Assembly: GCF_011742555.1 (NCBI RefSeq) | Contig: NZ_JAAQQR010000012.1 | Span: forward strand, 1-64,000 | From: Luteibacter jiangsuensis | GTDB lineage: Bacteria; Pseudomonadota; Gammaproteobacteria; Xanthomonadales; Rhodanobacteraceae | DNA: 64,000 bases | Direction of reading: 5' to 3' | Part shown: piece by piece, positions 1 through 64,000 of the stretch | Position numbering within the stretch: the first letter of the stretch is position 1 | Layout of the letters: each line of letters starts with the position of its first letter | Notes under the pieces: generated by a model | What the model was told of the DNA's origin: nothing | The model's database searches: none | Seen by the model: only the letters and a program-made list of their open reading frames with translations | Position numbers and translations under genes: made by a program

Positions 1-74
1 AATACAACGAGGAGCGGCCGAAGAAGGCGTTGGGCGGACTGACTCCCGCCGCCTACGCCGAGCAGCTAAAGTAA
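1..74 (+). CDS. IS3-family transposase, C-terminal end only (cut by window edge)
   Basis: Only the last 23 codons are present, read from position 3 to the taa at 72-74. They spell a tail of the form YNEERP-KALGGLTPAAYAEQL, the usual ending of the DDE integrase subunit (OrfB) of IS3-family elements; the Asn-Glu-x-Arg-Pro block follows the last catalytic Glu in that family. About 40 bases after the stop comes AAGCGGGGGGACGTCGG, which could lie at the right end of the element, but the exact inverted repeat cannot be fixed without the left end. Whether the copy is intact lies outside the window. Confidence 0.8.
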   Translation, partial: YNEERPKKALGGLTPAAYAEQLK

Positions 75-281
75 CCCCCCGGACTCTAATTCGCTCCGCT
101 ACTGAAAGCGGGGGGACGTCGGCGACAATCGCCGCGTTGATATCCAGAAACTTGCCGATCGAGTGCTGGATTTGTGGGATGGATTTTTCGATCAGCACGG
201 GCTTTAGGCCACGTAACAATTAGTTCAAGGCGGGCGATTTGCCGCCGCCTAAATCTAGCGCTAGGCCAGAGAACCAATCAC

Positions 282-866
282 ATGGAACTTCCGACTCTCA
301 TCTCCACATGCATTGCACTCGCAGCACTGCTGGCAGTCGCCGCGACGATGTATACAGCAAGAAAGCAACGCGCCGCTGAGCTGCAAATTGCCTCTCGCCA
401 AATCGAATCGTCGTTCCGGATTCTCTCGGAGCAGCTAAACAGTCAGAGCGCGCTGGCGTTTTCTCAAATATCTGCCGCCAGAGCTCAGGCACTCGATGAG
501 ATAAAGGCGCAAGTATTAACCAAGAATCGTCAGGAATGGATCAACGATTTAAGAAATACCTTGGCGCAATTCATTGTCGGCATACATAAGTGCCGAAACA
601 ATCTGACTATTTCGCCAGAGAGAAGGGATCCGAATAGGATCCACTCCAACGTCGGCGACGCTTGGTTACATCTGACACGCCTTAGACTTCTCATCAATCC
701 GAATGAGGATGATCATAAGGATCTTCTCGCAACCGCAAATCTGATGTTTGAACTGATTAAATCAAGCGAAGAAGGTCTACGGTTAAAGGATGTTGAGAAA
801 TCTCTGCTAATTATGGGCCAAGCAATCCTTAAGCGTGAATGGGAGCGAGTAAAGTCACTGGCTTGA
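282..866 (+). CDS. hypothetical protein with one N-terminal membrane segment
   Basis: A 194-residue product. Residues about 5-22 form a hydrophobic segment followed by a basic TARKQR stretch, so the rest probably faces the cytoplasm. Residues about 35-80 look alpha-helical and coiled-coil-like (Q/S/A/E rich). The later QEWINDLRNTLAQF stretch resembles a motif of unassigned membrane proteins often found near mobile DNA. The ATG at 282 is preferred because the open frame before it reads into non-conserved Arg-rich sequence. The gene is visibly AT-richer than its neighbours (taa, att and aat codons are common) and sits beside an IS end, which suggests recent transfer. No function is proposed. 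Confidence 0.65.
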   Translation: MELPTLISTCIALAALLAVAATMYTARKQRAAELQIASRQIESSFRILSEQLNSQSALAFSQISAARAQALDEIKAQVLTKNRQEWINDLRNTLAQFIVGIHKCRNNLTISPERRDPNRIHSNVGDAWLHLTRLRLLINPNEDDHKDLLATANLMFELIKSSEEGLRLKDVEKSLLIMGQAILKREWERVKSLA

Positions 867-977
867 CAACTTCATTCTCGAAAAGATGCGAGAGCATCGA
901 GAGATACTCTCGCCTTAGGTGGCGCCATGCCGTTGTAATCATGCTGTCACATGACGCTCGCCGTCGCCTACGCTCTA

Positions 978-1310
978 TTACGAGCGATTCAGCGTGATAC
1001 CGATCAGGCGAGGCCTTGCGCCTTCGCACACGGTATTGCTCACCACGAGAAGAACGGGCGTGTCGTTTGCCATGGCCGTGAGTGCCGCGGCGTAGAAGGT
1101 CTTGTAGCCAGGATTATTGATGGTCGTCCCGGCAAGATCCGTAGCCCCGCATCCTGCCGGATTGGGCATGGCGGTACCGGCGTTGACGGAGAACGCCTCG
1201 GAGTTCCAGCCCGTGACGACCTGTTGAAGGTGGACGGGACCGACGGTCGTCTGTGCGAACGATGCCGAGCTAGCGAGCACCAGTGCTGTGCCAATGATGA
1301 TGTTCTTCAT
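978..1310 (-). CDS. small secreted hypothetical protein
   Basis: A 110-residue protein with a clear Sec signal peptide: MKNIII, hydrophobic core, then ASSASFAQ with cleavage after Ala-Gln near residue 20. The mature part of about 90 residues has two cysteines, in NPAGCGATD and SNTVCEGAR, that could form one disulfide in the periplasm or outside the cell. It contains a YAAALTAMANDTPV stretch and no recognised catalytic motif. It lies 69 bases downstream of another exported protein on the same strand, so the two are probably co-transcribed. Function unknown. Confidence 0.7.
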   Translation of the reverse strand: MKNIIIGTALVLASSASFAQTTVGPVHLQQVVTGWNSEAFSVNAGTAMPNPAGCGATDLAGTTINNPGYKTFYAAALTAMANDTPVLLVVSNTVCEGARPRLIGITLNRS

Positions 1311-1379
1311 GTGTGTTCCTTTTCCATATGGGTCCGACGCGTCTCACTCGGTAGTCGGTGAGAAGCGATCGAGGTGGCA

Positions 1380-1886
1380 TTAGTCGAGGACGGCGTCGAT
1401 GATTCCCGCCATCGCACCCGGGTGCACCGGGGTGAGCGTTTGCGGTGCGGCATCCGAGCTGTGCGAGTCGGAGTCACCGGTATATCGGGCACCGATCGTA
1501 TACGTGGCGACACCCTTGGGAAGGGTGACCGGGAACGTGACGTCGGTCTGGGTAGCCGTGTACTTGTAGGTGATGCAATACGTGAAGCTGGGATCGGGAA
1601 TGCATTGTGCCGATCCGATTCCAGTGGAGTTGTGCGCGTCGGCTTCAACGCTCAGAACGATCTCCCCATTGAGAGTGATCTGCACATTTCCCCCACGTAC
1701 CGCAGTGGGTGGCACAAATACCAGGTGTTTGCCGGTTACCACCACGTGGACGTTTACCTGGCGTCCGGGAACAGGCTTGCCGGTGACCGAAAATGAAGTT
1801 CCGGTGGTGCTGTCCGCACTGGCGGTAGTGGCTACGACCAGGAGGAGGGCGCACAGCCCTGTGCGAAGTGAGGTGGCATGGTTCAT
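1380..1886 (-). CDS. secreted protein with Ig-like (beta-sandwich) domain
   Basis: The start is the ATG at 1886, preceded by AAGGTGAGG at good spacing; an in-frame ATG 48 bases upstream lacks this. The 168-residue product has a signal peptide ending near TTASA-DS. The mature part has the alternating pattern of a bacterial Ig-like repeat: TGKPVPGRQVNVHVVVTG, a G-V-A-T-YTIGARYTGDSD block like Big_3-type domains that end in Y-x-G-D, and two Cys (CIPDPSFTYC) that may pair. It is the upstream gene of a two-gene set of exported proteins. A surface or adhesive role is possible but not shown. Confidence 0.65.
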   Translation of the reverse strand: MNHATSLRTGLCALLLVVATTASADSTTGTSFSVTGKPVPGRQVNVHVVVTGKHLVFVPPTAVRGGNVQITLNGEIVLSVEADAHNSTGIGSAQCIPDPSFTYCITYKYTATQTDVTFPVTLPKGVATYTIGARYTGDSDSHSSDAAPQTLTPVHPGAMAGIIDAVLD

Positions 1887-2158
1887 GCCGACCTCACCTT
1901 GTTTGCTGTTGCATTGGTTTTCCCCTTTAGGCATGCCCTTCGTCAGGGCGGGGTTATGTTCGGTCGGGGCCGGGAAATCGTCTGTCAGATATCACCGACG
2001 TCGCGTGTAAGGAAAACCTCACAGATGCAGCGGCTATCCGGTAGCTTTTTCACGACTCTTCACCGGGGCCGAGGATGTTTCGATGGTGATCACTTCCTGC
2101 AAGCCGAAGCTCCTTCGGAGGGTGAATACTTTTCGCCAAAACCTGTCCGGAGACTGCC

Positions 2159-2953
2159 GTGAACCGTCGCGAGTTTTCGTCCCACTTGCTCCTCGGCCTG
2201 TCCGCTGTCGCTTTTTCGGCAAGAATCGCCGCTCGATCCGGACCTGGCGGGGTGGAGCAGGGTAACCGGCTCCCTCTGACCAAAGCCCGGAATGTGGTGA
2301 TGGTTCACGGCCTCTTTGCCGACGGATCGTCGTGGTCGGAAGTGATTCCGAGACTCCAGGCCAAGGGTCTGAATGTCACATCGGTGCAGAACCCGCTGAC
2401 GACATTACCCGAGGCAGTGGACGCCTGTCGCCGCGTATTGGATCGGCAGGATGGTCCGACCGTCCTCGTAGGCCATTCCTTCTCCGGGATGATCGTTACC
2501 GAGGCCGGCGTGCATCCCAAGGTGTCTGCCCTGGTGTATGTTGCGGCGCGCGCGCCCGACGCCGGTGAGGACTACACCGCGCTGGCCAAGAAGTATCCGA
2601 CGCCGCCCGCGTCCAAAGGCATCGTGTTCGATGGAGATGAAGGCCGGCTTACGGAAGAGGCCTTCCTTCGGGATTTCGCCGGCGACTTGCCGAGGGAGCG
2701 CGCGCTGGCTCTCTACGCGGTCCAGGAGCCCTTCAAGAAGGCGCTGTTGACCGGTAAGACGACGAACGCCGCGTGGCGGCAAAAGCCCAGCTTCTACGCG
2801 GTATCGACTCAGGACCGCACGATCGATCCGGATCTGGAACGCTTCATGGCGAAGCGCATGAACGCGCAGACCATCGAGCTTGCCTCGAGCCATGTTTCCA
2901 CGATTTCCCACTCGCAGGAGATCGCAGAGCTCATCCTGCGTGCCGCCGGTTGA
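2159..2953 (+). CDS. alpha/beta hydrolase with Tat-like signal
   Basis: Starts at GTG 2159 and gives 264 residues. The N-terminus NRREF followed by a hydrophobic run looks like a twin-arginine export signal. The body is an alpha/beta hydrolase: oxyanion-loop motif MVHGLFADGSSW, nucleophile elbow GHSFSG (the serine sits where the family places it), a later D in STQDRTIDPD, and a final catalytic His in ASSHVSTIS. This matches the exported esterase-like hydrolases common in Gram-negatives; the substrate is unknown. A small hairpin CCGAAG-CTC-CTTCGG lies at 2104-2118 in the divergent upstream region. Confidence 0.75.
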   Translation: MNRREFSSHLLLGLSAVAFSARIAARSGPGGVEQGNRLPLTKARNVVMVHGLFADGSSWSEVIPRLQAKGLNVTSVQNPLTTLPEAVDACRRVLDRQDGPTVLVGHSFSGMIVTEAGVHPKVSALVYVAARAPDAGEDYTALAKKYPTPPASKGIVFDGDEGRLTEEAFLRDFAGDLPRERALALYAVQEPFKKALLTGKTTNAAWRQKPSFYAVSTQDRTIDPDLERFMAKRMNAQTIELASSHVSTISHSQEIAELILRAAG

Positions 2954-3003
2954 CGTCTCGGTAAGGAGTCGCTTGCTCTGCGGAATGGAGGAGCTCCGGG
3001 ACC

Positions 3004-3357
3004 TCAATCGCTACGAACGAGCCATGCGTTCGGCAGGTGCAGGCTCTCGCACCCATGTTGGCAGACCAGCGCGCTGCGCGGACCGGAAAACTCCAGATGG
3101 GTGCCGTCGGCCAACGCGAGGGTGAGCTGCGCGGGCTTGCTGGCGCCCGACGCCTTGGACAAGGTGCTCTTTACCACGGTGACTTCGACCGTGAAGCTGT
3201 CCGGGCCCCACGACCAGGTAGCCTCGCCCTCGTCGCCGTCGATGCGGATCTCGGCGGCGTCGCCCTTCTCGCCGCTGACCAGGTGCCAGGATTCCTGCGA
3301 GCAGGCGGCGGTCAGGCAGGCGAGGCAGGACAGGGCCACGATGTATATTCGATTCAT
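3004..3357 (-). CDS. putative lipoprotein
   Basis: A 117-residue protein with a type II signal peptide; the lipobox LTAAC puts the lipidated Cys at residue 19. The mature part is about 98 residues, with beta-rich segments (SFTVEVTVVKS, QLTLALADGTHLEF) and two further Cys in VCQHGC that may form a disulfide. No known enzyme motif is visible. It is convergent with the hydrolase at 2159-2953, and its promoter faces the FadR-type regulator gene across about 160 bases. Function unknown; envelope location is the only supported inference. Confidence 0.7.
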   Translation of the reverse strand: MNRIYIVALSCLACLTAACSQESWHLVSGEKGDAAEIRIDGDEGEATWSWGPDSFTVEVTVVKSTLSKASGASKPAQLTLALADGTHLEFSGPRSALVCQHGCESLHLPNAWLVRSD

Positions 3358-3520
3358 CTGTCCGCTCCAGCTCGAGTTGCCACGTTATCGGCCGGTCGGA
3401 GCGGTTCTTTAGCCGCACCCGGCGGGTGCCGGCAGGCATTCCATTGACGCCCGGCGACACCGCTGTGTAGCGTTGCCGCCCGAGATTGCACATCGCACTC
3501 ACCGAAGGAGCGACACCATC

Positions 3521-4234
3521 GTGAAGCCTGTGGCGGCACGTAATCTGCACAGCCAGGTGGTCCGGGAACTGGGTCAACTCATCGTCAGCGGCAAGCTGGC
3601 GCCCGGTGAGGGCCTGCCGCGCGAGGAAACGCTCGCGGAGCAGATGCAGGTGAGCCGCACCGCATTGCGCGAAGCCATGAAGGTGCTCGTCGCCAAGGGG
3701 TTGATCGAGTCCCGGCAGCGCACCGGCGCCCGCGTGCGCGACGTCGTGCATTGGAAGCAACTCGACCCCGATGTGCTCGCATGGCGCTGCGCCCTCATGC
3801 CGACCGAAAGCTTCGTCGAGAAGCTGGTGGAGATGCGCGAGGTGATCGAGCCTGCGGCCGCGGCAGCGGCGGCAAGGCGACGAACGCCGGAGCAGCTGGC
3901 CGACTTGAAGCGAGCCTATGGGGCCATGGCAGCCGCAGTGGACCTCGATGCCTGGGCCGAGGCCGACCTGGCATTCCACGAGACCCTCTTGCGCGCGACG
4001 AACAATGAACTGATCGCCTCGCTCTTTTCCGTGATCGAAACCGCGCTCGGCACTTATTTCCTGCTATCTGCACGGAAAGCGGCGAACTTCAAGGCCGCGC
4101 TCCCGCACCATGAAAAGGTGTACGAGGCGGTGCGCAAGCGTCAGCCCGAGAATGCGCGGCAGGCCATGCTGAGCATGGTTGCACTGTCGCGCAACAACAT
4201 GCGCACTGGCCTGCGGCGGACCAAGGCTGTCTGA
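3521..4234 (+). CDS. FadR/GntR-family regulator, likely of galactose/galactonate type (DgoR-like)
   Basis: The GTG at 3521 is chosen because GAAGGAG lies 10 bases upstream; the open frame before it is not conserved-looking. The 237-residue product has an N-terminal winged helix-turn-helix (residues about 5-70; SRTALREAMKVLVAKGLIE is the recognition region) and a C-terminal all-helical FCD ligand domain. Metal-site candidates are Asp149, His153 and His197. The RTGARVRD wing and length fit the branch containing DgoR. It stands just upstream of an epimerase and two alpha-galactosidases, so repression of that operon relieved by a galactose-derived ligand is the natural inference. The inducer is not known from sequence. 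Confidence 0.75.
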   Translation: MKPVAARNLHSQVVRELGQLIVSGKLAPGEGLPREETLAEQMQVSRTALREAMKVLVAKGLIESRQRTGARVRDVVHWKQLDPDVLAWRCALMPTESFVEKLVEMREVIEPAAAAAAARRRTPEQLADLKRAYGAMAAAVDLDAWAEADLAFHETLLRATNNELIASLFSVIETALGTYFLLSARKAANFKAALPHHEKVYEAVRKRQPENARQAMLSMVALSRNNMRTGLRRTKAV

Positions 4235-4275
4235 AGGGATCTGCTCGCCTTGCGGCGGGAATGCTGCATCGCAGC

Positions 4276-4305
4276 TTGTGGTCCTATATTCATTAAATAC
4301 TACAA
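4276..4305. promoter_or_regulatory. operator-like inverted repeat upstream of the galactoside genes
   Basis: A 30-base element in an otherwise GC-rich gap. Its arms are TTGTGGT (4276-4282) and ACTACAA (4299-4305), reverse-complementary at six of seven positions, around an AT-rich centre. The arms contain the TNGT...ACNA pattern bound by FadR-type GntR regulators. It lies 42 bases after the regulator gene and about 100 bases before the epimerase start. Binding by the adjacent regulator is inferred from position and pattern only. Confidence 0.45.
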
Positions 4306-4408
4306 TTCGACCTCGGTGCCCCGGGGAGGGTCAGCGTTGCACTTCGCAAGGAATCGTTCCACGGGGGAGTCGAAATGCCTTTGAACTGTCGCGGATCCTT
4401 CTGACCGC

Positions 4409-5311
4409 ATGACCGAATCCTCTCCGCTCGAGATCGGTAACGATGACCTCAGGCTTCGCGTGTTGCCGCGCCTGGGTGGCGGCATCGCCGCTTTCGACTG
4501 GATCGGGCATGGCGACAGTGTGCCGCTCATGAGGCCGTGGATAGAGGGCGGAGCGGCAGACCCGAACCGCCTGGCGTGTTACCCCCTGCTGCCGTGGAGC
4601 AACCGAGTTGCCCACGGCGGTTTTTTTTACGGGGAAAGGCGCGTCGCACTCGAGCGAAACCGCACCGACGAGCCCTGGCCGATCCATGGTCATGGCTGGC
4701 AGCGCGAATGGACCGTTGCGAACCACGAGGACCAGGTCCTGGTGCTGACGATGGAAGAAGCGTCGCATGAGGGCTACAGCTATCGGGCCCTGCTCGGCTA
4801 TCGGCTCGACGGGGACGCGCTGCGCGTGCGCCTCCGGGTGACGAACACGGGCGCGGTGTCGCTGCCGTTCGGGCTCGGACTGCACCCGTTCTTTCCACTG
4901 CACGGTGGGGCAAGGCTGCATGCGCCGGCTACCTCGGTGTGGTTGAACGACGGGGACAGCCCACTGCCCGTGGAACGCGTGGTGCCACCTGAAACCTGGG
5001 ACTTCAGCCGGCCGCGCGCGTTGCCCGCCGGCGGTCTCAATCACGCGTTCCAGGGTTGGACGGGCGACGCCACGATCGAGTGGCCGGGCGTGGGGCTGCG
5101 TCTGGGCATCCACGCCGACCTCGACACCTACGTGCTTTATGTTCCGTCCGGCGAAGCGTTCTTCTGTTTCGAGCCCGTCGATCATCCGATCAACGCCTTC
5201 CACCTTCCCGGTGGGCCGGTCGCGAACGGCATGACGAACCTCGCACCGGGCACGAGTCTCGAGCGATCGTTTGCTTTCCGGGTGGAAAACCTCCATGGCT
5301 GCATGTCGTAG
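4409..5311 (+). CDS. aldose 1-epimerase family protein (galactose mutarotase-like)
   Basis: A 300-residue cytoplasmic protein with no signal peptide. Motifs of the aldose epimerase (galactose mutarotase) beta-sandwich are in order: LPWSNRV (substrate-binding Asn-Arg), IHGHGW (first His), GLHPFF (catalytic His) and CFEPVDH (catalytic Glu). It probably interconverts the anomers of galactose released by the two downstream exported alpha-galactosidases before catabolism. It ends 22 bases before the GH36 gene, so the genes form one transcription unit. It could instead act on another hexose, since this branch of the family is sequence-diverse. Confidence 0.85.
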   Translation: MTESSPLEIGNDDLRLRVLPRLGGGIAAFDWIGHGDSVPLMRPWIEGGAADPNRLACYPLLPWSNRVAHGGFFYGERRVALERNRTDEPWPIHGHGWQREWTVANHEDQVLVLTMEEASHEGYSYRALLGYRLDGDALRVRLRVTNTGAVSLPFGLGLHPFFPLHGGARLHAPATSVWLNDGDSPLPVERVVPPETWDFSRPRALPAGGLNHAFQGWTGDATIEWPGVGLRLGIHADLDTYVLYVPSGEAFFCFEPVDHPINAFHLPGGPVANGMTNLAPGTSLERSFAFRVENLHGCMS

Positions 5312-5333
5312 CGACGAAGAGGAAGAGTTAGCA

Positions 5334-7565
5334 GTGAATCGTCCGTCTCCCATTGTCCGTTTGCTCATCGCTTTCGCTTCGTGCGTGCTCGCTGCCACCG
5401 CCGTGGCGCGCACCGAGAATGCGACACCCCGCTACGATGCCGCGCATCGCGTCTTCCGTATCGATGCGGGCGACGTCACTTACGCCATGGGCGTCAACGC
5501 CGACGGCTTTCTGCAAACGCTGTACTGGGGCGCGCGGCTCGCACCGGACGATCCGCTCGGGCCGGCCGTTCCCGCGGCGGAGCGTTCGTCGTTCGACCCG
5601 GCCGGCAGCCTTACGCCGCAGGAATACGCTGGATGGGGCGGCGCGATGACGGCCACGCCCGCCTTGAAGCTGCGCCTGGACGATGGCAACCGCGATGTCG
5701 TGCTGCGCTACGACAGCTATCGCATCGACAAGGGCACGCTTTCGATCCGTCTGCGGGATGCGCAGGCCGGCGTGGCGGTGGACCTGCGCTACACGGCGGA
5801 TGCTGCCACCGGCGTCGTGGGACGTTCGGCTCGGATCGAGAACACGGGGGCCCAGGCGCTCACCATAGATGCCGCCGCGGCTGCCACCTGGAACCTGCCG
5901 CGCGGCGATTACTCCCTTCGCTATCTCACGGGAACGTGGGCCGGCGAGTGGCATCTGCAGACGCGTGCCGTCACGCCGGGCGCCACCGTGCTGGAAAGTC
6001 GCCGTGGCAGCACGGGCGACGAGAACAATCCGTGGTTCGCGATCGGCAGGGGCGACGCCTGGAACGAAGAGCACGGCGACGTGTGGTTCGGCGCCCTCGC
6101 CTGGAGCGGAAGCTGGCGTATCCAGGTCGATGAGGACATCCTCGGCCAGGTTCGCGTGACGGGCGGATATAACCCCTTCGATTTCGCCTATCGGTTACCG
6201 CCCGGGCAGGCGCTGGAGACGCCGGTGTTCTATGCCGGCTATACGGGGCAGGGTATCGGCGCGGCGTCTCGCCTGCTGCATCGCTTCGAGCGGGAACGTG
6301 TGCTGCCCGGCGGCACCGCCGCCAAGCTTCGGCCCGTCTTGTACAACTCATGGGAGGCCACCGAATTCAAGGTGGACGAGGCGGGGCAGGAACGGTTGGC
6401 CGAGAAGGCGGCCGCGCTCGGTGTCGAACGTTTCGTCGTCGACGACGGCTGGTTCGGCGCCCGCGACAACGATCACGCCGGCCTGGGCGACTGGGTGGTG
6501 AACCGGCGCAAGTTCCCCAACGGTCTGAAGCCACTGATCGACAAGGTGCACGGCCTTGGCATGAGTTTCGGTCTATGGGTCGAGCCCGAGATGGTGAATC
6601 CGGATAGCGATCTCTATCGCGCCCATCCGGATTGGGTTCTGCATTTTCCAGGACGCCAGCGTAGCGAGGGGCGCCACCAGCTCGTGCTGAACCTTGCGCG
6701 CGAGGACGTGAAAGCCCACGTGCTGGCCGTGCTCGACGGACTGCTCAAGGACAACGACATCCAGTTCCTCAAATGGGATTACAACCGCAACTGGTCGGAG
6801 CCGGGCTGGCCGCAGATGTCACCGGACGAGCAGCAGAAGGTGTACGTCGCTTACGTGCGCAATCTCTACGACATCCTGCGCGAACTGCGTGCAAGGCATC
6901 CGGGTGTGGAGATCGAATCCTGTTCCGGCGGCGGTGCGCGCGTCGATCTCGGCATCATGGCGCTCACCGACGAAGTGTGGCCATCAGACAACACGGACCC
7001 TTCGGACCGCCTGTCGATCCAGGACGGCTTTTCCTACGCGTATGCACCCGCCACGATGATGGCCTGGGTCACGGGCTCGCCGAACTGGGTGAATGCGCGC
7101 AGCAGCTCGCTGGACTTCCGCTTCCTTTCCGCCATGCAGGGCGGCCTCGGCATCGGTGCGAACCTGCTGGAATGGTCGCCCGCGGAAGAGGCAACGGCGC
7201 GCAACTACGTTGCCGCGTATAAGACGATACGCGCCACGGTGCAGCGCGGTGCGCTCTACCGGCTTCTGTCGCCGCAGGACCGCGCACCCTGGTCCGCCAC
7301 CGAATCGGTCGCCGGCGACGGCAAGCAGGCCGTGCTTTTCGCTTTCCAACGGCAAGGCGAGGAAGCGCGGCCGTTCCCGACGTTGCGCCTGCGCGGCCTG
7401 GATGAGAAGGCGCGCTATCGCTATCGCGTCATCCACGGACAGGTAGCGGCCGGAACGCCCGACGTGGCCAGCGGCGCCTATTGGATGCAGCGTGGCCTCG
7501 ACCTCGTGATGAAGGGCGACCTGCAAGCCGCCGGAGTGATCTTCGAGCGCACCGACGCTCGCTGA
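5334..7565 (+). CDS. exported GH36 alpha-galactosidase
   Basis: The start is GTG 5334, after a GAAGAGGAAGAG ribosome-binding stretch and beyond the stop of the preceding gene. The 743-residue product has a signal peptide ending near VARTEN, placing it in the periplasm. Domain order is the GH36 one: N-terminal beta-supersandwich, (beta/alpha)8 barrel, C-terminal beta domain. Catalytic residues are visible: nucleophile Asp482 in KWDYNRNW and acid/base Asp552 in WPSDNTDP. Other family marks are FVVDDGWFG, WVEPEMVNPDSDLY and ESCSGGGARVDLG. It should remove terminal alpha-1,6-galactose from oligosaccharides such as melibiose or raffinose. It is second in the epimerase-GH36-GH27 operon. Confidence 0.92.
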   Translation: MNRPSPIVRLLIAFASCVLAATAVARTENATPRYDAAHRVFRIDAGDVTYAMGVNADGFLQTLYWGARLAPDDPLGPAVPAAERSSFDPAGSLTPQEYAGWGGAMTATPALKLRLDDGNRDVVLRYDSYRIDKGTLSIRLRDAQAGVAVDLRYTADAATGVVGRSARIENTGAQALTIDAAAAATWNLPRGDYSLRYLTGTWAGEWHLQTRAVTPGATVLESRRGSTGDENNPWFAIGRGDAWNEEHGDVWFGALAWSGSWRIQVDEDILGQVRVTGGYNPFDFAYRLPPGQALETPVFYAGYTGQGIGAASRLLHRFERERVLPGGTAAKLRPVLYNSWEATEFKVDEAGQERLAEKAAALGVERFVVDDGWFGARDNDHAGLGDWVVNRRKFPNGLKPLIDKVHGLGMSFGLWVEPEMVNPDSDLYRAHPDWVLHFPGRQRSEGRHQLVLNLAREDVKAHVLAVLDGLLKDNDIQFLKWDYNRNWSEPGWPQMSPDEQQKVYVAYVRNLYDILRELRARHPGVEIESCSGGGARVDLGIMALTDEVWPSDNTDPSDRLSIQDGFSYAYAPATMMAWVTGSPNWVNARSSSLDFRFLSAMQGGLGIGANLLEWSPAEEATARNYVAAYKTIRATVQRGALYRLLSPQDRAPWSATESVAGDGKQAVLFAFQRQGEEARPFPTLRLRGLDEKARYRYRVIHGQVAAGTPDVASGAYWMQRGLDLVMKGDLQAAGVIFERTDAR

Positions 7566-7661
7566 CGAATCGTGCCCTCTTGGGGCACGCGCATGTCTTC
7601 GTTTCCATGGGTCCATCGATCGGCGCCCGGCATCGGACGCCTCTACCTTCGGAGTCGCGCC

Positions 7662-9884
7662 ATGAACGTTCGCCATGACTTGTCCGTTGTTTCCGCTCCC
7701 TCACCCGCAAAGCGCGCGCCGCTTCCAGCGCGCTCACGTCTGGCCCTGGCTTGCGGGTTGATGCTTCTTGCCTCGACCGGCATGGCGCAGGTGAATGGCG
7801 CCGGCCATGCGCCGTATCTGGGCTGGAGCAGTTTCAGTCAGCAGACGATCGATCCTGGTTTTCTCACCCAGGAAAACATGCGCAGGCAGTCCGATGCATT
7901 GGCGGCGTCAGGCCTTCAGGAGCATGGGTATACCTACATCAATCTCGATTCCGGCTGGCAGGGTGGCTTCGATGCCAATGGACGCCCGACACCGGACCCC
8001 GCCACGTTTCCCGACATCAAGGCGCTGATCGATCACATCCATGACAACGGGCAAAAGGCGGGCATTTACTGGATACCCGGCGTGGAAGAGCCTGCGGTGC
8101 AAGCCAATTCGCCCATTCTCGGCACGGCATTGCATATCCAGGACATCCTGGCGGTGCCGCATCGCGCGGGCAATGCGTTCGGCGGACCCGGCGAGTCGCC
8201 TTACCACTACAAGATCGACTTCAGTAAACCCGGCGCGCAGGAATACATCGATTCCGTCGTGGCATTGTTCGCATCGTGGGGCGTGGATTTCATCAAGCTC
8301 GACGGAGTGACGCCGGGCTCCTATAGCGACGACTTGCGCATCGACAATCGCGACGACGTGGCCGCCTGGTCCAAAGCCATCGCGCGTACCGGCAAACCCA
8401 TCTGGTTGACGGTGTCGTGGGCCGTGGACAAGGACTACCTGAACGTATGGCAGGCATATTCGAACGCGCGTCGCATCGACGACGACGTCGAATGCGAGAG
8501 CCGCTGCGCCACTCTTACGAACTGGCCTCGCATCGAAAAGCGCTTTCGCGATCTGCCGGCCTGGCAAGACGCGGCGGGTCCGACGAAAGGATGGAACGAC
8601 CTCGATTCGCTGGACATCGGCGACGGGGAGGGCGACGGCTTGAGCGTGGACGAAAAGCGTTCGGCGGTCACCCTGTGGGCGATGGCGAACGCGCCGCTCT
8701 ACCTCGGGGGCGACCTCACGCGCCTTGACGACACAGGCAAGCAATTAGCCGGGAACGATGAAGTGATCGCGGTCGATCAGTCCGGCAGGCCTGCGACGCA
8801 GGTCGTGGGTGGCGATTTGCCCGTATGGGTAAGCGATCTCGGCGGCGGTCGCTTCTACGTCGCGATGTTCAACATGAACGCGACCCCGGCAGTCGTCGAG
8901 TTGCCCTGGCGTGTGCTGCGCGTCAACGGTGCCCGCCGCCTCCGCGATCTTTGGCGTCATCGCGAGTTGGGGCCCTCGCTTGGCGCGTATCGGGCGGAGC
9001 TTCCTGGCCATGGCACGCAGCTGCTCCTGGTCGAAGCACTGCCAGGTTCCGTGCCGACGTCGCCCAGCAGCGCGTACGAGGCGGAGCAGGCCTCCCTGTC
9101 CGGAACGGCGGGGGTGGCGTCGTGTGTCGGCTGCTCGGATGGCCTCAAGGTAGGCGGCCTTGGGCTGGGTGCCGACAATGCGGTGGCTTTCGATCGGGTA
9201 TTCGCACCGCGGGACGGCGTCTACTTCATGCAGGTCGATTCGCTTACGTTGGGCCTGCGCTCCTATGTGTACCAGATCAACGATGGACCGCTGCGCACGT
9301 TCAACAGTGGCGGCGGTAGTTTCCAACTGCCATCCAGCAGCAACCTTCCTGTATGCCTGCGCCGGGGGTTCAATCGCATCCGCTTCGGCAATGCGGTGAG
9401 CTATCCACCGGATCTCGATCGCATCGTGGTGCACGGTCGGGGTGATGCGGCACTTCCGGCCGCGGTCACCTACGAGGCGGAGACGGCGACGCTCGGTGGT
9501 GCCGTCACCTCCGGTTTCAGCAATTACTACTCCGGCCTCGCGAAGGCAGGCAACGTCGGCGGCGGCGCCGCCAACAGCGTGACGTTCTCGTCGGTACGCG
9601 TACCTGTTACGGGTAGGTATCAACTGGAGATCGACTACGCCACCAGCGGCCCACGCTCGCTCTTCCTCACCATCAACGGCGGAACGCCGCGCAGGCTCGA
9701 TCTGGACGGAAGCAGTTTCGACGATCCGGTGGCGAAGGTGCTCGAGGTTTCGCTCAAGGCGGGCATGAACACCATCGCACTGGGCAATCCGGATTCGCCT
9801 GCCCCGGACCTGGACCGCATCGTCGTCGCGCCGTTGGTGAAGTACGCGTGGCTCGGTGCGTCGGTGGACGAGTGCCCGCGCTAG
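7662..9884 (+). CDS. exported GH27 alpha-galactosidase with two C-terminal carbohydrate-binding-like modules
   Basis: Starting at ATG 7662 gives 740 residues with an extended signal region ending near STGMAQ. The GH27 barrel shows YLGWSSF, YTYINLDSGWQ, the nucleophile Asp214 in FIKLDGV and the acid/base region RIDDD (Asp273-275). After the barrel and its beta domain come two modules that each begin YEAE (residues 472 and 604) and end with PDLDRIVV, the layout of CBM35/CBM6-type sugar-binding modules. Such modules suggest action on polymers such as galactomannan, complementing the GH36 enzyme. The gap of 96 bases after GH36 and the same orientation suggest co-transcription. Confidence 0.9.
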   Translation: MNVRHDLSVVSAPSPAKRAPLPARSRLALACGLMLLASTGMAQVNGAGHAPYLGWSSFSQQTIDPGFLTQENMRRQSDALAASGLQEHGYTYINLDSGWQGGFDANGRPTPDPATFPDIKALIDHIHDNGQKAGIYWIPGVEEPAVQANSPILGTALHIQDILAVPHRAGNAFGGPGESPYHYKIDFSKPGAQEYIDSVVALFASWGVDFIKLDGVTPGSYSDDLRIDNRDDVAAWSKAIARTGKPIWLTVSWAVDKDYLNVWQAYSNARRIDDDVECESRCATLTNWPRIEKRFRDLPAWQDAAGPTKGWNDLDSLDIGDGEGDGLSVDEKRSAVTLWAMANAPLYLGGDLTRLDDTGKQLAGNDEVIAVDQSGRPATQVVGGDLPVWVSDLGGGRFYVAMFNMNATPAVVELPWRVLRVNGARRLRDLWRHRELGPSLGAYRAELPGHGTQLLLVEALPGSVPTSPSSAYEAEQASLSGTAGVASCVGCSDGLKVGGLGLGADNAVAFDRVFAPRDGVYFMQVDSLTLGLRSYVYQINDGPLRTFNSGGGSFQLPSSSNLPVCLRRGFNRIRFGNAVSYPPDLDRIVVHGRGDAALPAAVTYEAETATLGGAVTSGFSNYYSGLAKAGNVGGGAANSVTFSSVRVPVTGRYQLEIDYATSGPRSLFLTINGGTPRRLDLDGSSFDDPVAKVLEVSLKAGMNTIALGNPDSPAPDLDRIVVAPLVKYAWLGASVDECPR

Positions 9885-9987
9885 CGAATGCCTCTGTGGA
9901 GACGATCTAGCTGAGGGCTTCACGTCGCCCCGATGCGGACGGGGCGACGCTGCCGGCATCGGAGGCGATCACGCGGGGAGTACGCTC

Positions 9988-10197
9988 ATGGCCACGGTTG
10001 CATCAGGTTCGCATACCAGCACCATCGGTGCGCTCGCGGCGGGCAAGTTGCTTGCCAAGGCGACAGGTGGACGGTGGGGGCCGGCCATTCTCATTCTCAC
10101 CGGCATCATCCTGCTCCGGAAACGCGCCGCCGCACGGGCGGCGCGCCGGGTTCGCTCCGATGTCGGGGACGTCGACGAACTCGACGCACCGCGGTAG
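9988..10197 (+). CDS. small single-span membrane protein
   Basis: A 69-residue product from ATG 9988, with CGGGGAG eight bases upstream as ribosome-binding site. Residues about 30-44 (WGPAILILTGIILL) form one membrane segment, followed by RKRAAARAARR, which would stay on the cytoplasmic side, and an acidic tail. It follows the galactosidase operon by about 100 bases but has no visible link to it. Function unknown. Confidence 0.5.
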   Translation: MATVASGSHTSTIGALAAGKLLAKATGGRWGPAILILTGIILLRKRAAARAARRVRSDVGDVDELDAPR

Positions 10198-10200
10198 CGA

Positions 10201-10344
10201 TTACTTCTTCTGGTTATCCTCGCCCGTATCGTCCAGCGGGTCGCCGCTGGCGTCCGTTGGCGGCTGCTCCGTAGGACCACGCCGGTCTTTGGGCGGCATA
10301 TCCTGGCCTGGCTGCTGCGGTGGGCGATTTTTCTCATTGGCCAT
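10201..10344 (-). CDS. short, proline-rich charged protein (47 residues)
   Basis: A very short gene read from ATG 10344 to taa 10201, preceded by a good ribosome-binding site (CGGAGAG, seven bases before the ATG). The product begins MANEKNRPPQQPGQDMPP and ends GEDNQKK. It is entirely hydrophilic, rich in Pro, Asp and Gln, probably disordered, and has no cysteine. It is convergent with the membrane protein at 9988-10197, with three bases between stops. Small hydrophilic proteins of this kind are common in Xanthomonadales and usually unnamed. Confidence 0.5.
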   Translation of the reverse strand: MANEKNRPPQQPGQDMPPKDRRGPTEQPPTDASGDPLDDTGEDNQKK

Positions 10345-10428
10345 GTCGGGCTCTCCGTCTCGTGGAGGGGCCACCATGACCTGCCGCGACTCACGATGAC
10401 GTGCGTGGCCCGTGATTGATTTGTCGCG

Positions 10429-10719
10429 TCAGTGCGCTGTGTCTTTACGTAAGGGAGCGACTACAGACCTCACCGGAAGGCCGACGCGAACTGGCGCTTC
10501 GGCATCGCTCGCCTGTTCGGTCAGGAGGGGCGTGACGACCGTCATCCATCCCTCGGCGAACGAGCGGACGTCGTTCGGCCACTCGTCCGGCGTATAACTG
10601 GACATGGCCTGCGACAAGGCGGCAACGAGCGCGGCGGGCTCGGGATGGGTGGAAATGGCGGCTTCGAGCGCCGATTCGAGTGCCGCCAGCTTCCCGAGAA
10701 GGTAGGTGTGGTCGTCCAT
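10429..10719 (-). CDS. hypothetical protein, 96 residues
   Basis: The start is the ATG at 10719 (MDDHTYLL) because AAGGAG lies eight bases upstream; the ATG 18 bases earlier overlaps that site. The protein is mostly helical: LGKLAALESALEAAIS and ALVAALSQAMSSY. It continues through PDEWPNDVRSFAEGWM to a less ordered tail. No signal peptide, membrane segment or known domain is seen. It is transcribed away from the response regulator gene at 11044, sharing a 324-base upstream region with it. Confidence 0.55.
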   Translation of the reverse strand: MDDHTYLLGKLAALESALEAAISTHPEPAALVAALSQAMSSYTPDEWPNDVRSFAEGWMTVVTPLLTEQASDAEAPVRVGLPVRSVVAPLRKDTAH

Positions 10720-10859
10720 GGATGGATCTCCTTGCATGATCCTGGGAGCGGCGGTGGCCCTTGGCGACCGCGGTTCCCTTGTGCGTCGTTGTCCGTGGGC
10801 TGCGCGCGCAGTCCGGCAGCAGGCCTTGGCGAATGCCTACATGCTACTGCGTCGAACGA

Positions 10860-10883
10860 TGACACGATCATCAGGTCGTGTCA
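10860..10883. promoter_or_regulatory. perfect inverted repeat in divergent promoter region
   Basis: TGACACGA (10860-10867) and TCGTGTCA (10876-10883) are exact reverse complements separated by eight bases. The repeat sits in the 324-base gap between two divergent genes, the usual place for a dimeric regulator site. No other gene is visible in that gap. Closer to the response regulator, TTGTCT near 10948 and TGTATG about 18 bases later could form a sigma70-type promoter. The binding protein is unknown. Confidence 0.45.
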
Positions 10884-11043
10884 CGTCGCGCGGCGTTGTG
10901 ATACCGCTACATAAAGCGGCGCCAGGTCACGATCATACCGTCACGCTGGTTGTCTCGCCTGCACATCTGGCATTGTATGCATTCGCAGGCGGCGTCCGGA
11001 CCGGGTCCGGCGTCTAGAACAGTCGGCCCAGGGAGGGCTCTAA

Positions 11044-11697
11044 ATGATTAACGTTGTTTTGGTCGACGACCACGAACTGGTCAGGACCGGCTTTCGCATG
11101 ATCCTGCAACAGCAGGCGGATATTCGGATCAGGGGGGAGGCCAGTTCGGCGGAGGAGGGCCTGCGGCTCATCCGATCGCATTCACCGGACATCGCGCTGG
11201 TCGATGTCCACATGCCCGGCATGAGCGGTGTGGAACTCACGGAGCGCATCATCCGTGCCAAGTTGCGCACGAATGTCGTCATTCTTACCGTGGTGGACGA
11301 TGCACGGTTTCCGAAGCGGCTTCTCGACGCCGGCGCGCTCGGCTACCTCACCAAGGGCTGTTCGTCGGACGAGTTGCTCAGCGCCGTGCGCCAGGTCGCC
11401 TCGGGGCGTCGCTACCTGGCGCCCACCGTGGCGCAACAGCTGGCGCTGGCCACGTTGGACGGCTCGGATTCCCCGTTCGACACGCTGTCCACCCGCGAAA
11501 TGGAGGTGTCCATGATGCTTGTACGTGGCATGCCTCTCACGTCGATCGGCGAGCGTCTGAACCTGAGTCCGAAAACCGTTTCGACGTACAAGCAGCGCCT
11601 GATGGAAAAGTTGCACGTCGAACATGTAGTGGGCCTGGCCCACCTGATGACGGTGCACGGGCTGCTCGACACACACAACCACCAGGTCGGAAGCTGA
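11044..11697 (+). CDS. NarL/LuxR-family response regulator, GacA/UvrY-like
   Basis: A 217-residue protein: receiver domain (residues 1-120) with the acidic pair Asp8-Asp9, phospho-acceptor Asp54 in LVDVHMPG, and Lys in YLTKGCSSDEL; then a LuxR-type helix-turn-helix (residues about 148-205; LSTREMEVSMMLVRGM, LNLSPKTVSTYKQRLMEKL). Both length and sequence are closest to the GacA/UvrY/SirA branch, which works with the BarA/GacS kinase and drives small regulatory RNAs that titrate CsrA. The usual partner uvrC is not next to it here. AGGGAGG upstream of the ATG supports the start. No kinase gene is nearby, so the partner must be encoded elsewhere. Confidence 0.85.
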   Translation: MINVVLVDDHELVRTGFRMILQQQADIRIRGEASSAEEGLRLIRSHSPDIALVDVHMPGMSGVELTERIIRAKLRTNVVILTVVDDARFPKRLLDAGALGYLTKGCSSDELLSAVRQVASGRRYLAPTVAQQLALATLDGSDSPFDTLSTREMEVSMMLVRGMPLTSIGERLNLSPKTVSTYKQRLMEKLHVEHVVGLAHLMTVHGLLDTHNHQVGS

Positions 11698-11713
11698 TTC
11701 CTTCCGTCATGCA

Positions 11714-11747
11714 TAAAAAAACGCCGGGCTTGCCCGGCGTTTTTTGT
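11714..11747. terminator. bidirectional intrinsic terminator between the response regulator and rne
   Basis: A GC-rich hairpin, ACGCCGGGC-TT-GCCCGGCGT, flanked by A6 on one side and T6 on the other. It can therefore stop transcription on both strands of the convergent pair. It lies 17 bases after one stop codon and 7 bases after the other. Confidence 0.9.
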
Positions 11748-11753
11748 TTCACA

Positions 11754-14700
11754 TCATGGCTCGCCGTGTGGTTCCTGCCGCGGACGGGTAAGCAGGTCGC
11801 CTTGCGCCGGCGGTGTCCAGCCGGGGGTTGGGGCCGGTGCCGGGTGCGAGACCGCCGACACGTTCGAGGCCTCGGGCGCCTTCGGAGTGGCCGGGGCGGC
11901 CGACGCGGTTGACGCTGCGCTGTCTTCCTCGTCGTCTGCTGGCGGCGTCGTGTCGCTCGCCGTCTCCGCGGCGTCAGCGGAACTGGCCGGGCTCGGGGCT
12001 TCGGAGCGCGCGGGCGTGGCCGGTGCAGCCGCCGGAGCCGGAGCCGGAGCCGGAGCCGCGCGCGGCTCGTCGGTCGAGGCCGCAGCGGTGGACACCTTGG
12101 CAGAGGCACCGTTCTCGTCGCCTGCCGGCGCCTTCGTCTCGTCGTCCGGCAGCAGCCCGCGCGCGGGAGCGTCCAGGCCCACGCCCGTCGCGGAAGGGGC
12201 GGCAGCGACGATGTCTTCCACAGCCGGTGGCTCGTGCTTCATCGGCGCGGCGGCCGGCACAGGTGCGGAGCCGGTCACGGGAGCAGTCTTCAGGGGCGCG
12301 TCCGATTCGGTCTGCCGACGCTCGGTGGTGCGCGTCTGGGCCGAGTCCGCAGGCGTGGCGGCGTCGGTCACGTGCGCCGCCGGCTCGCCCGCCGCGGCGC
12401 TGCCCGGAATGGGCGGCAGCTTAGGCAAGGTGGGCAGGGTCAGCGCGGACGGAACGGTCTCGTCGTCGGACGACTGGGCAACGGCGTTGCCGATGGCTTC
12501 CACCGCGAAGGCGTTCTTCGCGGCGGCAGCCGTATCGAGTACCGGCGGTACGCTCGAGCTGGAACGGGCCGTCTCAGTCTGTGCCTCGTCGTCGCCGTCC
12601 TCGTCGTCGAGGTCGTCGGCGGCGTTCGCGCCTTCGATTGCGCCGGCCTGAGCACCATCTTCCTGGCGACGGCGGCGACGGCCACCGCGACGGCCGCGGC
12701 GGCGGCGCTGCCCGCCCTCGGTTTCCTTGCCGCCCTCGGCAGCCGCCGGCGCAGCGGTATCGGCCGCGATCGTGGCCTCGACATCGCTGGTCGGAACGTC
12801 GGCGAGTGCCTGAGTGGACTTCTCGTCAGCCTTGGTCGCCGGTGTGGCTGCCTTCTCGGCGGCCGGCGGGCGCTGGGCCGGTGTCTGTGCTGTTGCCGGC
12901 GTCGGAACGGTCGCGGCAGTGGTCACTGCCTTTTCGGCCTTCTCCGCCTGCGGCTGGCGCTCGCCGCGCGGCTGGCGACGGCCCTCGCCGGTCGCGGCCT
13001 GATCCTGGCGACCCTGCCGGCCCTGCTGCTGTCCGTCCTTCTGGCGGCCCTGCTTTTCTTCGCCCTGGCGCTGCTGTGCCTGATCGCCGCGGCCGGGCTT
13101 GTTGCCCTTGGCCTGCTGTTGACCGCGCCCCTGTTGCTGGGCGTTGTCCTTGCGCTGGCCTTGCTGACCGCGCTGTTCGCCGCCCTTGCCGCGACCCTCG
13201 TTACCACGGCGCTCGTCGCGACGGTTGTTGCGATCGTTGCGACCGCCCTGGCGGGAATCCTCGCGCCGCGCCGGTGTGGCCGGCTGCGCCGCGGGTGCCG
13301 CGGGCGCGCCGCCGCCGAAGAGGCTGCCGAACAGGCGGGAGAAGAAGCCGCCGGCGGGGGCGGTGGGAGCGGCCGGCTTCGCGGCGGGAGCCGGAGCGCT
13401 GGCCACGATTTCTTCGTCGCGAAGCGGGGCGGGCGTGGAGGGCACGACACCGGTGACCAACGGCTGCTCGCCGCTGCCCAGCGCCTGGCCCATCTTCGGC
13501 AGGGCCGTGGCCACGGTGGGCGTGGTGCGCTCGTAGCTAGGCTTGCTGTGCTCGCCCATGTCCGCCTCGCGGATACGGGTGATCTCGAGGTGCGGGGTTT
13601 CCAGCTTCTCGTCGGCAACGACCACCACGTGCACGCTGTGGCGGAGCTCGATCTCGACGATGCTGGCACGCTTCTCGTTGAGCATGAAGTTGGCGACCGA
13701 CGGCGGCGCCTGCACCAGGACCTGCCCGGTGTTTTCCTTCATGGCATGTTCTTCGATCAGGCGCAGGGTGGACAGCGCCAGGGACTCCACGCTACGGATG
13801 TGGCCGTGGCCCTCGCAGCGCGGGCAGACGATCTGCGTGGCCTCGCCGAGGCTGGGGCGCAGGCGCTGGCGTGACATTTCCAGAAGGCCGAAGCGCGAGA
13901 TGCGGCCGATCTGCACGCGGGCGCGGTCGGCCTTCAGGGCGTCCTTCAGGCGTTCTTCCACCTCGCGCTGGTGGCGCGGGCTGTCCATGTCGATGAAGTC
14001 GATGACGATGAGACCGCCGGCGTCGCGAATGCGGAGCTGGCGGGCGATCTCGGTGGCGGCTTCGAGGTTGGTGTTGAACGCCGTTTCCTCGATGTCGCTG
14101 CCCTTCGTGGCCTTCGACGAGTTGATGTCGATGGCGGTGAGGGCTTCCGTCTGGTCGATGACGATCGACCCGCCCGACGGCAGGCGCACGTTACGCTCGA
14201 AGATGCTCTCGATCTGCGTTTCGATCTGGTAGCGCGAGAACAGCGGGGTGGGGTCCTGGTAGAGCTTCAGCTTGCGCAGGTTGTTCGGCATCACCTGCTG
14301 CACGAAATCGCGGGCATCGTTGAACAGCGATTCCTCGTCGATCAGGATCTCGCCGATGTCGTTGCGCAGGTAGTCGCGCAGGGCGCGGATGAACAGCTTG
14401 GATTCCTGGTAGATCAGGAACGGGGCCTTCTGCGAGTTGGCGGCGGCCGAGATCGACTTCCACAGCTGCAGGAGGTAGTCGAGGTCCCACTGGAGTTCCT
14501 CGGCGTCGCGCCCCATGCCGGCCGTGCGCACGATGAGGCCCATTTCGTCGGGCACCGAGAGGTGCTCCATGGCTTCCTTCAGCGCCTGCCGGTCTTCGCC
14601 CTCGATGCGGCGCGATACGCCGCCCGCGCGGGGATTGTTCGGCATCAGCACCATGTAGCGGCCGGCCAGGCTGATGAACGTGGTAAGCGCGGCGCCCTTG

Positions 14701-15026
14701 TTGCCGCGCTCCTCCTTTTCGACCTGGACGATGATTTCCTGGCCTTCCTTGAGGAGTTCGCGGATGTTCGACTTACCTTCCGCGTTCGGATTGAAGTATT
14801 CGCGGGCGACTTCCTTCAGCGGAAGGAAACCGTGGCGCTCGGCGCCGTAGTCGACGAAACAGGCTTCGAGGGAGGGTTCGACGCGGGTGATGCGGCCCTT
14901 GTAGATATTGGCCTTTTTCTGTTCCCGGGACGGGATTTCGATGTCGAGATCGTAAAGGTTCTGGCCATCGACGATGGCCACACGCAACTCTTCGCGCTGA
15001 GTCGCGTTGATCAACATACGCTTCAT
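11754..15026 (-). CDS. rne: ribonuclease E
   Basis: A 1090-residue endoribonuclease that starts mRNA decay and processes rRNA and tRNA precursors. From ATG 15026 ([10 protein letters not shown]) the order is: S1 RNA-binding domain (residues about 35-120), 5'-sensor and DNase I-like catalytic domain with metal-binding Asp300 (TAIDIN) and Asp343 (VIDFID), and the zinc-link CPRC at residues 401-404 that holds dimers together. Residues beyond about 520 form a long low-complexity arm, first Gln/Arg/Gly rich and then Ala/Pro/acidic. Such arms scaffold the degradosome. The arm creates long open frames on the opposite strand that are not genes. Confidence 0.97.
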
Positions 15027-15375
15027 TGTAGGTTCCTCGGCCTTGCCGCGCGGCCGCGCGCCGCGGTGGCGCCTAGTGGCGGCCTGCCGGGGATCGCGCC
15101 GCAGCGGTGAGGCTTCAAGCGGCATGGGATCCGGGACCGATACCTGGACCCGGCGTGATTCGTGAATAAGCGCCTTGCAACCGGTCCGCGTCCCTACGGA
15201 TTAGCCGGACAACCGCAACCCGAACCGCTACGATGTGGGGTGTTCTCGCCTTCCGACCCCTCGGCCGGAACGGCGTCACACTCGCCTTACGCGGCGGCAC
15301 CGGCACCCCGCGAGAGATGAGTCTTCAGCGGAGCCTGGCGCTCGCCGAGTATCCTATCAATTTCGAGTTTTATCA
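15027..15375. promoter_or_regulatory. divergent rne/rluC leader region
   Basis: 349 bases without a protein gene between divergent rne and rluC. In enterobacteria the rne leader is long and structured, and mediates feedback by RNase E; the same arrangement is inferred here. GC-rich self-complementary stretches are visible (for example GCGCGGCCGCGCGC near 15048-15062, and GATCCGGGACC...GGACCCGGCG around 15127-15155). No tRNA or other RNA gene was recognised. Confidence 0.5.
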
Positions 15376-16323
15376 ATGCAGACGGCAACTTCCCTCGACG
15401 GCGGCCAAGGTGTGCGCCAGGTCGAAATCGGTCCCGAACGGGACGGTCAGCGGGTGGACAATGCCCTGATGACCCTCCTCAAGGGGGTGCCGCGCAGCCT
15501 GGTCTACCGCCTGCTGAGAACGGGCCAGGTCCGGATCAACGGCAAGCGCGCGAAGCCGGAGACCCGGCTGGCGCTAGGCGACATGCTTCGCATCCCGCCC
15601 GTGCGGGTGGCCGAACGCGAGGAAGGCGTCGCGCCGTCGGGCATGATGAAGGCCGTGGCCGACGCGGTCATCTTCGAGGACAAGCACTTCCTCGTCATCG
15701 ACAAGCCGGTGGGCATCGCCGCCCACGGGGGAAGCGGCGTGAGCCACGGCGCGATTGAGCTGCTGCGCGCCGCCCGGCCGAACGAGCACCTGGAGCTGGT
15801 GCACCGCCTCGACCGCGACACCAGCGGCGTCCTGGTCCTGGCGCGATCCCGCCCCGGGCTGACCGGCCTCCAGGCCCTGATCCGCGACAATGCCGTGACG
15901 AAGCAGTACCTCTGCCTCATGACGGGGACCCCGCGGAAGGCGAAGTTCGACGTCAATGCGCCCCTCCTGAAGTCCGTTCTGCATGGCGGCGAGCGCATGG
16001 TTCGGGTCGACGATGCCGGCAAGCCGTCGCTCACCTTCTTCCAGGAACTGGAGCAGTACCCCGGCTCCCGCCTTATGCAGGCCACCCTGGGCACCGGCCG
16101 CACCCACCAGATCCGCGTGCATGCCCAGTACATCGGGCATCCCCTGGCCGGCGACCCGAAGTACGGCGACGAGGAGGCGAACAAGCGCTTCCGGGCCAAG
16201 GGGCTGAAGCGCATGTTTCTGCATGCGTCGAGGATGAGTTTCGACCTCGGCGGCAAGAACTACGATTTTTCGGCCCCGTTGCCCGACGATTTGAAGACGT
16301 TCCTGGACAATCTGCGCGGTTGA
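15376..16323 (+). CDS. rluC: 23S rRNA pseudouridine synthase RluC
   Basis: A 315-residue enzyme with an N-terminal S4 RNA-binding domain (RVDNALMTLLKGVPRSLVYRLLRTGQVRING) and a RluA-type catalytic domain. The motif HRLDRDTSGVLVLAR carries the catalytic Asp, and GRTHQIRVH is the second family signature. RluC makes three pseudouridines in 23S rRNA (955, 2504 and 2580 in E. coli numbering). The ATG at 15376 follows an AT-rich stretch; longer in-frame extensions upstream are Arg-rich and unlikely. Divergence from rne is the standard gammaproteobacterial arrangement and supports RluC over RluD. Confidence 0.92.
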   Translation: MQTATSLDGGQGVRQVEIGPERDGQRVDNALMTLLKGVPRSLVYRLLRTGQVRINGKRAKPETRLALGDMLRIPPVRVAEREEGVAPSGMMKAVADAVIFEDKHFLVIDKPVGIAAHGGSGVSHGAIELLRAARPNEHLELVHRLDRDTSGVLVLARSRPGLTGLQALIRDNAVTKQYLCLMTGTPRKAKFDVNAPLLKSVLHGGERMVRVDDAGKPSLTFFQELEQYPGSRLMQATLGTGRTHQIRVHAQYIGHPLAGDPKYGDEEANKRFRAKGLKRMFLHASRMSFDLGGKNYDFSAPLPDDLKTFLDNLRG

Positions 16324-16332
16324 ACTCTTCGA

Positions 16333-17742
16333 TCACTGCAGGAACCGCGCGCTGACCTCCAGGGAGCGCAACATGCCGCCCGCCAGCCCGGCTTGCAGCA
16401 CCACCGCGCTTGCCGCGTGCGCGATCGCCACCGGCAACAGCGCGCGGCGGCGGAAATACCACCACGCCCAGCCCAGCTCGGCCACGAAGCACAGTTGCAT
16501 CAACAGCCCATTCGGCGTGTGCAGCAGGGCGAATGCCAGCGCCGTCAGCAGCACTGCCGCGGGGCGCGGCAGGGCTCGCGCCAGCAGGGCGCCGGCCACG
16601 GCCAGCACCAGCCATTGCTGGAAGATCGCCCAGCCGAGATAGATCGCTATCCGCCCGGCCGGCGGCCATTGCAGCGTATGGCCGAAGACGTGAACGAGGG
16701 CGAGCGCCGTCGGGATGGCGAGGAGCGGCCAGCCGGCGTGGCGCCAGTCGCCGAGCCCTCGCCAGCCGGGCAGGTTTCGCCCGAGCGCGAGGAGAAGCGC
16801 GTAGACGACCCCCGTCGCGAACATGGTCACCCCGGATGAGGACGGGCTCGTCCCAAGGCCCATGCCCGCGATGAACCACAGCGGGCCGACCAGCACGAGC
16901 CCCGCGTCCAGCAGATCGGACATCGGAGTGGCCCGCCAGCCGCCCCGTCTCCGTTTCCTGGCAGCGGATGCGCCGAGCATGAGCATGTAGATGGCAGGGG
17001 CAAGCCAGGCCCCCCAGGGGGGCGCTCGCTCGGGGGCGGACGCGGTGCCGAACGTCAGCAGGGGATCCTTGTCGCGTTGACGGTCGCGCCACGCGAGCAG
17101 TTCCTCGGCCGAGAGGCCGGCTGGCAGTCCGGCGGTGCGCGGCGCGAGGACGCCATGACCTGGAAGGAGCGCGGCGCTGTCGAGCACGAGGGTCGCCCCA
17201 GGAGGCAGGGTCGCTTGCAGGCGCAACATGGCCGCCCGCGCCGGCGGCCCAACACGGCGTCCGCCGGTATCGGTCCAGGCCAACGCGCGCAGATCGATGG
17301 CGCGGGGCAGCCCTGCAGGCGGCAGCGTCCCCAGGCTGGCCTGAAGGAGCGGCCCGTCGAGGCTCTCGCGAGCGGCAACGCCGTATTGACCCGGTGCCGA
17401 CGCGGAGGCATGCCATTCCAGGGTACCGAGTCGGGTCAGGTCCACGGGGCGGGGTAACGGCAGGCCGACTTCAGCGGTACCGGCCCGGTCCGCCCGCAAG
17501 GTCAGGCCGCCCGGGCTTGTCTCCAAGGTGCCGCTGCCGAAGGCCCGCCCTGCCACCACGTCGTCGGGTCGGCGGAAGTGCCAGGACCATGGGGAGCCGC
17601 CGGTCGCGTAGCTTGCCCGCTCGGCGGCGCTCTGCGACTCGATGGCCGCGCGGACCACGGCGGCCGCGACATACGGCAGGGCCGACAGGAGCGCCGTGGC
17701 GACGAGACCCGCCGTCAGCCAGCGAAGGCCCGGATGGCGCAC
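16333..17742 (-). CDS. CPBP-like multi-span membrane protein with degenerate first motif
   Basis: A 469-residue protein starting at GTG 17742, one base after the phhB stop. One N-terminal membrane span is followed by a soluble periplasmic-type region (about 50-240) with a beta-rich, lectin-like pattern. Several further spans (about 245-450) hold the CPBP/CAAX-protease region. Family motif 2 (FALLH, 404-408) and motif 3 (His442 in AIAHAASA) are present. Motif 1, normally EExxxR, reads as Gln375-Gln376 with no Glu pair, so proteolysis is doubtful. It is probably co-transcribed with phhB. Function unknown. Confidence 0.6.
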   Translation of the reverse strand: MRHPGLRWLTAGLVATALLSALPYVAAAVVRAAIESQSAAERASYATGGSPWSWHFRRPDDVVAGRAFGSGTLETSPGGLTLRADRAGTAEVGLPLPRPVDLTRLGTLEWHASASAPGQYGVAARESLDGPLLQASLGTLPPAGLPRAIDLRALAWTDTGGRRVGPPARAAMLRLQATLPPGATLVLDSAALLPGHGVLAPRTAGLPAGLSAEELLAWRDRQRDKDPLLTFGTASAPERAPPWGAWLAPAIYMLMLGASAARKRRRGGWRATPMSDLLDAGLVLVGPLWFIAGMGLGTSPSSSGVTMFATGVVYALLLALGRNLPGWRGLGDWRHAGWPLLAIPTALALVHVFGHTLQWPPAGRIAIYLGWAIFQQWLVLAVAGALLARALPRPAAVLLTALAFALLHTPNGLLMQLCFVAELGWAWWYFRRRALLPVAIAHAASAVVLQAGLAGGMLRSLEVSARFLQ

Positions 17743-17743
17743 G

Positions 17744-18085
17744 TCAGCGATCCAGGAGGGCCTCGACGCGTGCTGCGCAGATGAAATCGTTCAACGAGAG
17801 GCCACCGACGTCGTGCGTCGACCAGAGCACCTGGCAATGGCCATAGCCGGCTTCGAGGTCCGGATGGTGGTCTTCCTGGTTCGCCATGAAGCCCACGGCA
17901 TTGATGAAGCCCAGCGTATGGTGGAAGTCGGGGAAGCGGAAGTCCTTCACGATCGCCTTGCCATCCGCGCTCAAGGTCCATCCCGGCAGGCCGGCGAGGT
18001 AGTTGTCGACGGCTGCCCGATCCAGCGCGTGCGCCGCGCCCTTGCGCGGCTGGCAGTGCTGGGCGGCAAGAGGGGAGAGGGTCAT
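17744..18085 (-). CDS. phhB: pterin-4a-carbinolamine dehydratase
   Basis: A 113-residue enzyme that dehydrates 4a-hydroxytetrahydrobiopterin, recycling the pterin cofactor of phenylalanine hydroxylase. The family signature is intact: FPDFHHTLGFINAVGF, NQEDHHPD (His73-His74) and STHDVGGLS. Length is typical. The ATG at 18085 (MTLSPLAAQ) is preferred to an upstream in-frame start whose extension is not conserved-looking. No phenylalanine hydroxylase gene is in the window. The next gene downstream, a CPBP-like protein, begins one base after this stop. Confidence 0.9.
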   Translation of the reverse strand: MTLSPLAAQHCQPRKGAAHALDRAAVDNYLAGLPGWTLSADGKAIVKDFRFPDFHHTLGFINAVGFMANQEDHHPDLEAGYGHCQVLWSTHDVGGLSLNDFICAARVEALLDR

Positions 18086-18225
18086 GAGAGTGCGTCCGTT
18101 ACGGGAAAGCGCGAAGGTTGGCGCGGGGCCGGTTGAATTGTCAAAAGGCGGCGTCCACCTCAAAAGCGTACTAAAATGGTGCTGTTTTCCGGCGTTCCTG
18201 GCCGGGCCCTCCCTTCGGAGCCGTC

Positions 18226-18816
18226 ATGATCGATATCTCGGAACGCGCGCAAGCGCATTTCCTGCGCCTTCTCGCGCAACAGGGCGAAGATGGCCTTGGC
18301 ATCCGCCTGCGCGTGGTTGCGGCCGGCACGCCATCAGCCCAGTGCGAACTGGAATTCTGCACCCCGTCGGAATTGCAGGGCGACGAATGGACCGTGGAGT
18401 GCGCGGGCTTCAATCTTTACGTCGACACGGAAAGCATGCGCTGGCTCGACCCGGCCCAGATCGACTACGAGACCACGCCCACCGGTAGCCAGCTCAACAT
18501 TCGCGCACCGCGCATCAAGGGCGACGCCCCGGGCGAAGGCGCGGGGCTCGTCGAGCGCGTGCAGTTCGTGCTGGAGACCGAAATCGCGCCGCAGATTGCC
18601 TCGCACGGCGGGCGCATCTCCCTGGTGGAGGTCACGGCCGAAGGCGTCGTGGTGCTGCGTTTCGGCGGCGGTTGCCACGGCTGCGGCATGGTCGACGTCA
18701 CGTTGAAGAACGGCGTGGAGAAGACCTTGCGCGAGCGGATTCCCGAGGTCACCGAAGTCCGCGACGCCACCGACCACGATACGGGCGAGAAACCCTATTT
18801 CGCAAAGGCCGTTTGA
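18226..18816 (+). CDS. nfuA: Fe-S biogenesis protein NfuA
   Basis: A 196-residue protein of normal NfuA length. Residues 1-95 are a degenerate A-type (IscA-like) domain with the characteristic loss of the ligand cysteines. Residues 105-190 are the Nfu domain with the Fe-S-binding CxxC at Cys150 and Cys153 (GGGCHGCGMVDVTLKNGVE). NfuA receives a 4Fe-4S cluster and delivers it to targets such as aconitase and lipoyl synthase under oxidative stress or iron limitation. It is divergent from phhB and convergent with the cytochrome genes; a palindromic repeat fills the gap after it. Confidence 0.95.
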   Translation: MIDISERAQAHFLRLLAQQGEDGLGIRLRVVAAGTPSAQCELEFCTPSELQGDEWTVECAGFNLYVDTESMRWLDPAQIDYETTPTGSQLNIRAPRIKGDAPGEGAGLVERVQFVLETEIAPQIASHGGRISLVEVTAEGVVVLRFGGGCHGCGMVDVTLKNGVEKTLRERIPEVTEVRDATDHDTGEKPYFAKAV

Positions 18817-18834
18817 GCGATCTGGCGGCTTGAT

Positions 18835-18915
18835 GTGGGAGCCGCTTCAGCGGCGATGGGTGCTCGCGGCAAGCGTGCCCGCTGTCGCGGGATCGCCGGC
18901 GGAGCCGGCTCCCAC
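18835..18915. repeat. paired REP (BIME-like) element
   Basis: Two inverted copies of one repeat face each other: GTGGGAGCCGCTTCAGCGGCGA at the left and, on the other strand, GTGGGAGCCGGCTCCGCCGGCG at the right. Each begins GTGGGAGCC and carries its own palindrome. It lies between convergent nfuA and a cytochrome gene, the usual site for such elements, and could act as a transcription end or mRNA-stabilising structure. Related copies occur at 43950-44036, 22985-23005 and 26127-26148. Confidence 0.75.
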
Positions 18916-18917
18916 AG

Positions 18918-19268
18918 TTAATCGCCCTGGATATGGTTCTCGAGGCCCTGCAGCTTCGACGGCAGCGTCGAGAAGTACGCCGAGACATCCTGGATGTCCT
19001 GGTCCGACAGGGTGGCGGCGAAGCCCTTCATGATCGCGTTGTTGCGCTGGCCGTCCTTGTACTCGTGCAGCGCCTGCGCGAGATAGTCGGCGTACTGGCC
19101 GGCCAGACGCGGATACTGCGGATCGACCGAGTTGCCGTCCTGCCCGTGGCAGGCCACGCAGGTGGCGATCTTGGTCTTGCCGCGGGCCGGATCACCGGCG
19201 GCGAAAGTCTGGGTGGCGGTCAGCGCGAGGAGCGCGCCGATGGCAATCAGGGAAAACCCACGGGTCAT
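18918..19268 (-). CDS. periplasmic mono-haem cytochrome c
   Basis: A 116-residue protein with a signal peptide ending at TFAAG and one haem-binding CxxCH (CVACHG, residues 37-41). The distal Met ligand is likely Met80 in NNAIMKGFA. The fold is class I cytochrome c, close to half of a c4-type di-haem protein. It lies 17 bases after a paralogous mono-haem cytochrome and shares phrases such as the YPxxAGQ-type block, an EYKDGQR/AYKSGER block and LSDQDI, so the two arose by duplication. It probably shuttles electrons to a terminal oxidase. The exact partner is unknown. Confidence 0.88.
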   Translation of the reverse strand: MTRGFSLIAIGALLALTATQTFAAGDPARGKTKIATCVACHGQDGNSVDPQYPRLAGQYADYLAQALHEYKDGQRNNAIMKGFAATLSDQDIQDVSAYFSTLPSKLQGLENHIQGD

Positions 19269-19285
19269 CGTTCGTCCTCGGCGAC

Positions 19286-19606
19286 TTACTTGGCGATGCT
19301 GGAAAGATAGGCGGCGATATCCGAGATGTCCTGGTCGGACAGGCTCTGCGCCTGGGCGCCCATCGTCGGATGCTTGCGTTCCCCGCTCTTGTACGCCTTC
19401 AGCGCGTTGACGATGTACTGCTCGTTCTGCCCCGCGATATGCGGCACGTGGTAGTCCGGGTACGCGTTCGCATAGCCCGGCACGCCATGGCAGCCGTTGC
19501 AGGTGTAGACGAGTTCCCGCCCCTTGGCTTTGTCCCCTTCGGCATGCGCGGCGGATGCGGCGCACAGAGCTACAGCAATCAGACCAACCAGTTGCAGACG
19601 CTTCAT
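19286..19606 (-). CDS. periplasmic mono-haem cytochrome c
   Basis: A 106-residue paralogue of the next gene. The signal peptide ends at AAHAEG, the haem motif is CNGCHG (residues 36-40), and the probable distal Met is Met82 in HPTMGAQAQ. The C-terminus LSDQDISDIAAYLSS closely matches the corresponding block of its neighbour. Being first in a two-gene operon, it is likely made in equal amounts with the second, and together they mimic the two halves of a c4-type cytochrome. Respiratory electron transfer is the family role. Confidence 0.88.
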   Translation of the reverse strand: MKRLQLVGLIAVALCAASAAHAEGDKAKGRELVYTCNGCHGVPGYANAYPDYHVPHIAGQNEQYIVNALKAYKSGERKHPTMGAQAQSLSDQDISDIAAYLSSIAK

Positions 19607-19691
19607 TAAGAGTTCCCTGGGTGCCGGGCGGGGCCGGGGTTGAATAGCCCCGGAAGTATAGAGGCCAGCCGCAACGGGGGACAACTCGGGC

Positions 19692-20924
19692 TCAGAAGAG
19701 GCTGCGGATGATGTGAATGCCGGCGATGTACTCGCCCGCAATCGTGCCGATGCTTACCAGGAAGAAATTGAGCAGGGTGCGTGCGACGCGATTCTTCCAC
19801 CATCCGGTCCAGTGGGTGATGTCGTCGCGCAGCTGCTCGAAGTCGAGCACACGGGGTTTGCGCACCCATGCCTCGGCCATGGCACTGACGGCGCCCGAGG
19901 GAATGCCCGGGCGGAACGGCTTCAAGGGCGCCGCGACGAAGGCAGCCACGATGGACAGCGGATGCGCACCCGCGATAAGCGCCCCCAATGCCGACAATCC
20001 GCCCGTGAGCAGGATCCAGTTCTTCAGGGCATCGGCGCCGAGGCTTGGATTGCGATAGAAGGCAAAGCCGATGGCCGCGAAGATCGCCAGCACCACGCCG
20101 ACCGCAAGATATTTCGGCCACGTCGCCGGCGGCGGGGTGACGGCCAGTTCGTCGGCCACGGCGCGCGCGTCGCCATGTTGTTCCGCGAGCTGAGCGCTCA
20201 TGCCCTTCAGATGGCCCGCGCCGATCACGACGAGCACCTTGCGGCTCGGTGCTTCGACGTCCATTGCCGCGGCGTTCTCCCGCAGTTTCGCGGCCATGAA
20301 TTCGTCGCGTTCCGCGATCAGCGCCCGGTACAACTGCGCGGACCCGGCGGCGAAGTCGCTGAAGGCGCTTTCAAGGAGGTCGGACTGCTTCAGTTTCTCG
20401 ATGTCTTCCTCGGCGATGTCCTCGCGTTCGAACACGCTGCCGAGCATACCGGCCATCAGGCCGAAGCGCTGGAAGAAGCCCACGCTGCGCCACGCGCGCT
20501 TGAGGGTGGTGCCGACTTCGCGGTCGACCAGCCACACGGGGATGCCGCGAGCGTCGGCACCGTCCATGGCCGCCTTCATCTCTGCTCCGGGCTCGATGCC
20601 GTACTGCGCGGCCAGGCGCTTCTGGAACGAACCGAGCACCAGGCTCGCCGCGACCATGCCGGCCTTGCCCTGACGGATCACCTGGAACAGATCCATCTGC
20701 TTGAACGCTTCCGGGTCGCGGATGCCGTGCGCGCGGCTGGGGCAGAGCTCCACTGCCACGGCATCGAAAGGCTCCGTTTCCAGCAGGGCTTCGACGGCCT
20801 GTACGCTCGCCCGCGACACGTGGGCCGTGCCGAGGATGACGTACTCGACGCCGTCGCGCGTCATGCGCTCGATGGGTTGCCCTTCCAGGGCGGCGGGTGG
20901 CGCGAGGTTCTCGGCGGGAATCAT
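19692..20924 (-). CDS. TraB/PrgY-family membrane protein
   Basis: A 410-residue protein. The soluble N-terminal part (about 20-250) carries the TraB-domain marks: VILGTAHVSRASV near the start, VAVELCPSRA, and VIGAGHLKGM near residue 245. Three or four membrane spans follow (about 272-410). Such proteins were first described for inhibiting peptide pheromone activity in enterococci and are thought to share a protease-like fold with Tiki/GumN, but in proteobacteria the function is undetermined. It is upstream of, and on the same strand as, the two cytochrome genes. Confidence 0.8.
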   Translation of the reverse strand: MIPAENLAPPAALEGQPIERMTRDGVEYVILGTAHVSRASVQAVEALLETEPFDAVAVELCPSRAHGIRDPEAFKQMDLFQVIRQGKAGMVAASLVLGSFQKRLAAQYGIEPGAEMKAAMDGADARGIPVWLVDREVGTTLKRAWRSVGFFQRFGLMAGMLGSVFEREDIAEEDIEKLKQSDLLESAFSDFAAGSAQLYRALIAERDEFMAAKLRENAAAMDVEAPSRKVLVVIGAGHLKGMSAQLAEQHGDARAVADELAVTPPPATWPKYLAVGVVLAIFAAIGFAFYRNPSLGADALKNWILLTGGLSALGALIAGAHPLSIVAAFVAAPLKPFRPGIPSGAVSAMAEAWVRKPRVLDFEQLRDDITHWTGWWKNRVARTLLNFFLVSIGTIAGEYIAGIHIIRSLF

Positions 20925-20946
20925 GCGGTGGCTCGTCCGGGCGGGT

Positions 20947-21837
20947 TCAGTCGCGGAAGCGTTTGGTGAGGTCGCCGTACGCGTCGATGCGGCGGTCGCG
21001 CAGGAAGGGCCAGATCCGCCGCACGTGCTCGCTGCGCTCCATGTCCACGTCGCAGATCAGCAGTTCGCGGCCGTCGGTGCCCGCCTGGGCAAGGAACTCG
21101 CCTTGAGGCCCGGCAACGAAGCTGGAACCCCAGAACTGGATGCCGCTTCCCACGTTCGACGGATCGGCCTCGAAGCCGGTGCGGTTGCACGCAAGCAGGG
21201 GCAGACCGTTGGCGACCGCGTGACCACGCTGCACGGTGATCCACGCCTCGCGCTGACGTGCTTTCTCATCGTCGGAATCGTTCGGGTCCCAGCCGATGGC
21301 GGTGGGATAGAACAGCAGATCCGCCCCGGCCAGCGCCATCATGCGAGCGCCTTCCGGATACCACTGGTCCCAGCACACGAGCACGCCCAGCTTGCCGACC
21401 GAGGTGCTGATCGGCTCGAAGCCGAGATCGCCCGGCGTGAAGTAGAACTTCTCGTAAAACGCCGGGTCGTCAGGGATGTGCATCTTGCGGTATTTGCCCG
21501 CGATCTCGCGCGAACGATCGAACACCACCGCCGTGTTGTGATACAGGCCCGTAGCGCGCTTTTCGAAGATCGACGCGATCACGACGAGCTTCAGTTCCTC
21601 GGCCAGCTTGCCGATGCGGTCGGTGCCCGGACCGGGAATGGTTTCGGCCAGGTCGAACACTTCGACACTCTCGCGCTGGCAGAAATACGGGCCGTTGTGC
21701 AGTTCCTGCAACAACACGAGCTCGACGCCGGCCTTCGCGGCTTCGCGCAGGCCCGCCTCGATCGCATCGAGGTTGGCGTCGCGGCTTCCGCGGTCGGTTT
21801 CCTGGAGCAGGGCGACCTTGAGGGTCTTGCGGGTCAT
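20947..21837 (-). CDS. aguB: N-carbamoylputrescine amidase
   Basis: A 296-residue nitrilase-superfamily enzyme converting N-carbamoylputrescine to putrescine, CO2 and ammonia. The Glu-Lys-Cys triad is visible: Glu45 (LLQELHNGPYF), Lys118 (KYRKMHIPDD) and Cys155 (GVLVCWDQWYPE). The ATG at 21837 (MTRKTLKVAL) begins right at the first beta strand and is chosen over an upstream start. It lies 46 bases after the agmatine deiminase gene, whose product is its substrate, so the two steps from agmatine to putrescine are encoded together. Confidence 0.93.
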   Translation of the reverse strand: MTRKTLKVALLQETDRGSRDANLDAIEAGLREAAKAGVELVLLQELHNGPYFCQRESVEVFDLAETIPGPGTDRIGKLAEELKLVVIASIFEKRATGLYHNTAVVFDRSREIAGKYRKMHIPDDPAFYEKFYFTPGDLGFEPISTSVGKLGVLVCWDQWYPEGARMMALAGADLLFYPTAIGWDPNDSDDEKARQREAWITVQRGHAVANGLPLLACNRTGFEADPSNVGSGIQFWGSSFVAGPQGEFLAQAGTDGRELLICDVDMERSEHVRRIWPFLRDRRIDAYGDLTKRFRD

Positions 21838-21883
21838 GGGCGGACAGTCCTCGCGCGGCACGCGCCGCGCTTGCAATGGTGAA

Positions 21884-22921
21884 TCAGGCGGCGATCGCCG
21901 CCGGCAGCTGCATGGTGATGCAATGCAGGCTGCCGTTCTGCCAGATCAACGGACGGCACGGCACCTGGACCACTTCGCGGCCCGGGTGGGCCAGTCCGAT
22001 GATCCGCGCCGCCGCGGCGTCCACCCGGTCGCCGTAGGCCGGTACGAGCACCGCGCCGTTGACGATCAGGTAGTTCGCATACGACGCCGCGAGCCGCCGT
22101 CCCTCGTCGAGGATCGGCTGGGCCCAGGGCAGCGGATGGAGCACATACGGTTTGTCTTCCGGCGAACGCAGTTCGGCAAGTTCCGATGCCATGCGGCCCA
22201 GTTCTTCGAAGTGCGGGTCGCTGGCGTCGTCGCACGCCTGGTAGACGATGCCGCCATCTTCGGAGAAACGCGCCAGCGTATCGATATGGGCGTCGGTGTC
22301 GTCGCCTTCAAGGTAACCATGTTCCAGCCACAGTACGCGGTCGGCGTGCAGCGTTTCGACCAGCGTATCGGTCATCGTCTCGCGGGAGAGGTCGGGATGG
22401 CGTTGGTTGAGGCATTTCCAGGTGGTGAGGATCGTGCCGCGGCCATCGCTCTCGATGCCGCCGCCTTCCAGTGCCCAGTCGATGCGGCGGTGGGGCAGTC
22501 CGGAGAGCACGCCACGCTGGAGCAATCCCGCGATGAGGGCGTCGTCCCGGTCGGCGCCGAACTTGCCGCCCCAACCGGTGAAGCGGTAGTCGTTGAGCAG
22601 CACGCCGTCCCGGCCGGTGAGCGTGATGGGGCCGGAGTCGCGCAACCAGGTGTCGTCGTAGGGAAGCTCAATGAAATGAACGCGGGACATCTCCGCGCCG
22701 GCAGCCGCGATGGCGGCGCGCGCGTGCTCGCGAAGGGCGGCATCGGCTACCACCACGTGCAGGGGTTCGAAGCGAGTCACTGCCGCCGCGAGCGCCACGT
22801 AGGTGGTCTCCACCTCCGCCAGACGCTCCGCCCAGTCGGTTCCGGCATGCGGCCATGCGATGAGTACGCCGGCCTGCGGCTCCCATTCGGCGGGCAGGCG
22901 GTAGGAGTTGCGGTCGGTCAT
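21884..22921 (-). CDS. aguA: agmatine deiminase
   Basis: A 345-residue enzyme of the peptidyl-arginine-deiminase superfamily that converts agmatine to N-carbamoylputrescine and ammonia. Signature regions are present: YDDTWLRDSGPI with the substrate-binding Asp and Arg, ALEGGGIESDG, WLEHGYLEGDDTDAHID with the catalytic His, and the nucleophile Cys334 in GSLHCITMQLP. It is the first gene of an aguA-aguB pair. It belongs to the pathway that makes putrescine from arginine without ornithine; the arginine decarboxylase that would supply agmatine is not in this window. Confidence 0.94.
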   Translation of the reverse strand: MTDRNSYRLPAEWEPQAGVLIAWPHAGTDWAERLAEVETTYVALAAAVTRFEPLHVVVADAALREHARAAIAAAGAEMSRVHFIELPYDDTWLRDSGPITLTGRDGVLLNDYRFTGWGGKFGADRDDALIAGLLQRGVLSGLPHRRIDWALEGGGIESDGRGTILTTWKCLNQRHPDLSRETMTDTLVETLHADRVLWLEHGYLEGDDTDAHIDTLARFSEDGGIVYQACDDASDPHFEELGRMASELAELRSPEDKPYVLHPLPWAQPILDEGRRLAASYANYLIVNGAVLVPAYGDRVDAAAARIIGLAHPGREVVQVPCRPLIWQNGSLHCITMQLPAAIAA

Positions 22922-22984
22922 GGCGGGCGAGGGGCGGCTAGGGGGAAGCCGCCTATTGTAAGGCTTCCTGCTTACCGATGCCGA

Positions 22985-23005
22985 TGCCCCAGGGCGCGCT
23001 CCTAC
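22985..23005. repeat. single REP-like palindromic element overlapping a stop codon
   Basis: Read on the minus strand the sequence is GTAGGAGCGCGCCCTGGGGC, beginning with the GTAGGAGC core shared by the other repeats in the window and containing the GCGCGCCC...GGGGC palindromic body. The TAG of the core is the stop codon of the gene at 23002-23343, so the element has entered or shaped the end of that gene. Confidence 0.55.
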
Positions 23006-23343
23006 TTCGGAACGGCGGGGTTGGTGTTGTTCCCCGCCGGCGTGTTGAGCACGGTGTGAATGACGTGGCTGCGCTCGAAATAGACGATGTAGCCCGGGTA
23101 CATCCAGCGGTTGATCACGGGCTGCTTGCGGCTGCCGCCGCCGCGGGCGTCGAGCTTCGAGGTCGGGGCGCCGAATTGGCGTTCCACCTCCGCCATGCTC
23201 ATGCCTTTCTTCGGCAGGTTCATGGCCTGCTCCTGCTTCACGCGTTGCATGAGCAGGGTATCGCCGGCGTAAGCGGGCGCAGCCGCGGCGGCGGACGCCA
23301 GAACCAGCGCGATGGCGGTGGACACAGCTTTGAAGGTGTTCAT
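23002..23343 (-). CDS. small exported protein, SmpA/OmlA-like pattern
   Basis: A 113-residue protein with a signal peptide (hydrophobic, then AAPAYAGD, cleavage near residue 27). The mature part has GMSMAEVERQFGAPTSKLDARGG and a later INRWMYPGYIVYFE. This is the pattern of short periplasmic proteins in which a GM-x-x-x-EV-x-x-x-FG-x-P turn is followed by a WxYxxxxVxF strand, as in SmpA/OmlA-type folds. There is no lipobox Cys. The stop codon lies inside a palindromic repeat. Function unknown; it may be an envelope-assembly or small structural protein. Confidence 0.65.
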   Translation of the reverse strand: MNTFKAVSTAIALVLASAAAAAPAYAGDTLLMQRVKQEQAMNLPKKGMSMAEVERQFGAPTSKLDARGGGSRKQPVINRWMYPGYIVYFERSHVIHTVLNTPAGNNTNPAVPK

Positions 23344-23517
23344 GATGACTCCGTCGCGCTCCCCATGCGGCGCAGGACGCCGTTGTAACAGATCGCCCCG
23401 GGGCACGCCATGGGCGGCGCGCGGCGGTTCGCGCGCCTGTGTGCTGTGTCGCGTTTCGGGGACGTGGGCGCCCGGGGCCGCTATCATGCGCAGTCGCCCG
23501 TTTCCCTCGTGTTCGCC

Positions 23518-25407
23518 ATGATCTCGTTTCGCAATCTCGCCCTGCGCCGGGGCAGCCGCACCCTGCTGTCGCGGATGGATCTCACCATCCAGACCGGCTG
23601 GAGCCTGGGCGTCATCGGCCGCAACGGTTGCGGCAAGTCCACCCTGTTCGCCGCCCTGAAGGGCGAACTCGAGCCGGAGGTGGGCGACCTGGACATGCCC
23701 TCGAAGGTACGTCAGGCCTCCGTCGCCCAGGAAACGCCGGCCTTGCCCGACCCGGCGATCGACTACGTGCTGGGGGGCGACATCGAAGTGGCTGCCGCCC
23801 TCAAGGCCGAGTCGGATGCGCTGGACGCCGGCGACCTCGAAGCCGTGGCCGCCGCGCACCTGCGCATCGAAGAGGTGAACGGCTACGACGCCCGCGCGAG
23901 GGCAGGGCGTCTGATGCACGGCCTGGGTTTCGCCCCGGAAACGCACGAACAACCGGTGGCGTCGTTCTCCGGCGGCTGGCGCGTCCGGCTCAACCTCGCC
24001 CGCGCGCTCATGGCGCCGTCGGACCTGCTGCTGCTCGACGAGCCCACCAACCATCTCGACCTCGACGCCGTGTTGTGGCTCGAAGAATGGCTGCGTCGTT
24101 ACCAGGGCACGTTGCTCATCATTTCGCACGACCGCGAGTTTCTCGACGGCGTGATCTCGCACACGTTGCACCTGCACGATGGCACGGCGAAGCTTTACAC
24201 CGGCAATTACACCGCGTTCGAGCGACAGCGCGCAGAGCACCTGCGCCAGCAGCAGATCGCGCATGAGCGCGAGCAGGCCGAACGCGCCCACCTGCAATCG
24301 TTCATCGACCGCTTCAAGGCGAAGGCGAGCAAGGCCAAGCAAGCGCAGTCGCGCATGAAGCGACTGGAAAAGATGGCCGGCACCGAGGCCGTGCGCGCGG
24401 AGCGTTCCTTCAGCTTCTCGTTTCCCGCGCCGGAGCGTCTGCCGACGTCGATGCTGCAACTGGACCACGTCGATGCGGGTTACGGCGAGCATGTCGTGTT
24501 GCGCGACATAGCGTTCGGCCTCGAAGCCGGCGATCGCATCGGCCTGCTGGGCCCGAACGGCGCGGGCAAGTCCACCATGGTGAAGTCGCTCGTCGGCGAA
24601 CTTGCGCCGCTGCGTGGCGAGCGCGGTATCCACAAGGACACGCGCATCGGCTACTTCGCGCAGCACACCGTGGAGAGCCTGCGCGAGGGCGCGAGTCCGT
24701 TCGACCACCTGCAGGAAAAGGCACCGAACGCGGGCGCGCAGGTGTTGCGCGACTACCTCGGTACATGGAACTTCCCGGCCGACCGGGCCTTCGAACCCGT
24801 CGACGCTTTCTCCGGTGGCGAACGCGCGCGCCTCGCGCTGGCACTGATCGCCTGGGACAAGCCCAACCTGTTGCTGCTCGACGAACCCACCAACCATCTC
24901 GACCTCGACATGCGCGAAGCGCTGGCCGACGCGCTCGCCGCATTCGACGGGGCACTGGTGCTCGTCTCGCACGACCGCCACCTCTTGGGCATGGTCTGCG
25001 ACGAGTTCTGGCGCGTGGCCGACGGTAAGGTGGAACCCTTCGACGGCGATCTGGACGATTACGCGAAGTGGCTGCGCAGCCGGGCCACCACGCGCAAGAC
25101 GGCGGCCGTGGCGTCCGCGCCAGCCGATGCGCCGGTACAGGGCTCGGCGAAGGAACGGCGCAAACAGAGCGCCGAAGAACGCGAGAAGGAAAAGCCTCTG
25201 CGCGCGCGCGTGAAGAAAATCGAATCCCTCATCGAATCCATGGACAAGGAACTCGTGGCCATCGAGGTCAAGCTTGCCGATCCGGCGGTCTATGAAGGCT
25301 CGACCGCCGAACTGATGAAGCTGGGCCAGCGCCAGGCGGCACTGCGCGAAGAGAAGGAATCCCTCGAACTTGAATGGCTCGGGATCCTCGAGCAGATCGA
25401 GGCCTGA
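23518..25407 (+). CDS. yheS: ABC-F ATPase, YheS type
   Basis: A 629-residue soluble protein with two ABC ATPase domains and no membrane segments. Walker A motifs are GRNGCGKST (about residue 40) and GPNGAGKST (about 350); signatures are SFSGGWRVRLNLARAL and AFSGGERARLALAL, each followed by LLLLDEPTNHLDLD. A charged linker lies between the domains, and a coiled-coil tail is rich in Lys and Glu. The phrase QETPALPDPAIDYV near the first domain is typical of the YheS branch. ABC-F proteins bind the ribosomal E site and help stalled or difficult translation. It overlaps no neighbour but begins a three-gene run with rpfE and recJ. Confidence 0.92.
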   Translation: MISFRNLALRRGSRTLLSRMDLTIQTGWSLGVIGRNGCGKSTLFAALKGELEPEVGDLDMPSKVRQASVAQETPALPDPAIDYVLGGDIEVAAALKAESDALDAGDLEAVAAAHLRIEEVNGYDARARAGRLMHGLGFAPETHEQPVASFSGGWRVRLNLARALMAPSDLLLLDEPTNHLDLDAVLWLEEWLRRYQGTLLIISHDREFLDGVISHTLHLHDGTAKLYTGNYTAFERQRAEHLRQQQIAHEREQAERAHLQSFIDRFKAKASKAKQAQSRMKRLEKMAGTEAVRAERSFSFSFPAPERLPTSMLQLDHVDAGYGEHVVLRDIAFGLEAGDRIGLLGPNGAGKSTMVKSLVGELAPLRGERGIHKDTRIGYFAQHTVESLREGASPFDHLQEKAPNAGAQVLRDYLGTWNFPADRAFEPVDAFSGGERARLALALIAWDKPNLLLLDEPTNHLDLDMREALADALAAFDGALVLVSHDRHLLGMVCDEFWRVADGKVEPFDGDLDDYAKWLRSRATTRKTAAVASAPADAPVQGSAKERRKQSAEEREKEKPLRARVKKIESLIESMDKELVAIEVKLADPAVYEGSTAELMKLGQRQAALREEKESLELEWLGILEQIEA

Positions 25408-25409
25408 GC

Positions 25410-26357
25410 ATGGGCAGCGTTCTCCATGTGCTGTTGCCCGGGCGCGCGAAGCTTGCCGGCACGGCCGGGTTCGCGGACTGGCTGGCTCGCGGCAGCCGCT
25501 TGCCCGCGGGGATGCCGGGTTACCTCGCGGCGCTTGCGGAGCACTTTCGCTGGCCGCGGGGACCACTGCCGGCTGCGGCGTTGATCCGCCAGTCGGTGGC
25601 CGGCGACGCAGGTACATCGCTTTGGCTTTCAGCCGACCCGGCCTGGGTGCAACCCGAGCTCAACGGCGCACGTCTCCTGGCGTGCGGCAACCTCGGCTTG
25701 AGCATGGCGGATGCGGATAGCCTCGTGGCCGCATTGGCGGAAACCTTCGAAGCAGAAGGCATGCAACTCGTCGTCGGCGATGCGCAGCATTGGCAGCTCC
25801 GCGTCCCTGCGTATGTGGACGTGCCCTCGTTTCCCGAGCCCGAGGATGCCCTGGGCGCCGATCTGTTCGAGCACTTGCCGAAGGGCGAGGAAGGGCGGCG
25901 CTGGCGTGCGTTGATCAACGAAGCGCAGATCGTGCTGCACAACCACCCGGTGAATCGGACACGTGTTGCACAAGGGCTGCCGCCGGTGAACAGTGTGTGG
26001 CTGTGGGGGCCGGGCGCGCTGCCGGACTGGGTGGAAACCGGCTTGACCAGGATCTACAGCGACGACCTGCTCGAGTGGGCCCTCGCGCATCGCGCCGGCG
26101 TCGACATCCAGCCTCGCGGCCCCCTTGTAGGAGCCGCCATGGCGGCAAGCAAACCTCGCGATATCGCCTTCGAAGCGGCTGCCGCCGTTGGTTTACTGGA
26201 TCTGCAAGACGTCCAGCCGTCCGATTTCGCCAGTGATTGGTGGCCCTTCATCGAAGCCCGCCTGCTCGCAGGCACCGAAATTCGCCTCGCTTTCGCCGAC
26301 GGCACGCGCACGGTGTTGCACAAGCGGCACCGTCTGCGTTTCTGGCGCAAGGCATGA
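25410..26357 (+). CDS. rpfE: RpfE-like conserved protein
   Basis: A 315-residue cytoplasmic protein starting at ATG 25410, two bases after the yheS stop; its last codon overlaps the recJ start (ATGA). It resembles the proteins encoded beside recJ in xanthomonads and named RpfE from the Xanthomonas rpf cluster. Similar proteins are sometimes labelled phosphoglycerate-mutase-like, from the metal-dependent alkaline-phosphatase-like family, but no complete metal-binding set is evident. Conserved-looking parts are VLLPGRAKLAG at the N-terminus, NEAQIVLHNHPVNRTR and PVNSVWLWGPGALP in the middle, and DWWPFIEARL near the end. Residues 240-246 are encoded by a palindromic repeat. The biochemical role is unknown. 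Confidence 0.6.
   Translation: MGSVLHVLLPGRAKLAGTAGFADWLARGSRLPAGMPGYLAALAEHFRWPRGPLPAAALIRQSVAGDAGTSLWLSADPAWVQPELNGARLLACGNLGLSMADADSLVAALAETFEAEGMQLVVGDAQHWQLRVPAYVDVPSFPEPEDALGADLFEHLPKGEEGRRWRALINEAQIVLHNHPVNRTRVAQGLPPVNSVWLWGPGALPDWVETGLTRIYSDDLLEWALAHRAGVDIQPRGPLVGAAMAASKPRDIAFEAAAAVGLLDLQDVQPSDFASDWWPFIEARLLAGTEIRLAFADGTRTVLHKRHRLRFWRKA
26127..26148 (+). repeat. REP element inside a coding sequence
   Basis: GTAGGAGCCGCCATGGCGGCAA has the same GTRGGAGCCGC-N4-GCGGCRA layout as the left arm of the element at 18835-18856. The perfect 14-base palindrome is GCCGCCATGGCGGC (26133-26146). It is read in frame as Val-Gly-Ala-Ala-Met-Ala-Ala within the rpfE-like gene, between ALAHRAGVDIQPRGPL and SKPRDIAFEAA, so it codes for a flexible small-residue linker. 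Confidence 0.65.
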
Positions 26358-28066
26358 GAACCAAGGTCTGGCGCCAGCGCGTCGTTCCAGTCGCGCCGAG
26401 CGGCTGGCCTGCCCATGTACACCCGGTCATCCAGCGCGTGTACGCGGCGCGCGGCGTCTGCACCCCCGACGGCGTCGAGCATCGGCTTGCACGCATGCTG
26501 CCGCCCGCCATGCTGGGCGGCATGGATCGCGCGGTCGGCCTGCTGATGCGCGCGATCCTCGACGGTCGCCGCATCGTCATCGCCGGCGACTACGATTGCG
26601 ACGGAGCCACCGGCACGGCGGTGGCCGAGCGCGGCCTTCGCCTGCTCGGTGCACGCCACGTGGGGCATGTGGTGCCCAACCGCTTCGTGCATGGCTACGG
26701 TTTGAGCGAGGCGCTGGTCGCATCGCTCGACCCCGCTCCCGATCTCATCGTGACGGTGGACAACGGCGTCGCCAGCGTGGCCGGTGTCGCTGCCGCGCGC
26801 GCCCGGGGTATCCAGGTGTTGATCACCGACCACCATCTTCCGGGCGACGTGCTTCCCGAGGCCGATGCCATCGTGAATCCGAACCTCGCAGGCGACGGTT
26901 TTCCCAGCAAGTCGCTGGCCGGTGTGGGCGTGATGTTCTACCTGCTGCTCGGCTTGCGCGCCGCCATGCGCGAAGCCGGGCACTTTGCTGCCGGCGAACC
27001 GGATCTGGCATCGCTGCTGGATCTTGTCGCCCTGGGTACGGTCGCCGATCTCGTTCCGCTCGATTTCAACAATCGTGTCCTGGTGGAGGCCGGCCTGAAG
27101 CGCATGCGTGCCGGGAAGGCCTGCGCCGGCATTGCCGCACTGGTGGAAGCGAGCGGGCGCTCGCTCGCCACCGTGGGGGCCACCGATCTTGCCTTTGCGG
27201 TCGGGCCCCGCCTGAACGCCGCCGGGCGACTCGAAGACATGTCTCTGGGTGTGGCCTGTCTGCTCACCGACGACGACGGCATGGCGCGCCGCTATGCCGA
27301 GCAGCTTTCCGCGATCAACCAGGAACGGCGCGACATGCAGGCGGGCATGGTGGAGGAGGCCGAGACGATGGCCGCGCAAGCGGCGCACATCGACGCGGTG
27401 GGTGTCGCCCTGTTCGACGCGGGGTGGCATCCCGGCGTCGTCGGACTGGTCGCTTCCAAACTCAAGGAAAAGCTCCATCGCCCGGTGGTTGCATTCGCCC
27501 CAGCCGGCGACGACAGCGACGAGCTTCGCGGGTCCGCGCGCTCGATTCCCGGGTTCCATATCCGCGACGCGCTGGCCGCGGTGGACGCGAAGCATCCGGG
27601 GATGATCCTGCGCTTCGGCGGTCACGCCATGGCGGCGGGGCTCAGCCTTCGTGCGGGCGATTTCGATCGCTTCGCTACCGCCTTCGATGCGACGGCCAGG
27701 GCGCTCATCGACGACGAGCGGTTGCAGGCACTTGTGCAGACCGACGGCGAACTGGATTACGGCGACCACACACTCGACCTGGCGCGGCAGCTTCGTCACG
27801 CGGGCCCGTGGGGACAAGGCTTTCCGCCGCCGGTCTTCGAGGGACGTTTCGAGTGCGTCTCGTGGAAACCGATGGGCAGCCGACACCTGCGTCTGCAGTT
27901 GCGCCACGGGCAGGCCGGTGCGCCGCTCGACGCCGTGATGTTCAACGCCTTCGACGGGTCGCCACCTCCCTCGCGGCTGCGCGCCGCGTACGAGCTTTCG
28001 GTCAACGACTGGCAGGGCAGGGAGACCCTGCGGCTGCTGCTCGTGCACATGGAGCCTGTGGCGTAG
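26354..28066 (+). CDS. recJ: single-stranded-DNA-specific exonuclease RecJ
   Basis: A 570-residue DHH-family 5'-3' exonuclease for recombination and mismatch repair. Motif I is DYDCDG (79-84, usually DYDADG), motif III is TDHH (159-161) and the DHHA1 part carries GGHAMAAGLSLR. The OB-like C-terminal domain follows. The ATG at 26354 overlaps the end of the rpfE-like gene by four bases, so translation is coupled. The order of an rpfE-like gene before recJ matches what is known for Xanthomonas. Metal-binding Asp residues are all present, so the enzyme should be active. Confidence 0.95.
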   Translation: MRTKVWRQRVVPVAPSGWPAHVHPVIQRVYAARGVCTPDGVEHRLARMLPPAMLGGMDRAVGLLMRAILDGRRIVIAGDYDCDGATGTAVAERGLRLLGARHVGHVVPNRFVHGYGLSEALVASLDPAPDLIVTVDNGVASVAGVAAARARGIQVLITDHHLPGDVLPEADAIVNPNLAGDGFPSKSLAGVGVMFYLLLGLRAAMREAGHFAAGEPDLASLLDLVALGTVADLVPLDFNNRVLVEAGLKRMRAGKACAGIAALVEASGRSLATVGATDLAFAVGPRLNAAGRLEDMSLGVACLLTDDDGMARRYAEQLSAINQERRDMQAGMVEEAETMAAQAAHIDAVGVALFDAGWHPGVVGLVASKLKEKLHRPVVAFAPAGDDSDELRGSARSIPGFHIRDALAAVDAKHPGMILRFGGHAMAAGLSLRAGDFDRFATAFDATARALIDDERLQALVQTDGELDYGDHTLDLARQLRHAGPWGQGFPPPVFEGRFECVSWKPMGSRHLRLQLRHGQAGAPLDAVMFNAFDGSPPPSRLRAAYELSVNDWQGRETLRLLLVHMEPVA

Positions 28067-28141
28067 CGGAGCGGGCTGCCGCCTTGATGCTTTCGCGACA
28101 CATACGCAGTAGGCTGGACGGCAGTTCGTGGAGGAGTTGCC

Positions 28142-28597
28142 ATGAAGACCGTCGCCCTTGCCTTGATGCTCGGCGTTTCCCCTGTCCCCCAGGTGCCGCC
28201 GGTGGAGGGCGTCCATCGCGCCGATGCGCCCGTGCCAGAGCCCATGAAGCGGTTCGCCTGGCGCGACGAGGCAGCCGGATATACCTTCGTCGCCCCTCCA
28301 CGGTGGGCAGGCAAGGTGCGCGTGGTCCCGCTGACCTCGGAAGAGCTTTCCCGGTGCGGGGCCGTCAGCGGCGTTCGCTTCGTCGAAGGGGCGAAGACCC
28401 TGCTTGTCCTGCTCTCGTCGGAGGAGACGCGTCTTCACAGCTTGACGAGCGCCGGAGCCACGGAGATCTCGCGCCATGGTGGGCACATCGTGGCGGTGAA
28501 GGTCGGTACGGCAGATGACGAACTAGCCTTGACTGATGAAGAGCTGGGCTCGGCCATACAGTGGGACGGTGAAGCGAAGGGCGCCGCCTCGCGTTGA
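28142..28597 (+). CDS. exported hypothetical protein
   Basis: A 151-residue product from ATG 28142, with GGAGGAG upstream. The N-terminus MKTVALALMLGVS is a short signal-like segment followed by a Pro/Val-rich linker. The rest contains FAWRDEAAGYTFVAPPRWAGKVRVVPL, a beta-rich pattern typical of small periplasmic proteins, and a single Cys in ELSRCGAV. It ends with an acidic helix (ALTDEELGSAIQW). No known domain is recognised. It stands alone between recJ and a large secreted protein. Confidence 0.55.
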   Translation: MKTVALALMLGVSPVPQVPPVEGVHRADAPVPEPMKRFAWRDEAAGYTFVAPPRWAGKVRVVPLTSEELSRCGAVSGVRFVEGAKTLLVLLSSEETRLHSLTSAGATEISRHGGHIVAVKVGTADDELALTDEELGSAIQWDGEAKGAASR

Positions 28598-28757
28598 TTC
28601 CCGGCAGAGATCGAGCATGATCTGATATTCCCCATCGACAGCAGCGCACAGGGACATGCGCCGCGCACCCGCCATCTTTCGTCGCGTGGCGACAGAGTGG
28701 TTGCAGGGGTGCGAACTATCGTGACGGCTTCATGCCCACGAACACAGGGAAGACATC

Positions 28758-31382
28758 ATGCAGCATCTCTCCTTCATGGTACGTCGCGGACTCGCGGCGG
28801 GACTGCTGGCGGCCGCGCTCGCGCAGCCCGTCCACGCGACGACGATGCAGACGACAGGCGCGCAAGGCGACGGGAACACTCAGGGCAACAGCGTGAGTAC
28901 CACCGCCGCACCCATCGGCGGCCCGACTCAGGACGGTACGGTATCTCCGTTCAGCCCAGGCTCGACGATGACCGCACCCGCCTTTGCGCCGCTGTTCGTT
29001 ACGGCGCAGGACGCCCGCGCATACTGGGGCATGCTCGTCCGGAGCCGGGGGTGGTCCGCACTCGATCCGAGGGCGGTAGCCCGGTCGTTCATCAAGGAGC
29101 GGTTGGGTATCGACGGCGACATGTACGTGGTCGCGCATTTTGCGACGGCGCAGAAACTCATGGAGGGAAGCGCGGACAATGTCGTGGCGCTGACCGATGC
29201 GCTGATGAACGCGTTTCCGGATCATTCCCGGCACAGTTTCTTCGGGGTGCTGTCCGATAGTGTGTCTGGACTGACGGGCGGCGGGCAAAGTCCAACAGTG
29301 CTTGATTTTCTGCGGGGCGTGATCACCTGCAGAAACGGAGGGCAATGCTTCTCAATGGTCGGAAGGTTCCTCTGGAGCCGCACGGGGCCCGGGTACATCT
29401 ACAACACCTTCATTGGCACGGGGAATGTCATCGACACGGTCAGCGAGGACGCCCGCGCCCTGGATCTCTCGTTTGGGATCTTTCCGCGCTCCTCCACGTT
29501 CCTGCCGGAAAACCGGAGTTCTCTCAAGCTGTCGCAGGTCATCGACACATTCAAGGAAGAGGGGCTTTTTTCCGAACTGCCGTACATCAAACGGCTCAAG
29601 GAAGAATTCGACGAGTACTGGGCACACGGAAAGGACGAGTGGCCGCTCCTGGCCCGGTATCACTTCGTCCATGAAGCGCGCCGGGCGCTTGCACGCCGCA
29701 CACTGACAAGACAGCAGTACGAACTGGTCATGAAGGGCGGTGCGCCACAGGTACCGTTGCATGGCCCGATCGCGCTGTGGCAGTTGGAGAACACCCCGGC
29801 GGATGCTTCCGTCGCAGTCAGGCGATTCGACATCAACGGCTACGCGGCCAGCGACATCCTGCGTTTCGTCGCCAGCGATGGCAGTGAGGTCATGTATATC
29901 CCGGGCGCGTCGTCGCCCTTTGTCACCTTCAGCAACGAAGGCGAACTTCGCGACTGGGTGGTTCGGCAGGCAGAAAATCGTGCGTCGCTCGATGAGATCC
30001 TGTCGCACTTCTCGATCTACAACGGCCAGGACGGTGCGTTCCGGACGGGCGTAAGCCAGGGGCTGGTTCATCTCGCCTCCGGACTTTGGACCGCGGACGG
30101 CCGCGCGATCGATGTCCAGAATGCGTCGATTGCCGGCGATGTCTTCGAGGACATGCGCGTCCAGGTAGAAGCGCGGCTGCGTGACGATGCACGGATGAGA
30201 ACCAGTACGGCGTGGGACGCATGGCGTACCACGCTCAACCGGACAGTCGCGGTGCTGGGGCCGGTGGGCTATGTGCCGGCGCTGGCCCTCCCTGTTCAGG
30301 CGGGCACTGCGCTCATGGCGCTTGGCATGGGGATCGACGAAGGCATCAACGGAAGGACCACCGCCAATAGGAACAGCGCCCTCGAAGGTGCGGTGATGAC
30401 GGCCGTCACCAACTTGAGCACGAGCGCCGCCTTGCATGGGTTCGCATCGACAGGGCGCCCTGCTGCGCCGTCCACCACCTCGGTCGAGCTCGAGCTACAG
30501 GCACTACCTGCTTTGCCCTCCGTGAGCACGGGCGGCGTCGTGTCGGAACCGGGTGGGCGGCCCGCGGTGGGCGCGGAGGCAGTGGACCCGAGGATTGCCT
30601 ATTCCATGGGCCCGGTGTCGTCCGAACCCCCGTTGGACATGAGTGCCCTCCAGAGCGAACCCGGTACGCTGGGCTACCTTGTCCAGCGGATATCGAACGA
30701 TGCCGAGGATTGGACTCGCAGGATCATCGATCTGAAGAAGGTCGGCATCGAAATGCAGCGACGTCGGCTGGACGACTCCAGAACGCAACCATTGGCCGTT
30801 AATCGGGCCGGGTACCGGCAGTCCTTCGGCCGTTCGCTCGTCTTCCGGGTCGATTCGAGGCGCCCGGCGGAGCTCTTGCGCAACGGCGGCTTCGGGCCGT
30901 CTTCGGACTTCCACGATCTTGAGCCTATGCTCAGGCAGCCGACCACGATCGGTAGCGGTTCGCTCCGGGCGAACAATCGGGTGCTTGAGGACTGGCAGCT
31001 GGGTTTTTCGTGTATGGCCTGTCGGCCGAGCTTCCATCAATACGCCATCCGGACGGAGCGCCGTCCCGTCGCCGCCGCATCCGACAATCACGACCCGCGC
31101 ACTTACGACCTTCCACTCGACGAAGTCCACTTCCCGGCGGATGTCTCGCCGGAGAACATCTTCATCATCGATTCGACTGACCGGGCGATTGCACGAAAGC
31201 TGGCCGACATCTACCGGTCGTCCTATGTGTCGACGCCCTACGGCGTTCCTCTGAACGCCTTTCAGGAATACGTCAGCGGTCAACTGGATATCAACGCGCC
31301 GAACAAATACACCGAACGGCGCTCGGCCGGTGTCCGGGATCCAGCGTCCGTGGTCGACCGGCGGCGACTTGGCTTCCGATAA
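28758..31382 (+). CDS. large secreted protein, putative ADP-ribosyltransferase toxin
   Basis: An 874-residue protein with AGGGAAG before its ATG and a signal peptide ending near PVHATT. Residues about 75-360 resemble the N-terminal region of the dermonecrotic-toxin-like family (DUF6543 type) of Pseudomonas and Xanthomonas: a WSALDPRAVARSFIKERLG block and a LARRTLTRQQYELVM block. Residues about 500-545 are hydrophobic. The C-terminal part starts LVFRVDSRRPAELL with Arg697 in an R-x-D-S-R-P arrangement like that of cholera and pertussis toxin A chains. It later has LDEVHFPADVSPENI with Glu789, like the catalytic Glu region before an I-P-x-x-I block. The usual Ser-Thr-Ser is unclear (GFSCMAC at 750, or VST at 824). 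The toxin assignment is inference. No immunity or B-subunit gene is adjacent. Confidence 0.55.
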   Translation: MQHLSFMVRRGLAAGLLAAALAQPVHATTMQTTGAQGDGNTQGNSVSTTAAPIGGPTQDGTVSPFSPGSTMTAPAFAPLFVTAQDARAYWGMLVRSRGWSALDPRAVARSFIKERLGIDGDMYVVAHFATAQKLMEGSADNVVALTDALMNAFPDHSRHSFFGVLSDSVSGLTGGGQSPTVLDFLRGVITCRNGGQCFSMVGRFLWSRTGPGYIYNTFIGTGNVIDTVSEDARALDLSFGIFPRSSTFLPENRSSLKLSQVIDTFKEEGLFSELPYIKRLKEEFDEYWAHGKDEWPLLARYHFVHEARRALARRTLTRQQYELVMKGGAPQVPLHGPIALWQLENTPADASVAVRRFDINGYAASDILRFVASDGSEVMYIPGASSPFVTFSNEGELRDWVVRQAENRASLDEILSHFSIYNGQDGAFRTGVSQGLVHLASGLWTADGRAIDVQNASIAGDVFEDMRVQVEARLRDDARMRTSTAWDAWRTTLNRTVAVLGPVGYVPALALPVQAGTALMALGMGIDEGINGRTTANRNSALEGAVMTAVTNLSTSAALHGFASTGRPAAPSTTSVELELQALPALPSVSTGGVVSEPGGRPAVGAEAVDPRIAYSMGPVSSEPPLDMSALQSEPGTLGYLVQRISNDAEDWTRRIIDLKKVGIEMQRRRLDDSRTQPLAVNRAGYRQSFGRSLVFRVDSRRPAELLRNGGFGPSSDFHDLEPMLRQPTTIGSGSLRANNRVLEDWQLGFSCMACRPSFHQYAIRTERRPVAAASDNHDPRTYDLPLDEVHFPADVSPENIFIIDSTDRAIARKLADIYRSSYVSTPYGVPLNAFQEYVSGQLDINAPNKYTERRSAGVRDPASVVDRRRLGFR

Positions 31383-31486
31383 CTTCAGAACGCTCCTTTT
31401 CTCAAACGTGCCCGAACGGAAACGGATATAACTCCCATCGCCCGGCGGCGGACATCCGACCGGGTCTTCATCGAAAGGAGTTTGAT

Positions 31487-33019
31487 GTGCGGCGATGGAT
31501 CGTTCTGGGCACGTTGTGCCTGTGCATGCTCATGGTTGCCATGGATGCCAACATATTGCACACGGTGATGCCGACGCTGATCCGCGAGCTACGCCCGACG
31601 CCCATCGAGCAGCTTTGGATCGTGAACGCTTATGCGCTCATGCTCGCCGGCCTGTTGATCACGATGGGCGCACTCAGCGACCGTTACGGCCGCCGCCGGA
31701 TGCTCCTTTGCGGCCTCGCCGTCTTCGGCCTGGCCTCGCTCCTGGCGGAGTGGGTGCGGCAACCATGGCAGGCCATCGCATGCAGGGCCATCCTGGGCGT
31801 CGGTGGCGCGATGATCATGCCCACGCTCCTTTCGCTGATTCGCGAAACATTCGACGATGCGAAGGAGCGCACCATTGCCCTCTCGGCATGCGGCATGGCC
31901 GGATGCGCGGGAGCCGCCGTGGGGCCCGTGCTTGGCGGTGCCCTGGTACATGCGTTCGACTGGCAAGCCGCCTTCCTCGTCAATGTGGCGATCGTGCTGG
32001 TCGCCGTGCCGCTTGTGGCAGTCACGGTGCGCGAGTCTGTCACGCGGCGTGCCGGCATGTGGGACTGGACGAGTGTGGCTCTTTCGTTCCTGGGCATGAC
32101 GGCATTGGTGCAAGGGATCAAGCTGCTCGGCAAGCCTGACGCGGTGACCACCGAGTCGGTGGCGATGGTCGCTGTCGGCATCGCGACCATGGCGTGGTTC
32201 GTGCGCCGTCAGTGGCGGTCGGACGATCCCTTACTCGACATCCGCCTCTTTGGCGTACGCAGCTTTACCGCAGGCGTCGCCGTCTATGCGGTGGTCATGT
32301 TCTCCCTGAGTTCCACGATCTTTCTTGCGTCGCAGTGGCTTCAGTTCGTGCACCGCCAGAGTCCCCTTGAGGCAGGGCTTTGGCTTTTGCCGGCAACGCT
32401 TTCCGCGTTGCTCGCCGTCCTGGCAGTTCCTTATTCCCTGGCCCGTTGGCACGTGCGCGACGTGATGCTGGCCGGCATGGCATCGATCTCGGTGGCCTTG
32501 TTCATCCCGGCGCTCAACGCCGGTGGCTCGCTGATCCCGTTTGCCGTATCCCTGGCGTGCCTTGGCGCGGGAGTGAGTCTTGCCCTGTCGAGCGCCACCA
32601 CCGTGGTGGTGATGGCTGCCCCGGCGGAACGGGCCGGCAGCGCGGCAGCGTTGCAATCCACGGCCTACGAGGTGGGCAACGTTCTCGGCATCGCCGTGGT
32701 GGGCAGCTTCGCGGCAGGCTTGTATACCCACACCGTCCAAGTGCCAGACGCGCTGGCTGCCTCCGTGGCACGGGCCGTGCGCCTGTCCGTGGGCGAGGCA
32801 GAGGTGGCAGCGGCAGCCTTGCCCCAGGCGGTGGCTGTCCCGTTGCAACAGGCCGCGCGCATCGCTTTCGATAAGGCGTTCTCGGTGTCCTGTCTTTTGG
32901 TTGGTTGCGCGATGCTGGTGTCCACGATATCGATCTTCGCGCTCATGCGAAGAAGCCGCTCTCGCGCTCCTGAGGATGCTTGCCGATCAGGAGCCGCCGC
33001 GCCCAGCGCTCTCGACTAA
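31487..33019 (+). CDS. MFS drug exporter, DHA2 (14-span, SmvA/QacA-like)
   Basis: A 510-residue transporter starting at GTG 31487, with AAAGGAG before it. The N-terminal half shows the DHA2 marks: Asp in MVAMDANILHTVMPTL (motif D1), GALSDRYGRRRML (motif A) and GPVLGGALVH (motif C, antiporter). Fourteen hydrophobic spans can be traced, fitting QacA/SmvA/EmrB-type proton-drug antiporters. It probably exports cationic biocides or dyes; specificity cannot be read from sequence. No EmrA-type adaptor is nearby, so it likely works alone in the inner membrane. It is convergent with tesB, with seven bases between the stops. Confidence 0.85.
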   Translation: MRRWIVLGTLCLCMLMVAMDANILHTVMPTLIRELRPTPIEQLWIVNAYALMLAGLLITMGALSDRYGRRRMLLCGLAVFGLASLLAEWVRQPWQAIACRAILGVGGAMIMPTLLSLIRETFDDAKERTIALSACGMAGCAGAAVGPVLGGALVHAFDWQAAFLVNVAIVLVAVPLVAVTVRESVTRRAGMWDWTSVALSFLGMTALVQGIKLLGKPDAVTTESVAMVAVGIATMAWFVRRQWRSDDPLLDIRLFGVRSFTAGVAVYAVVMFSLSSTIFLASQWLQFVHRQSPLEAGLWLLPATLSALLAVLAVPYSLARWHVRDVMLAGMASISVALFIPALNAGGSLIPFAVSLACLGAGVSLALSSATTVVVMAAPAERAGSAAALQSTAYEVGNVLGIAVVGSFAAGLYTHTVQVPDALAASVARAVRLSVGEAEVAAAALPQAVAVPLQQAARIAFDKAFSVSCLLVGCAMLVSTISIFALMRRSRSRAPEDACRSGAAAPSALD

Positions 33020-33026
33020 CGTGCCA

Positions 33027-33893
33027 TCAATCCGGGCGCACGCGGATCAGGCCTTCCTGCGCCGTCGAAGCGATGAGAACGCCGTCGCGCGTGTAGATGG
33101 AGCCACGTGCGAGGCCGCGAGCGCCTTGCGAGGTCGGACTGTCGAACGAGTACAGCAACCACTCGTCGATGCGAAACGGACGATGGAACCACAGCGCATG
33201 GTCCAGGCTGGCCATTTGCATGTTCCGCGTGAGGTAGGAAATGCCGTGCGGCAGCGTGGCGGTACCGATCAGGTGGAAGTCGGACGCATACGCAAGCAGC
33301 GCCTGGTGCATCGACGGCGTGTCGTCGATGGGTGCCGTGAGACGGAACCAAATGTGCTGGTAAGGGGGCCGCTTTGCCGGGCGGAGTTCGTCCCTGGGCC
33401 ATACGTGACGGAACTCGAAGGGGCCGTCGACGCCGAGCCAGCGCTGGGTCTTTTCAGGCAGCCGGCCGAGTTGCTCGGCGGAAACCGCGGGCATCGGCTC
33501 CACGTCTTCCGGTGCCGGCACTTCGGGCATGGAAATCTGGTGCTCGTAGCCCGTTTCCGGTACCTGGAACGAAACGGAACTGTTGAGGATGGGCTGGCCG
33601 TGCTGGATGGCGACCACGCGTCGGGACGAGAACGAGCCGCCGTCGCGGGTGCGCTCCACGCTGTAGACGATGGGCGCGTTGATGTCGCCGGCGCGCAGGA
33701 AATACGCATGCAGCGAATGGGCCTCGCGATGCGGGTCCACGGTACGCTGCGCGGCCGATAGCGCCTGGCCAAGCACCTGGCCGCCGAAGACGAAGCGCGT
33801 GCCGATGTCGCGGCTCTGGCCCCGGAACAGGTTGTCCTCCAGTCGTTCGAGTTCGAGCAGTTCGACGAGTTCGCCGACGTGGTTGTCCGACAT
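33027..33893 (-). CDS. tesB: acyl-CoA thioesterase II
   Basis: A 288-residue double-hotdog thioesterase that hydrolyses medium- and long-chain acyl-CoA. The first hotdog has FVFGGQVLGQALSAAQRTV and LHAYFLRAGD, and the second has ASLDHALWFHRPFRIDEWLLY with the catalytic Asp, then ARGSIYTRDG and STAQEGLIR with the Gln. Length and motif order match E. coli TesB. The start is the ATG at 33893, 49 bases downstream of the ampD stop on the same strand. Confidence 0.94.
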   Translation of the reverse strand: MSDNHVGELVELLELERLEDNLFRGQSRDIGTRFVFGGQVLGQALSAAQRTVDPHREAHSLHAYFLRAGDINAPIVYSVERTRDGGSFSSRRVVAIQHGQPILNSSVSFQVPETGYEHQISMPEVPAPEDVEPMPAVSAEQLGRLPEKTQRWLGVDGPFEFRHVWPRDELRPAKRPPYQHIWFRLTAPIDDTPSMHQALLAYASDFHLIGTATLPHGISYLTRNMQMASLDHALWFHRPFRIDEWLLYSFDSPTSQGARGLARGSIYTRDGVLIASTAQEGLIRVRPD

Positions 33894-33942
33894 GAGGTCC
33901 CCTGGATATGGCGGTGATGCTGGGAGCGGAAGTATACCGGGG

Positions 33943-34497
33943 CTAGGCCGTGAGCCGGCCCAGCCGGGCGGTGTCGTAAGCGCGAGCCCAGGGGAACTGC
34001 GGACCGGGATCGCGTTTGCGTGGCACTTCGTTCTCCGGGTCGTCGCTCGCGGGCACCATGGCCGTGTCCAGGTCCTCGTGCCCCGCGATGTGGCGCAGCG
34101 AGGGGAAGCGCTCCACGAGGTGTTCGAGCAGGGCGCGCAAGGCCGCAATCTGGCGCTCCGGGTAAGGCTCGGTCATGGTCTGCCGCGCCGAATGGAACCA
34201 GTCTGGATAACGGCCCGTGTTCACCAGTTCGATGCCGATCGAGCGCGGGTTGTAGCCGCGGGTGTGATGGGCCACACGCAGCGGGTCGACATAGCAGAGC
34301 ACCGAGCCGTCGCGGTCGATGTAGTAGTGGCCGCTGTTGCCGGCGCCCGAATCGTAGAGCACGCGCTCCCCGTATTCGCGGGCCATGGCCAGATCGGGCA
34401 GTTCGGTGCAATGGATGACGACAAGGTCGATCTCGTCCGGACGACGCTCGGGCAGGCGGGATTCGTAGGGCAGGGGGGCATGGAGAATGTCGATCAT
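33943..34497 (-). CDS. ampD: N-acetylmuramoyl-L-alanine amidase, AmpD family
   Basis: A 184-residue cytoplasmic amidase (no signal peptide) of the Amidase_2 family. Zinc ligands appear as His29 (VVIHCTE), His140 (IAGHEDLD) and Asp163 (KRDPGPQFPW). The DRDGSVLCYVD and HHTRGYNPRSIGIELVN blocks are also typical. AmpD cleaves anhydro-muropeptides during wall recycling, and its loss derepresses AmpC-type beta-lactamases in bacteria that have AmpR. The start at 34497 gives the normal length. It is divergent from the small hydrolase gene at 34543. Confidence 0.88.
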   Translation of the reverse strand: MIDILHAPLPYESRLPERRPDEIDLVVIHCTELPDLAMAREYGERVLYDSGAGNSGHYYIDRDGSVLCYVDPLRVAHHTRGYNPRSIGIELVNTGRYPDWFHSARQTMTEPYPERQIAALRALLEHLVERFPSLRHIAGHEDLDTAMVPASDDPENEVPRKRDPGPQFPWARAYDTARLGRLTA

Positions 34498-34542
34498 GCC
34501 GCTTTGATAACATAGCCGGTCATTCCGCGTACGGAGACCGCC

Positions 34543-35061
34543 ATGCGCGGCCATATCATCCTTTCCCACGGTTCCGATTCCGGCCCCGACGCCACCAAGG
34601 TGAGTGCCCTTGCCGCCGTCGCCGAATCGCTCGGCTGGAGCACGGCGCGGCCGGATTACCGCGAGGACGATGCCCGGGGCCACGCGGGGTCCATCGATCC
34701 GCGCCTGACGCGCCTGGCCGCCGCGATCTCGGCATCGCCGACACCCCCCGTCCTGGTCGGGTCGAGCATGGGCGCCTTCGTGTCAGGCCTTGCCTCGCTG
34801 GAAGCGCCGGTGGCCGGCCTTTTCCTGCTCGCCCTGCCCACGCGCATCCCGGGGTATCCGCGCCCCTTCGCCGTGCGGCCCGGCGTGCCGTCCTTCCTTG
34901 TGCACGGTTACGCCGACGACGTATGCCCGCTCGACGAGGCGGTGGCGTTTGCCCGCGGCCACGCCATGCCCGCTTTGCTGGTGCAGGATGACCACCGCCT
35001 TGGCGCGAGCCTTCCCGACATCGAGGCGGCCTTCCGCCGCTTCCTGGACATGCTGGCATGA
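34543..35061 (+). CDS. small alpha/beta hydrolase (YqiA/dienelactone-hydrolase-like)
   Basis: A compact 172-residue alpha/beta hydrolase without a signal peptide. Motifs are IILSHGSDSGPDATKV at the first strand, the nucleophile elbow GSSMGAF (Ser in VGSSMGAFVSGLAS), an acidic residue in GYADDVCPLDE and a likely catalytic His in QDDHRLG. Its lack of a cap domain suggests a small or acylated substrate; the reaction is unknown. Its stop overlaps the rlmKL start (ATGA), so the two are translationally coupled, although no shared pathway is evident. Confidence 0.8.
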   Translation: MRGHIILSHGSDSGPDATKVSALAAVAESLGWSTARPDYREDDARGHAGSIDPRLTRLAAAISASPTPPVLVGSSMGAFVSGLASLEAPVAGLFLLALPTRIPGYPRPFAVRPGVPSFLVHGYADDVCPLDEAVAFARGHAMPALLVQDDHRLGASLPDIEAAFRRFLDMLA

Positions 35062-37202
35062 CGGCTTTCTTCGCCACCTGCCCGAAAGGCCTGGAATACC
35101 TTCTCAAGGACGAGCTGGTCGCGCTCGGCGCCGGCGACGTACGTGAGGCGTTGGCGGGCGTGTCCTTCACGGGGACCATCGAAACGGCCTACCGGGCCTG
35201 CCTCTGGTCGCGCATGGCCAGCCGCGTGCTGTTGCCCCTGGCCGAGTTCGATGCCGCCGACCCCGACGCTCTATATGCCGGCGTGCAGGCCATCGACTGG
35301 GCGGAACACCTCGCCGCGCACGGCACGCTGGCTGTGGACGCCAACACGGCCCAGAGCAAGCTCACCCATAGCCAGTTCATCGCACTGAAGACCAAGGACG
35401 CCATCGTCGACCAGTTCCGCGCCGCCAGCGGCGCCCGGCCTGACGTCGACCCGGAAGAACCGGACCTGCGGATCAACGTGCGCCTCCGTCGTGACCGCGC
35501 CACCGTCTCGATCGATCTCTCCGGCTCGCCGCTGCATCGCCGTGGCTGGCGCGAGCAACAGGGCGAAGCCCCGCTGAAGGAAAACCTCGCCGCCGCAATG
35601 CTCGTCCGCGCGCAGTGGCCGCGCATCTATGCGGAGGGCGGCGCGCTTGTCGACCCGATGTGCGGCTCCGGCACCCTGCTGATCGAAGGGGCGCTCATGG
35701 CTGCCGGCGTGGCGCCCGGCCTGCGCCGGGACTATTACGGGTTCCTGGGCTGGCTGAAACACGATTACGCGCTCTGGCGTACGATCTACGACGAAGCGAA
35801 GGCGCTCGCCGACGAGGGGATGCGCGGCTTGCGGCCAGTGTTCTTCGGCAGCGATTCGGACCCGCACATGGTTCAGACGGCGAAGCACAACGCGCAGAGC
35901 GCGGGCGTGGCCGGTTTCGTCCATCTGGACCGTCGCGATGCGGTTCACGTAGAGCCGCCGCCGGAAACCCCGCTGGGTCTGGTCATCACCAATCCGCCCT
36001 ACGGCGAGCGCCTGGGCGATCGGGCCGAACTGCCGGTGCTGTATCGCGAACTGGGACAGGCGCTGAAGGACCGCTTCGCCGGTTGGCGCGCGGCGGTGCT
36101 GGCGGGTGATGAAGAACTCGGCCGCGCGCTTCGCCTCAGTCCGGACAAGCGCTACGCGCTGTACAACGGCGCCCTGGAAACCCCGCTCCTCACCTTCTCG
36201 CTCCGTGCTCGCAACGAGGCTCCGCGCGAAGCGAAGCCGCTCTCCGCCGGCGCGCAGATGCTGAAGAACCGGCTGGAAAAAAACGTCCGTCACCTGCGCA
36301 AGCGGCTGGCTCGCGAAGGCATCACCTGCTGGCGGGCCTACGACCAGGATCTGCCGGAATACGCCGCCGCGATCGACGTGTACGAGGGCTGGCTGCACAT
36401 CCAGGAGTACAAGGCGCCGCAGGACGTGCCGGCCGACGTTGCCCGCATCCGTCTGCGCGAGATCGTGCGCGTGGCTGGCGAGGTGTTCGGCACGCCGCGC
36501 GAGCGGATCGCGGTGAAGACGCGCGAACGCGGCAAGGGCGGTTCCAAGTACGGCCAGTTCGACCAGAAAGGCGAGTTCGTCGAGGTGCACGAGGGCGGGC
36601 TCACCTTCCTCATCAACCCCACCGATTACCTGGACACAGGACTTTTCCTGGATCACCGGCTCGTTCGGGCGCGCATCCGGGAACTGGCCGCGGGCAAGCA
36701 TTTCCTGAACCTCTTCGCGTACACGGGCACAGCCAGTGTCTACGCGGCGGCGGGCGATGCGCGGGACACCACCACGGTCGACCTTTCGGGCACCTACCTC
36801 GACTGGGCGTCGCGCAACCTCGCGCTGAACGGCTTCACGGGGAACCGTCACCGCCTGGTGCAGGAAGACGCGTTCACGTTCCTGCGCAATCGCTCGATGC
36901 AGTACGGGCTGATCTATGTGGACCCGCCCACCTTTTCGAACTCCAAGAAGGCGGACGATTTCGACGTCCAGCGCGACCACGCGGAACTTCTGTTGCTGTG
37001 CGCGGAGCGCCTGTTGCCCGACGGCGTGATCGTATTCTCGAACAATTTCCGCCGTTTCCAGCTTGATCGCGCCGCGCTGGAGCCCCATCTTTCCGTTGAG
37101 GACTGGAGCGCCGCGAGCATTCCGTTCGACTTCGCCAGACGCCACGACATCCACGGTTGCTGGCTCCTTCGCAAGCCGTTCGTTAACCCGTGGAAAACGT
37201 GA
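35058..37202 (+). CDS. rlmL: bifunctional 23S rRNA methyltransferase RlmKL
   Basis: A 714-residue fusion of two methyltransferases. The first half has a THUMP RNA-binding domain (residues about 45-155) and a Rossmann domain with PMCGSGTLLIEGA and the N2-guanine catalytic motif TNPPYGERLG (RlmL, G2445). The second half has the PUA-like/RlmI-type part and a second Rossmann domain with NLFAYTGTASVYAAAGDA and YVDPPTFSNSKK (RlmK, N7-G2069). Both SAM sites look intact and the length is that of E. coli RlmKL. The start overlaps the upstream hydrolase stop by four bases. Confidence 0.95.
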   Translation: MTAFFATCPKGLEYLLKDELVALGAGDVREALAGVSFTGTIETAYRACLWSRMASRVLLPLAEFDAADPDALYAGVQAIDWAEHLAAHGTLAVDANTAQSKLTHSQFIALKTKDAIVDQFRAASGARPDVDPEEPDLRINVRLRRDRATVSIDLSGSPLHRRGWREQQGEAPLKENLAAAMLVRAQWPRIYAEGGALVDPMCGSGTLLIEGALMAAGVAPGLRRDYYGFLGWLKHDYALWRTIYDEAKALADEGMRGLRPVFFGSDSDPHMVQTAKHNAQSAGVAGFVHLDRRDAVHVEPPPETPLGLVITNPPYGERLGDRAELPVLYRELGQALKDRFAGWRAAVLAGDEELGRALRLSPDKRYALYNGALETPLLTFSLRARNEAPREAKPLSAGAQMLKNRLEKNVRHLRKRLAREGITCWRAYDQDLPEYAAAIDVYEGWLHIQEYKAPQDVPADVARIRLREIVRVAGEVFGTPRERIAVKTRERGKGGSKYGQFDQKGEFVEVHEGGLTFLINPTDYLDTGLFLDHRLVRARIRELAAGKHFLNLFAYTGTASVYAAAGDARDTTTVDLSGTYLDWASRNLALNGFTGNRHRLVQEDAFTFLRNRSMQYGLIYVDPPTFSNSKKADDFDVQRDHAELLLLCAERLLPDGVIVFSNNFRRFQLDRAALEPHLSVEDWSAASIPFDFARRHDIHGCWLLRKPFVNPWKT

Positions 37203-37279
37203 AGGGAAGGTCGAGAAAACTTCAGTCCGGATTCAGCGCCGGAGCGCGAATCTGCGCTCGACACCCGGAGGTAACTGTC

Positions 37280-37687
37280 ATGAAAGGTAAGTTCGTCAAG
37301 TCGAGTCTGGCCCTCGCCGCTGCCGGTCTAATGGCTTTTGCGCCCGGCGCATTCGCCCGCGGGCACGGCTACTACGGCGGCGGCTACCATGGCGGCTACG
37401 GCTACCACGGTGGGTACTATCGCGGCGGCTATGGCTACCACGGCCACGGCCACTACGACAGCGCGGGCCGCTGGATCGCCGGTGCGATCGTCGCCGGCGC
37501 CGTGGTCGGCCTGGTCGCCAATGCGACCGCGCCTCGCACGGTCGTCTACGACCGGCCCGTTTACTACAGCCGTCCGGCCACCGTGGTCTATGAAGACGCA
37601 CCGGTGGTCACCCGCCGCGTGACAACGACGACGACCTATGTCGACGACGGCTACGGCACGCGCTACGTCCGCGACGACGGTTATTGA
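37280..37687 (+). CDS. exported Gly/Tyr/His-rich protein with glycine-zipper segment
   Basis: A 135-residue protein with a Sec signal ending at GAFARG. Residues about 28-60 are simple repeats of GYHGG, GYYGG and GYGYH; next comes a glycine-zipper hydrophobic stretch (IAGAIVAGAVVGLVA), and then a Tyr/Val/Thr-rich tail (RRVTTTTTYVDD). Histidine-dense repeats could bind metal ions, and the zipper could insert in the outer membrane. The family is common and unnamed in Xanthomonadales. CCGGAGG precedes the ATG. An intrinsic terminator follows the stop. Confidence 0.65.
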   Translation: MKGKFVKSSLALAAAGLMAFAPGAFARGHGYYGGGYHGGYGYHGGYYRGGYGYHGHGHYDSAGRWIAGAIVAGAVVGLVANATAPRTVVYDRPVYYSRPATVVYEDAPVVTRRVTTTTTYVDDGYGTRYVRDDGY

Positions 37688-37708
37688 TAGATCTCTCGGA
37701 AGAACGAC

Positions 37709-37738
37709 AAGCCCGGCTTCATGCCGGGCTTTTTTTTG
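37709..37738 (+). terminator. intrinsic terminator after the Gly/Tyr/His-rich protein gene
   Basis: The stem AAGCCCGGC, loop TTCAT and stem GCCGGGCTT are followed by a run of T residues (37730-37737). It lies 22 bases after the stop codon at 37685-37687. Confidence 0.9.
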
Positions 37739-38322
37739 GTTCATCGCAGAAGTCCGGGGACGCATGCCGCATGCCGCATGCATCGGTTCATTCGCCAAGG
37801 CGAATGCATGTGGCCAGCGGCTGGCGCCGCCGCTGCTCGGACGGTAGGGCCAGAGCCTTCGGTGCCCACCCTCGCTGCTCAGACAGGTCCTCCGCGTTCG
37901 TAAAGGTGGGGCCGCTGGCGCGGCCCGTTTACCTATCTGGCCTTCGGCCGCTCACTTGTGCGGAACTCGCCTCGAGGGTGGACACCGAAGACTCTTCCGA
38001 CACATGAGGCGGCGTGTCGGGAGAGCAGCACCGCACAAGCCCGCAGCCGCTGCTCGTGACAGCATCGCATCGCCTCGGTCCGGTACGCCGGTCACCCAGC
38101 GCCTTGGTCAGCGACGATGCGAGAGCACACCATCGGCTCTTGCCCTGGCTCTCCCCACAACAACCCGCACCGTCGGCTGGCTCCCAGACACCGGCACAGG
38201 CGCCGATGCGAGGACGAACAGGCGAGCCCACGCTACGAAGCGAACCCCATACCGACTCCATATACGCAGTCCCGCCACGAAAATACGAGATGAACTTTTT
38301 TTCGTTCATAGCGCGAGAGCGT
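37739..38322. other. 584-base stretch without a recognised gene
   Basis: No convincing protein gene. It holds a triple ATGCCGC tandem near 37763-37780, a strong hairpin CATTCGCC-AA-GGCGAATG at 37789-37806, a wider inverted repeat CCGACAC...GTGTCGG at about 37998-38021, and an AT-rich hairpin ATGAAC...GTTCAT at 38290-38309 that may end the MocR transcript. An open frame on the minus strand (37929-38309, 126 codons, Ser/Cys rich) has no ribosome-binding site and no recognised domain. It may be a repeated intergenic unit or a small-RNA locus; neither can be shown here. Confidence 0.4.
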
Positions 38323-39753
38323 TTATCTCGACGTGAGGGACGCGGCGAGCCTGCGAATCCCTTCGCGGATGTCGGGAAGAGTCATCTGGGCATAACCGAG
38401 CAGCAGGCCCGGGCGGGCGTGGCGAAGGAAATAGCCTGAAACGGGGTATACGCCTACGTCATGGCTCGCAGCGGTGTCGATGGCTCGACGCTCGTCGGAA
38501 CCGGTTGGCAGCCACAGCACGACGTGCGCGCCTGCACCCTCGCCAGTAGTGCGCAACGTGCTTCCCCACGCCGTGGCCATGGCGTCGAGCAGTGCGTCGC
38601 GGCGTGTCGCCAGGCTGCGGCGAACGCGGCGGAGATGGAGTTCGTAGCTTCCCGAGTCGATGAACTCCGCGAGCACACGTTGTTCGAGCCCCGCCGTATG
38701 GCGGTCGGCAAGCCACTTCGCGGCTTCGAATACACCGACGAGGGCCTTGGGCACGATCAGGTAACCGATGCGCAGCGCCGCGAACACCGTTCGCGAGAAC
38801 GTGCCGACGTAGATGACCCTGCCGCCCCCGTCGAGGCCTTGTAGCGATTCAAGCGGCTGTCCGTCATAGCGGAATTCGCCGTCGTAGTCGTCTTCCACCA
38901 CCACGGCACCGCACCGGTTTGCCCAGTCGAGAATCGCGAGCCGGCGTGCCATCGTGAGCACGCCGCCGGTGGGGAACTGGTGGGAAGGGGTAAGGAACAA
39001 GGCGCGAGCCGACGGCGGCAGATTGCTTGGGTCGAGCCCTGCCTCGTCGACGTCCACCGGACAAAGCCGGGCGCCGGACGCCGCGAGGATCGCCCGGGTG
39101 CCCTGGTAGTGAGGGTTCTCGATGGCGACCGCGTCCCCGGGATCGACCAGCACGCGGGCGACAAGGTCGATGGCTTGCTGCGAACCGTTCACCACGATGA
39201 CTTGCGACGGCTCGCAGGACACGCCCCGGGAGCGTCTGACATGGGTGCAGATCGCCTCCCGCAGGCTCGGATGGCCGGCGGCCGGGCCATAGTCGAGTTC
39301 GCGCGCCGAGGCCTGTCTTGCGTGCTTCGTCAGAAGCCGCCGCCAGCGCGCGAACGGGAAGTCGGCGACGTCGCCGCGACCATAGGCGAAATCGTAGCGC
39401 CGCCCAGGGCGGGTTGCCGGAAAAACGAAGCCTGCGGAAGGCGCGCCCGACAGGTGCCGGCCGTACCTCGAGAGGTCGATGGCGGCAGCGGGACGCTCGG
39501 GCTTCTTTACCGCGACCTCGGGCGAAACGAAACATCCCGAACCGCGACGGGTGGCGATGTAGCCCTCGGCCTGGAGTTGTTCGAAAGCGGTGACCACGAC
39601 AGAGCGCGAGACACCCCACTGCTCGGCGAGGTCCCTCGTGGAGGGAAGCCGGTCACCCGCGCGCAGGCGACCCGAGCGTATGGCATGGCGAACGCCCTCG
39701 AAGATCTGGCGGCCAAGGGGGCTCCCCGGCTGGAGTGGTATGGAGAATTCCAT
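38323..39753 (-). CDS. MocR/PdxR-family regulator (GntR HTH + aminotransferase-like domain) lacking the PLP lysine
   Basis: A 476-residue regulator. The GntR winged helix covers residues about 5-75 (LPSTRDLAEQWGVSRSVV), followed by a fold-type I aminotransferase domain (about 95-470). Most cofactor-site motifs are intact: NGSQQAIDL, ENPHYQG, TPSHQFPTGG, VVEDDYDGEFRY and the Arg of ALRIGYL. The position of the PLP-binding lysine, normally S-K-T in GTFSKT, is Arg321 (codon cga, minus strand 38793-38791). A Schiff base with PLP therefore cannot form in the usual way. It is divergent from a PNPOx-like gene, as is common for MocR proteins, and probably controls it and itself. Confidence 0.82.
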   Translation of the reverse strand: MEFSIPLQPGSPLGRQIFEGVRHAIRSGRLRAGDRLPSTRDLAEQWGVSRSVVVTAFEQLQAEGYIATRRGSGCFVSPEVAVKKPERPAAAIDLSRYGRHLSGAPSAGFVFPATRPGRRYDFAYGRGDVADFPFARWRRLLTKHARQASARELDYGPAAGHPSLREAICTHVRRSRGVSCEPSQVIVVNGSQQAIDLVARVLVDPGDAVAIENPHYQGTRAILAASGARLCPVDVDEAGLDPSNLPPSARALFLTPSHQFPTGGVLTMARRLAILDWANRCGAVVVEDDYDGEFRYDGQPLESLQGLDGGGRVIYVGTFSRTVFAALRIGYLIVPKALVGVFEAAKWLADRHTAGLEQRVLAEFIDSGSYELHLRRVRRSLATRRDALLDAMATAWGSTLRTTGEGAGAHVVLWLPTGSDERRAIDTAASHDVGVYPVSGYFLRHARPGLLLGYAQMTLPDIREGIRRLAASLTSR

Positions 39754-39757
39754 GAAA

Positions 39758-39780
39758 AGTGGCTATTCAAAGAGACCACT
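39758..39780. promoter_or_regulatory. inverted repeat in the MocR/PNPOx divergent promoter
   Basis: AGTGG (39758-39762) and CCACT (39776-39780) are reverse complements 13 bases apart. The right arm abuts TATAGT on the minus strand (39783-39778), a good -10 box for the MocR gene, whose ATG is 25 bases further on. A regulator bound here would block its own promoter. The gap between the two coding regions is only 73 bases. Confidence 0.45.
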
Positions 39781-39826
39781 ATAGCGGCCATCATCACCGT
39801 GTCCACAATGAGACTGGGGGTGGGTC

Positions 39827-40507
39827 TTGAAGCACACGTCGCGCTCGACGTTGAGGCAGCTCGCTGCCCGCGGTACGCACGATTGGGCGGCCATCGCCGC
39901 GATCCTTGATGCGGGCTTCATGGCCAGCATCGCCTTCGCAAGCGAGGGACAGCCCTTCGTCCTGCCCATGTTGTACGGTCGCGACGGCCGCACGTTGTTC
40001 CTTCACGGCGCGGCCAGTGCGCGCATCATGAGGGAGCTCGGCGGCGCCGTGCCCGTCTGTGTCTCGGTCACCCTGGTGGATGGCCTGGTGCTTGCGCGCT
40101 CCGCGTTCAATCACTCGCTGAACTACCGCTCCGTGGTGGCGTTCGGTGGCGCCCGGCCTGTCGAAGAACCCCGCGCGAAGCTCCGCGCACTACGCATCCT
40201 TTCCGATCACCTGCTGGCGGGTCGTTGGGAAGATGTGCGCGGTCCGACACGGGCCGAACTCGCGCAGACAACCGTCCTGCAGCTCGATATCGAAGAGGCG
40301 TCCGCGAAGGTGCGTACGGGGCCGCCGGTCGACGACGACGCGGACCTCGGTCGCGCGGTCTGGGCCGGCGTGCTGCCGCTCTCCATGTCGGCGGCGGCTC
40401 CGGTTGCCGATCCGTTGCTGGACCCAGCCATCGGCGCACCGGCCTATCTTGGCCGCACCGGCGAGTTCGCAGCGGTGCGCGCATCGGCAGGGGAGGCTGC
40501 CTCGTGA
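39827..40507 (+). CDS. PNPOx-like flavin/split-barrel protein
   Basis: A 226-residue protein of the pyridoxamine-5'-phosphate-oxidase-related split-barrel family. The visible start is TTG 39827, preceded by a G-rich stretch. FVLPMLYGRDGRTLFLHGAASARIM and NYRSVVAFGGARPVE are the FMN-binding-type strands, and RAELAQTTVLQLDIEEASAKVRTGPP lies nearer the end. The family binds flavin or haem, and the individual activities are mostly unknown. Divergence from a MocR-type regulator is a recurrent arrangement. Its stop overlaps the next gene's GTG start (GTGA). Confidence 0.75.
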   Translation: MKHTSRSTLRQLAARGTHDWAAIAAILDAGFMASIAFASEGQPFVLPMLYGRDGRTLFLHGAASARIMRELGGAVPVCVSVTLVDGLVLARSAFNHSLNYRSVVAFGGARPVEEPRAKLRALRILSDHLLAGRWEDVRGPTRAELAQTTVLQLDIEEASAKVRTGPPVDDDADLGRAVWAGVLPLSMSAAAPVADPLLDPAIGAPAYLGRTGEFAAVRASAGEAAS

Positions 40508-41067
40508 CGCCCCGGGGTCTTGTCGCGGCGCTGTGCCTCGTGTTGGCGGGCTCCGCGGTCGCCGCGGTGGATCAGGGTTTGCCGACGCCTGAGCCGGACG
40601 GGCAGAGCGATTTCGATTGGGAATGGGGGCAGTGGCTGACGAAAGTGCGCGTGCGGCAAAACCCGCTTTCGGGCGAATCCGCCAGATGGGCCGAATTTTC
40701 AGGCACGAGCATCGTCAAGCCACTGCTCGACGGCACCATGAACTTCGTCGAGCTCAAGGTGAAGGGCACCGGCGGAGCGATCGAAGGCGGCTCGCTACGT
40801 CTCTACAGCCCGCGTTCCCGACAGTGGAGCCTCAATTTCGCGAATGCTCGCGACGGCCTGCTCACGGCCGCGGTCTATGGCCGATTCGACAAGAAAGGCG
40901 TCGGCACCTTCGTCGGCACGGACACGGTCGACGGCAGGGCCATCCTGGTGCGTTTCGTCGTCACGCGCCTGTCCGCCGATGTGGCCCGGTTCGAGCAGGC
41001 CTATTCGGCGGACGGCGGAGCAACATGGGAACTCAACTGGATCGCGACAGACACCCGTGTACGGTAG
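40504..41067 (+). CDS. exported DUF1579-like protein
   Basis: A 187-residue protein starting at GTG 40504, overlapping the previous stop by four bases. The signal peptide ends near GSAVAAVD. The mature part has the pattern of DUF1579-type beta-barrels: FDWEWGQWLTKVR, WAEFSGTSIVKPLLDGTMNFVEL, SLRLYSPRSRQWSLNF, VGTFVGTDTVDGRAILVRF and a closing GGATWELNWIATDTR. The family may bind small hydrophobic molecules, but no function is established. Translational coupling to the PNPOx-like gene suggests a common physiological setting controlled by the MocR protein. Confidence 0.7.
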   Translation: MTPRGLVAALCLVLAGSAVAAVDQGLPTPEPDGQSDFDWEWGQWLTKVRVRQNPLSGESARWAEFSGTSIVKPLLDGTMNFVELKVKGTGGAIEGGSLRLYSPRSRQWSLNFANARDGLLTAAVYGRFDKKGVGTFVGTDTVDGRAILVRFVVTRLSADVARFEQAYSADGGATWELNWIATDTRVR

Positions 41068-41073
41068 GAGAGA

Positions 41074-41508
41074 TCAGCGCACCATGCCGTTCGGCTCCGC
41101 GCCCGACCCCTTGCGCTGGGCGTTCTTTTCCAGGCGCTTGTAGGTTTCCTTGTCGATCTTCTCGACGGTGCCGATCTGGCACGGCGGATCGTCGCGGCGC
41201 ACGATCTGTTCGTTGATGCTGCCGCAGATGCGCATGGGGGCGACGGCCTTGATGTTCTCGGCGGCGCGGAAACGAATGCCACCGCCGAGGTCCATGCGGG
41301 GGCAGTCGGCGGTGGTCGTGATCTTGAAGAAATTGGGGCCGTTCGCGACGACCACCGTGCGGTTGTCCACCATGGCCCAGTTGCTGATGCGGTCCGTGCG
41401 CATGCAGTCGGCCACCGGAAGTTCCTTGCGTGCCTGGGGGCGGGCGTCCTGTGCCTGCACGGCGCAGGAGACGAGCAGCGAAGCAGCGAGAAGGTAACGG
41501 ACGTTCAT
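41074..41508 (-). CDS. exported hypothetical protein (DUF6491-like)
   Basis: A 144-residue protein with a signal peptide ending near CAVQAQDA. The mature part has four cysteines (VADCMRTD, TADCPRMD, MRICGSIN, DPPCQIG), consistent with two disulfides in the periplasm. The pattern DCMRTDRISNWAMVDNRTVVVANGP is that of small exported proteins of the DUF6491 type common in Xanthomonadales. A basic C-terminal tail (KRLEKNAQRKG) follows. It is convergent with the gene ending at 41067, with only six bases between the stop codons. Function unknown. Confidence 0.65.
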   Translation of the reverse strand: MNVRYLLAASLLVSCAVQAQDARPQARKELPVADCMRTDRISNWAMVDNRTVVVANGPNFFKITTTADCPRMDLGGGIRFRAAENIKAVAPMRICGSINEQIVRRDDPPCQIGTVEKIDKETYKRLEKNAQRKGSGAEPNGMVR

Positions 41509-41689
41509 GGCGCATCCTCCGGGGCGAGTGGCTCACGTTAAGCCCGAATGGGCCGTGAGGCGAGAGTGCACGCGGTCTGAGTGCACCGGTCGTTAAGCTG
41601 GCGGCAGGCTGCGCTCACGTTAGTTGAACGTTTCCTAGGGCATCGTCTCGGGGCATCGCCGTCCCCACCGGCCGTCTCGGAACCGTCGC

Positions 41690-42958
41690 ATGTCCGTCCG
41701 CCCGCTAGGCATTTCCTCGACCTCGCCTGCCCGCGTGGACCTCGCCCGACGCTTTCTCAGCATCCGCCATCGCTCCGAGGCACTGGCCGCCCCGCTGCGG
41801 CCTGAAGACACGGTCATCCAGTCGATGCCGGATGCCAGCCCGACGAAGTGGCACCTGGCCCACACCACCTGGTTCTTCGAACAGTTCGTGCTCGGCCGGG
41901 ATCCGGATTACGTGCCGGCGAATCCCGAATGGCATTTTCTCTTCAACTCCTACTACCAGTCCGTAGGCCCGATGCACGCACGTCCCCGACGCGGCATGCT
42001 GACGCGCCCCGCGCTGGACGAAGTGCTCGCGTATCGCATGCGCGTCAACGATGCCGTGGCCGAGCGCATCGAGCGCGGCGATGACGATGAATTGCCGGCG
42101 CTTGTCGAATTGGGGCTGCAGCATGAGCAGCAGCACCAGGAGCTGCTGCTCACCGACATCAAACACGCGTTCGCGCAGAATCCCTTGCAGCCCGTCTATC
42201 GCTCCGATGCGACGCCGGCTGTTTCGGTCGCACCGCGCCCGCTCGAATACGTGACGTTCGACGAAGGCGTGGTGACGATCGGACACGACGGCATCGGTTT
42301 TGCTTTCGACAACGAGGGGCCGCGTCACCGCACCTACAGGCAGGCGGGCGCCATCGCCAACCGTCCGGTCACGAATGCGGAATTCATGGCGTTCGTGAAT
42401 GACGGCGGATACCGGGAACCGACGCTGTGGCTCTCCGACGGATGGGCCACGGTGCAGAGCGAAGGATGGGAAAGGCCGTTGTACTGGGACGACGCACTGG
42501 AAACGGAATTCACCCTGCAAGGTCGCCGCGCCATCGATCCGCACGCGCCCGTGTGCCACGTCAGCTATTTCGAGGCCGATGCGTTCGCTCGCTGGGCCGG
42601 CGCGCGCCTGCCCACCGAAGTGGAATGGGAGACGATGGCGGATGGCGTTCCCGTGCAAGGGAACCTTCAGGACAGCGGCATGTTCCAACCCGTGGCTTCG
42701 ACATCCGAGGGCGGTCTTGCGCAGATGTTCGGCGATGTTTGGGAATGGACGATGAGCCCCTATATCAGTTATCCGGGCTTCCGGCCGTTGGCCGGCGCGC
42801 TGGGTGAGTACAACGGCAAGTTCATGAACGGGCAGTGGGTCCTGCGCGGCGGCTCCTGCGCCACACCCGCCGACCATGTTCGTGCCACCTACCGAAATTT
42901 CTTTCCTCCCCATGCCCGCTGGCAGTTTTCGGGGATACGACTGGGAACCGATCGATGA
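41690..42958 (+). CDS. egtB: ergothioneine biosynthesis sulfoxide synthase EgtB
   Basis: A 422-residue iron enzyme that joins hercynine to a thiol (gamma-glutamyl-cysteine or cysteine) with oxygen. The N-terminal DinB-like domain supplies the three iron-ligand histidines His58 (WHLAHTTWFFE), His145 and His149 (LQHEQQHQELLLTDIKH). The C-terminal formylglycine-enzyme-like domain is marked by RPVTNAEFMAFVNDGGY, RLPTEVEWE, FGDVWEWT and the final RGGSCATP...RNFFPPHARWQFSGIRL. Its stop overlaps the egtD start (ATGA). Together the two give the core of ergothioneine synthesis. Confidence 0.95.
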   Translation: MSVRPLGISSTSPARVDLARRFLSIRHRSEALAAPLRPEDTVIQSMPDASPTKWHLAHTTWFFEQFVLGRDPDYVPANPEWHFLFNSYYQSVGPMHARPRRGMLTRPALDEVLAYRMRVNDAVAERIERGDDDELPALVELGLQHEQQHQELLLTDIKHAFAQNPLQPVYRSDATPAVSVAPRPLEYVTFDEGVVTIGHDGIGFAFDNEGPRHRTYRQAGAIANRPVTNAEFMAFVNDGGYREPTLWLSDGWATVQSEGWERPLYWDDALETEFTLQGRRAIDPHAPVCHVSYFEADAFARWAGARLPTEVEWETMADGVPVQGNLQDSGMFQPVASTSEGGLAQMFGDVWEWTMSPYISYPGFRPLAGALGEYNGKFMNGQWVLRGGSCATPADHVRATYRNFFPPHARWQFSGIRLGTDR

Positions 42959-43938
42959 GCGCTCAACCCAAGGACATCCGCGTAGACGACCGTCATCCGG
43001 ATGTAGAGGACACCCTGGAGGTCGTGCGGCGCGGACTCTCCGCCAAACAGAAAAAACTCCCCTCACGGCTCTTCTACGACGAGCGCGGTTCCGCGCTCTT
43101 CGAGCGGATCTGCGAGCAGCCGGAGTATTACCTCACACGCACCGAGATCGCGATCATGCGCGATCATGCCGCGGATATCGCGCAGGTACTGGGCCCCGAT
43201 GTGCGCCTGGTCGAATACGGCAGCGGCAGCGGCATCAAGACGCGCATGTTGCTGGAACACCTGCACACGCCGGCCGCCTACGTGCCGGTGGAAATCTCGC
43301 GCAGTGCGCTGATGGAGAGCGTGGCCGGGCTGGCCTCCCGCTTCCCCGACGTGCCCATGCAGCCGGTGTGCGCCGACTTCACCCAACCGCTGCGTCTGCC
43401 TGTGGCCATCCGGCCGCCGCGCCGCACGGTCATCTATTTCCCCGGCTCCACGATCGGCAACTTCGAAGCGAAGGACGCCGTCCGCATCCTTCGGCAGATG
43501 CGCGCGGAGATGAGCATGGGTGGTGGGGTGCTGGTCGGTGTCGACCTCAAGAAGGATCCGGCGCAGATCGAAGCGGCCTATAACGATGCGGCCGGCGTCA
43601 CGCGCGAATTCACCTTGAACATGCTCGTGCGCCTGAACAACGAGGTGGGCACCGACTTCGACGTCTCCGCTTTCCGTCACCGCGCGCGTTACAACGCGCT
43701 GGCAGGGCGCATCGAAACCGATCTCGTGAGCATGAAGCGCCAGGAGGTGCATGTGGGTGGCGACACCTTCGCGTTTCGCGAAGACGAAGCCATGCACGTG
43801 GAATACAGCTGCAAGTATTCGCTCGACGACTTCGCCCAGATGGCGGCGAAGGCGGGTCTTTCGGTGGCACAGGTCTGGATGGACGACGAGCGGCGTTTCA
43901 GCGTGCAGTATCTGGTCCGGGCAGACCCCGCCGGCTAG
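42955..43938 (+). CDS. egtD: L-histidine N-alpha-methyltransferase EgtD
   Basis: A 327-residue SAM-dependent enzyme that trimethylates histidine to hercynine, the EgtB substrate. It has SRLFYDERGSALFERICEQPEYYLTRTE at the N-terminus, the SAM motif VEYGSGSGIKTRMLLEHL, YVPVEISRSAL, IYFPGSTIGNF and the C-terminal MKRQEVHVGG...EYSCKYS block typical of the family (DUF2260/EgtD). It starts inside the last codon of egtB and is followed by a paired repeat before mfd. EgtC and EgtE homologues are not adjacent. Confidence 0.95.
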   Translation: MSAQPKDIRVDDRHPDVEDTLEVVRRGLSAKQKKLPSRLFYDERGSALFERICEQPEYYLTRTEIAIMRDHAADIAQVLGPDVRLVEYGSGSGIKTRMLLEHLHTPAAYVPVEISRSALMESVAGLASRFPDVPMQPVCADFTQPLRLPVAIRPPRRTVIYFPGSTIGNFEAKDAVRILRQMRAEMSMGGGVLVGVDLKKDPAQIEAAYNDAAGVTREFTLNMLVRLNNEVGTDFDVSAFRHRARYNALAGRIETDLVSMKRQEVHVGGDTFAFREDEAMHVEYSCKYSLDDFAQMAAKAGLSVAQVWMDDERRFSVQYLVRADPAG

Positions 43939-43949
43939 AACCGTTGGCT

Positions 43950-44036
43950 TCGCCGACAGGGTCGGCTCCTACCGGGGGAAGGAACCAAGCCGTGGGTTTC
44001 CTTCGTTAACCTGGTGGGAGCCGACCCTGTCGGCGA
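43950..44036. repeat. paired REP (BIME-like) element
   Basis: A long inverted repeat: TCGCCGACAGGGTCGGCTCC at the left is the reverse complement of GGAGCCGACCCTGTCGGCGA at the right. With flanks GGTAGGAGCC and GGTGGGAGCC, the arms match over 24 bases with one difference. The core GTRGGAGCC is the one seen at 18835-18915. It lies between convergent egtD and mfd and likely acts as a bidirectional 3'-end structure. Confidence 0.8.
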
Positions 44037-44043
44037 TCCATCG

Positions 44044-47000
44044 TCAGCCCGGACGCGGCGCGCCCAGCACAACCAGGAGATCCTGCGCAGCGCGGATGCG
44101 CTCGGTCGAACCGGGCAATTCCATAAGCACGCGCAGCTTGTCCTGCCCGTCCATCTTGTAGATCCGCGGTTGCTGCTGGATCAGCTTGATCAAGGCCATC
44201 GGATCGATATCGGGCTTCTCGCGGAAGGTGACACGCCCCCCGTTCGGACCGAAGTCGAGCTTGCGCACTCCCAGCGGCGTGGCCATCAGTTTCAATTGCG
44301 CCACGGCGAAAAGACATTTCGTTTGGTCAGGCAACAACCCGAAACGGTCGATCATCTCCACTTGCAGTTCGCGAAGGCCGTCCTCGTTGCGCGCGCTGGC
44401 GATGCGCTTGTACAGCGTCAGGCGCGTATGCACGTCGGGCAGGTAGTCTTCCGGAATAAGCGCCGGCAGATGCAGTTCCACTTCCGTTTCGTGTTCGGAG
44501 GTGAGGTCGAAATCGGGCACCTTGCCCGACTTCAACGCGCGAACCGCGCGGTCGAGCAATTCCGTGTACAGCCCGAAGCCGATTTCCTGGATCTGGCCCG
44601 ACTGTTCCTCGCCCAGCATCTCGCCGGCACCGCGGATTTCGAGATCGTGCGTGGCCAGGGTGAAGCCGGCGCCCAGTTCTTCCAGTGACGCAAGGGCCTC
44701 CAGGCGCTTCTCCGCGTCCGCGGTCATGGCCTTCCTGTCCGGCACGATCAGGTAGGCGTATGCGCGGTGGTGCGAACGGCCCACGCGCCCGCGCAACTGG
44801 TGCAGCTGGGCCAGCCCGAAGCGGTCCGCCCGGTTGACGACGATCGTGTTGGCGGTGGGAATGTCGATGCCGGATTCGATGATCGTGGTGGAAACGAGCA
44901 CGTTGAAGCGCTGGCGATGGAAATCGGCCATCACTTCCTCGAGTTCGCGCTCGGGCATCTGCCCATGCGCCACGCGAATGCGCGCCTCCGGCACCAGTTC
45001 GCCCAGTTCGCGTGCGGTGCGCTCGATCGATTGCACTTCGTTGTGGAGGAAATAGACCTGGCCGCCGCGCGCCAGTTCGCGCTGGATCGCCTCGCGGATC
45101 AACGCGGGCTGGTAGGTCGAGATCAGCGTGCGCACGGCCGTACGATGCGCGGGTGGGGTAGCGATGATGGACAGGTCGCGCAGGCCGCTCATGGCCATGT
45201 TCAGCGTGCGCGGGATCGGTGTGGCGGTGAGTGTCAGCAGGTCCACTTCCGCCCGCAGCTTTTTCAGCTGTTCCTTCTGACGTACACCGAAACGCTGTTC
45301 TTCGTCGACGATGACGAGCCCGAGGTTCTTGAAGCGGATGTCCGCCTGCAGCAGCTTGTGCGTGCCCACCATCACGTCGATCTGGCCCTCGGCCAGGCGT
45401 TCCAGGGCCGCGTCCACTTCCTTCTTCGACTTGAAGCGCGATAGGACTTCGACCCGCACCGGCCAGTCGGCGAAACGATCGGCGAAATTGCGATAGTGCT
45501 GCTGCGCGAGCAGGGTGGTGGGCACGAGCACGGCCACCTGTTTTCCGGCCGTTGCGGCTGCGAACGCCGCGCGTAACGCCACTTCCGTCTTGCCGAAGCC
45601 GACGTCGCCGCAAACCACGCGATCCATGGCACGCGGCGCGGCGAGATCGACGATCACCGCGTCGATCGCCGCCTGCTGGTCGGGTGTTTCCTCGAACGGG
45701 AACGTGGCCGCGAATTCCTCGATCATCTGGCGGTCGACCGGCAAGGCTTCGCCCTGGCGGGCTTCACGCTGCGCGTAAATCGCCAGCAGTTCCGCCGCCA
45801 CGTCGCGCACTTTCTCCGCGGCCTTCTTGCGCGCGCGCTCCCAGGCGTCGCCGCCGAGCGAATGCAGGGGCGCCAGCTCGGGCGCGGTGCCCGTGTAACG
45901 GCTGACAAGACCGAGCTGGGCCACAGGCACGTAGAGCTTGTCGCCCTTCGCGTATTCGATGGTGAGGAACTCGCCGGGCATGTCGCCGACGTCGAGCGAG
46001 ACGAGACCCTGGTAACGGCCCACGCCGTGATCGATGTGCACGATGGGCGAGCCGATCGACAGCTCCGTGAGGTCCTTGATGATGCTTTCCGGATCGCGCG
46101 CGGCGCCGGCGCGGCGCTTGCGATCCGTGCGCACGCGTTCGCCGAACAGTTCGCGTTCGGTGAGCACGGTGAGCGCAGGCTCCTTCAGCGCAAAGCCCTG
46201 TTCCAGCGACGCGGCCGTGATCGCCAGCGGTTCGCCGCGGGCGAGGAAGTCCTTCCAGCCATCCACGTTCACCGGTTTGAGACCGGCGCCGGCAAGCTGT
46301 TCGATCAATGCTTCGCGACGGCCAGCGGAATCGGCGGCGACCAGCACACGGCCCGGATAGTTCTTCAGGAAGTGCCGCAGCGCGGTGCCCGGCTCCTCGC
46401 CCTTGCGGTTCAGGGGCACCTCCGGCGCGGGCAGGGTGCCGAGGTCCACGGCGTGTTCGTGGCCTTTTCCGACGACATCGACACGGACCTGGCGGTTGAG
46501 ACGCTCGCGCAGCTGTTCCGGCGGCAGGTAGATGTCCGCCGGCGGGAGCACCGGGCGTTCGATGTCGTGCGCGCGCTGTTCGTAGCGTTCGCCGACCTGG
46601 GCCCAGAACTGCTCGGAGGATTCCAGCACGCCCTCGCCGAGAACGAACAGCGCGTCGCCGGCGATGTAATCGAACAGGGTTTCCGTGGTCTTGAAGAACA
46701 GCGGCAGGTAGTACTCGATACCGCCGGGCGTGACGCCTTCCTTCATGTCCTGGTAGAGCGGACAGCGCCGGATGTCGATGGGGAAGCGTTCGCGCAGGTT
46801 TGTCCGGAAATCCTTGGCGGCTTCCTCGGTGACCGGGAATTCGCGGGCGGGAAGGAGATCCACGCCTTCGACCTGGTGCTGGGAACGCTGTGTCTCGGTG
46901 TCGAACGTGCGGATCGACTCGATCTCGTCGTCGAACAGCTCCACCCGGTAGGGCTCGCTGGCGCCCATGGCGTAGATGTCGATCAGCGCGCCACGCACGG

Positions 47001-47493
47001 CGAAGTCGCCGGGCTCGCTGACCTGGGGCACGTTGCGGTAACCGGCGGCTTCGAGGCGACGCTGCTCCGAGGCGAGGTCGAGCTTCTGACCCTTGCGCAG
47101 CACCAGGCCGGAGCCCGTGATGTGGGTGCGCGGCGCGATCCGCTGCATGAGCGTGGCCACGGGCACGACCAGCACGCCGCGCCGGGTCGATGGAAGGCGG
47201 TACAGGGTGGCGATACGCTGCGAAACCACCTCTGGGTGCGGACTGAAGACGTCGTACGGCAGGGTTTCCCAATCCGGAAAATGCAGCACGGCGAGATCGC
47301 CGGCGAACACTGCCAGTTCGCTTTCCAGGTTGTCCGCACTGCGAGTGTCGCGCACCACTACCACGAGCAGGCCCGCGTGAGCGCGCGCGGCCTCGGCTAC
47401 CTCCAGCGCCCAGGACGAACCGTGCGGAGCGGTCCAGTAACGGCGGGTCTTGGCGTTGACGGGAAGCGGCGGGCTGGGAAGCGTGGCGGGCAT
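44044..47493 (-). CDS. mfd: transcription-repair coupling factor Mfd
   Basis: A 1149-residue SF2 translocase that removes RNA polymerase stalled at lesions and recruits UvrA. From ATG 47493 (a TTG start nine codons upstream is possible) the order is: UvrB-like D1-D2, D3, the RNA-polymerase-interacting domain (residues about 480-560; HIDHGVGRYQGL), the translocation domains with Walker A GDVGFGKTEVALRAAF and DEEQRFGV, the TRG motif region, and the TRCF C-terminal domain that masks UvrA binding. Length and motif order match E. coli Mfd. All ATPase motifs look intact. Confidence 0.97.
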   Translation of the reverse strand: MPATLPSPPLPVNAKTRRYWTAPHGSSWALEVAEAARAHAGLLVVVVRDTRSADNLESELAVFAGDLAVLHFPDWETLPYDVFSPHPEVVSQRIATLYRLPSTRRGVLVVPVATLMQRIAPRTHITGSGLVLRKGQKLDLASEQRRLEAAGYRNVPQVSEPGDFAVRGALIDIYAMGASEPYRVELFDDEIESIRTFDTETQRSQHQVEGVDLLPAREFPVTEEAAKDFRTNLRERFPIDIRRCPLYQDMKEGVTPGGIEYYLPLFFKTTETLFDYIAGDALFVLGEGVLESSEQFWAQVGERYEQRAHDIERPVLPPADIYLPPEQLRERLNRQVRVDVVGKGHEHAVDLGTLPAPEVPLNRKGEEPGTALRHFLKNYPGRVLVAADSAGRREALIEQLAGAGLKPVNVDGWKDFLARGEPLAITAASLEQGFALKEPALTVLTERELFGERVRTDRKRRAGAARDPESIIKDLTELSIGSPIVHIDHGVGRYQGLVSLDVGDMPGEFLTIEYAKGDKLYVPVAQLGLVSRYTGTAPELAPLHSLGGDAWERARKKAAEKVRDVAAELLAIYAQREARQGEALPVDRQMIEEFAATFPFEETPDQQAAIDAVIVDLAAPRAMDRVVCGDVGFGKTEVALRAAFAAATAGKQVAVLVPTTLLAQQHYRNFADRFADWPVRVEVLSRFKSKKEVDAALERLAEGQIDVMVGTHKLLQADIRFKNLGLVIVDEEQRFGVRQKEQLKKLRAEVDLLTLTATPIPRTLNMAMSGLRDLSIIATPPAHRTAVRTLISTYQPALIREAIQRELARGGQVYFLHNEVQSIERTARELGELVPEARIRVAHGQMPERELEEVMADFHRQRFNVLVSTTIIESGIDIPTANTIVVNRADRFGLAQLHQLRGRVGRSHHRAYAYLIVPDRKAMTADAEKRLEALASLEELGAGFTLATHDLEIRGAGEMLGEEQSGQIQEIGFGLYTELLDRAVRALKSGKVPDFDLTSEHETEVELHLPALIPEDYLPDVHTRLTLYKRIASARNEDGLRELQVEMIDRFGLLPDQTKCLFAVAQLKLMATPLGVRKLDFGPNGGRVTFREKPDIDPMALIKLIQQQPRIYKMDGQDKLRVLMELPGSTERIRAAQDLLVVLGAPRPG

Positions 47494-47562
47494 GGAATCG
47501 GGCTTGGACCTTGCGGACAAGCGTTCGATTGTACTACCGCCCCGGGGTCGCCACGGCGTGAA

Positions 47563-48471
47563 TCAGTCGGTGTGGTCGGGCTCGAAGAAGCTCCAGCGCA
47601 CGTCCTTGAACTCGGCCTTGAAGTCGGCCTCGACGATGTTGATGGCTTCCACCATGGCCCGGGCGGTGGGCGTCTGGGCCATTCGCGCCTTGATGGCCAC
47701 CATCACGTCCGTACCCATCTGGAGGGTGAGCAGGTTGTAGACATGGTCGATCTCCGGGCGTGCTTCCAGGAACGCGACCATGGCGGCACGTTGCTTCGGT
47801 TCCACGCCCTGGCCGATCAGCAGGGCCTTCACCTCGCGGGCCACGGCCACGGCGACCACGATCAGCAGCACACCGATGGCGATGGTGCCGATGGCGTCGA
47901 AGATCAGGTTGCCGGTGAGCATCGTGAGCAGCACGGCGATCAACGCGAAGGAGAGGCCCAGAAGCGCAGCCAGGTCTTCGCCGAAGATCACCAGCAGCTC
48001 GCTGGCGCGGGTCTCCCGGAACCACTGCCACAACGGCCGTCCCTCGCGGGCCTTGTTCACTTCCTGCATGCAGCCATGCATGGAAACGCCTTCGGTGACT
48101 ATGGAGAAGGCCAGCACGCCCACGGCGAGCCACGGCCAGCGCAACGGCTCCGGGTCGGTCAGCTTGTGGACGCCTTCGTACACGGAGAACATGCCGCCGA
48201 CGCTGAACAGGAGAATCGCCACGAGGAACGACCAGAAGTACAGCGCGCGTCCCCAGCCCAGCGGATACTCCGATGACGGAGGCCGCTTGGCCTGGCGCAT
48301 GCCGAGGAGCAGGAGGCCCTGGTTGCCGCAATCGGCGAGCGAATGCACGGCTTCCGCCAGCATCGCACCCGAACCAGTGAAGATGGCCGCCACGAGCTTG
48401 GCGATGAAAATGGCGAAATTGGCTCCGAGCGCGAGGAAGATCGCGCGCTTCGAATCGGCGTGTCCCGACAT
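47563..48471 (-). CDS. cation diffusion facilitator (SLC30A9-like branch)
   Basis: A 302-residue CDF transporter with six predicted spans (about 12-32, 37-57, 80-100, 115-135, 165-190 and 192-210) and a cytoplasmic C-terminal domain. The first metal-site half is HSLAD (His43, Asp47); the second is the EDLAALLG stretch, where Glu replaces the usual His, as in the SLC30A9/ZnT9-related group. Substrate is probably Zn2+ or another divalent cation, exported against protons; the exact ion is not readable. It is downstream of mfd's promoter region, on the same strand. The start follows ACGGGGACTAC. Confidence 0.82.
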   Translation of the reverse strand: MSGHADSKRAIFLALGANFAIFIAKLVAAIFTGSGAMLAEAVHSLADCGNQGLLLLGMRQAKRPPSSEYPLGWGRALYFWSFLVAILLFSVGGMFSVYEGVHKLTDPEPLRWPWLAVGVLAFSIVTEGVSMHGCMQEVNKAREGRPLWQWFRETRASELLVIFGEDLAALLGLSFALIAVLLTMLTGNLIFDAIGTIAIGVLLIVVAVAVAREVKALLIGQGVEPKQRAAMVAFLEARPEIDHVYNLLTLQMGTDVMVAIKARMAQTPTARAMVEAINIVEADFKAEFKDVRWSFFEPDHTD

Positions 48472-48542
48472 GTAGTCCCCGTTCCTTGCTTATCGCAAGA
48501 TCTTACCAAAGCGGCGCCACAAGGGCGCCGCGCGGGGAGGAA

Positions 48543-49046
48543 TCAGCGGATGACGCCGACGCCCACACCGAAGCTCACATTCGGATGGCCGCCGGACATT
48601 TCCTTGGCCGTCCACACATGGGATTGGTTCACCGATACGAGCGGGAAGGTGTATTGCGCCTGGCCGACATTGCCGGTGCGCGTGCCATTGAGGCGCCCGG
48701 CAATAGTCACCAGCCCCCCCGAGGGATAGTCGAGGCTTTCGACGTATCCGGGCATGGCGGCGATGAAGCGGCCATTGCCCGTGTCGTTGGCCTGAGGCCG
48801 CTGCGAGCCGTCCAGGGGATAGGCCAGTACTTCGATCTCGCTGTGGTCGGCGAAGTTGCGAACGTTGACGATGCGCCCGCCCCAGATCACGTCGGCGCTG
48901 CCGTAGCGTTCGGGTTCGCGCGCCACCTGGCTCGGCGGTACGGCGACGTTGTTCGCGGTGGGCTTGTAGATCGGGGCCGGCGCGCAGGCCGAGAGGGCCA
49001 GCACGAGCAGGGAAACGGGCAGGGCGAGTCGGACGGTGGGACGCAT
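48543..49046 (-). CDS. slp: Slp-family outer-membrane lipoprotein
   Basis: A 167-residue lipoprotein. The ATG at 49046 (MRPTVRLALP) is preferred over one nine codons upstream because it gives a standard signal peptide with lipobox LSACAP. Slp-family marks follow: VPPSQVAREPERYGSADVIWGGRIVNVRNF, EIEVLAYPLDGSQRP, GRFIAAMPGYVESLDYPSGGLVTIAGRL and a Tyr/Phe-Pro-Val strand. E. coli Slp is a starvation-inducible outer-membrane lipoprotein; the role is unsettled. It is the downstream neighbour of rlmJ, 29 bases from it. Confidence 0.85.
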   Translation of the reverse strand: MRPTVRLALPVSLLVLALSACAPAPIYKPTANNVAVPPSQVAREPERYGSADVIWGGRIVNVRNFADHSEIEVLAYPLDGSQRPQANDTGNGRFIAAMPGYVESLDYPSGGLVTIAGRLNGTRTGNVGQAQYTFPLVSVNQSHVWTAKEMSGGHPNVSFGVGVGVIR

Positions 49047-49075
49047 GGGTCGGCTCCTTCGCAGGTGGCCCAACT

Positions 49076-49978
49076 TTAGCGCCGCCGGGGTGAACGTTGG
49101 GCGGAAGGCGCGGCCGGCGATGGCGCCTCGTTGGCCTCGTCGTTCACCAACCAGCTAAGGCGGTACTCCGATTCGCCCGCGGTTCCCAGAAGGCGAGGCA
49201 ACAGGCGCAGCGAATCGCGCAGGGTTTCATCGAGCTTCCACGGCGCGTTGACGATCACCATGCCGCTGCCGTTGAGGCGCAGCGGGGAATCGTCCGGCCG
49301 CAGGAGCACCTCGGCCACCAGCACACGCTTCGCCCCGCACCGGGTCAGCCAGCGATGAAACGGCTGCACATGGCTGCGCAGCTTGATCGGATACCACACG
49401 GCGTACATGCCGGTCGGCCACTTCTCCATGGCGGCCTTGAGGGCCTTCTCGATCACCCGGAACTCCGCTTCCTGCGCCTCGAACGGCGGGTCGATCAACA
49501 CGAGGCCGCGTTTTTCCTTCGGCGGCAGCAGGCCCTTCATCGCTTCGTACCCGTCGCGCTCGTGCACGTGCACGCGGCGGTCGTGGTGGAATACCTGGCG
49601 CAGCGCGGCGGCTTCTTCCGGATGCAGTTCGCAGAGCTGGGCGCTGTCGCCCTCGCGCATGAGGTGGGCGGCGAACCAGGGCGAGCCCGGGTAGTAGCGC
49701 ATGTCGTCCCCGTCGTTGCAGGCGCGGACGGTTTCGAGCCACTTCCACAGCAGCGGCGGCAGGCCGGTGGCGGTGCGCAGCACGCCGAAGCCTTCGTCGG
49801 CCTCGGCGGTCTTGCGGGCTTCGACGCTGCGAAGGTCGTAGCGACCGCGGCCGGCATGCGTGTCGACGTAGCAGAAGGGCGTGGCCTTCTGCTTGAGCGC
49901 GTCGAGCAGGGCCACGAGCACCATGTGTTTGAGGACGTCGGCAAAGTTGCCGGCGTGGTAGGCGTGGCGATAGTTCAT
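49076..49978 (-). CDS. rlmJ: 23S rRNA (adenine-2030-N6)-methyltransferase RlmJ
   Basis: A 300-residue SAM-dependent N6-adenine methyltransferase. The N-terminus MNYRHAYHAGNFADVLKH is nearly invariant in RlmJ. The SAM loop is YVDTHAGRGRYDL, and the catalytic motif IV is DPPF in GLVLIDPPFE. A C-terminal extension of about 20 residues (Pro/Ala/Arg rich) goes beyond the E. coli protein of about 280 residues. It modifies A2030 of 23S rRNA. It is the first gene of an rlmJ-slp run on the minus strand. Confidence 0.95.
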   Translation of the reverse strand: MNYRHAYHAGNFADVLKHMVLVALLDALKQKATPFCYVDTHAGRGRYDLRSVEARKTAEADEGFGVLRTATGLPPLLWKWLETVRACNDGDDMRYYPGSPWFAAHLMREGDSAQLCELHPEEAAALRQVFHHDRRVHVHERDGYEAMKGLLPPKEKRGLVLIDPPFEAQEAEFRVIEKALKAAMEKWPTGMYAVWYPIKLRSHVQPFHRWLTRCGAKRVLVAEVLLRPDDSPLRLNGSGMVIVNAPWKLDETLRDSLRLLPRLLGTAGESEYRLSWLVNDEANEAPSPAAPSAQRSPRRR

Positions 49979-50035
49979 CGCGGGATTATAGGCGGTCCCC
50001 CCGCGGGCAGGGGCACGAATGACGCGGGCCGGCGA

Positions 50036-50653
50036 TCAATACCCGAAGGTGACACGCTTCCTCGGTGCGTCACCTTTTTCGACGCGATCCAGTACGCCGA
50101 TGGCGAAATCGGCCGTCGAGATGAAGCTCTCGCCGTTCGCGTCCTGCAGTACCTGGTCGCCGCCGACGCGGAACACGCCCTTGCGCTCGCCGGGAGCGAT
50201 CAACTTCGAGGGGCTGGCGTAGGTCCAGTCGACGTTCGCCTTGCTGGCGCGAAACGCCTCGTAGGCTGCGATCTGCGCCTGGGCGATGCCTTTCCATGCC
50301 TCGGGGAAGGCGGGATCGTCGATGACCCGCACGCCCGGCGCGGTTTCCAGGCCACCCGCACCGCCGACCCAGACGAAGCGGCGCACGCCGGCCGAGTCGA
50401 GGGCGGACAGCAGGGACTGCGCCTGCGAGCGCGTATCGCCGCTGAGGCTGGCGATGGCGGCCTCGGCACCGGCCAGCGCCGAGGCCAGCGACGCAGGATC
50501 GTTCACATCGCCCTTCACCACGCGCAAGCCGCCACGGGCGGCGATCCGGGAAGGGTCGCGGGCCACCGCGGTCACCTCGTGACCACGGGAAAGAGCCTCG
50601 TCGAGGATGACCTGGCCGATGTTGCCGGTGGCGCCGAAGAGCACGATCTTCAT
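50036..50653 (-). CDS. NAD(P)-binding Rossmann protein (NmrA/YwnB-like)
   Basis: A 205-residue single-domain protein with the atypical short-chain-dehydrogenase fold. The dinucleotide loop is VLFGATGNIGQV, followed by strands ending VTAVARDPSRI and RVVKGDVND. A WVGGAGGLETAPG block and WTYASPSKLI follow in the substrate-side region. The Tyr-x-x-x-Lys dyad is absent, as in the NmrA/YwnB group. It could be a redox-sensing or quinone-related protein. The start (ATG 50653) is followed at once by the glycine motif. It is divergent from a LysR regulator, a common pairing. Confidence 0.78.
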   Translation of the reverse strand: MKIVLFGATGNIGQVILDEALSRGHEVTAVARDPSRIAARGGLRVVKGDVNDPASLASALAGAEAAIASLSGDTRSQAQSLLSALDSAGVRRFVWVGGAGGLETAPGVRVIDDPAFPEAWKGIAQAQIAAYEAFRASKANVDWTYASPSKLIAPGERKGVFRVGGDQVLQDANGESFISTADFAIGVLDRVEKGDAPRKRVTFGY

Positions 50654-50737
50654 GTCGTATGTCCTTGGATGGGAAGCGATCGGCGACAGCATGGACCCCT
50701 CGTCGTTGCGGAAAAATGTGCTTTTGGGCGATTCATC

Positions 50738-50754
50738 GTAAAGTAGTGCTTTAC
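50738..50754. promoter_or_regulatory. LysR-type operator in a divergent promoter
   Basis: GTAAAG (50738-50743) and CTTTAC (50749-50754) are exact reverse complements five bases apart, and contain the T-N11-A pattern of LysR-regulator sites. TACAAT at 50752-50757 could be the -10 box for the LysR gene. The element lies between the divergent NAD(P)-binding protein gene and the LysR gene, so control of both is likely. Confidence 0.5.
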
Positions 50755-50769
50755 AATCGGATGCCTTCC

Positions 50770-51708
50770 ATGGCCCTGGCGAACATCAACCTCAACCGCT
50801 TCGCCGTGTTCGTCGCCCTGGTGAGGGCCGGCTCGTTCACCGCCGCGTCCGAGCAACTGGGCATGACCAAGGCCATGGTCAGCCAGCACATCGCGAAGCT
50901 GGAGGAGGAGCTGGGCGTGACCCTGCTCGTGCGCAGCACGCGACGGATGTCTCTCACAGAGGCTGGCGAGCGGTTCCACGAAGATTGCGTGCGGGTCATG
51001 GCCGACGCCGAGGCGGCGGTCAGCCGGCTCGACGAACGCCGCGATACCCCCATGGGTGTATTGCGCGTGGCCGCCGCCGGCGACCATGGCCCGGCCATCG
51101 TTGCGCCCGCGCTCGCCGCCTTCGCCTCGCTGCATCCGCAGGTGAGCGTGGAACTGGTGGTGAGCGACGAGATCGCCGACCTCATCGCCGAGCGTTTCGA
51201 CCTGTCCATCCGCATCGGCTGGCTGCGCGACTCGAGCCTGCGCGCCGCGCGGCTGTCCACGTTCCGCCAGTGCCTGGTCGCTTCCCCCGCTTATGTCGCG
51301 CGGCGAGGCGCGCCCTCGGTTCCCGACGAGCTCGCCGCGCATGACTGGGTTTCGCTCAGCGTGCTGTCGTCGCCCACGCGATGGACGTTCACCGATGGCG
51401 CGGGCGTGGAGCACACGGTGCGCACGCGTCCGGTCGCCAGCGCCAACAGCACGCTGGCTGCACATGCGTTCGTCGTGGCGGGCCTTGGCATCTCCGTACT
51501 GCCGGACTACGTCGTGGATGCGGATCTCGCGACGGGGCGGCTTGTGCCGCTGCTGGACGGCTACCGTTTGCCCGACGGCGGAGTGCATGCCGTGTATCCC
51601 GGCAAGCAGACGTCGGTGAAGGTGCGAGCGTTCATCGATCTGTTGCGGGAGCGAATGTCGCGCGGGCGGAAGGCGATCAGGACACCTGACTGCCCAGGCG
51701 CAGGTTGA
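50770..51708 (+). CDS. LysR-family transcriptional regulator
   Basis: A 312-residue regulator. The helix-turn-helix spans residues about 8-65 (FTAASEQLGMTKAMVSQHIAKLEEELGVTLLVRSTRRMSLTEAG), and the effector-binding domain about 95-300. The ATG at 50770 (MALANINLNRF) is preferred to one at 50761 because the likely -10 box, TACAAT, would place transcription start just before it. The product resembles the group found divergent from NmrA/quinone-oxidoreductase-like genes. Its 3' end overlaps the convergent acidic protein gene by 32 bases. The effector is unknown. Confidence 0.85.
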   Translation: MALANINLNRFAVFVALVRAGSFTAASEQLGMTKAMVSQHIAKLEEELGVTLLVRSTRRMSLTEAGERFHEDCVRVMADAEAAVSRLDERRDTPMGVLRVAAAGDHGPAIVAPALAAFASLHPQVSVELVVSDEIADLIAERFDLSIRIGWLRDSSLRAARLSTFRQCLVASPAYVARRGAPSVPDELAAHDWVSLSVLSSPTRWTFTDGAGVEHTVRTRPVASANSTLAAHAFVVAGLGISVLPDYVVDADLATGRLVPLLDGYRLPDGGVHAVYPGKQTSVKVRAFIDLLRERMSRGRKAIRTPDCPGAG

Positions 51709-52210
51709 TGCCCAGTTCCGTCGCGACGACGCGCATCGCCTCGTCGTCGCGCGACTGCGTGATCCACCCGGCGTAGACGTCGTCCTCGTCCGCCTCGCGG
51801 GCCCATAGCGTGTATCCGTGCTGGTTCAACTGGTCGAACGCGCGGGAGAAGATTTCAGGGCCGTCGACCTCTTCGTGGAACTCGTCGTCGTCCGGGTCGC
51901 CGTCCCAGTCGATGGAAAGGTTCCAGCGGCTCGCCAGTTCGTTGATCGCCTCGACCAGCGTGCGCGTGTCGTCGGCGTCCACTTCGAATCCGGAGCGCCA
52001 GTCGGTGACCTGGGCCACGATCCGTACCGGATCGTCGTCGCCTTCTTCTTCCACGGTGTCGCGGTAGGCGGAGAACTGCTGCATCGCGCTGTCCTCGTCG
52101 CCTGGATTGATCAGCATCAGAAGGCGCCAGACCTGCGATTCGGTCGACTCGTTGTCGTCCTCGTCCTCATAGCCGTCGTCCTGGTCGAAATCGTCGTCGT
52201 AGGAAGCCAT
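51677..52210 (-). CDS. very acidic conserved protein (DUF6630-like)
   Basis: A 177-residue soluble protein with an extremely acidic N-terminus (residues 1-25, mostly Asp and Glu) and acidic patches throughout. The body reads SQVWRLLMLINPGDEDSAMQQF, RIVAQVTDWRSGFEVDADD, LASRWNLSIDWDGDPDDDEF and GYTLWAREADEDDVYAGWITQSRDDEAM. That pattern is recalled from unnamed Xanthomonadales proteins labelled DUF6630; the label is uncertain. It has no signal peptide and no catalytic motif. The 3' end overlaps the LysR gene on the other strand. Confidence 0.6.
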   Translation of the reverse strand: MASYDDDFDQDDGYEDEDDNESTESQVWRLLMLINPGDEDSAMQQFSAYRDTVEEEGDDDPVRIVAQVTDWRSGFEVDADDTRTLVEAINELASRWNLSIDWDGDPDDDEFHEEVDGPEIFSRAFDQLNQHGYTLWAREADEDDVYAGWITQSRDDEAMRVVATELGINLRLGSQVS

Positions 52211-52397
52211 GGGTGGGTTCTCGATGGGGGAGTGCAGTATCGCCCATCCCCGGCCGTCGGTCTAAGTGGTTGATCCGAATCCGCCCGCTGCGGATATGCC
52301 GAAATTTCTTATTGACCCGAATCGGCAAACGCGTTGTGCTTCGTTTAGCCGTCCAATCGGCTCGGCCGTGACGGCCGGCATCAAAGGGGGAATACCT

Positions 52398-52817
52398 ATG
52401 AACGCCATTGTTTTCGTTCGGGCGGCGGGGGCCGCCGCCATGCTCTTGCTTGCCGCCGGCTCCGCTGCCGCCCGATCGGACGAGCCGCCGCCGGACACGA
52501 TCTGCACGGTGCTGGGAACCGCGGCGCGCTATGTGGGAACCACGGTCACGGTGCGCGGCGTCGCCACCACCGAGGGAAAGGTCACCACGCTGACGGATGC
52601 GCAGTGCAAGGGCGTCGTGAACCTCACCATGGACGATGCCGCCGGACGCAAGCGTGACGTCGTGTCGTTCCGCCGTACGGTCTCCGAGAAGGGCGTGCGC
52701 GCCGACGCCACGATCTTCGGCCGTTTCGAGGCGACCGGCGACGCGCGCGTGCCCTACGCGATCGACGTGTACAGCGTGCGCGACGTGAACGAACTGCCCG
52801 CCGCCGAGGGTGGCTGA
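52398..52817 (+). CDS. exported beta-rich hypothetical protein (possible OB fold)
   Basis: A 139-residue protein from ATG 52398, with AAAGGGGG upstream. The signal peptide ends near AAARSDE. The remaining 110 residues alternate short strands: CTVLGTAARYVGTTVTVRGVATT, KVTTLTDAQCKGVVNLTM, ATIFGRFEATGD and a final YAIDVYSVRDV. That periodicity suggests a small OB-like beta barrel. The two Cys may form a disulfide. Its stop lies 94 bases before the M1 peptidase gene on the same strand. Function unknown. Confidence 0.6.
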   Translation: MNAIVFVRAAGAAAMLLLAAGSAAARSDEPPPDTICTVLGTAARYVGTTVTVRGVATTEGKVTTLTDAQCKGVVNLTMDDAAGRKRDVVSFRRTVSEKGVRADATIFGRFEATGDARVPYAIDVYSVRDVNELPAAEGG

Positions 52818-52911
52818 GCCCGAATGGCGACTTGCCGGTCGTGACTTTCGGCCTATATCGGGCCCGCTCACGGAGACGCAATCTCGTGCGCTTCCAGGGG
52901 AGGGTGGATCG

Positions 52912-55146
52912 ATGCGCCGCGAGGCAGCCAGAATCGTTCGTTGGACCGTTGCAGGCGCGCTCCTGTTTGCCGGTGGCGTATCGGCCCAGGTGCCCCCAGG
53001 GCAGCTACCGGCCGCGGCTTCCACCACGGCGGCTCCTGTCAGCGTAGCGCCCCCGGCGGAGATTCCCTTCGCCTCGGCCCATGCGGCCTTCGTTCGCACG
53101 CCGAGCGCACCGCAAGCGTGGGGCGGACCCCGTTCGGGGAACGAAGCCACCCTTTCCGATCGTGTGGTGTCCTACCGCATCCAGGCCCGGCTGGACCCGG
53201 ACAAGCACACCGTCGATGGCAGGCAGCAGCTGACCTGGCGCAACCGCAGCGACCGGCCGGTTTCGGCGGTATTCCTGCATCTGTACCTCAATGCCTTCGA
53301 GGGCGAAGGCAGCACCTTCTTCACCGAGCGCCGCCTGTTGGCCGCGCATGGTGGATCGCGCGGCATCGCGCCGGTCAAGAAGGGCGAATGGGGTTACATC
53401 GACCTCGGCCATGTCGAGCAAGATGGTGCCACGCTGGCATGGCGCTACGTGCATCCGGACGGTGGACCGGAAACGGACCATACCGTCGTGCGCGTGGACC
53501 TCGCTCAGCCGGTGCCGGCGGGCGGCAGCGTCACGCTGGACATGAGCTTCCACAGCCAGTTGCCACGCGTGATCCTGCGCACGGGCTACGTCGGCAAGTT
53601 CCACCTGGTGGGCCAGTGGTTCCCGAAGATCGGCGTATTGGAACTGGCAGGTGAGCGTGGGGCCACCGAGCCACGCTGGAACGTTCACGAGTTCCACTTC
53701 AACAGCGAGTTCTACGCCGACTTCGGCGAGTACGACGTGCGGCTGAGTGCACCGAAGGATTACGTCGTGGCCGCCGTCGGCGAACAGCAGGGCGCTCCCG
53801 TGCAGGAAGGCCAGGATCTGACCTGGCATTTCATCCAGGGCGACGTGCACGACTTCGCCTGGATGGCCGCGCCGGGATACCGGACGCTGGACGGCGAATA
53901 CACGGGGCCGGGGAGCCCCAAGGTCAAGGTGCGGGTGGTCTATCCGCCCGAATACGAAGCCAGCGCGAAGCCGGTGCTCAAGGCGTCGCTCGACTCGCTG
54001 GCATACTTCTCCCAGACCCTCGGCCCGTATCCGTACAAGACACTCACGGCCGTCGTGCCCCCGTTCAACGCGGCGGAGGCGGGCGGCATGGAATACCCCA
54101 CGTTCTTCACGGCCGACAGCTTTCGCGAGATAAAGCCGAAAACGCTGGACGAGTACCTGCTGGATTTCGTCACCATCCACGAGTTCGGGCACGGCTACTT
54201 CTACGGCCTGCTCGCGTCCAACGAGTTCGAGGAGCCCATGCTCGACGAGGGCCTGAACGAGTACTGGGACGACCGCATGCTGCGCGAACGCGGGCAGAAG
54301 GTGTACCTCACCAGGCCGCTCTGGCAGTTTTTCGGCGTGGAGCCGCCACTCGATGCGTTCGAGCTGGAGCGCATGGTCGCGCGATTGCGCCATCCGTCCG
54401 ATCCGCTGGGCGAGAACGCCTGGGACCGCCTGTCGAGCGCCGACTACGGCACCGTCTACTCGCGCACGGCCACGGCCATGCACGATCTGGAAGAGCGCCT
54501 CGGGAAAGGCGTGACCGAAAAGGCCTTCCGCCAGTACTACGCGAACTGGCACTTCCGTCATCCGGGGACGGGCGATCTGCAGGCCACGCTCGCCGATGTC
54601 TCCGGCAAGCCGGAGGTGGTGGCGCAGGTGTTCGATCGATATGTCTACGGCACCGAACGCATCGACGACAGCGTCGGCGACATCGTGAGCGAAGAGGTGT
54701 TGCCGCTCGCCGGCACGCGCATCAAGGACGGCCGTCGCGAGGAAGTCACCACCGACGCCAACGACGAGGCGATCCGGAAGCAACGCGACGCCTGGGACAA
54801 GGCGCATCCGCATGCCGGGCCCGGCACAGGCCCGTTTCCATGGAAGACGATCGTCACGGTGCGTCGGGACGCCTCGCCGGTACCCCAGACCCTCAAGGTC
54901 ACCTTTGCCGACGGCTCCTCGGAATCCGTGCGTTGGAACGACGACCGCCGCTGGGCGCGCTTCGTGTTCGTGAAACCGGTGAAAGGTGCGTCGGCCGAAC
55001 TCGATCCAGAGCGAAAGATCTACCTCGATTCCGACAAGCTCAACGACAGCCGAACGGTAGACGCCAATCACGCGGCATCGAAACGTTGGGGAGCCGACAT
55101 CGCCGCACTTCTGCAGGGCCTCTATTCGCTCCTGGGGACGCTATGA
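52912..55146 (+). CDS. exported M1-family metallopeptidase
   Basis: A 744-residue protein; ATG 52912 follows GGAGGGTGGATCG, a good ribosome-binding site. The signal peptide ends near GGVSAQVPPG. The zinc site is HEFGH (His423, Glu424, His427) with the third ligand Glu446 at the standard spacing (DEGLNEYW). AEAGGMEYPTFF is the GxMEN-type exopeptidase region, here GGMEY. The N-terminal beta domain carries LDPDKHTVDGRQQLTWRNRS, an APN-type saddle. It lacks a recognisable ERAP1-like C-terminal domain, so it belongs to the shorter bacterial M1 group. It should act on peptides in the periplasm. Coupled by overlap (ATGA) to the next gene. Confidence 0.85.
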   Translation: MRREAARIVRWTVAGALLFAGGVSAQVPPGQLPAAASTTAAPVSVAPPAEIPFASAHAAFVRTPSAPQAWGGPRSGNEATLSDRVVSYRIQARLDPDKHTVDGRQQLTWRNRSDRPVSAVFLHLYLNAFEGEGSTFFTERRLLAAHGGSRGIAPVKKGEWGYIDLGHVEQDGATLAWRYVHPDGGPETDHTVVRVDLAQPVPAGGSVTLDMSFHSQLPRVILRTGYVGKFHLVGQWFPKIGVLELAGERGATEPRWNVHEFHFNSEFYADFGEYDVRLSAPKDYVVAAVGEQQGAPVQEGQDLTWHFIQGDVHDFAWMAAPGYRTLDGEYTGPGSPKVKVRVVYPPEYEASAKPVLKASLDSLAYFSQTLGPYPYKTLTAVVPPFNAAEAGGMEYPTFFTADSFREIKPKTLDEYLLDFVTIHEFGHGYFYGLLASNEFEEPMLDEGLNEYWDDRMLRERGQKVYLTRPLWQFFGVEPPLDAFELERMVARLRHPSDPLGENAWDRLSSADYGTVYSRTATAMHDLEERLGKGVTEKAFRQYYANWHFRHPGTGDLQATLADVSGKPEVVAQVFDRYVYGTERIDDSVGDIVSEEVLPLAGTRIKDGRREEVTTDANDEAIRKQRDAWDKAHPHAGPGTGPFPWKTIVTVRRDASPVPQTLKVTFADGSSESVRWNDDRRWARFVFVKPVKGASAELDPERKIYLDSDKLNDSRTVDANHAASKRWGADIAALLQGLYSLLGTL

Positions 55147-56051
55147 ACACCCGTCAACGACGCTCCTCCATCGCGGCCATCGGTGGCGCCAGCGTCGCGG
55201 GATTGCAGTGGCGCCTTATGCTCCTGTGGATCTTCGTGACCCTTCTTCCGACGATGGTGGTGGCACTGCCGGTGTGGCGTGTGCTCGACGACCTTCTGGG
55301 GCATTCCGTGCATGCCGACGCGTGGGCCCGGCATTTCGACGGCCTCATGTTCGGCGACGTCATAGCGGCCTTCCGGAACGATCATGGCTGGACCGGCATG
55401 GCGTTCGTCGCAGGCATGCTGCTGACATGGCTCACCGCGCCGTTCCTCGCCGGCATGATCGTGGCGGGTGGACGCGCTCATCGCGCCCTGGACTTCGGTG
55501 CGCTGCTGCAAGGCGGGGCGGCCCAATACGGGCGCATGCTGCGCCTGTCGTTCCTGGCTCTGATTCCGTACGGCCTCTCGGTCGCCGCGGCTCTGGGCGC
55601 ATCGTCGTTTGCGGACGACAGGATTGACGCCGCCGTTCTGGCTTCCAGTGCCGACTGGTACCGGCATGGTGCGTCGGCCGTGGCGCTACTGTCCTTCGTC
55701 ATCGCGCAGGCCATCGTGGAATCGGCGCGAGCGCAGTTCATTGCCGACTTCGGGCTTCGCTCCGCGTTCCTGGCGCTGGGACGCGGCTTCATGCAATTCG
55801 TTCGCCGCCCGCTCGCGACATTGTTCGTCTATCTGGCGATCACGCTGGTCGGCGGCGTCCTGCTGGTGGCGATCGCGTTCTGGCGCGGCCATACGACCGC
55901 CACCGGTAGCGGGCTGCCACTCGGCATGCTCATCGTGCAACTGGGTGTGATCGTGGTCGCCTGGATGCGTACCGCACGGCTGCTGGCACTGGCCGGCCTT
56001 GCGACGGCGAATCCCCGTCGCCGCCGCAGCGACTTCGCTCCGGCGCTTTAG
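55143..56051 (+). CDS. multi-span membrane protein, partner of the M1 peptidase
   Basis: A 302-residue integral membrane protein starting within the last codon of the peptidase gene. Six hydrophobic segments are visible (about 23-43, 85-108, 134-155, 172-195, 220-243 and 250-280), separated by Arg-rich loops. The segment AALGASSFADDR and the basic C-terminus (NPRRRRSDF) suggest the tail stays in the cytoplasm. No transporter signature is recognised. The overlap with the peptidase gene implies translational coupling and possibly a joint function, for example processing or sensing at the inner membrane. Confidence 0.6.
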   Translation: MNTRQRRSSIAAIGGASVAGLQWRLMLLWIFVTLLPTMVVALPVWRVLDDLLGHSVHADAWARHFDGLMFGDVIAAFRNDHGWTGMAFVAGMLLTWLTAPFLAGMIVAGGRAHRALDFGALLQGGAAQYGRMLRLSFLALIPYGLSVAAALGASSFADDRIDAAVLASSADWYRHGASAVALLSFVIAQAIVESARAQFIADFGLRSAFLALGRGFMQFVRRPLATLFVYLAITLVGGVLLVAIAFWRGHTTATGSGLPLGMLIVQLGVIVVAWMRTARLLALAGLATANPRRRRSDFAPAL

Positions 56052-56054
56052 GGC

Positions 56055-56597
56055 TTAGCCGACGCGGCGCACGGCGCGGTGCGGCGGGTAGTACGCGAAC
56101 AGGTGCGTCGCGCCGCCGAGGAAGTCGATGTTGTCGATGTGTTCGCCGCCAAGGCGCTCAGCGACGTGGTCGGAGGCCTCGTTGCCGATGCGGACCAGGC
56201 TGATCACACGCTGTGCGTGCATCTGATTCCAGGCAAAGTCGAGAATGGCCTCGCCGGCTTCCGTGGCGTAACCGTGATGGCGGTGCTCGGGCTTCAGCAT
56301 CCAGCCCAGTTCGAGGTCGGGCCAGCCTTCGGGTTTCATGAGGCCGGCGCGGCCGATGAATTCGCCCGTTTCCTTCAGCTCGATGGCCCACATGCCGCAG
56401 CCGCGCAGCGCCCAGTGGCCCAGCAACATGGCCATGGACCGCCATGCGTTCATGCGGTCGAGCGGTTGGCCGTCGCCGATCCAGCGCGTGCTATCGGCGT
56501 CCGCGAGCATGGCCGCGTAATCGTCGAAGTGGCGTTCGGTGAGGGCGGTGAGCCGCAGGCGCGGTGTTTCCAGAACGGGGATGTCTGCTATTGCCAT
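56055..56597 (-). CDS. GNAT acetyltransferase, RimJ/RimL type
   Basis: A 180-residue GNAT-fold enzyme: LETPRLRLTALTERHFDDYAAML at the N-terminus, FIGRAGLMKPEGWPDLELGWMLKPEHRHHGYATEAGEAIL covering the acetyl-CoA region, where the family's R/Q-x-x-G/A appears as HRHHGYATEA, and IGNEASDHVAERLG near the end. RimJ/RimL-type enzymes acetylate N-termini of ribosomal proteins or small amines; the substrate here is unknown. It is convergent with the membrane protein at 55143-56051, with three bases between the stops. Its neighbour upstream on the same strand is a SET-domain protein, 15 bases away. Confidence 0.85.
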   Translation of the reverse strand: MAIADIPVLETPRLRLTALTERHFDDYAAMLADADSTRWIGDGQPLDRMNAWRSMAMLLGHWALRGCGMWAIELKETGEFIGRAGLMKPEGWPDLELGWMLKPEHRHHGYATEAGEAILDFAWNQMHAQRVISLVRIGNEASDHVAERLGGEHIDNIDFLGGATHLFAYYPPHRAVRRVG

Positions 56598-56612
56598 CGA
56601 AGTGACCAGGTG

Positions 56613-57074
56613 TCAGCCGAGCAGGAGGGCCAGCGCGCGGGTGCTTTGCGCGAGGCTTTCCTGCCAGGACAAGCCGGTTATTTTCTCACCAGTGGCCGCG
56701 TCATGGAAGCTCTCATCCTGGCCCGGTGCGAGAAGGTGGCGGTAATCCACCGTGATTTCAGTACCTTGTGGCAGGTCTTTGGCGGCGAAGATGAAGCCAA
56801 GGTGCCAGAGCCCCGTCGGATCGAAGCTGTGGTTCACATAGCACTCGTCGGGCCATTCCGGCGACACGGTATAGCGGTCTTCGAACCAGCGCGCCGCGGC
56901 GTGCAGGTCGGCGGCGAGCGCGGGAGAGCCCGTGATCTCGGCCCAGCCGTAGGTGCGATCGATCTGGTCGGGCGCCGTGACGATGCGTCCGGCCGCCACG
57001 AATTCGTCGACGAAAAGGCCCTTGCCGGCGCCGGGGATGGCGGAGTCGGCGATACGGTAACGCGGCAGGATCAT
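56613..57074 (-). CDS. SET-domain protein (protein-lysine methyltransferase-like)
   Basis: A 153-residue protein formed almost entirely of a SET domain: AIPGAGKGLFVDEF at the start, ECYVNHSFDPTGLWH with the NHS motif that binds SAM, and GTEITVDYRHLL with the conserved Asp-Tyr. There is no post-SET cysteine cluster. Bacterial SET proteins of this size occur sporadically and their substrates are mostly unknown. ATG 57074 is chosen, with AGGGG a short way upstream; a start eight codons earlier has no ribosome-binding site. It is followed by the GNAT gene 15 bases on. Confidence 0.78.
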   Translation of the reverse strand: MILPRYRIADSAIPGAGKGLFVDEFVAAGRIVTAPDQIDRTYGWAEITGSPALAADLHAAARWFEDRYTVSPEWPDECYVNHSFDPTGLWHLGFIFAAKDLPQGTEITVDYRHLLAPGQDESFHDAATGEKITGLSWQESLAQSTRALALLLG

Positions 57075-57185
57075 CGCTTCATCAAGCCCCTGTTCCATGC
57101 GGCGGCACACGTGGCGGCCCCGCACTGGGCGCGAGTGTAGCGCTTTCGCCGCGGGTGGGAAGGCCCGCCCGCGGCGGACACTCGA

Positions 57186-57503
57186 TCAGTCTTCCTCGCT
57201 GCCCTTGGGCTTGCGCTGGCTTTTCGCCTTCTTGGCCGGCTTGGCGCCGTCCACCTGGATGGCGTCGCGGTTACGGTCGACGAGGGCGGCGCCGATGCCC
57301 TTGACCTCGGCGAGTTGGTCGGCGGACTCGAAGGCGCCGTTGGCTTCGCGCCAGGCCACGATGGCCTGGGCCTTGGCCATGCCGACGCCGTCGAGCGACT
57401 GCGCCAGGGTGGCGGCGTCGGCGGTATTGATGTTCACGGGCGTCGATGCGAGGGCCAGCGGCGACAGCAGAAGGCCCGCGAGGGCGATAACAAGACGTTT
57501 CAA
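57186..57503 (-). CDS. comEA: ComEA-like helix-hairpin-helix DNA-binding protein
   Basis: A 105-residue exported protein. The start chosen is TTG 57503, because AGGAG lies seven bases upstream; an ATG five codons earlier (57518) overlaps that site and lacks one of its own. From TTG the product has a clean signal peptide ending at LALASTP. The mature protein is the paired helix-hairpin-helix: PVNINTADAATLAQSLDGVGMAKAQAIVAWREANGAFESADQLAEVKGIG. A Lys/Arg tail follows. ComEA binds DNA in the periplasm during uptake; here it is alone, without comEC nearby. Confidence 0.85.
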   Translation of the reverse strand: MKRLVIALAGLLLSPLALASTPVNINTADAATLAQSLDGVGMAKAQAIVAWREANGAFESADQLAEVKGIGAALVDRNRDAIQVDGAKPAKKAKSQRKPKGSEED

Positions 57504-57696
57504 GATGGTGCTCCTCATGGTGGCGCCGGATGGCGCTGGGGCACTCTGCGGTGCGCCGGAGGGCGCGCGAACCGGCGCGAGCCCGAACGGCGCGTGCGTC
57601 GTTCCCACCACACCGTGGCCATGGTTTCCGACATGATCCAGGGCGCCACCGTCGTCGCTGTTACAATCGGCCTTTGTCGAACGAGCCTGGCCCCTC

Positions 57697-59135
<1,439 letters not shown>

Positions 59136-59139
<4 letters not shown>

Positions 59140-59840
59140 ACCCCGAAGCGGGGACGCTCGCGGAACGGCTGGCCGCCGTTCGGGCCTCCATCGCCGACGC
59201 CTGCCGGCGTGCCGGTCGCGATCCCGCCGACGTGGCGCTGCTTCCGGTCAGCAAGACGTTCGGTGCCGACGTCGTGCGCGAGGCACTTGGCCTGGGCCTG
59301 CATCGCTTTGGCGAGAACAAGGCCCAGGAAGTGCAGGCGAAGGCCGCGGCCCTCGCCGGCGAGCCCGTGGAATGGGTGCTGATCGGCCATCTGCAGACCA
59401 ACAAGGCCAAGATGGTGGCCGCCCACGCCAGCGAGGTGCAGTCGCTCGACCGCCCGGAACTGGCGGTCGCCCTGGACAAGGCGCTGCAGGCCCGGGGGCG
59501 CGCGATCGACGTGCTGGTGCAGGTGAAGACCTCGCCGGAGGAAACAAAGTCCGGCATCGCCCCGGACCGCCTGCTGCCGTTCCTCGATGAACTCAAGGCC
59601 TTTTCCTCCCTGCGGCCGCGCGGCCTGATGACGCTTGCCGAGGCAAGCGACGACGAGGAACGGGTGAGAGCCTGTTTCCGGATGCTGTATCGCCTGCGAG
59701 ACAGGGCCCGCGACGCGGGCCATGCCGTGGATCGCCTGTCGATGGGCATGAGCGGGGACTACGCGCTGGCGATCGCGGAGGGAAGCACCGAGGTGCGTAT
59801 CGGCTCCGCCATTTTCGGGGCACGAACCTACAAGGCCTGA
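59136..59840 (+). CDS. yggS: PLP homeostasis protein (YggS/PLPBP family)
   Basis: A 234-residue fold-type III PLP-binding protein. The cofactor lysine is Lys40 in ALLPVSKTF. Other marks are HRFGENKAQEVQAK, EWVLIGHLQTNK, LVQVKTSPEETKSGI, PRGLMTLAEA and the C-terminal SMGMSGDYALAIAEGSTEVRIGSAIFG. It has no catalytic activity of its own and buffers free PLP; loss disturbs amino-acid metabolism in E. coli. It is translated from an ATGA overlap with the M20 peptidase. The more common neighbour, pilT, is not present here. Confidence 0.92.
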
Positions 59841-59908
59841 GCCGATTCTCGGCGTTAGAGGTCGCGTACCCGCCGTTTTCCTCGTCACGTATGTGAAGGC
59901 AAGTGCCT

Positions 59909-59924
59909 AAACCTGTTCAGGTTT
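59909..59924. promoter_or_regulatory. perfect palindrome upstream of the NlpC/P60 gene
   Basis: AAACCTG-TT-CAGGTTT has seven-base arms that are exact reverse complements, with a two-base centre. It lies 69 bases after the yggS stop and about 170 bases before the NlpC/P60 start, in a gap of 255 bases. A trailing TTTT makes a weak intrinsic terminator for the upstream operon one option; a regulator site is the other. Confidence 0.4.
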
Positions 59925-60095
59925 TCGCCGTTCCCGCCGTAATTTCATACGAGTGGTCTGAATCTTTCCTAGGAATGGCATTTTTTAACTTTATGCCAAC
60001 AACAAGGCGTAGGGGGTTTGGTAACTTCACCGCTCGTTCACGGTCGTCTCACCTTCACGGCGGCTTAACTCCACGATGAATAGGCCTTTTCGCTC

Positions 60096-60803
60096 ATGCA
60101 TTTAAAGCGACTGACCGCTCTCGCGTTAGCCACCTGCTGTATCGCTTCCGTAACACCCGCCATCGCCGATACCGTCTCCGCTCCACAGGCCCTTGACCAG
60201 TCGGCAACGCTGCTCCTCACCGATCTGCCCGTGTTCGCGCCCGCTACGGCGCTGGCTCAGTCCGCCATTCCGGACCTCGCCTCCCTCTCCTCTCCCAAGG
60301 TCGACGAATCCGCCACGGCAGGGGACAACGTCGCCCTGTCCGATGATGGCGACGACGACGGTGACAGCCTCGTTGCCGCGGCTACGGCTCGCCTCGCAGG
60401 CCACGTCGACGGCCACGCCCGCGAGGCGCTCCTCGCCTTCGCCATGAAGCTCCGCGACATCCGTTATCACCGCGGCGGCCGCAAGCCCTCCACCGGTTTC
60501 GACTGCAGCGGCTTCGTTCGCTACGTGTTCCTGCACAGCATCGGCCTCGACCTCCCGACCAATTCGGCCAGTCAGTTCCTTGCCGGCCTGAAGGTCAAGC
60601 GCAGCGAAATGAAGACGGGCGACCTCGTTTTCTTCCGCACCCGTGGCAAGGCCATTTCCCACGTGGGCATCTATATCGACAACGGCCAGTTCATCCATTC
60701 GCCGTCGGCCGGCAAGACCGTCCGCGTCGACAGCCTCAACGAAGCTTACTGGTCCAAGCACTTCGCCGGCGCCAAGCGCCCCGAAGGCATCGCCAAGATC
60801 TGA
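60096..60803 (+). CDS. NlpC/P60-family cell-wall hydrolase
   Basis: A 235-residue exported protein. The signal peptide ends near PAIADTV. A low-complexity region (about 60-100, Asp/Ser/Ala rich) leads to the NlpC/P60 domain. The catalytic set is Cys137 (TGFDCSGFV), His189 (ISHVGIYID) and a third polar residue, most likely His201 (FIHSPS). The LPTNSASQF and KTGDLVFF blocks complete the fold. It should cleave peptidoglycan stem peptides (gamma-D-Glu-diaminopimelate bond), by family knowledge. There is no SH3 or LysM domain. The 255-base upstream gap carries a palindrome. Confidence 0.9.
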   Translation: MHLKRLTALALATCCIASVTPAIADTVSAPQALDQSATLLLTDLPVFAPATALAQSAIPDLASLSSPKVDESATAGDNVALSDDGDDDGDSLVAAATARLAGHVDGHAREALLAFAMKLRDIRYHRGGRKPSTGFDCSGFVRYVFLHSIGLDLPTNSASQFLAGLKVKRSEMKTGDLVFFRTRGKAISHVGIYIDNGQFIHSPSAGKTVRVDSLNEAYWSKHFAGAKRPEGIAKI

Positions 60804-60829
60804 CGGAACCCTTCAACGTATATTTCCGA

Positions 60830-60860
60830 AACGGCGTGCTACGGCATGCCGTTTTTTTTT
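60830..60860 (+). terminator. intrinsic terminator after the NlpC/P60 gene
   Basis: AACGGCGTGC pairs with GCATGCCGTT (ten base pairs, one G-T), loop TACG, followed by a run of T residues to 60860. It also protects against read-through between this gene and the convergent halovibrin-like gene ending at 60913. Confidence 0.9.
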
Positions 60861-60912
60861 GTTGCTTTCCCAGCCTCGGCGTCGCCATCGCGCATGTCTC
60901 CATGCGAAAGAC

Positions 60913-62388
60913 TCATTGCGGTCTGTCGGCGGAGACTACCGGCGAAACAAGGAACTGTCCGTCACGCTTCACCCAGTAATAGATCCGATCCGGTGCGCCG
61001 AGCCACGAAGGCGGAATACCTGCATTGAACGCAGCCGTTTTTTTCGGATACGGCGTGTCGTGGGTGCCGGTGCCTTCATAGGCCACCCATATCTGGTCGC
61101 TGCTCAGCATGCCGGGATAACCGATCCTGGCGTAGCTGCGGTCGGCGGCGAGTTCGGGCGGGGGCAAGTCTCCTGCGGCAGCTTCGACGTCGAGAGGCAG
61201 GGCCGGTGAAGTGTGGTTACCGGGTGGGAGCGTGTCGTCGATGACCACGAACGACACATGGACGGGCTGCCCCAACGCGGCGAGGACGTTGCCACGAGGG
61301 ACATGGAACGCCGTGGGGCTATCCGCGACGAGCGGCTGGGCCGGGGTTTCGTAGAGGGACTGCTCGCTCTTCCAGCGGATGCGAGCCGCCACAGGGGGGA
61401 GGGGCACCGCCTGGTCTTCGGGCAGGTAATCGAACCGGGCATCCTCCGCTTCGGTTGTCGGCATCGTCATGCGGATGATCGGCACCCAGCGACCGGCACT
61501 CTGGTAGAAATCGCGCTGGTCCACCTTCGCGTTGGCTGGTCCGTTCGCCGTGCCGGCCTGATAGAAAAATGCCTCGATCGGTATGGTGGTATGGATGTCT
61601 TGCGGCCAGGTGCGAACCAGTAGTTCGTCGGTGTAGCTGCCGGGCTTGTTCGTCTGGAACCTCTCAGGAAGCAGTGCCATCGCCGCGCCCATCTGTCGGA
61701 AAGTCGTAGCGGAATGGGAGGTTCCAATGCGCACGTCGAAGCTGCAGATGTAGCCTCCGCTTCGATAGCGTGCGACCCATGCTTCGCCGGTGGTGATGCC
61801 CTGTTCGGCGCAAGGACGCGTATAGGTGGGATGGGACGCTGGATGGGGACCGCATCCAAGATCGCTGCGGGCATCGGTAGTCGCATCGAGCGGATAGACG
61901 CATACGATTTCCATCGGGTGGTAGCCGTGCTGCTCGGCATCGGCAGAGGGAAGAAAGATGAAACCGCTGGAATACCTGGGCGTATAGATGGTGCGAAACT
62001 TGGCGTCCTGCCGCAGCCACGAAAACGATACGGTGCCCTTGCTGCTCGACGGGTTCGGATTCCACGTGTGGTAGGGCCCCGGTACCGTCGCCCTGAAAAG
62101 AACGCCGGAACAGAGAAACGCGGGACGATCCTCCGCGCCGCAGTCATCCCGTGTGTCGGCATAGCGTTCCGTGAGGTGTCGGGCCACCGCAAGGCCGTCC
62201 ACTCGATCGGACAGCGGCGGTACAACCACCTCGACGTCGGGACGGGCGAGGATGTCCCGGAGATACAGCGTGCCCGAGGACGCCACCGGCACCGAGGGCG
62301 CCTGATCGATAGAGCCCGCATTCGCGCTCAGGTCGACGACGAACAAGGTAGCGGCAAGGAATAACGGCTTGAGTGCACGTGACTTCAT
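60913..62388 (-). CDS. halovibrin-like secreted protein with split repeat domain (copy A)
   Basis: A 491-residue protein with a signal peptide ending at SANAGS. Residues about 65-315 match the halovibrin (HvnA/HvnC) type of secreted protein from Vibrio and Pseudomonas, described as NAD-acting enzymes: HLTERYADT, DDCGAEDRPAFLCSGVLFRAT, TVSFSWLRQDAKF, GITTGEAWVARYRSGGYICSFDV and IPIEAFFY. Residues 26-65 (SIDQAPSVPVASSGTL...) are instead similar to a piece found after the halovibrin domain in the neighbouring copy. Residues 334-405 are the other half of that repeat domain. Residues 408-485 are a block almost the same in both copies. NAD hydrolysis is inferred only from the family. The final tag is at 60913. 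Confidence 0.65.
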   Translation of the reverse strand: MKSRALKPLFLAATLFVVDLSANAGSIDQAPSVPVASSGTLYLRDILARPDVEVVVPPLSDRVDGLAVARHLTERYADTRDDCGAEDRPAFLCSGVLFRATVPGPYHTWNPNPSSSKGTVSFSWLRQDAKFRTIYTPRYSSGFIFLPSADAEQHGYHPMEIVCVYPLDATTDARSDLGCGPHPASHPTYTRPCAEQGITTGEAWVARYRSGGYICSFDVRIGTSHSATTFRQMGAAMALLPERFQTNKPGSYTDELLVRTWPQDIHTTIPIEAFFYQAGTANGPANAKVDQRDFYQSAGRWVPIIRMTMPTTEAEDARFDYLPEDQAVPLPPVAARIRWKSEQSLYETPAQPLVADSPTAFHVPRGNVLAALGQPVHVSFVVIDDTLPPGNHTSPALPLDVEAAAGDLPPPELAADRSYARIGYPGMLSSDQIWVAYEGTGTHDTPYPKKTAAFNAGIPPSWLGAPDRIYYWVKRDGQFLVSPVVSADRPQ

Positions 62389-62427
62389 GTCGTTTCGCTC
62401 CGTGTTTGCCCGCGTTCTGCTTGCCCG

Positions 62428-64000
62428 TCATTTCCCAAAGGCCATGTGATTGACCGGGAAGCGCAAGGCACGCGTTTCGTCGGCGAGTTTCTCGAAGCCG
62501 ACCTTCAGCTCGACCGTGAGTGGCGATCGGTCTGCCAGGGCATCGAGCTGAGCGAGCGGCACGGGCCGGATCAGGCCATTGGTGAGGTCGGCGGCGACGG
62601 TGGCTTCATTGCTGGCCAGGCCGATGACCGCTTCGCTGCCGTCGGGCTTGCGGCCGTGCACGCGAAGCCAGACGCGTTGGCCGAGGGCCATGCCGGGCCA
62701 CGGCGCGACGCGAACCTGCGCTGTGCCGGTAAAGGCGGAGCGTGAGAGCAACCCGTCGACAGGAAGGGCGGCGCCGTCGGCCTGCGCGTCGACAACCTGC
62801 GGTAGCGGCTTGGTCACGATCGGCCCGGGTGCGTTGCGCAAGGTCAGCCGGGTCACCGGGAAGGCACGGGCCTGGGCGAGATCGCTGCCGGCGAGCGCGC
62901 GCAGGAAGACGGCACTGCCGTCGGGCAGGCGACGCAGCCAGTCGCGGGACACGGTGGCGTGTAGGCCTTGCTCGACCATCGCATCGTCGACGATGGCGCC
63001 GTCGATCAGGCGTGCACGTTGCTCGGTGCCGTCGGGGAAGTAAGCCAAGGCATCCAGCCATACCGACTGCCCCGTGGCGATGCCGTCCCAGGGCGCCACG
63101 GTGACCGCCGGATCGCTGGTGAGCGCGGCAAAGTCGAGCCAGCCGTTCGCGGCGTCGCGCACGATCGGCCAGGGTGCATGGGTAGGCGACAGCACGGGCG
63201 AGACGAGGAGCTGGGTGCCGCGTTTGACCCAGTAGTAAACCTGGTCGGGTGCACCCAGCCAGGAGGGAAGAAGCCCGGCGTTGAAGGCGGCGGTCTTCCT
63301 GGGGTACGGCGTGTCGTTGACACTCCTGCCTTCGTAGCTCACCCAGATCTGGTCGGTACTGAGCATGCCGGGATAGTCGATCCTGGCGTAGCTGCGGTCG
63401 GCGGCGAGTTCGGCCGGCGGCAAGGTGCCATCGGCGGCACCGACCGCGATGGTGAGTACGCGCGAGGTGCGCTCCTCCGCCAGGGTCTTGTCGGTCGCGA
63501 CGAAGGACACGTCGACGGATTGGCCAAGGGTGGCGAGCACGCTGCCGCGGGGAATCGAGAATACGGTCGGCGTATCGGCGGCGAGGGGTCTTGCCGGGGT
63601 TTCGTAGTAAGCCCGCGTTCCCACCCAGCGCACGCGACCGGTCGATCCGGCGGGAAGGCCGGACTGAGCGGGCACGCTTACCTCGATGTCCTTGCGGGTA
63701 AGGATGTCCTGCGCACTCAGTGTCCCCGTCGGTGCCTGCACCACAGAAGGCGATTGATCGAGACTCGCCGGAAGGGTGGGCAAGGCGATGGCCTGGTCGG
63801 CGGGGGTGTAGGCAAAGGACGATTTGCCGCCGAGGGTGGTGGGCAGAGTGATCTTGATAACGGGTACGGCGACGCCGCTCGTATTGAGTAGATCGCGCTG
63901 GTTGCGCTGCGCGCCGGCGAGACCCGACTGGCCGGAGATCACGACATAGAAAAAGGCCTCGATGGGAAGGCTCGCGCCGACGTTCTGCGGCCATGTCGCC
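62428..64000 (-). CDS. halovibrin-like secreted protein (copy B), N-terminus beyond window
   Basis: Runs off the right edge: codons read continuously from 63999, giving ATWPQNVGASLPIEAFFYVV, which lines up with residues 259-276 of copy A. An ATG or GTG inside (63942) is therefore not the true start. After the halovibrin end comes a complete repeat domain (SLDQSPSVVQAPTGTLSAQD through RVLTIAV), the LPPAELAADRSYARIDYPGM block shared with copy A, and about 230 more residues that copy A lacks. These include two further repeats with motifs VTVAPWDGIATGQSVWLDAL and VRVAPWPGMALGQRVWLRVHG, then VELKVGFEKLADET. The gap to copy A is 39 bases, so the genes form one unit. Confidence 0.65.
   Translation of the reverse strand, partial: ATWPQNVGASLPIEAFFYVVISGQSGLAGAQRNQRDLLNTSGVAVPVIKITLPTTLGGKSSFAYTPADQAIALPTLPASLDQSPSVVQAPTGTLSAQDILTRKDIEVSVPAQSGLPAGSTGRVRWVGTRAYYETPARPLAADTPTVFSIPRGSVLATLGQSVDVSFVATDKTLAEERTSRVLTIAVGAADGTLPPAELAADRSYARIDYPGMLSTDQIWVSYEGRSVNDTPYPRKTAAFNAGLLPSWLGAPDQVYYWVKRGTQLLVSPVLSPTHAPWPIVRDAANGWLDFAALTSDPAVTVAPWDGIATGQSVWLDALAYFPDGTEQRARLIDGAIVDDAMVEQGLHATVSRDWLRRLPDGSAVFLRALAGSDLAQARAFPVTRLTLRNAPGPIVTKPLPQVVDAQADGAALPVDGLLSRSAFTGTAQVRVAPWPGMALGQRVWLRVHGRKPDGSEAVIGLASNEATVAADLTNGLIRPVPLAQLDALADRSPLTVELKVGFEKLADETRALRFPVNHMAFGK

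Follow-up and report, generated by a model that had tools for sequence, protein, structure and literature searches.

The closest described systems are proteins in which an Ig-like domain is split by, or nested with, another domain, and isopeptide domains, being Ig-like, belong among them. In the RTX adhesins FrhA (Vibrio cholerae) and MpIBP (M. primoryensis), split Ig-like domains hold a guest, which is ligand-binding (sugar-binding, PA14 or peptide-binding) and sits in a very long adhesin (PMC10865825). In the lipin/Pah phosphatidic acid phosphatases, an Ig-like domain is built from the N- and C-terminal regions, and in the yeast and human proteins 250 to 500 residues lie between these regions (PMC7066176). 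In Cpa, an isopeptide domain has a thioester domain inserted in it, and an Ig-type domain interrupts thioester domains of class II (PMC6194298). HvnA and HvnB of Vibrio fischeri and HvnA (PA1914) of Pseudomonas aeruginosa are halovibrins (PMC3510237), and the V. fischeri proteins have NAD glycohydrolase/ADP-ribosyl transfer activity (cited in PMC3510237).

Here we describe two tandem halovibrin-like genes, copy A and copy B, from Luteibacter jiangsuensis, found in a window of 64,000 nucleotides (the whole stretch of DNA that was analysed). An earlier, sequence-only reading of this window knew of no described case of copy A's arrangement, but Ig-like domains split by a guest are known from the RTX adhesins (PMC10865825); what differs here is an enzyme as the guest, with the unsplit form in the adjoining gene. 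Unlike the adhesins, copy A has only 491 residues, and its unsplit counterpart is its neighbour. The lipins are alike in arrangement, but a variable linker separates their halves and their catalytic domain comes from the C-terminal region (PMC7066176), whereas in copy A the catalytic domain is the insert. Cpa is likewise comparable in arrangement, being a bacterial surface protein in which a reactive domain and a second domain are nested, but unlike copy A it is a Gram-positive adhesin with covalent cross-links (PMC6194298). The halovibrins share copy A's catalytic family, and PA1914, too, carries an additional domain (DUF2599) at its C-terminus, but the halovibrin passages of PMC3510237 describe no split accessory domain such as that of copy A. 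A Pfam search of copy A with E up to 1 gave no matches, hence none to DUF2599.

Layout of the two genes and of the split domain

The two genes lie on the minus strand, where the sequence-only reading had placed them (Table 1). In copy A, the putative signal peptide is probably cut after ANA, leaving GSIDQ as the mature N-terminus. Copy B extends past position 64000, and the genome sequence beyond it, which the sequence-only reading had proposed to consult, gives a protein of 751 residues with its start at contig position 64683. Its N-terminus looks signal-like by eye and is followed directly by the catalytic domain, an SIDQ-type segment being absent. After Ig2, the C-terminal part of copy B resembles further repeats of that kind (by eye), and the copies in genome G014 have their parts in the same order. 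The frame just upstream of copy B appears to hold Ig-like repeats only.

Table 1. Features of copy A and copy B in the window, with the basis of each assignment
Feature	Position	Strand	Length or basis
Copy A, whole gene	60913-62388	minus	491 residues + stop
Copy A residues 1-25, putative signal peptide	62314..62388	minus	by eye
Copy A residues 26-65, first part (IgN) of Ig-like domain 1, precedes enzyme	62194..62313	minus	21/40 identical to B; profile
Copy A residues 66-335, halovibrin-like catalytic domain with short linkers	61384..62193	minus	homology, tree, pLDDT
Copy A residues 336-405, remaining part (IgC) of Ig-like domain 1	61174..61383	minus	38/69 identical to B
Copy A residues 406-491 + stop, second module domain (Ig2)	60913..61173	minus	62/80 identical to B
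Copy B, C-terminal end of catalytic domain + linker	63766..64000	minus	domain runs on past window
Copy B, Ig-like domain 1, whole and uninterrupted (IgN 63646-63765, STG, IgC)	63430..63765	minus	HMM match
Copy B, Ig2 + more C-terminal sequence, stop at 62428	62428..63429	minus	translation

The sequence-only reading had claimed that residues 26-65 of copy A are about half identical, ungapped, to the SLDQ segment of copy B, and this holds: local alignment of the copy A segment against all of copy B scored 92, far above the maximum of 53 in 2000 shuffles of the segment. The own-genome part of a family search also recovered the segment (E = 1.4e-4, 51% identity). The C-terminal part of copy A (334-487) has 66% identity to its copy B counterpart, and the alignment agrees that a 40-residue piece is missing there: copy A passes from LPPVAA to RIRW, where copy B reads LPTLPA-SLDQ...PAG-STG-RVRW. 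In copy B, the 40-residue piece and RVRW do belong to the same repeat domain, but they are separated by STG, not immediately joined as had been claimed.

The HMM match in copy B is unbroken (model 1-187) and spans domains 1 and 2, while that in copy A comes in two complementary pieces, model 1-36 before the enzyme and 42-186 after it, placing the catalytic domain within the repeat domain as first proposed. Profiles from alignment A4, which did not include copy A, gave the same two pieces; A4 comprised 19 of the 22 module fragments, omitting L083 (an identical second copy), L092 (near-identical) and L099 (diverged first part). When MAFFT was given copy A and 19 modules, it placed 19/19 first parts on the copy A N-terminus, across the enzyme, and P31 and D45 are invariant in the alignment of copy A with the 19 unsplit modules (A5). 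The placement was lost when two catalytic rows joined the MAFFT input (5-9 columns vs 29), and alignment A2, of Ig-like modules with many catalytic rows, was useless, as MAFFT put the modules over the catalytic domain. The order of the parts in copy A (first half, enzyme, second half) is that of the host domain, so the enzyme appears to sit inside Ig-like domain 1 as a domain insertion.

The Ig-like label for domain 1 is suggested by sub-threshold Pfam matches, Filamin (1e-3) and Big_3_5 (3e-3), in one paralogue among 10 proteins; Big_3_5 matched in 1 of 51 alignment rows. In the predicted structure, residues 333-400 are mainly strands, with one helix. A sequence search of solved structures returned only non-significant carbohydrate-binding-module matches, which with A4 lay outside domain 1.

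Distribution of the arrangement and ancestry of copy A

An IgN profile built without copy A gave 23.5 bits for the pre-catalytic region of copy A and 4.0 for the next best of 165 regions scanned, and copy A was the only one (1/165) with IgN ahead of the enzyme. A region was included when >25 residues preceded a catalytic match (E < 1e-10) beginning no later than model position 14; identical regions were reduced to one, and frames cut at locus ends and close relatives were kept. An SIDQ-type segment before the halovibrin domain in copy B and most homologues would, on the sequence-only reading, have marked it as a normal N-terminal repeat, but none of the other 164 regions exceeds 4.0 bits.

Across the surveyed loci and the window, 25 open frames have module matches, and 21 of these frames have a full-length one, starting at model 1-4. 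Apart from copy A, all full-length matches examined have the module in one piece. Eleven of the 21 are frames with no enzyme match (two of the 11, L096 and L133, cut by the locus end), so IgN is part of the module and not of the enzyme. The remaining four frames are copy A (split), two in L132 and one in L099. Long repeat proteins contain further copies of domain 1 on its own (approximately model 3-122). Late-starting modules were found in the P. gingeri genus at 5 of 60 places, with up to 10 candidates scored per genome. Among individual loci, Ig-like matches in L132 begin at model 26-33 at several spots, and the L096 frame (7430-8146), cut by the locus end, has 818 residues in the genome. 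Four of the five late-starting modules were rejected as candidates for other splits: the sequences in L209, L210 and L211 are contiguous with a diverged first part, and in L212 the IgN match is adjacent to the module. In a class sample, one of 369 genomes had a match, namely the source genome itself; the split arrangement was seen in one genome only.

Copy A is a chimaera, with a start region and module like those of copy B and a catalytic domain of another subfamily. In a tree of 52 of the 142 distinct catalytic domains, that of copy A is sister to a catalytic-only homologue in genome G021 (support 100/99; 66% identical), while that of copy B clusters with the G014 type (support 100/99). The 5' end and module are nevertheless B-like, making the ancestry mixed: the DNA of the two copies aligns over 68 nt ungapped, starting at the ribosome-binding site and reaching into the signal-peptide codons (score 44, maximum 33 in 1000 base shuffles), and Ig2 has a dN of 0.13. 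When 16 kb around the G021 homologue was compared with contig positions 50001 to 72000, the catalytic gene alone matched.

Residues 54-327 of copy A have 36% identity (E 2e-46) to Aliivibrio fischeri locus L120, which we infer to be hvnA or hvnB. The catalytic domain has no match to any Pfam or NCBIfam model. E255 is invariant in 11 sequences, and the Glu of PIEAFFY varies. By its family, copy A would be an NAD-consuming, presumably NAD-hydrolysing enzyme, and it is probably secreted.

Proposed folding of the displaced segment and alternative explanations

We favour, with a probability of about two in three, the reading that copy A is a secreted enzyme inserted in Ig-like domain 1, in a B-type frame and with the domain halves co-folding. 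Copy A would have arisen beside copy B, with a start region, IgN and rest of the module of the B type and a catalytic domain from another subfamily, whose closest relatives among those found lack such a module. In the folded protein, the N-terminal strands would most likely still join the rest of the domain at the C-terminus, making one Ig-like domain from both chain ends. That domain would hold the enzyme by both ends and point it away from the next domain.

The displaced segment keeps 10/10 hydrophobic columns of IgN. At the conserved IgN columns, copy A has 8/11 and copy B 9/11; copy A deviates at columns 47 and 59 (as does B) and at 61 (where B does not), with 59 and 61 at the cut. Between the copies, dN/dS is 0.43/1.12 for IgN and 0.36/1.30 for IgC. 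Judged by its kept hydrophobic columns and a dN below dS, the segment probably still completes domain 1. Co-variation over 86 modules put 21 IgN-IgC pairs and one IgN-Ig2 pair in the top 200, and the former is below the 34 expected by pair numbers because within-region pairs dominate.

Alternatively, the segment could be a leftover, i.e., copy A lost the first Ig-like half, the segment is an unstructured linker, and the remainder folds alone or is unstable. The AlphaFold2 prediction leans this way: residues 1-60 have pLDDT <50, with no strands and one short helix (43-47), and residues 331-410 reach ten-residue means of 72-90 without the segment (strands 333-340, 345-347, 351-353, 375-383 and 397-400; helix 365-370), and the catalytic domain is mostly >90. 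Because alignment A3, from which the model was built (copy A, the window part of copy B, 40 of 92 catalytic fragments and 9 full-length proteins), had no rows related to the segment, this evidence against docking is weak. The sequence-only reading had asked whether residues 26-65 dock on the C-terminal remainder or form an independent unit, and the model gave no sign of either. That the arrangement occurs once also fits a leftover, but the kept hydrophobic columns and the profile score speak against it. The segment is also no farther from the G014 outgroup than copy B's in-place segment (18/40 vs 15/40 identical) and has a dN below dS, although constraint predating a recent move would look alike. 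On balance, we consider a leftover unlikely.

We find it improbable that the segment instead pairs in trans, with another copy A or a neighbouring Ig-like protein, in a strand-swapped assembly: no observation needs a partner, even though a single protein offers both N-terminal strands that are free and the incomplete domain they would match, a frame resembling Ig-like repeats lies just upstream of copy B, and for lipins the possibility of such pairing has been raised (PMC7066176). An assembly or sequencing artefact joining parts of similar tandem genes, conceivable in a draft genome of 20 contigs where such genes adjoin, is very improbable. Both junctions are in frame, the DNA of each of copy A's three module parts differs from its copy B counterpart with dS >1 (so none is merely a copy of B), and the catalytic part's best other match in the genome is ~44% identical. 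Circular permutation of an enzyme-module protein, which the sequence-only reading had offered as its alternative, would read IgC-enzyme-IgN or module-enzyme and is excluded by the order found, IgN-enzyme-IgC.

A probable domain insertion in tandem genes

Domain insertion is mostly seen as an end state, but in this case an unsplit form, a split one and module-less relatives of the enzyme are all available, the first two in adjacent genes. With this set, one could study how an Ig-like domain comes to be split and what this costs structurally. We would give even odds to a fuller account, in which one bacterial lineage captured an enzyme domain inside a split Ig-like domain, the unsplit parent type stayed alongside, and the chain ends close over the enzyme, fixing its orientation and perhaps its activity. 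If the halves co-fold, the guests of split Ig-like domains would include, besides ligand-binding domains, a probable secreted enzyme. If this account is true, the tandem genes of Luteibacter jiangsuensis would preserve a before-and-after pair of a domain-insertion event.

Gene pair and divided module

The two halovibrin-like genes, copies A and B, lie in tandem on the minus strand at the right end of the window (see table). Copy A consists of a putative signal peptide (residues 1-25), IgN (26-65), the catalytic domain with short linkers (66-335), IgC (336-405) and Ig2 (406-491), where IgN and IgC are the first part and the rest of Ig-like domain 1, and Ig2 is the second domain of a two-domain unit, here called the module. 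Without gaps, residues 26-65 of copy A are identical at 21 of 40 positions to the segment behind the catalytic domain of copy B (alignment score 92; shuffle maximum 53, n=2000), and the C-terminal part of copy A from residue 336 pairs with copy B from RVRW onward. What is a single piece after the enzyme in copy B is two pieces in copy A, one on each side of the enzyme. The N-side junction of copy A reads VDG-LAVARHLTERY (PDG-PTVARHLTERY in a protein of genome G021), and its C-side junction VPLPPVAA-RIRW corresponds to ALPTLPA-SLDQ...STG-RVRW in copy B.

Coordinates of the gene pair and its neighbours
Feature	Position	Strand	Length
NlpC/P60-like gene	60096-60803	plus	
Copy A	60913-62388	minus	491 residues
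Copy B	62428 (end) to contig position 64683 (start, outside the window)	minus	751 residues
Upstream frame	G000:C3:64726-66399 (past the window)	minus	557 residues

The sequence-only reading named as grounds for refutation a SIDQ-type segment ahead of the enzyme in copy B and most homologues; the N-terminus of copy B leads directly into the catalytic domain (read from the same contig, which is identical to the window in the overlap). Circular permutation of copy A is rejected: the halves flank the enzyme in their original order, so copy A is an insertion. The frame directly upstream of copy B contains, by eye, only Ig-like repeats, the first near its N-terminus. The gene tail to tail with copy A was likewise identified by eye from sequence.

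Identity and distribution of the module and enzyme

Two paralogues of this genome (contig C15), one with the module doubled, and homologues from three other genomes (G005, G014 and G015) carry behind the enzyme a module of about 200 residues, which opens with the segment's equivalent. Across the named-genome loci and the window, module matches occur in 25 open frames; an enzyme match accompanies them in 13 and is absent from 12, and some frames are cut by locus ends (L083, L096, L133). The match is full-length from model position 1-4 in 21 of the 25. Besides copy A, the exceptions are two L132 frames and an L099 frame, the latter being the one also labelled L209 and contiguous as read, with a diverged first part. 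In the genus of P. gingeri, frames of 218-235 residues hold little beyond the module (L174, L187, L190, L191, L197), and domain 1 alone also occurs in long repeat proteins (approximately model 3-122). Since the module is full-length with and without an enzyme, and domain 1 is found by itself, the module is autonomous and residues 26-65 of copy A are the first part of its domain 1. We infer that the module is Ig-like because it gives below-threshold scores to Filamin and bacterial Ig-like families and its predicted structure is strand-rich. At one locus of the P. gingeri genus, Ig-like repeats stand ahead of the catalytic domain rather than behind it (L211 975-2942).

A profile of IgN (19 rows, copy A excluded) was run on the pre-enzyme stretch of 165 regions; copy A scored 23.5 bits and the runner-up 4.0, with any score at all in 101. 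In the genus of P. gingeri, 36 of 298 genomes match the module at 1e-20 or better, at no fewer than 60 places, a lower bound with at most 10 candidates scored in each genome. Among these scored candidates, the module starts beyond model position 5 in 5 of 60 places; of the four late starts examined, three are contiguous as read and one has an adjoining IgN match.

The enzymatic role of copy A is assigned by family and would be that of the halovibrins. An Aliivibrio fischeri locus matches copy A at 36%, and PMC3510237 cites V. fischeri halovibrins as NAD glycohydrolases. Glu255 of copy A is invariant in 11 family members, and the Glu of the PIEAFFY motif (residue 272) is replaced by His, Gln or Ala in some (residues 255-272, window 61573-61626), which bears on which Glu is catalytic. 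The family is patchy, found in 15/23 genomes of the genus, 16/233 of the taxonomic family and 1/369 of a draw from the class, the last being this genome itself. One genome of the genus has nine consecutive halovibrin-like matches (G004:C20:233172-241149). Two catalytic domains per chain occur in Pseudomonas (L154, L155) and Pandoraea (L082), and in Pseudomonas viridiflava (L132 3931-6042) the halovibrin-like match is in two pieces, approximately 50 residues apart, behind Ig-like repeats.

Probable origin of copy A and constraint on the moved segment

In a tree of 52 of the 142 distinct catalytic domains, that of copy A is sister to a catalytic-only protein of G021 (support 100/99), and that of copy B to G014-type proteins (100/99), with which copy B has a common architecture. 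The module of copy A is B-like (66%), and the DNA of the two genes aligns ungapped over a 68-nt stretch that runs from the ribosome-binding site to within the signal peptide (score 44; at most 33 among 1000 base shuffles). The simplest reading of these sequences is that copy A is a B-type tandem copy which would have lost its own catalytic domain and gained another between IgN and IgC, in either order.

Several comparisons favour a moved segment that still works. Identity to the G014 outgroup is 18/40 for IgN of copy A and 15/40 for the in-place segment of copy B, so the former is not more diverged. Between A and B, dN/dS is 0.43/1.12 for IgN, 0.36/1.30 for IgC and 0.13/1.47 for Ig2, with dS near saturation and with a low dN in IgN also including any constraint that predates a late move. 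Hydrophobic IgN columns are kept at 10/10 in copy A and 9 in copy B, conserved columns at 8/11 and 9/11. When MAFFT aligned 19 unsplit modules to copy A, the first part of every one fell on the N-terminus of copy A (29 columns) and the remainder on the C-terminus; the placement is lost, with 5-9 columns left, once two catalytic rows are included. The top 200 co-varying pairs in 86 modules include 21 IgN-IgC and one IgN-Ig2, versus 34 and 33 from pair numbers alone.

The AlphaFold2 model of copy A stands against a working segment. Built from alignment A3 (51 rows; mean pLDDT 81.1, pTM 0.71), it gives a good fold for the enzyme and a fair one for the C-terminal module, but has no strands in residues 1-60, where pLDDT is below 50. 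A3 has no related rows for the segment, because in homologues it occupies another place in the sequence, so the model had no homologue information to use there.

Proposed fold and relation to known split domains

Most likely, Ig-like domain 1 of copy A would begin with strands from the mature N-terminus, after which the chain would build the entire enzyme before returning to complete the domain. The completed domain would then grip the enzyme at both ends, adjacent to Ig2. RTX adhesins also have a split Ig-like domain with a guest, whose two ends, according to PMC10865825, are set on one side, away from the binding pocket; in copy A, however, the guest is probably an enzyme. The literature searched, in which few subscription journals are represented, shows no halovibrin whose accessory domain is split. 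Split Ig-like domains per se are already known; the novelty of copy A lies in its guest, probably an enzyme, in its lineage, and in having an unsplit gene beside it.
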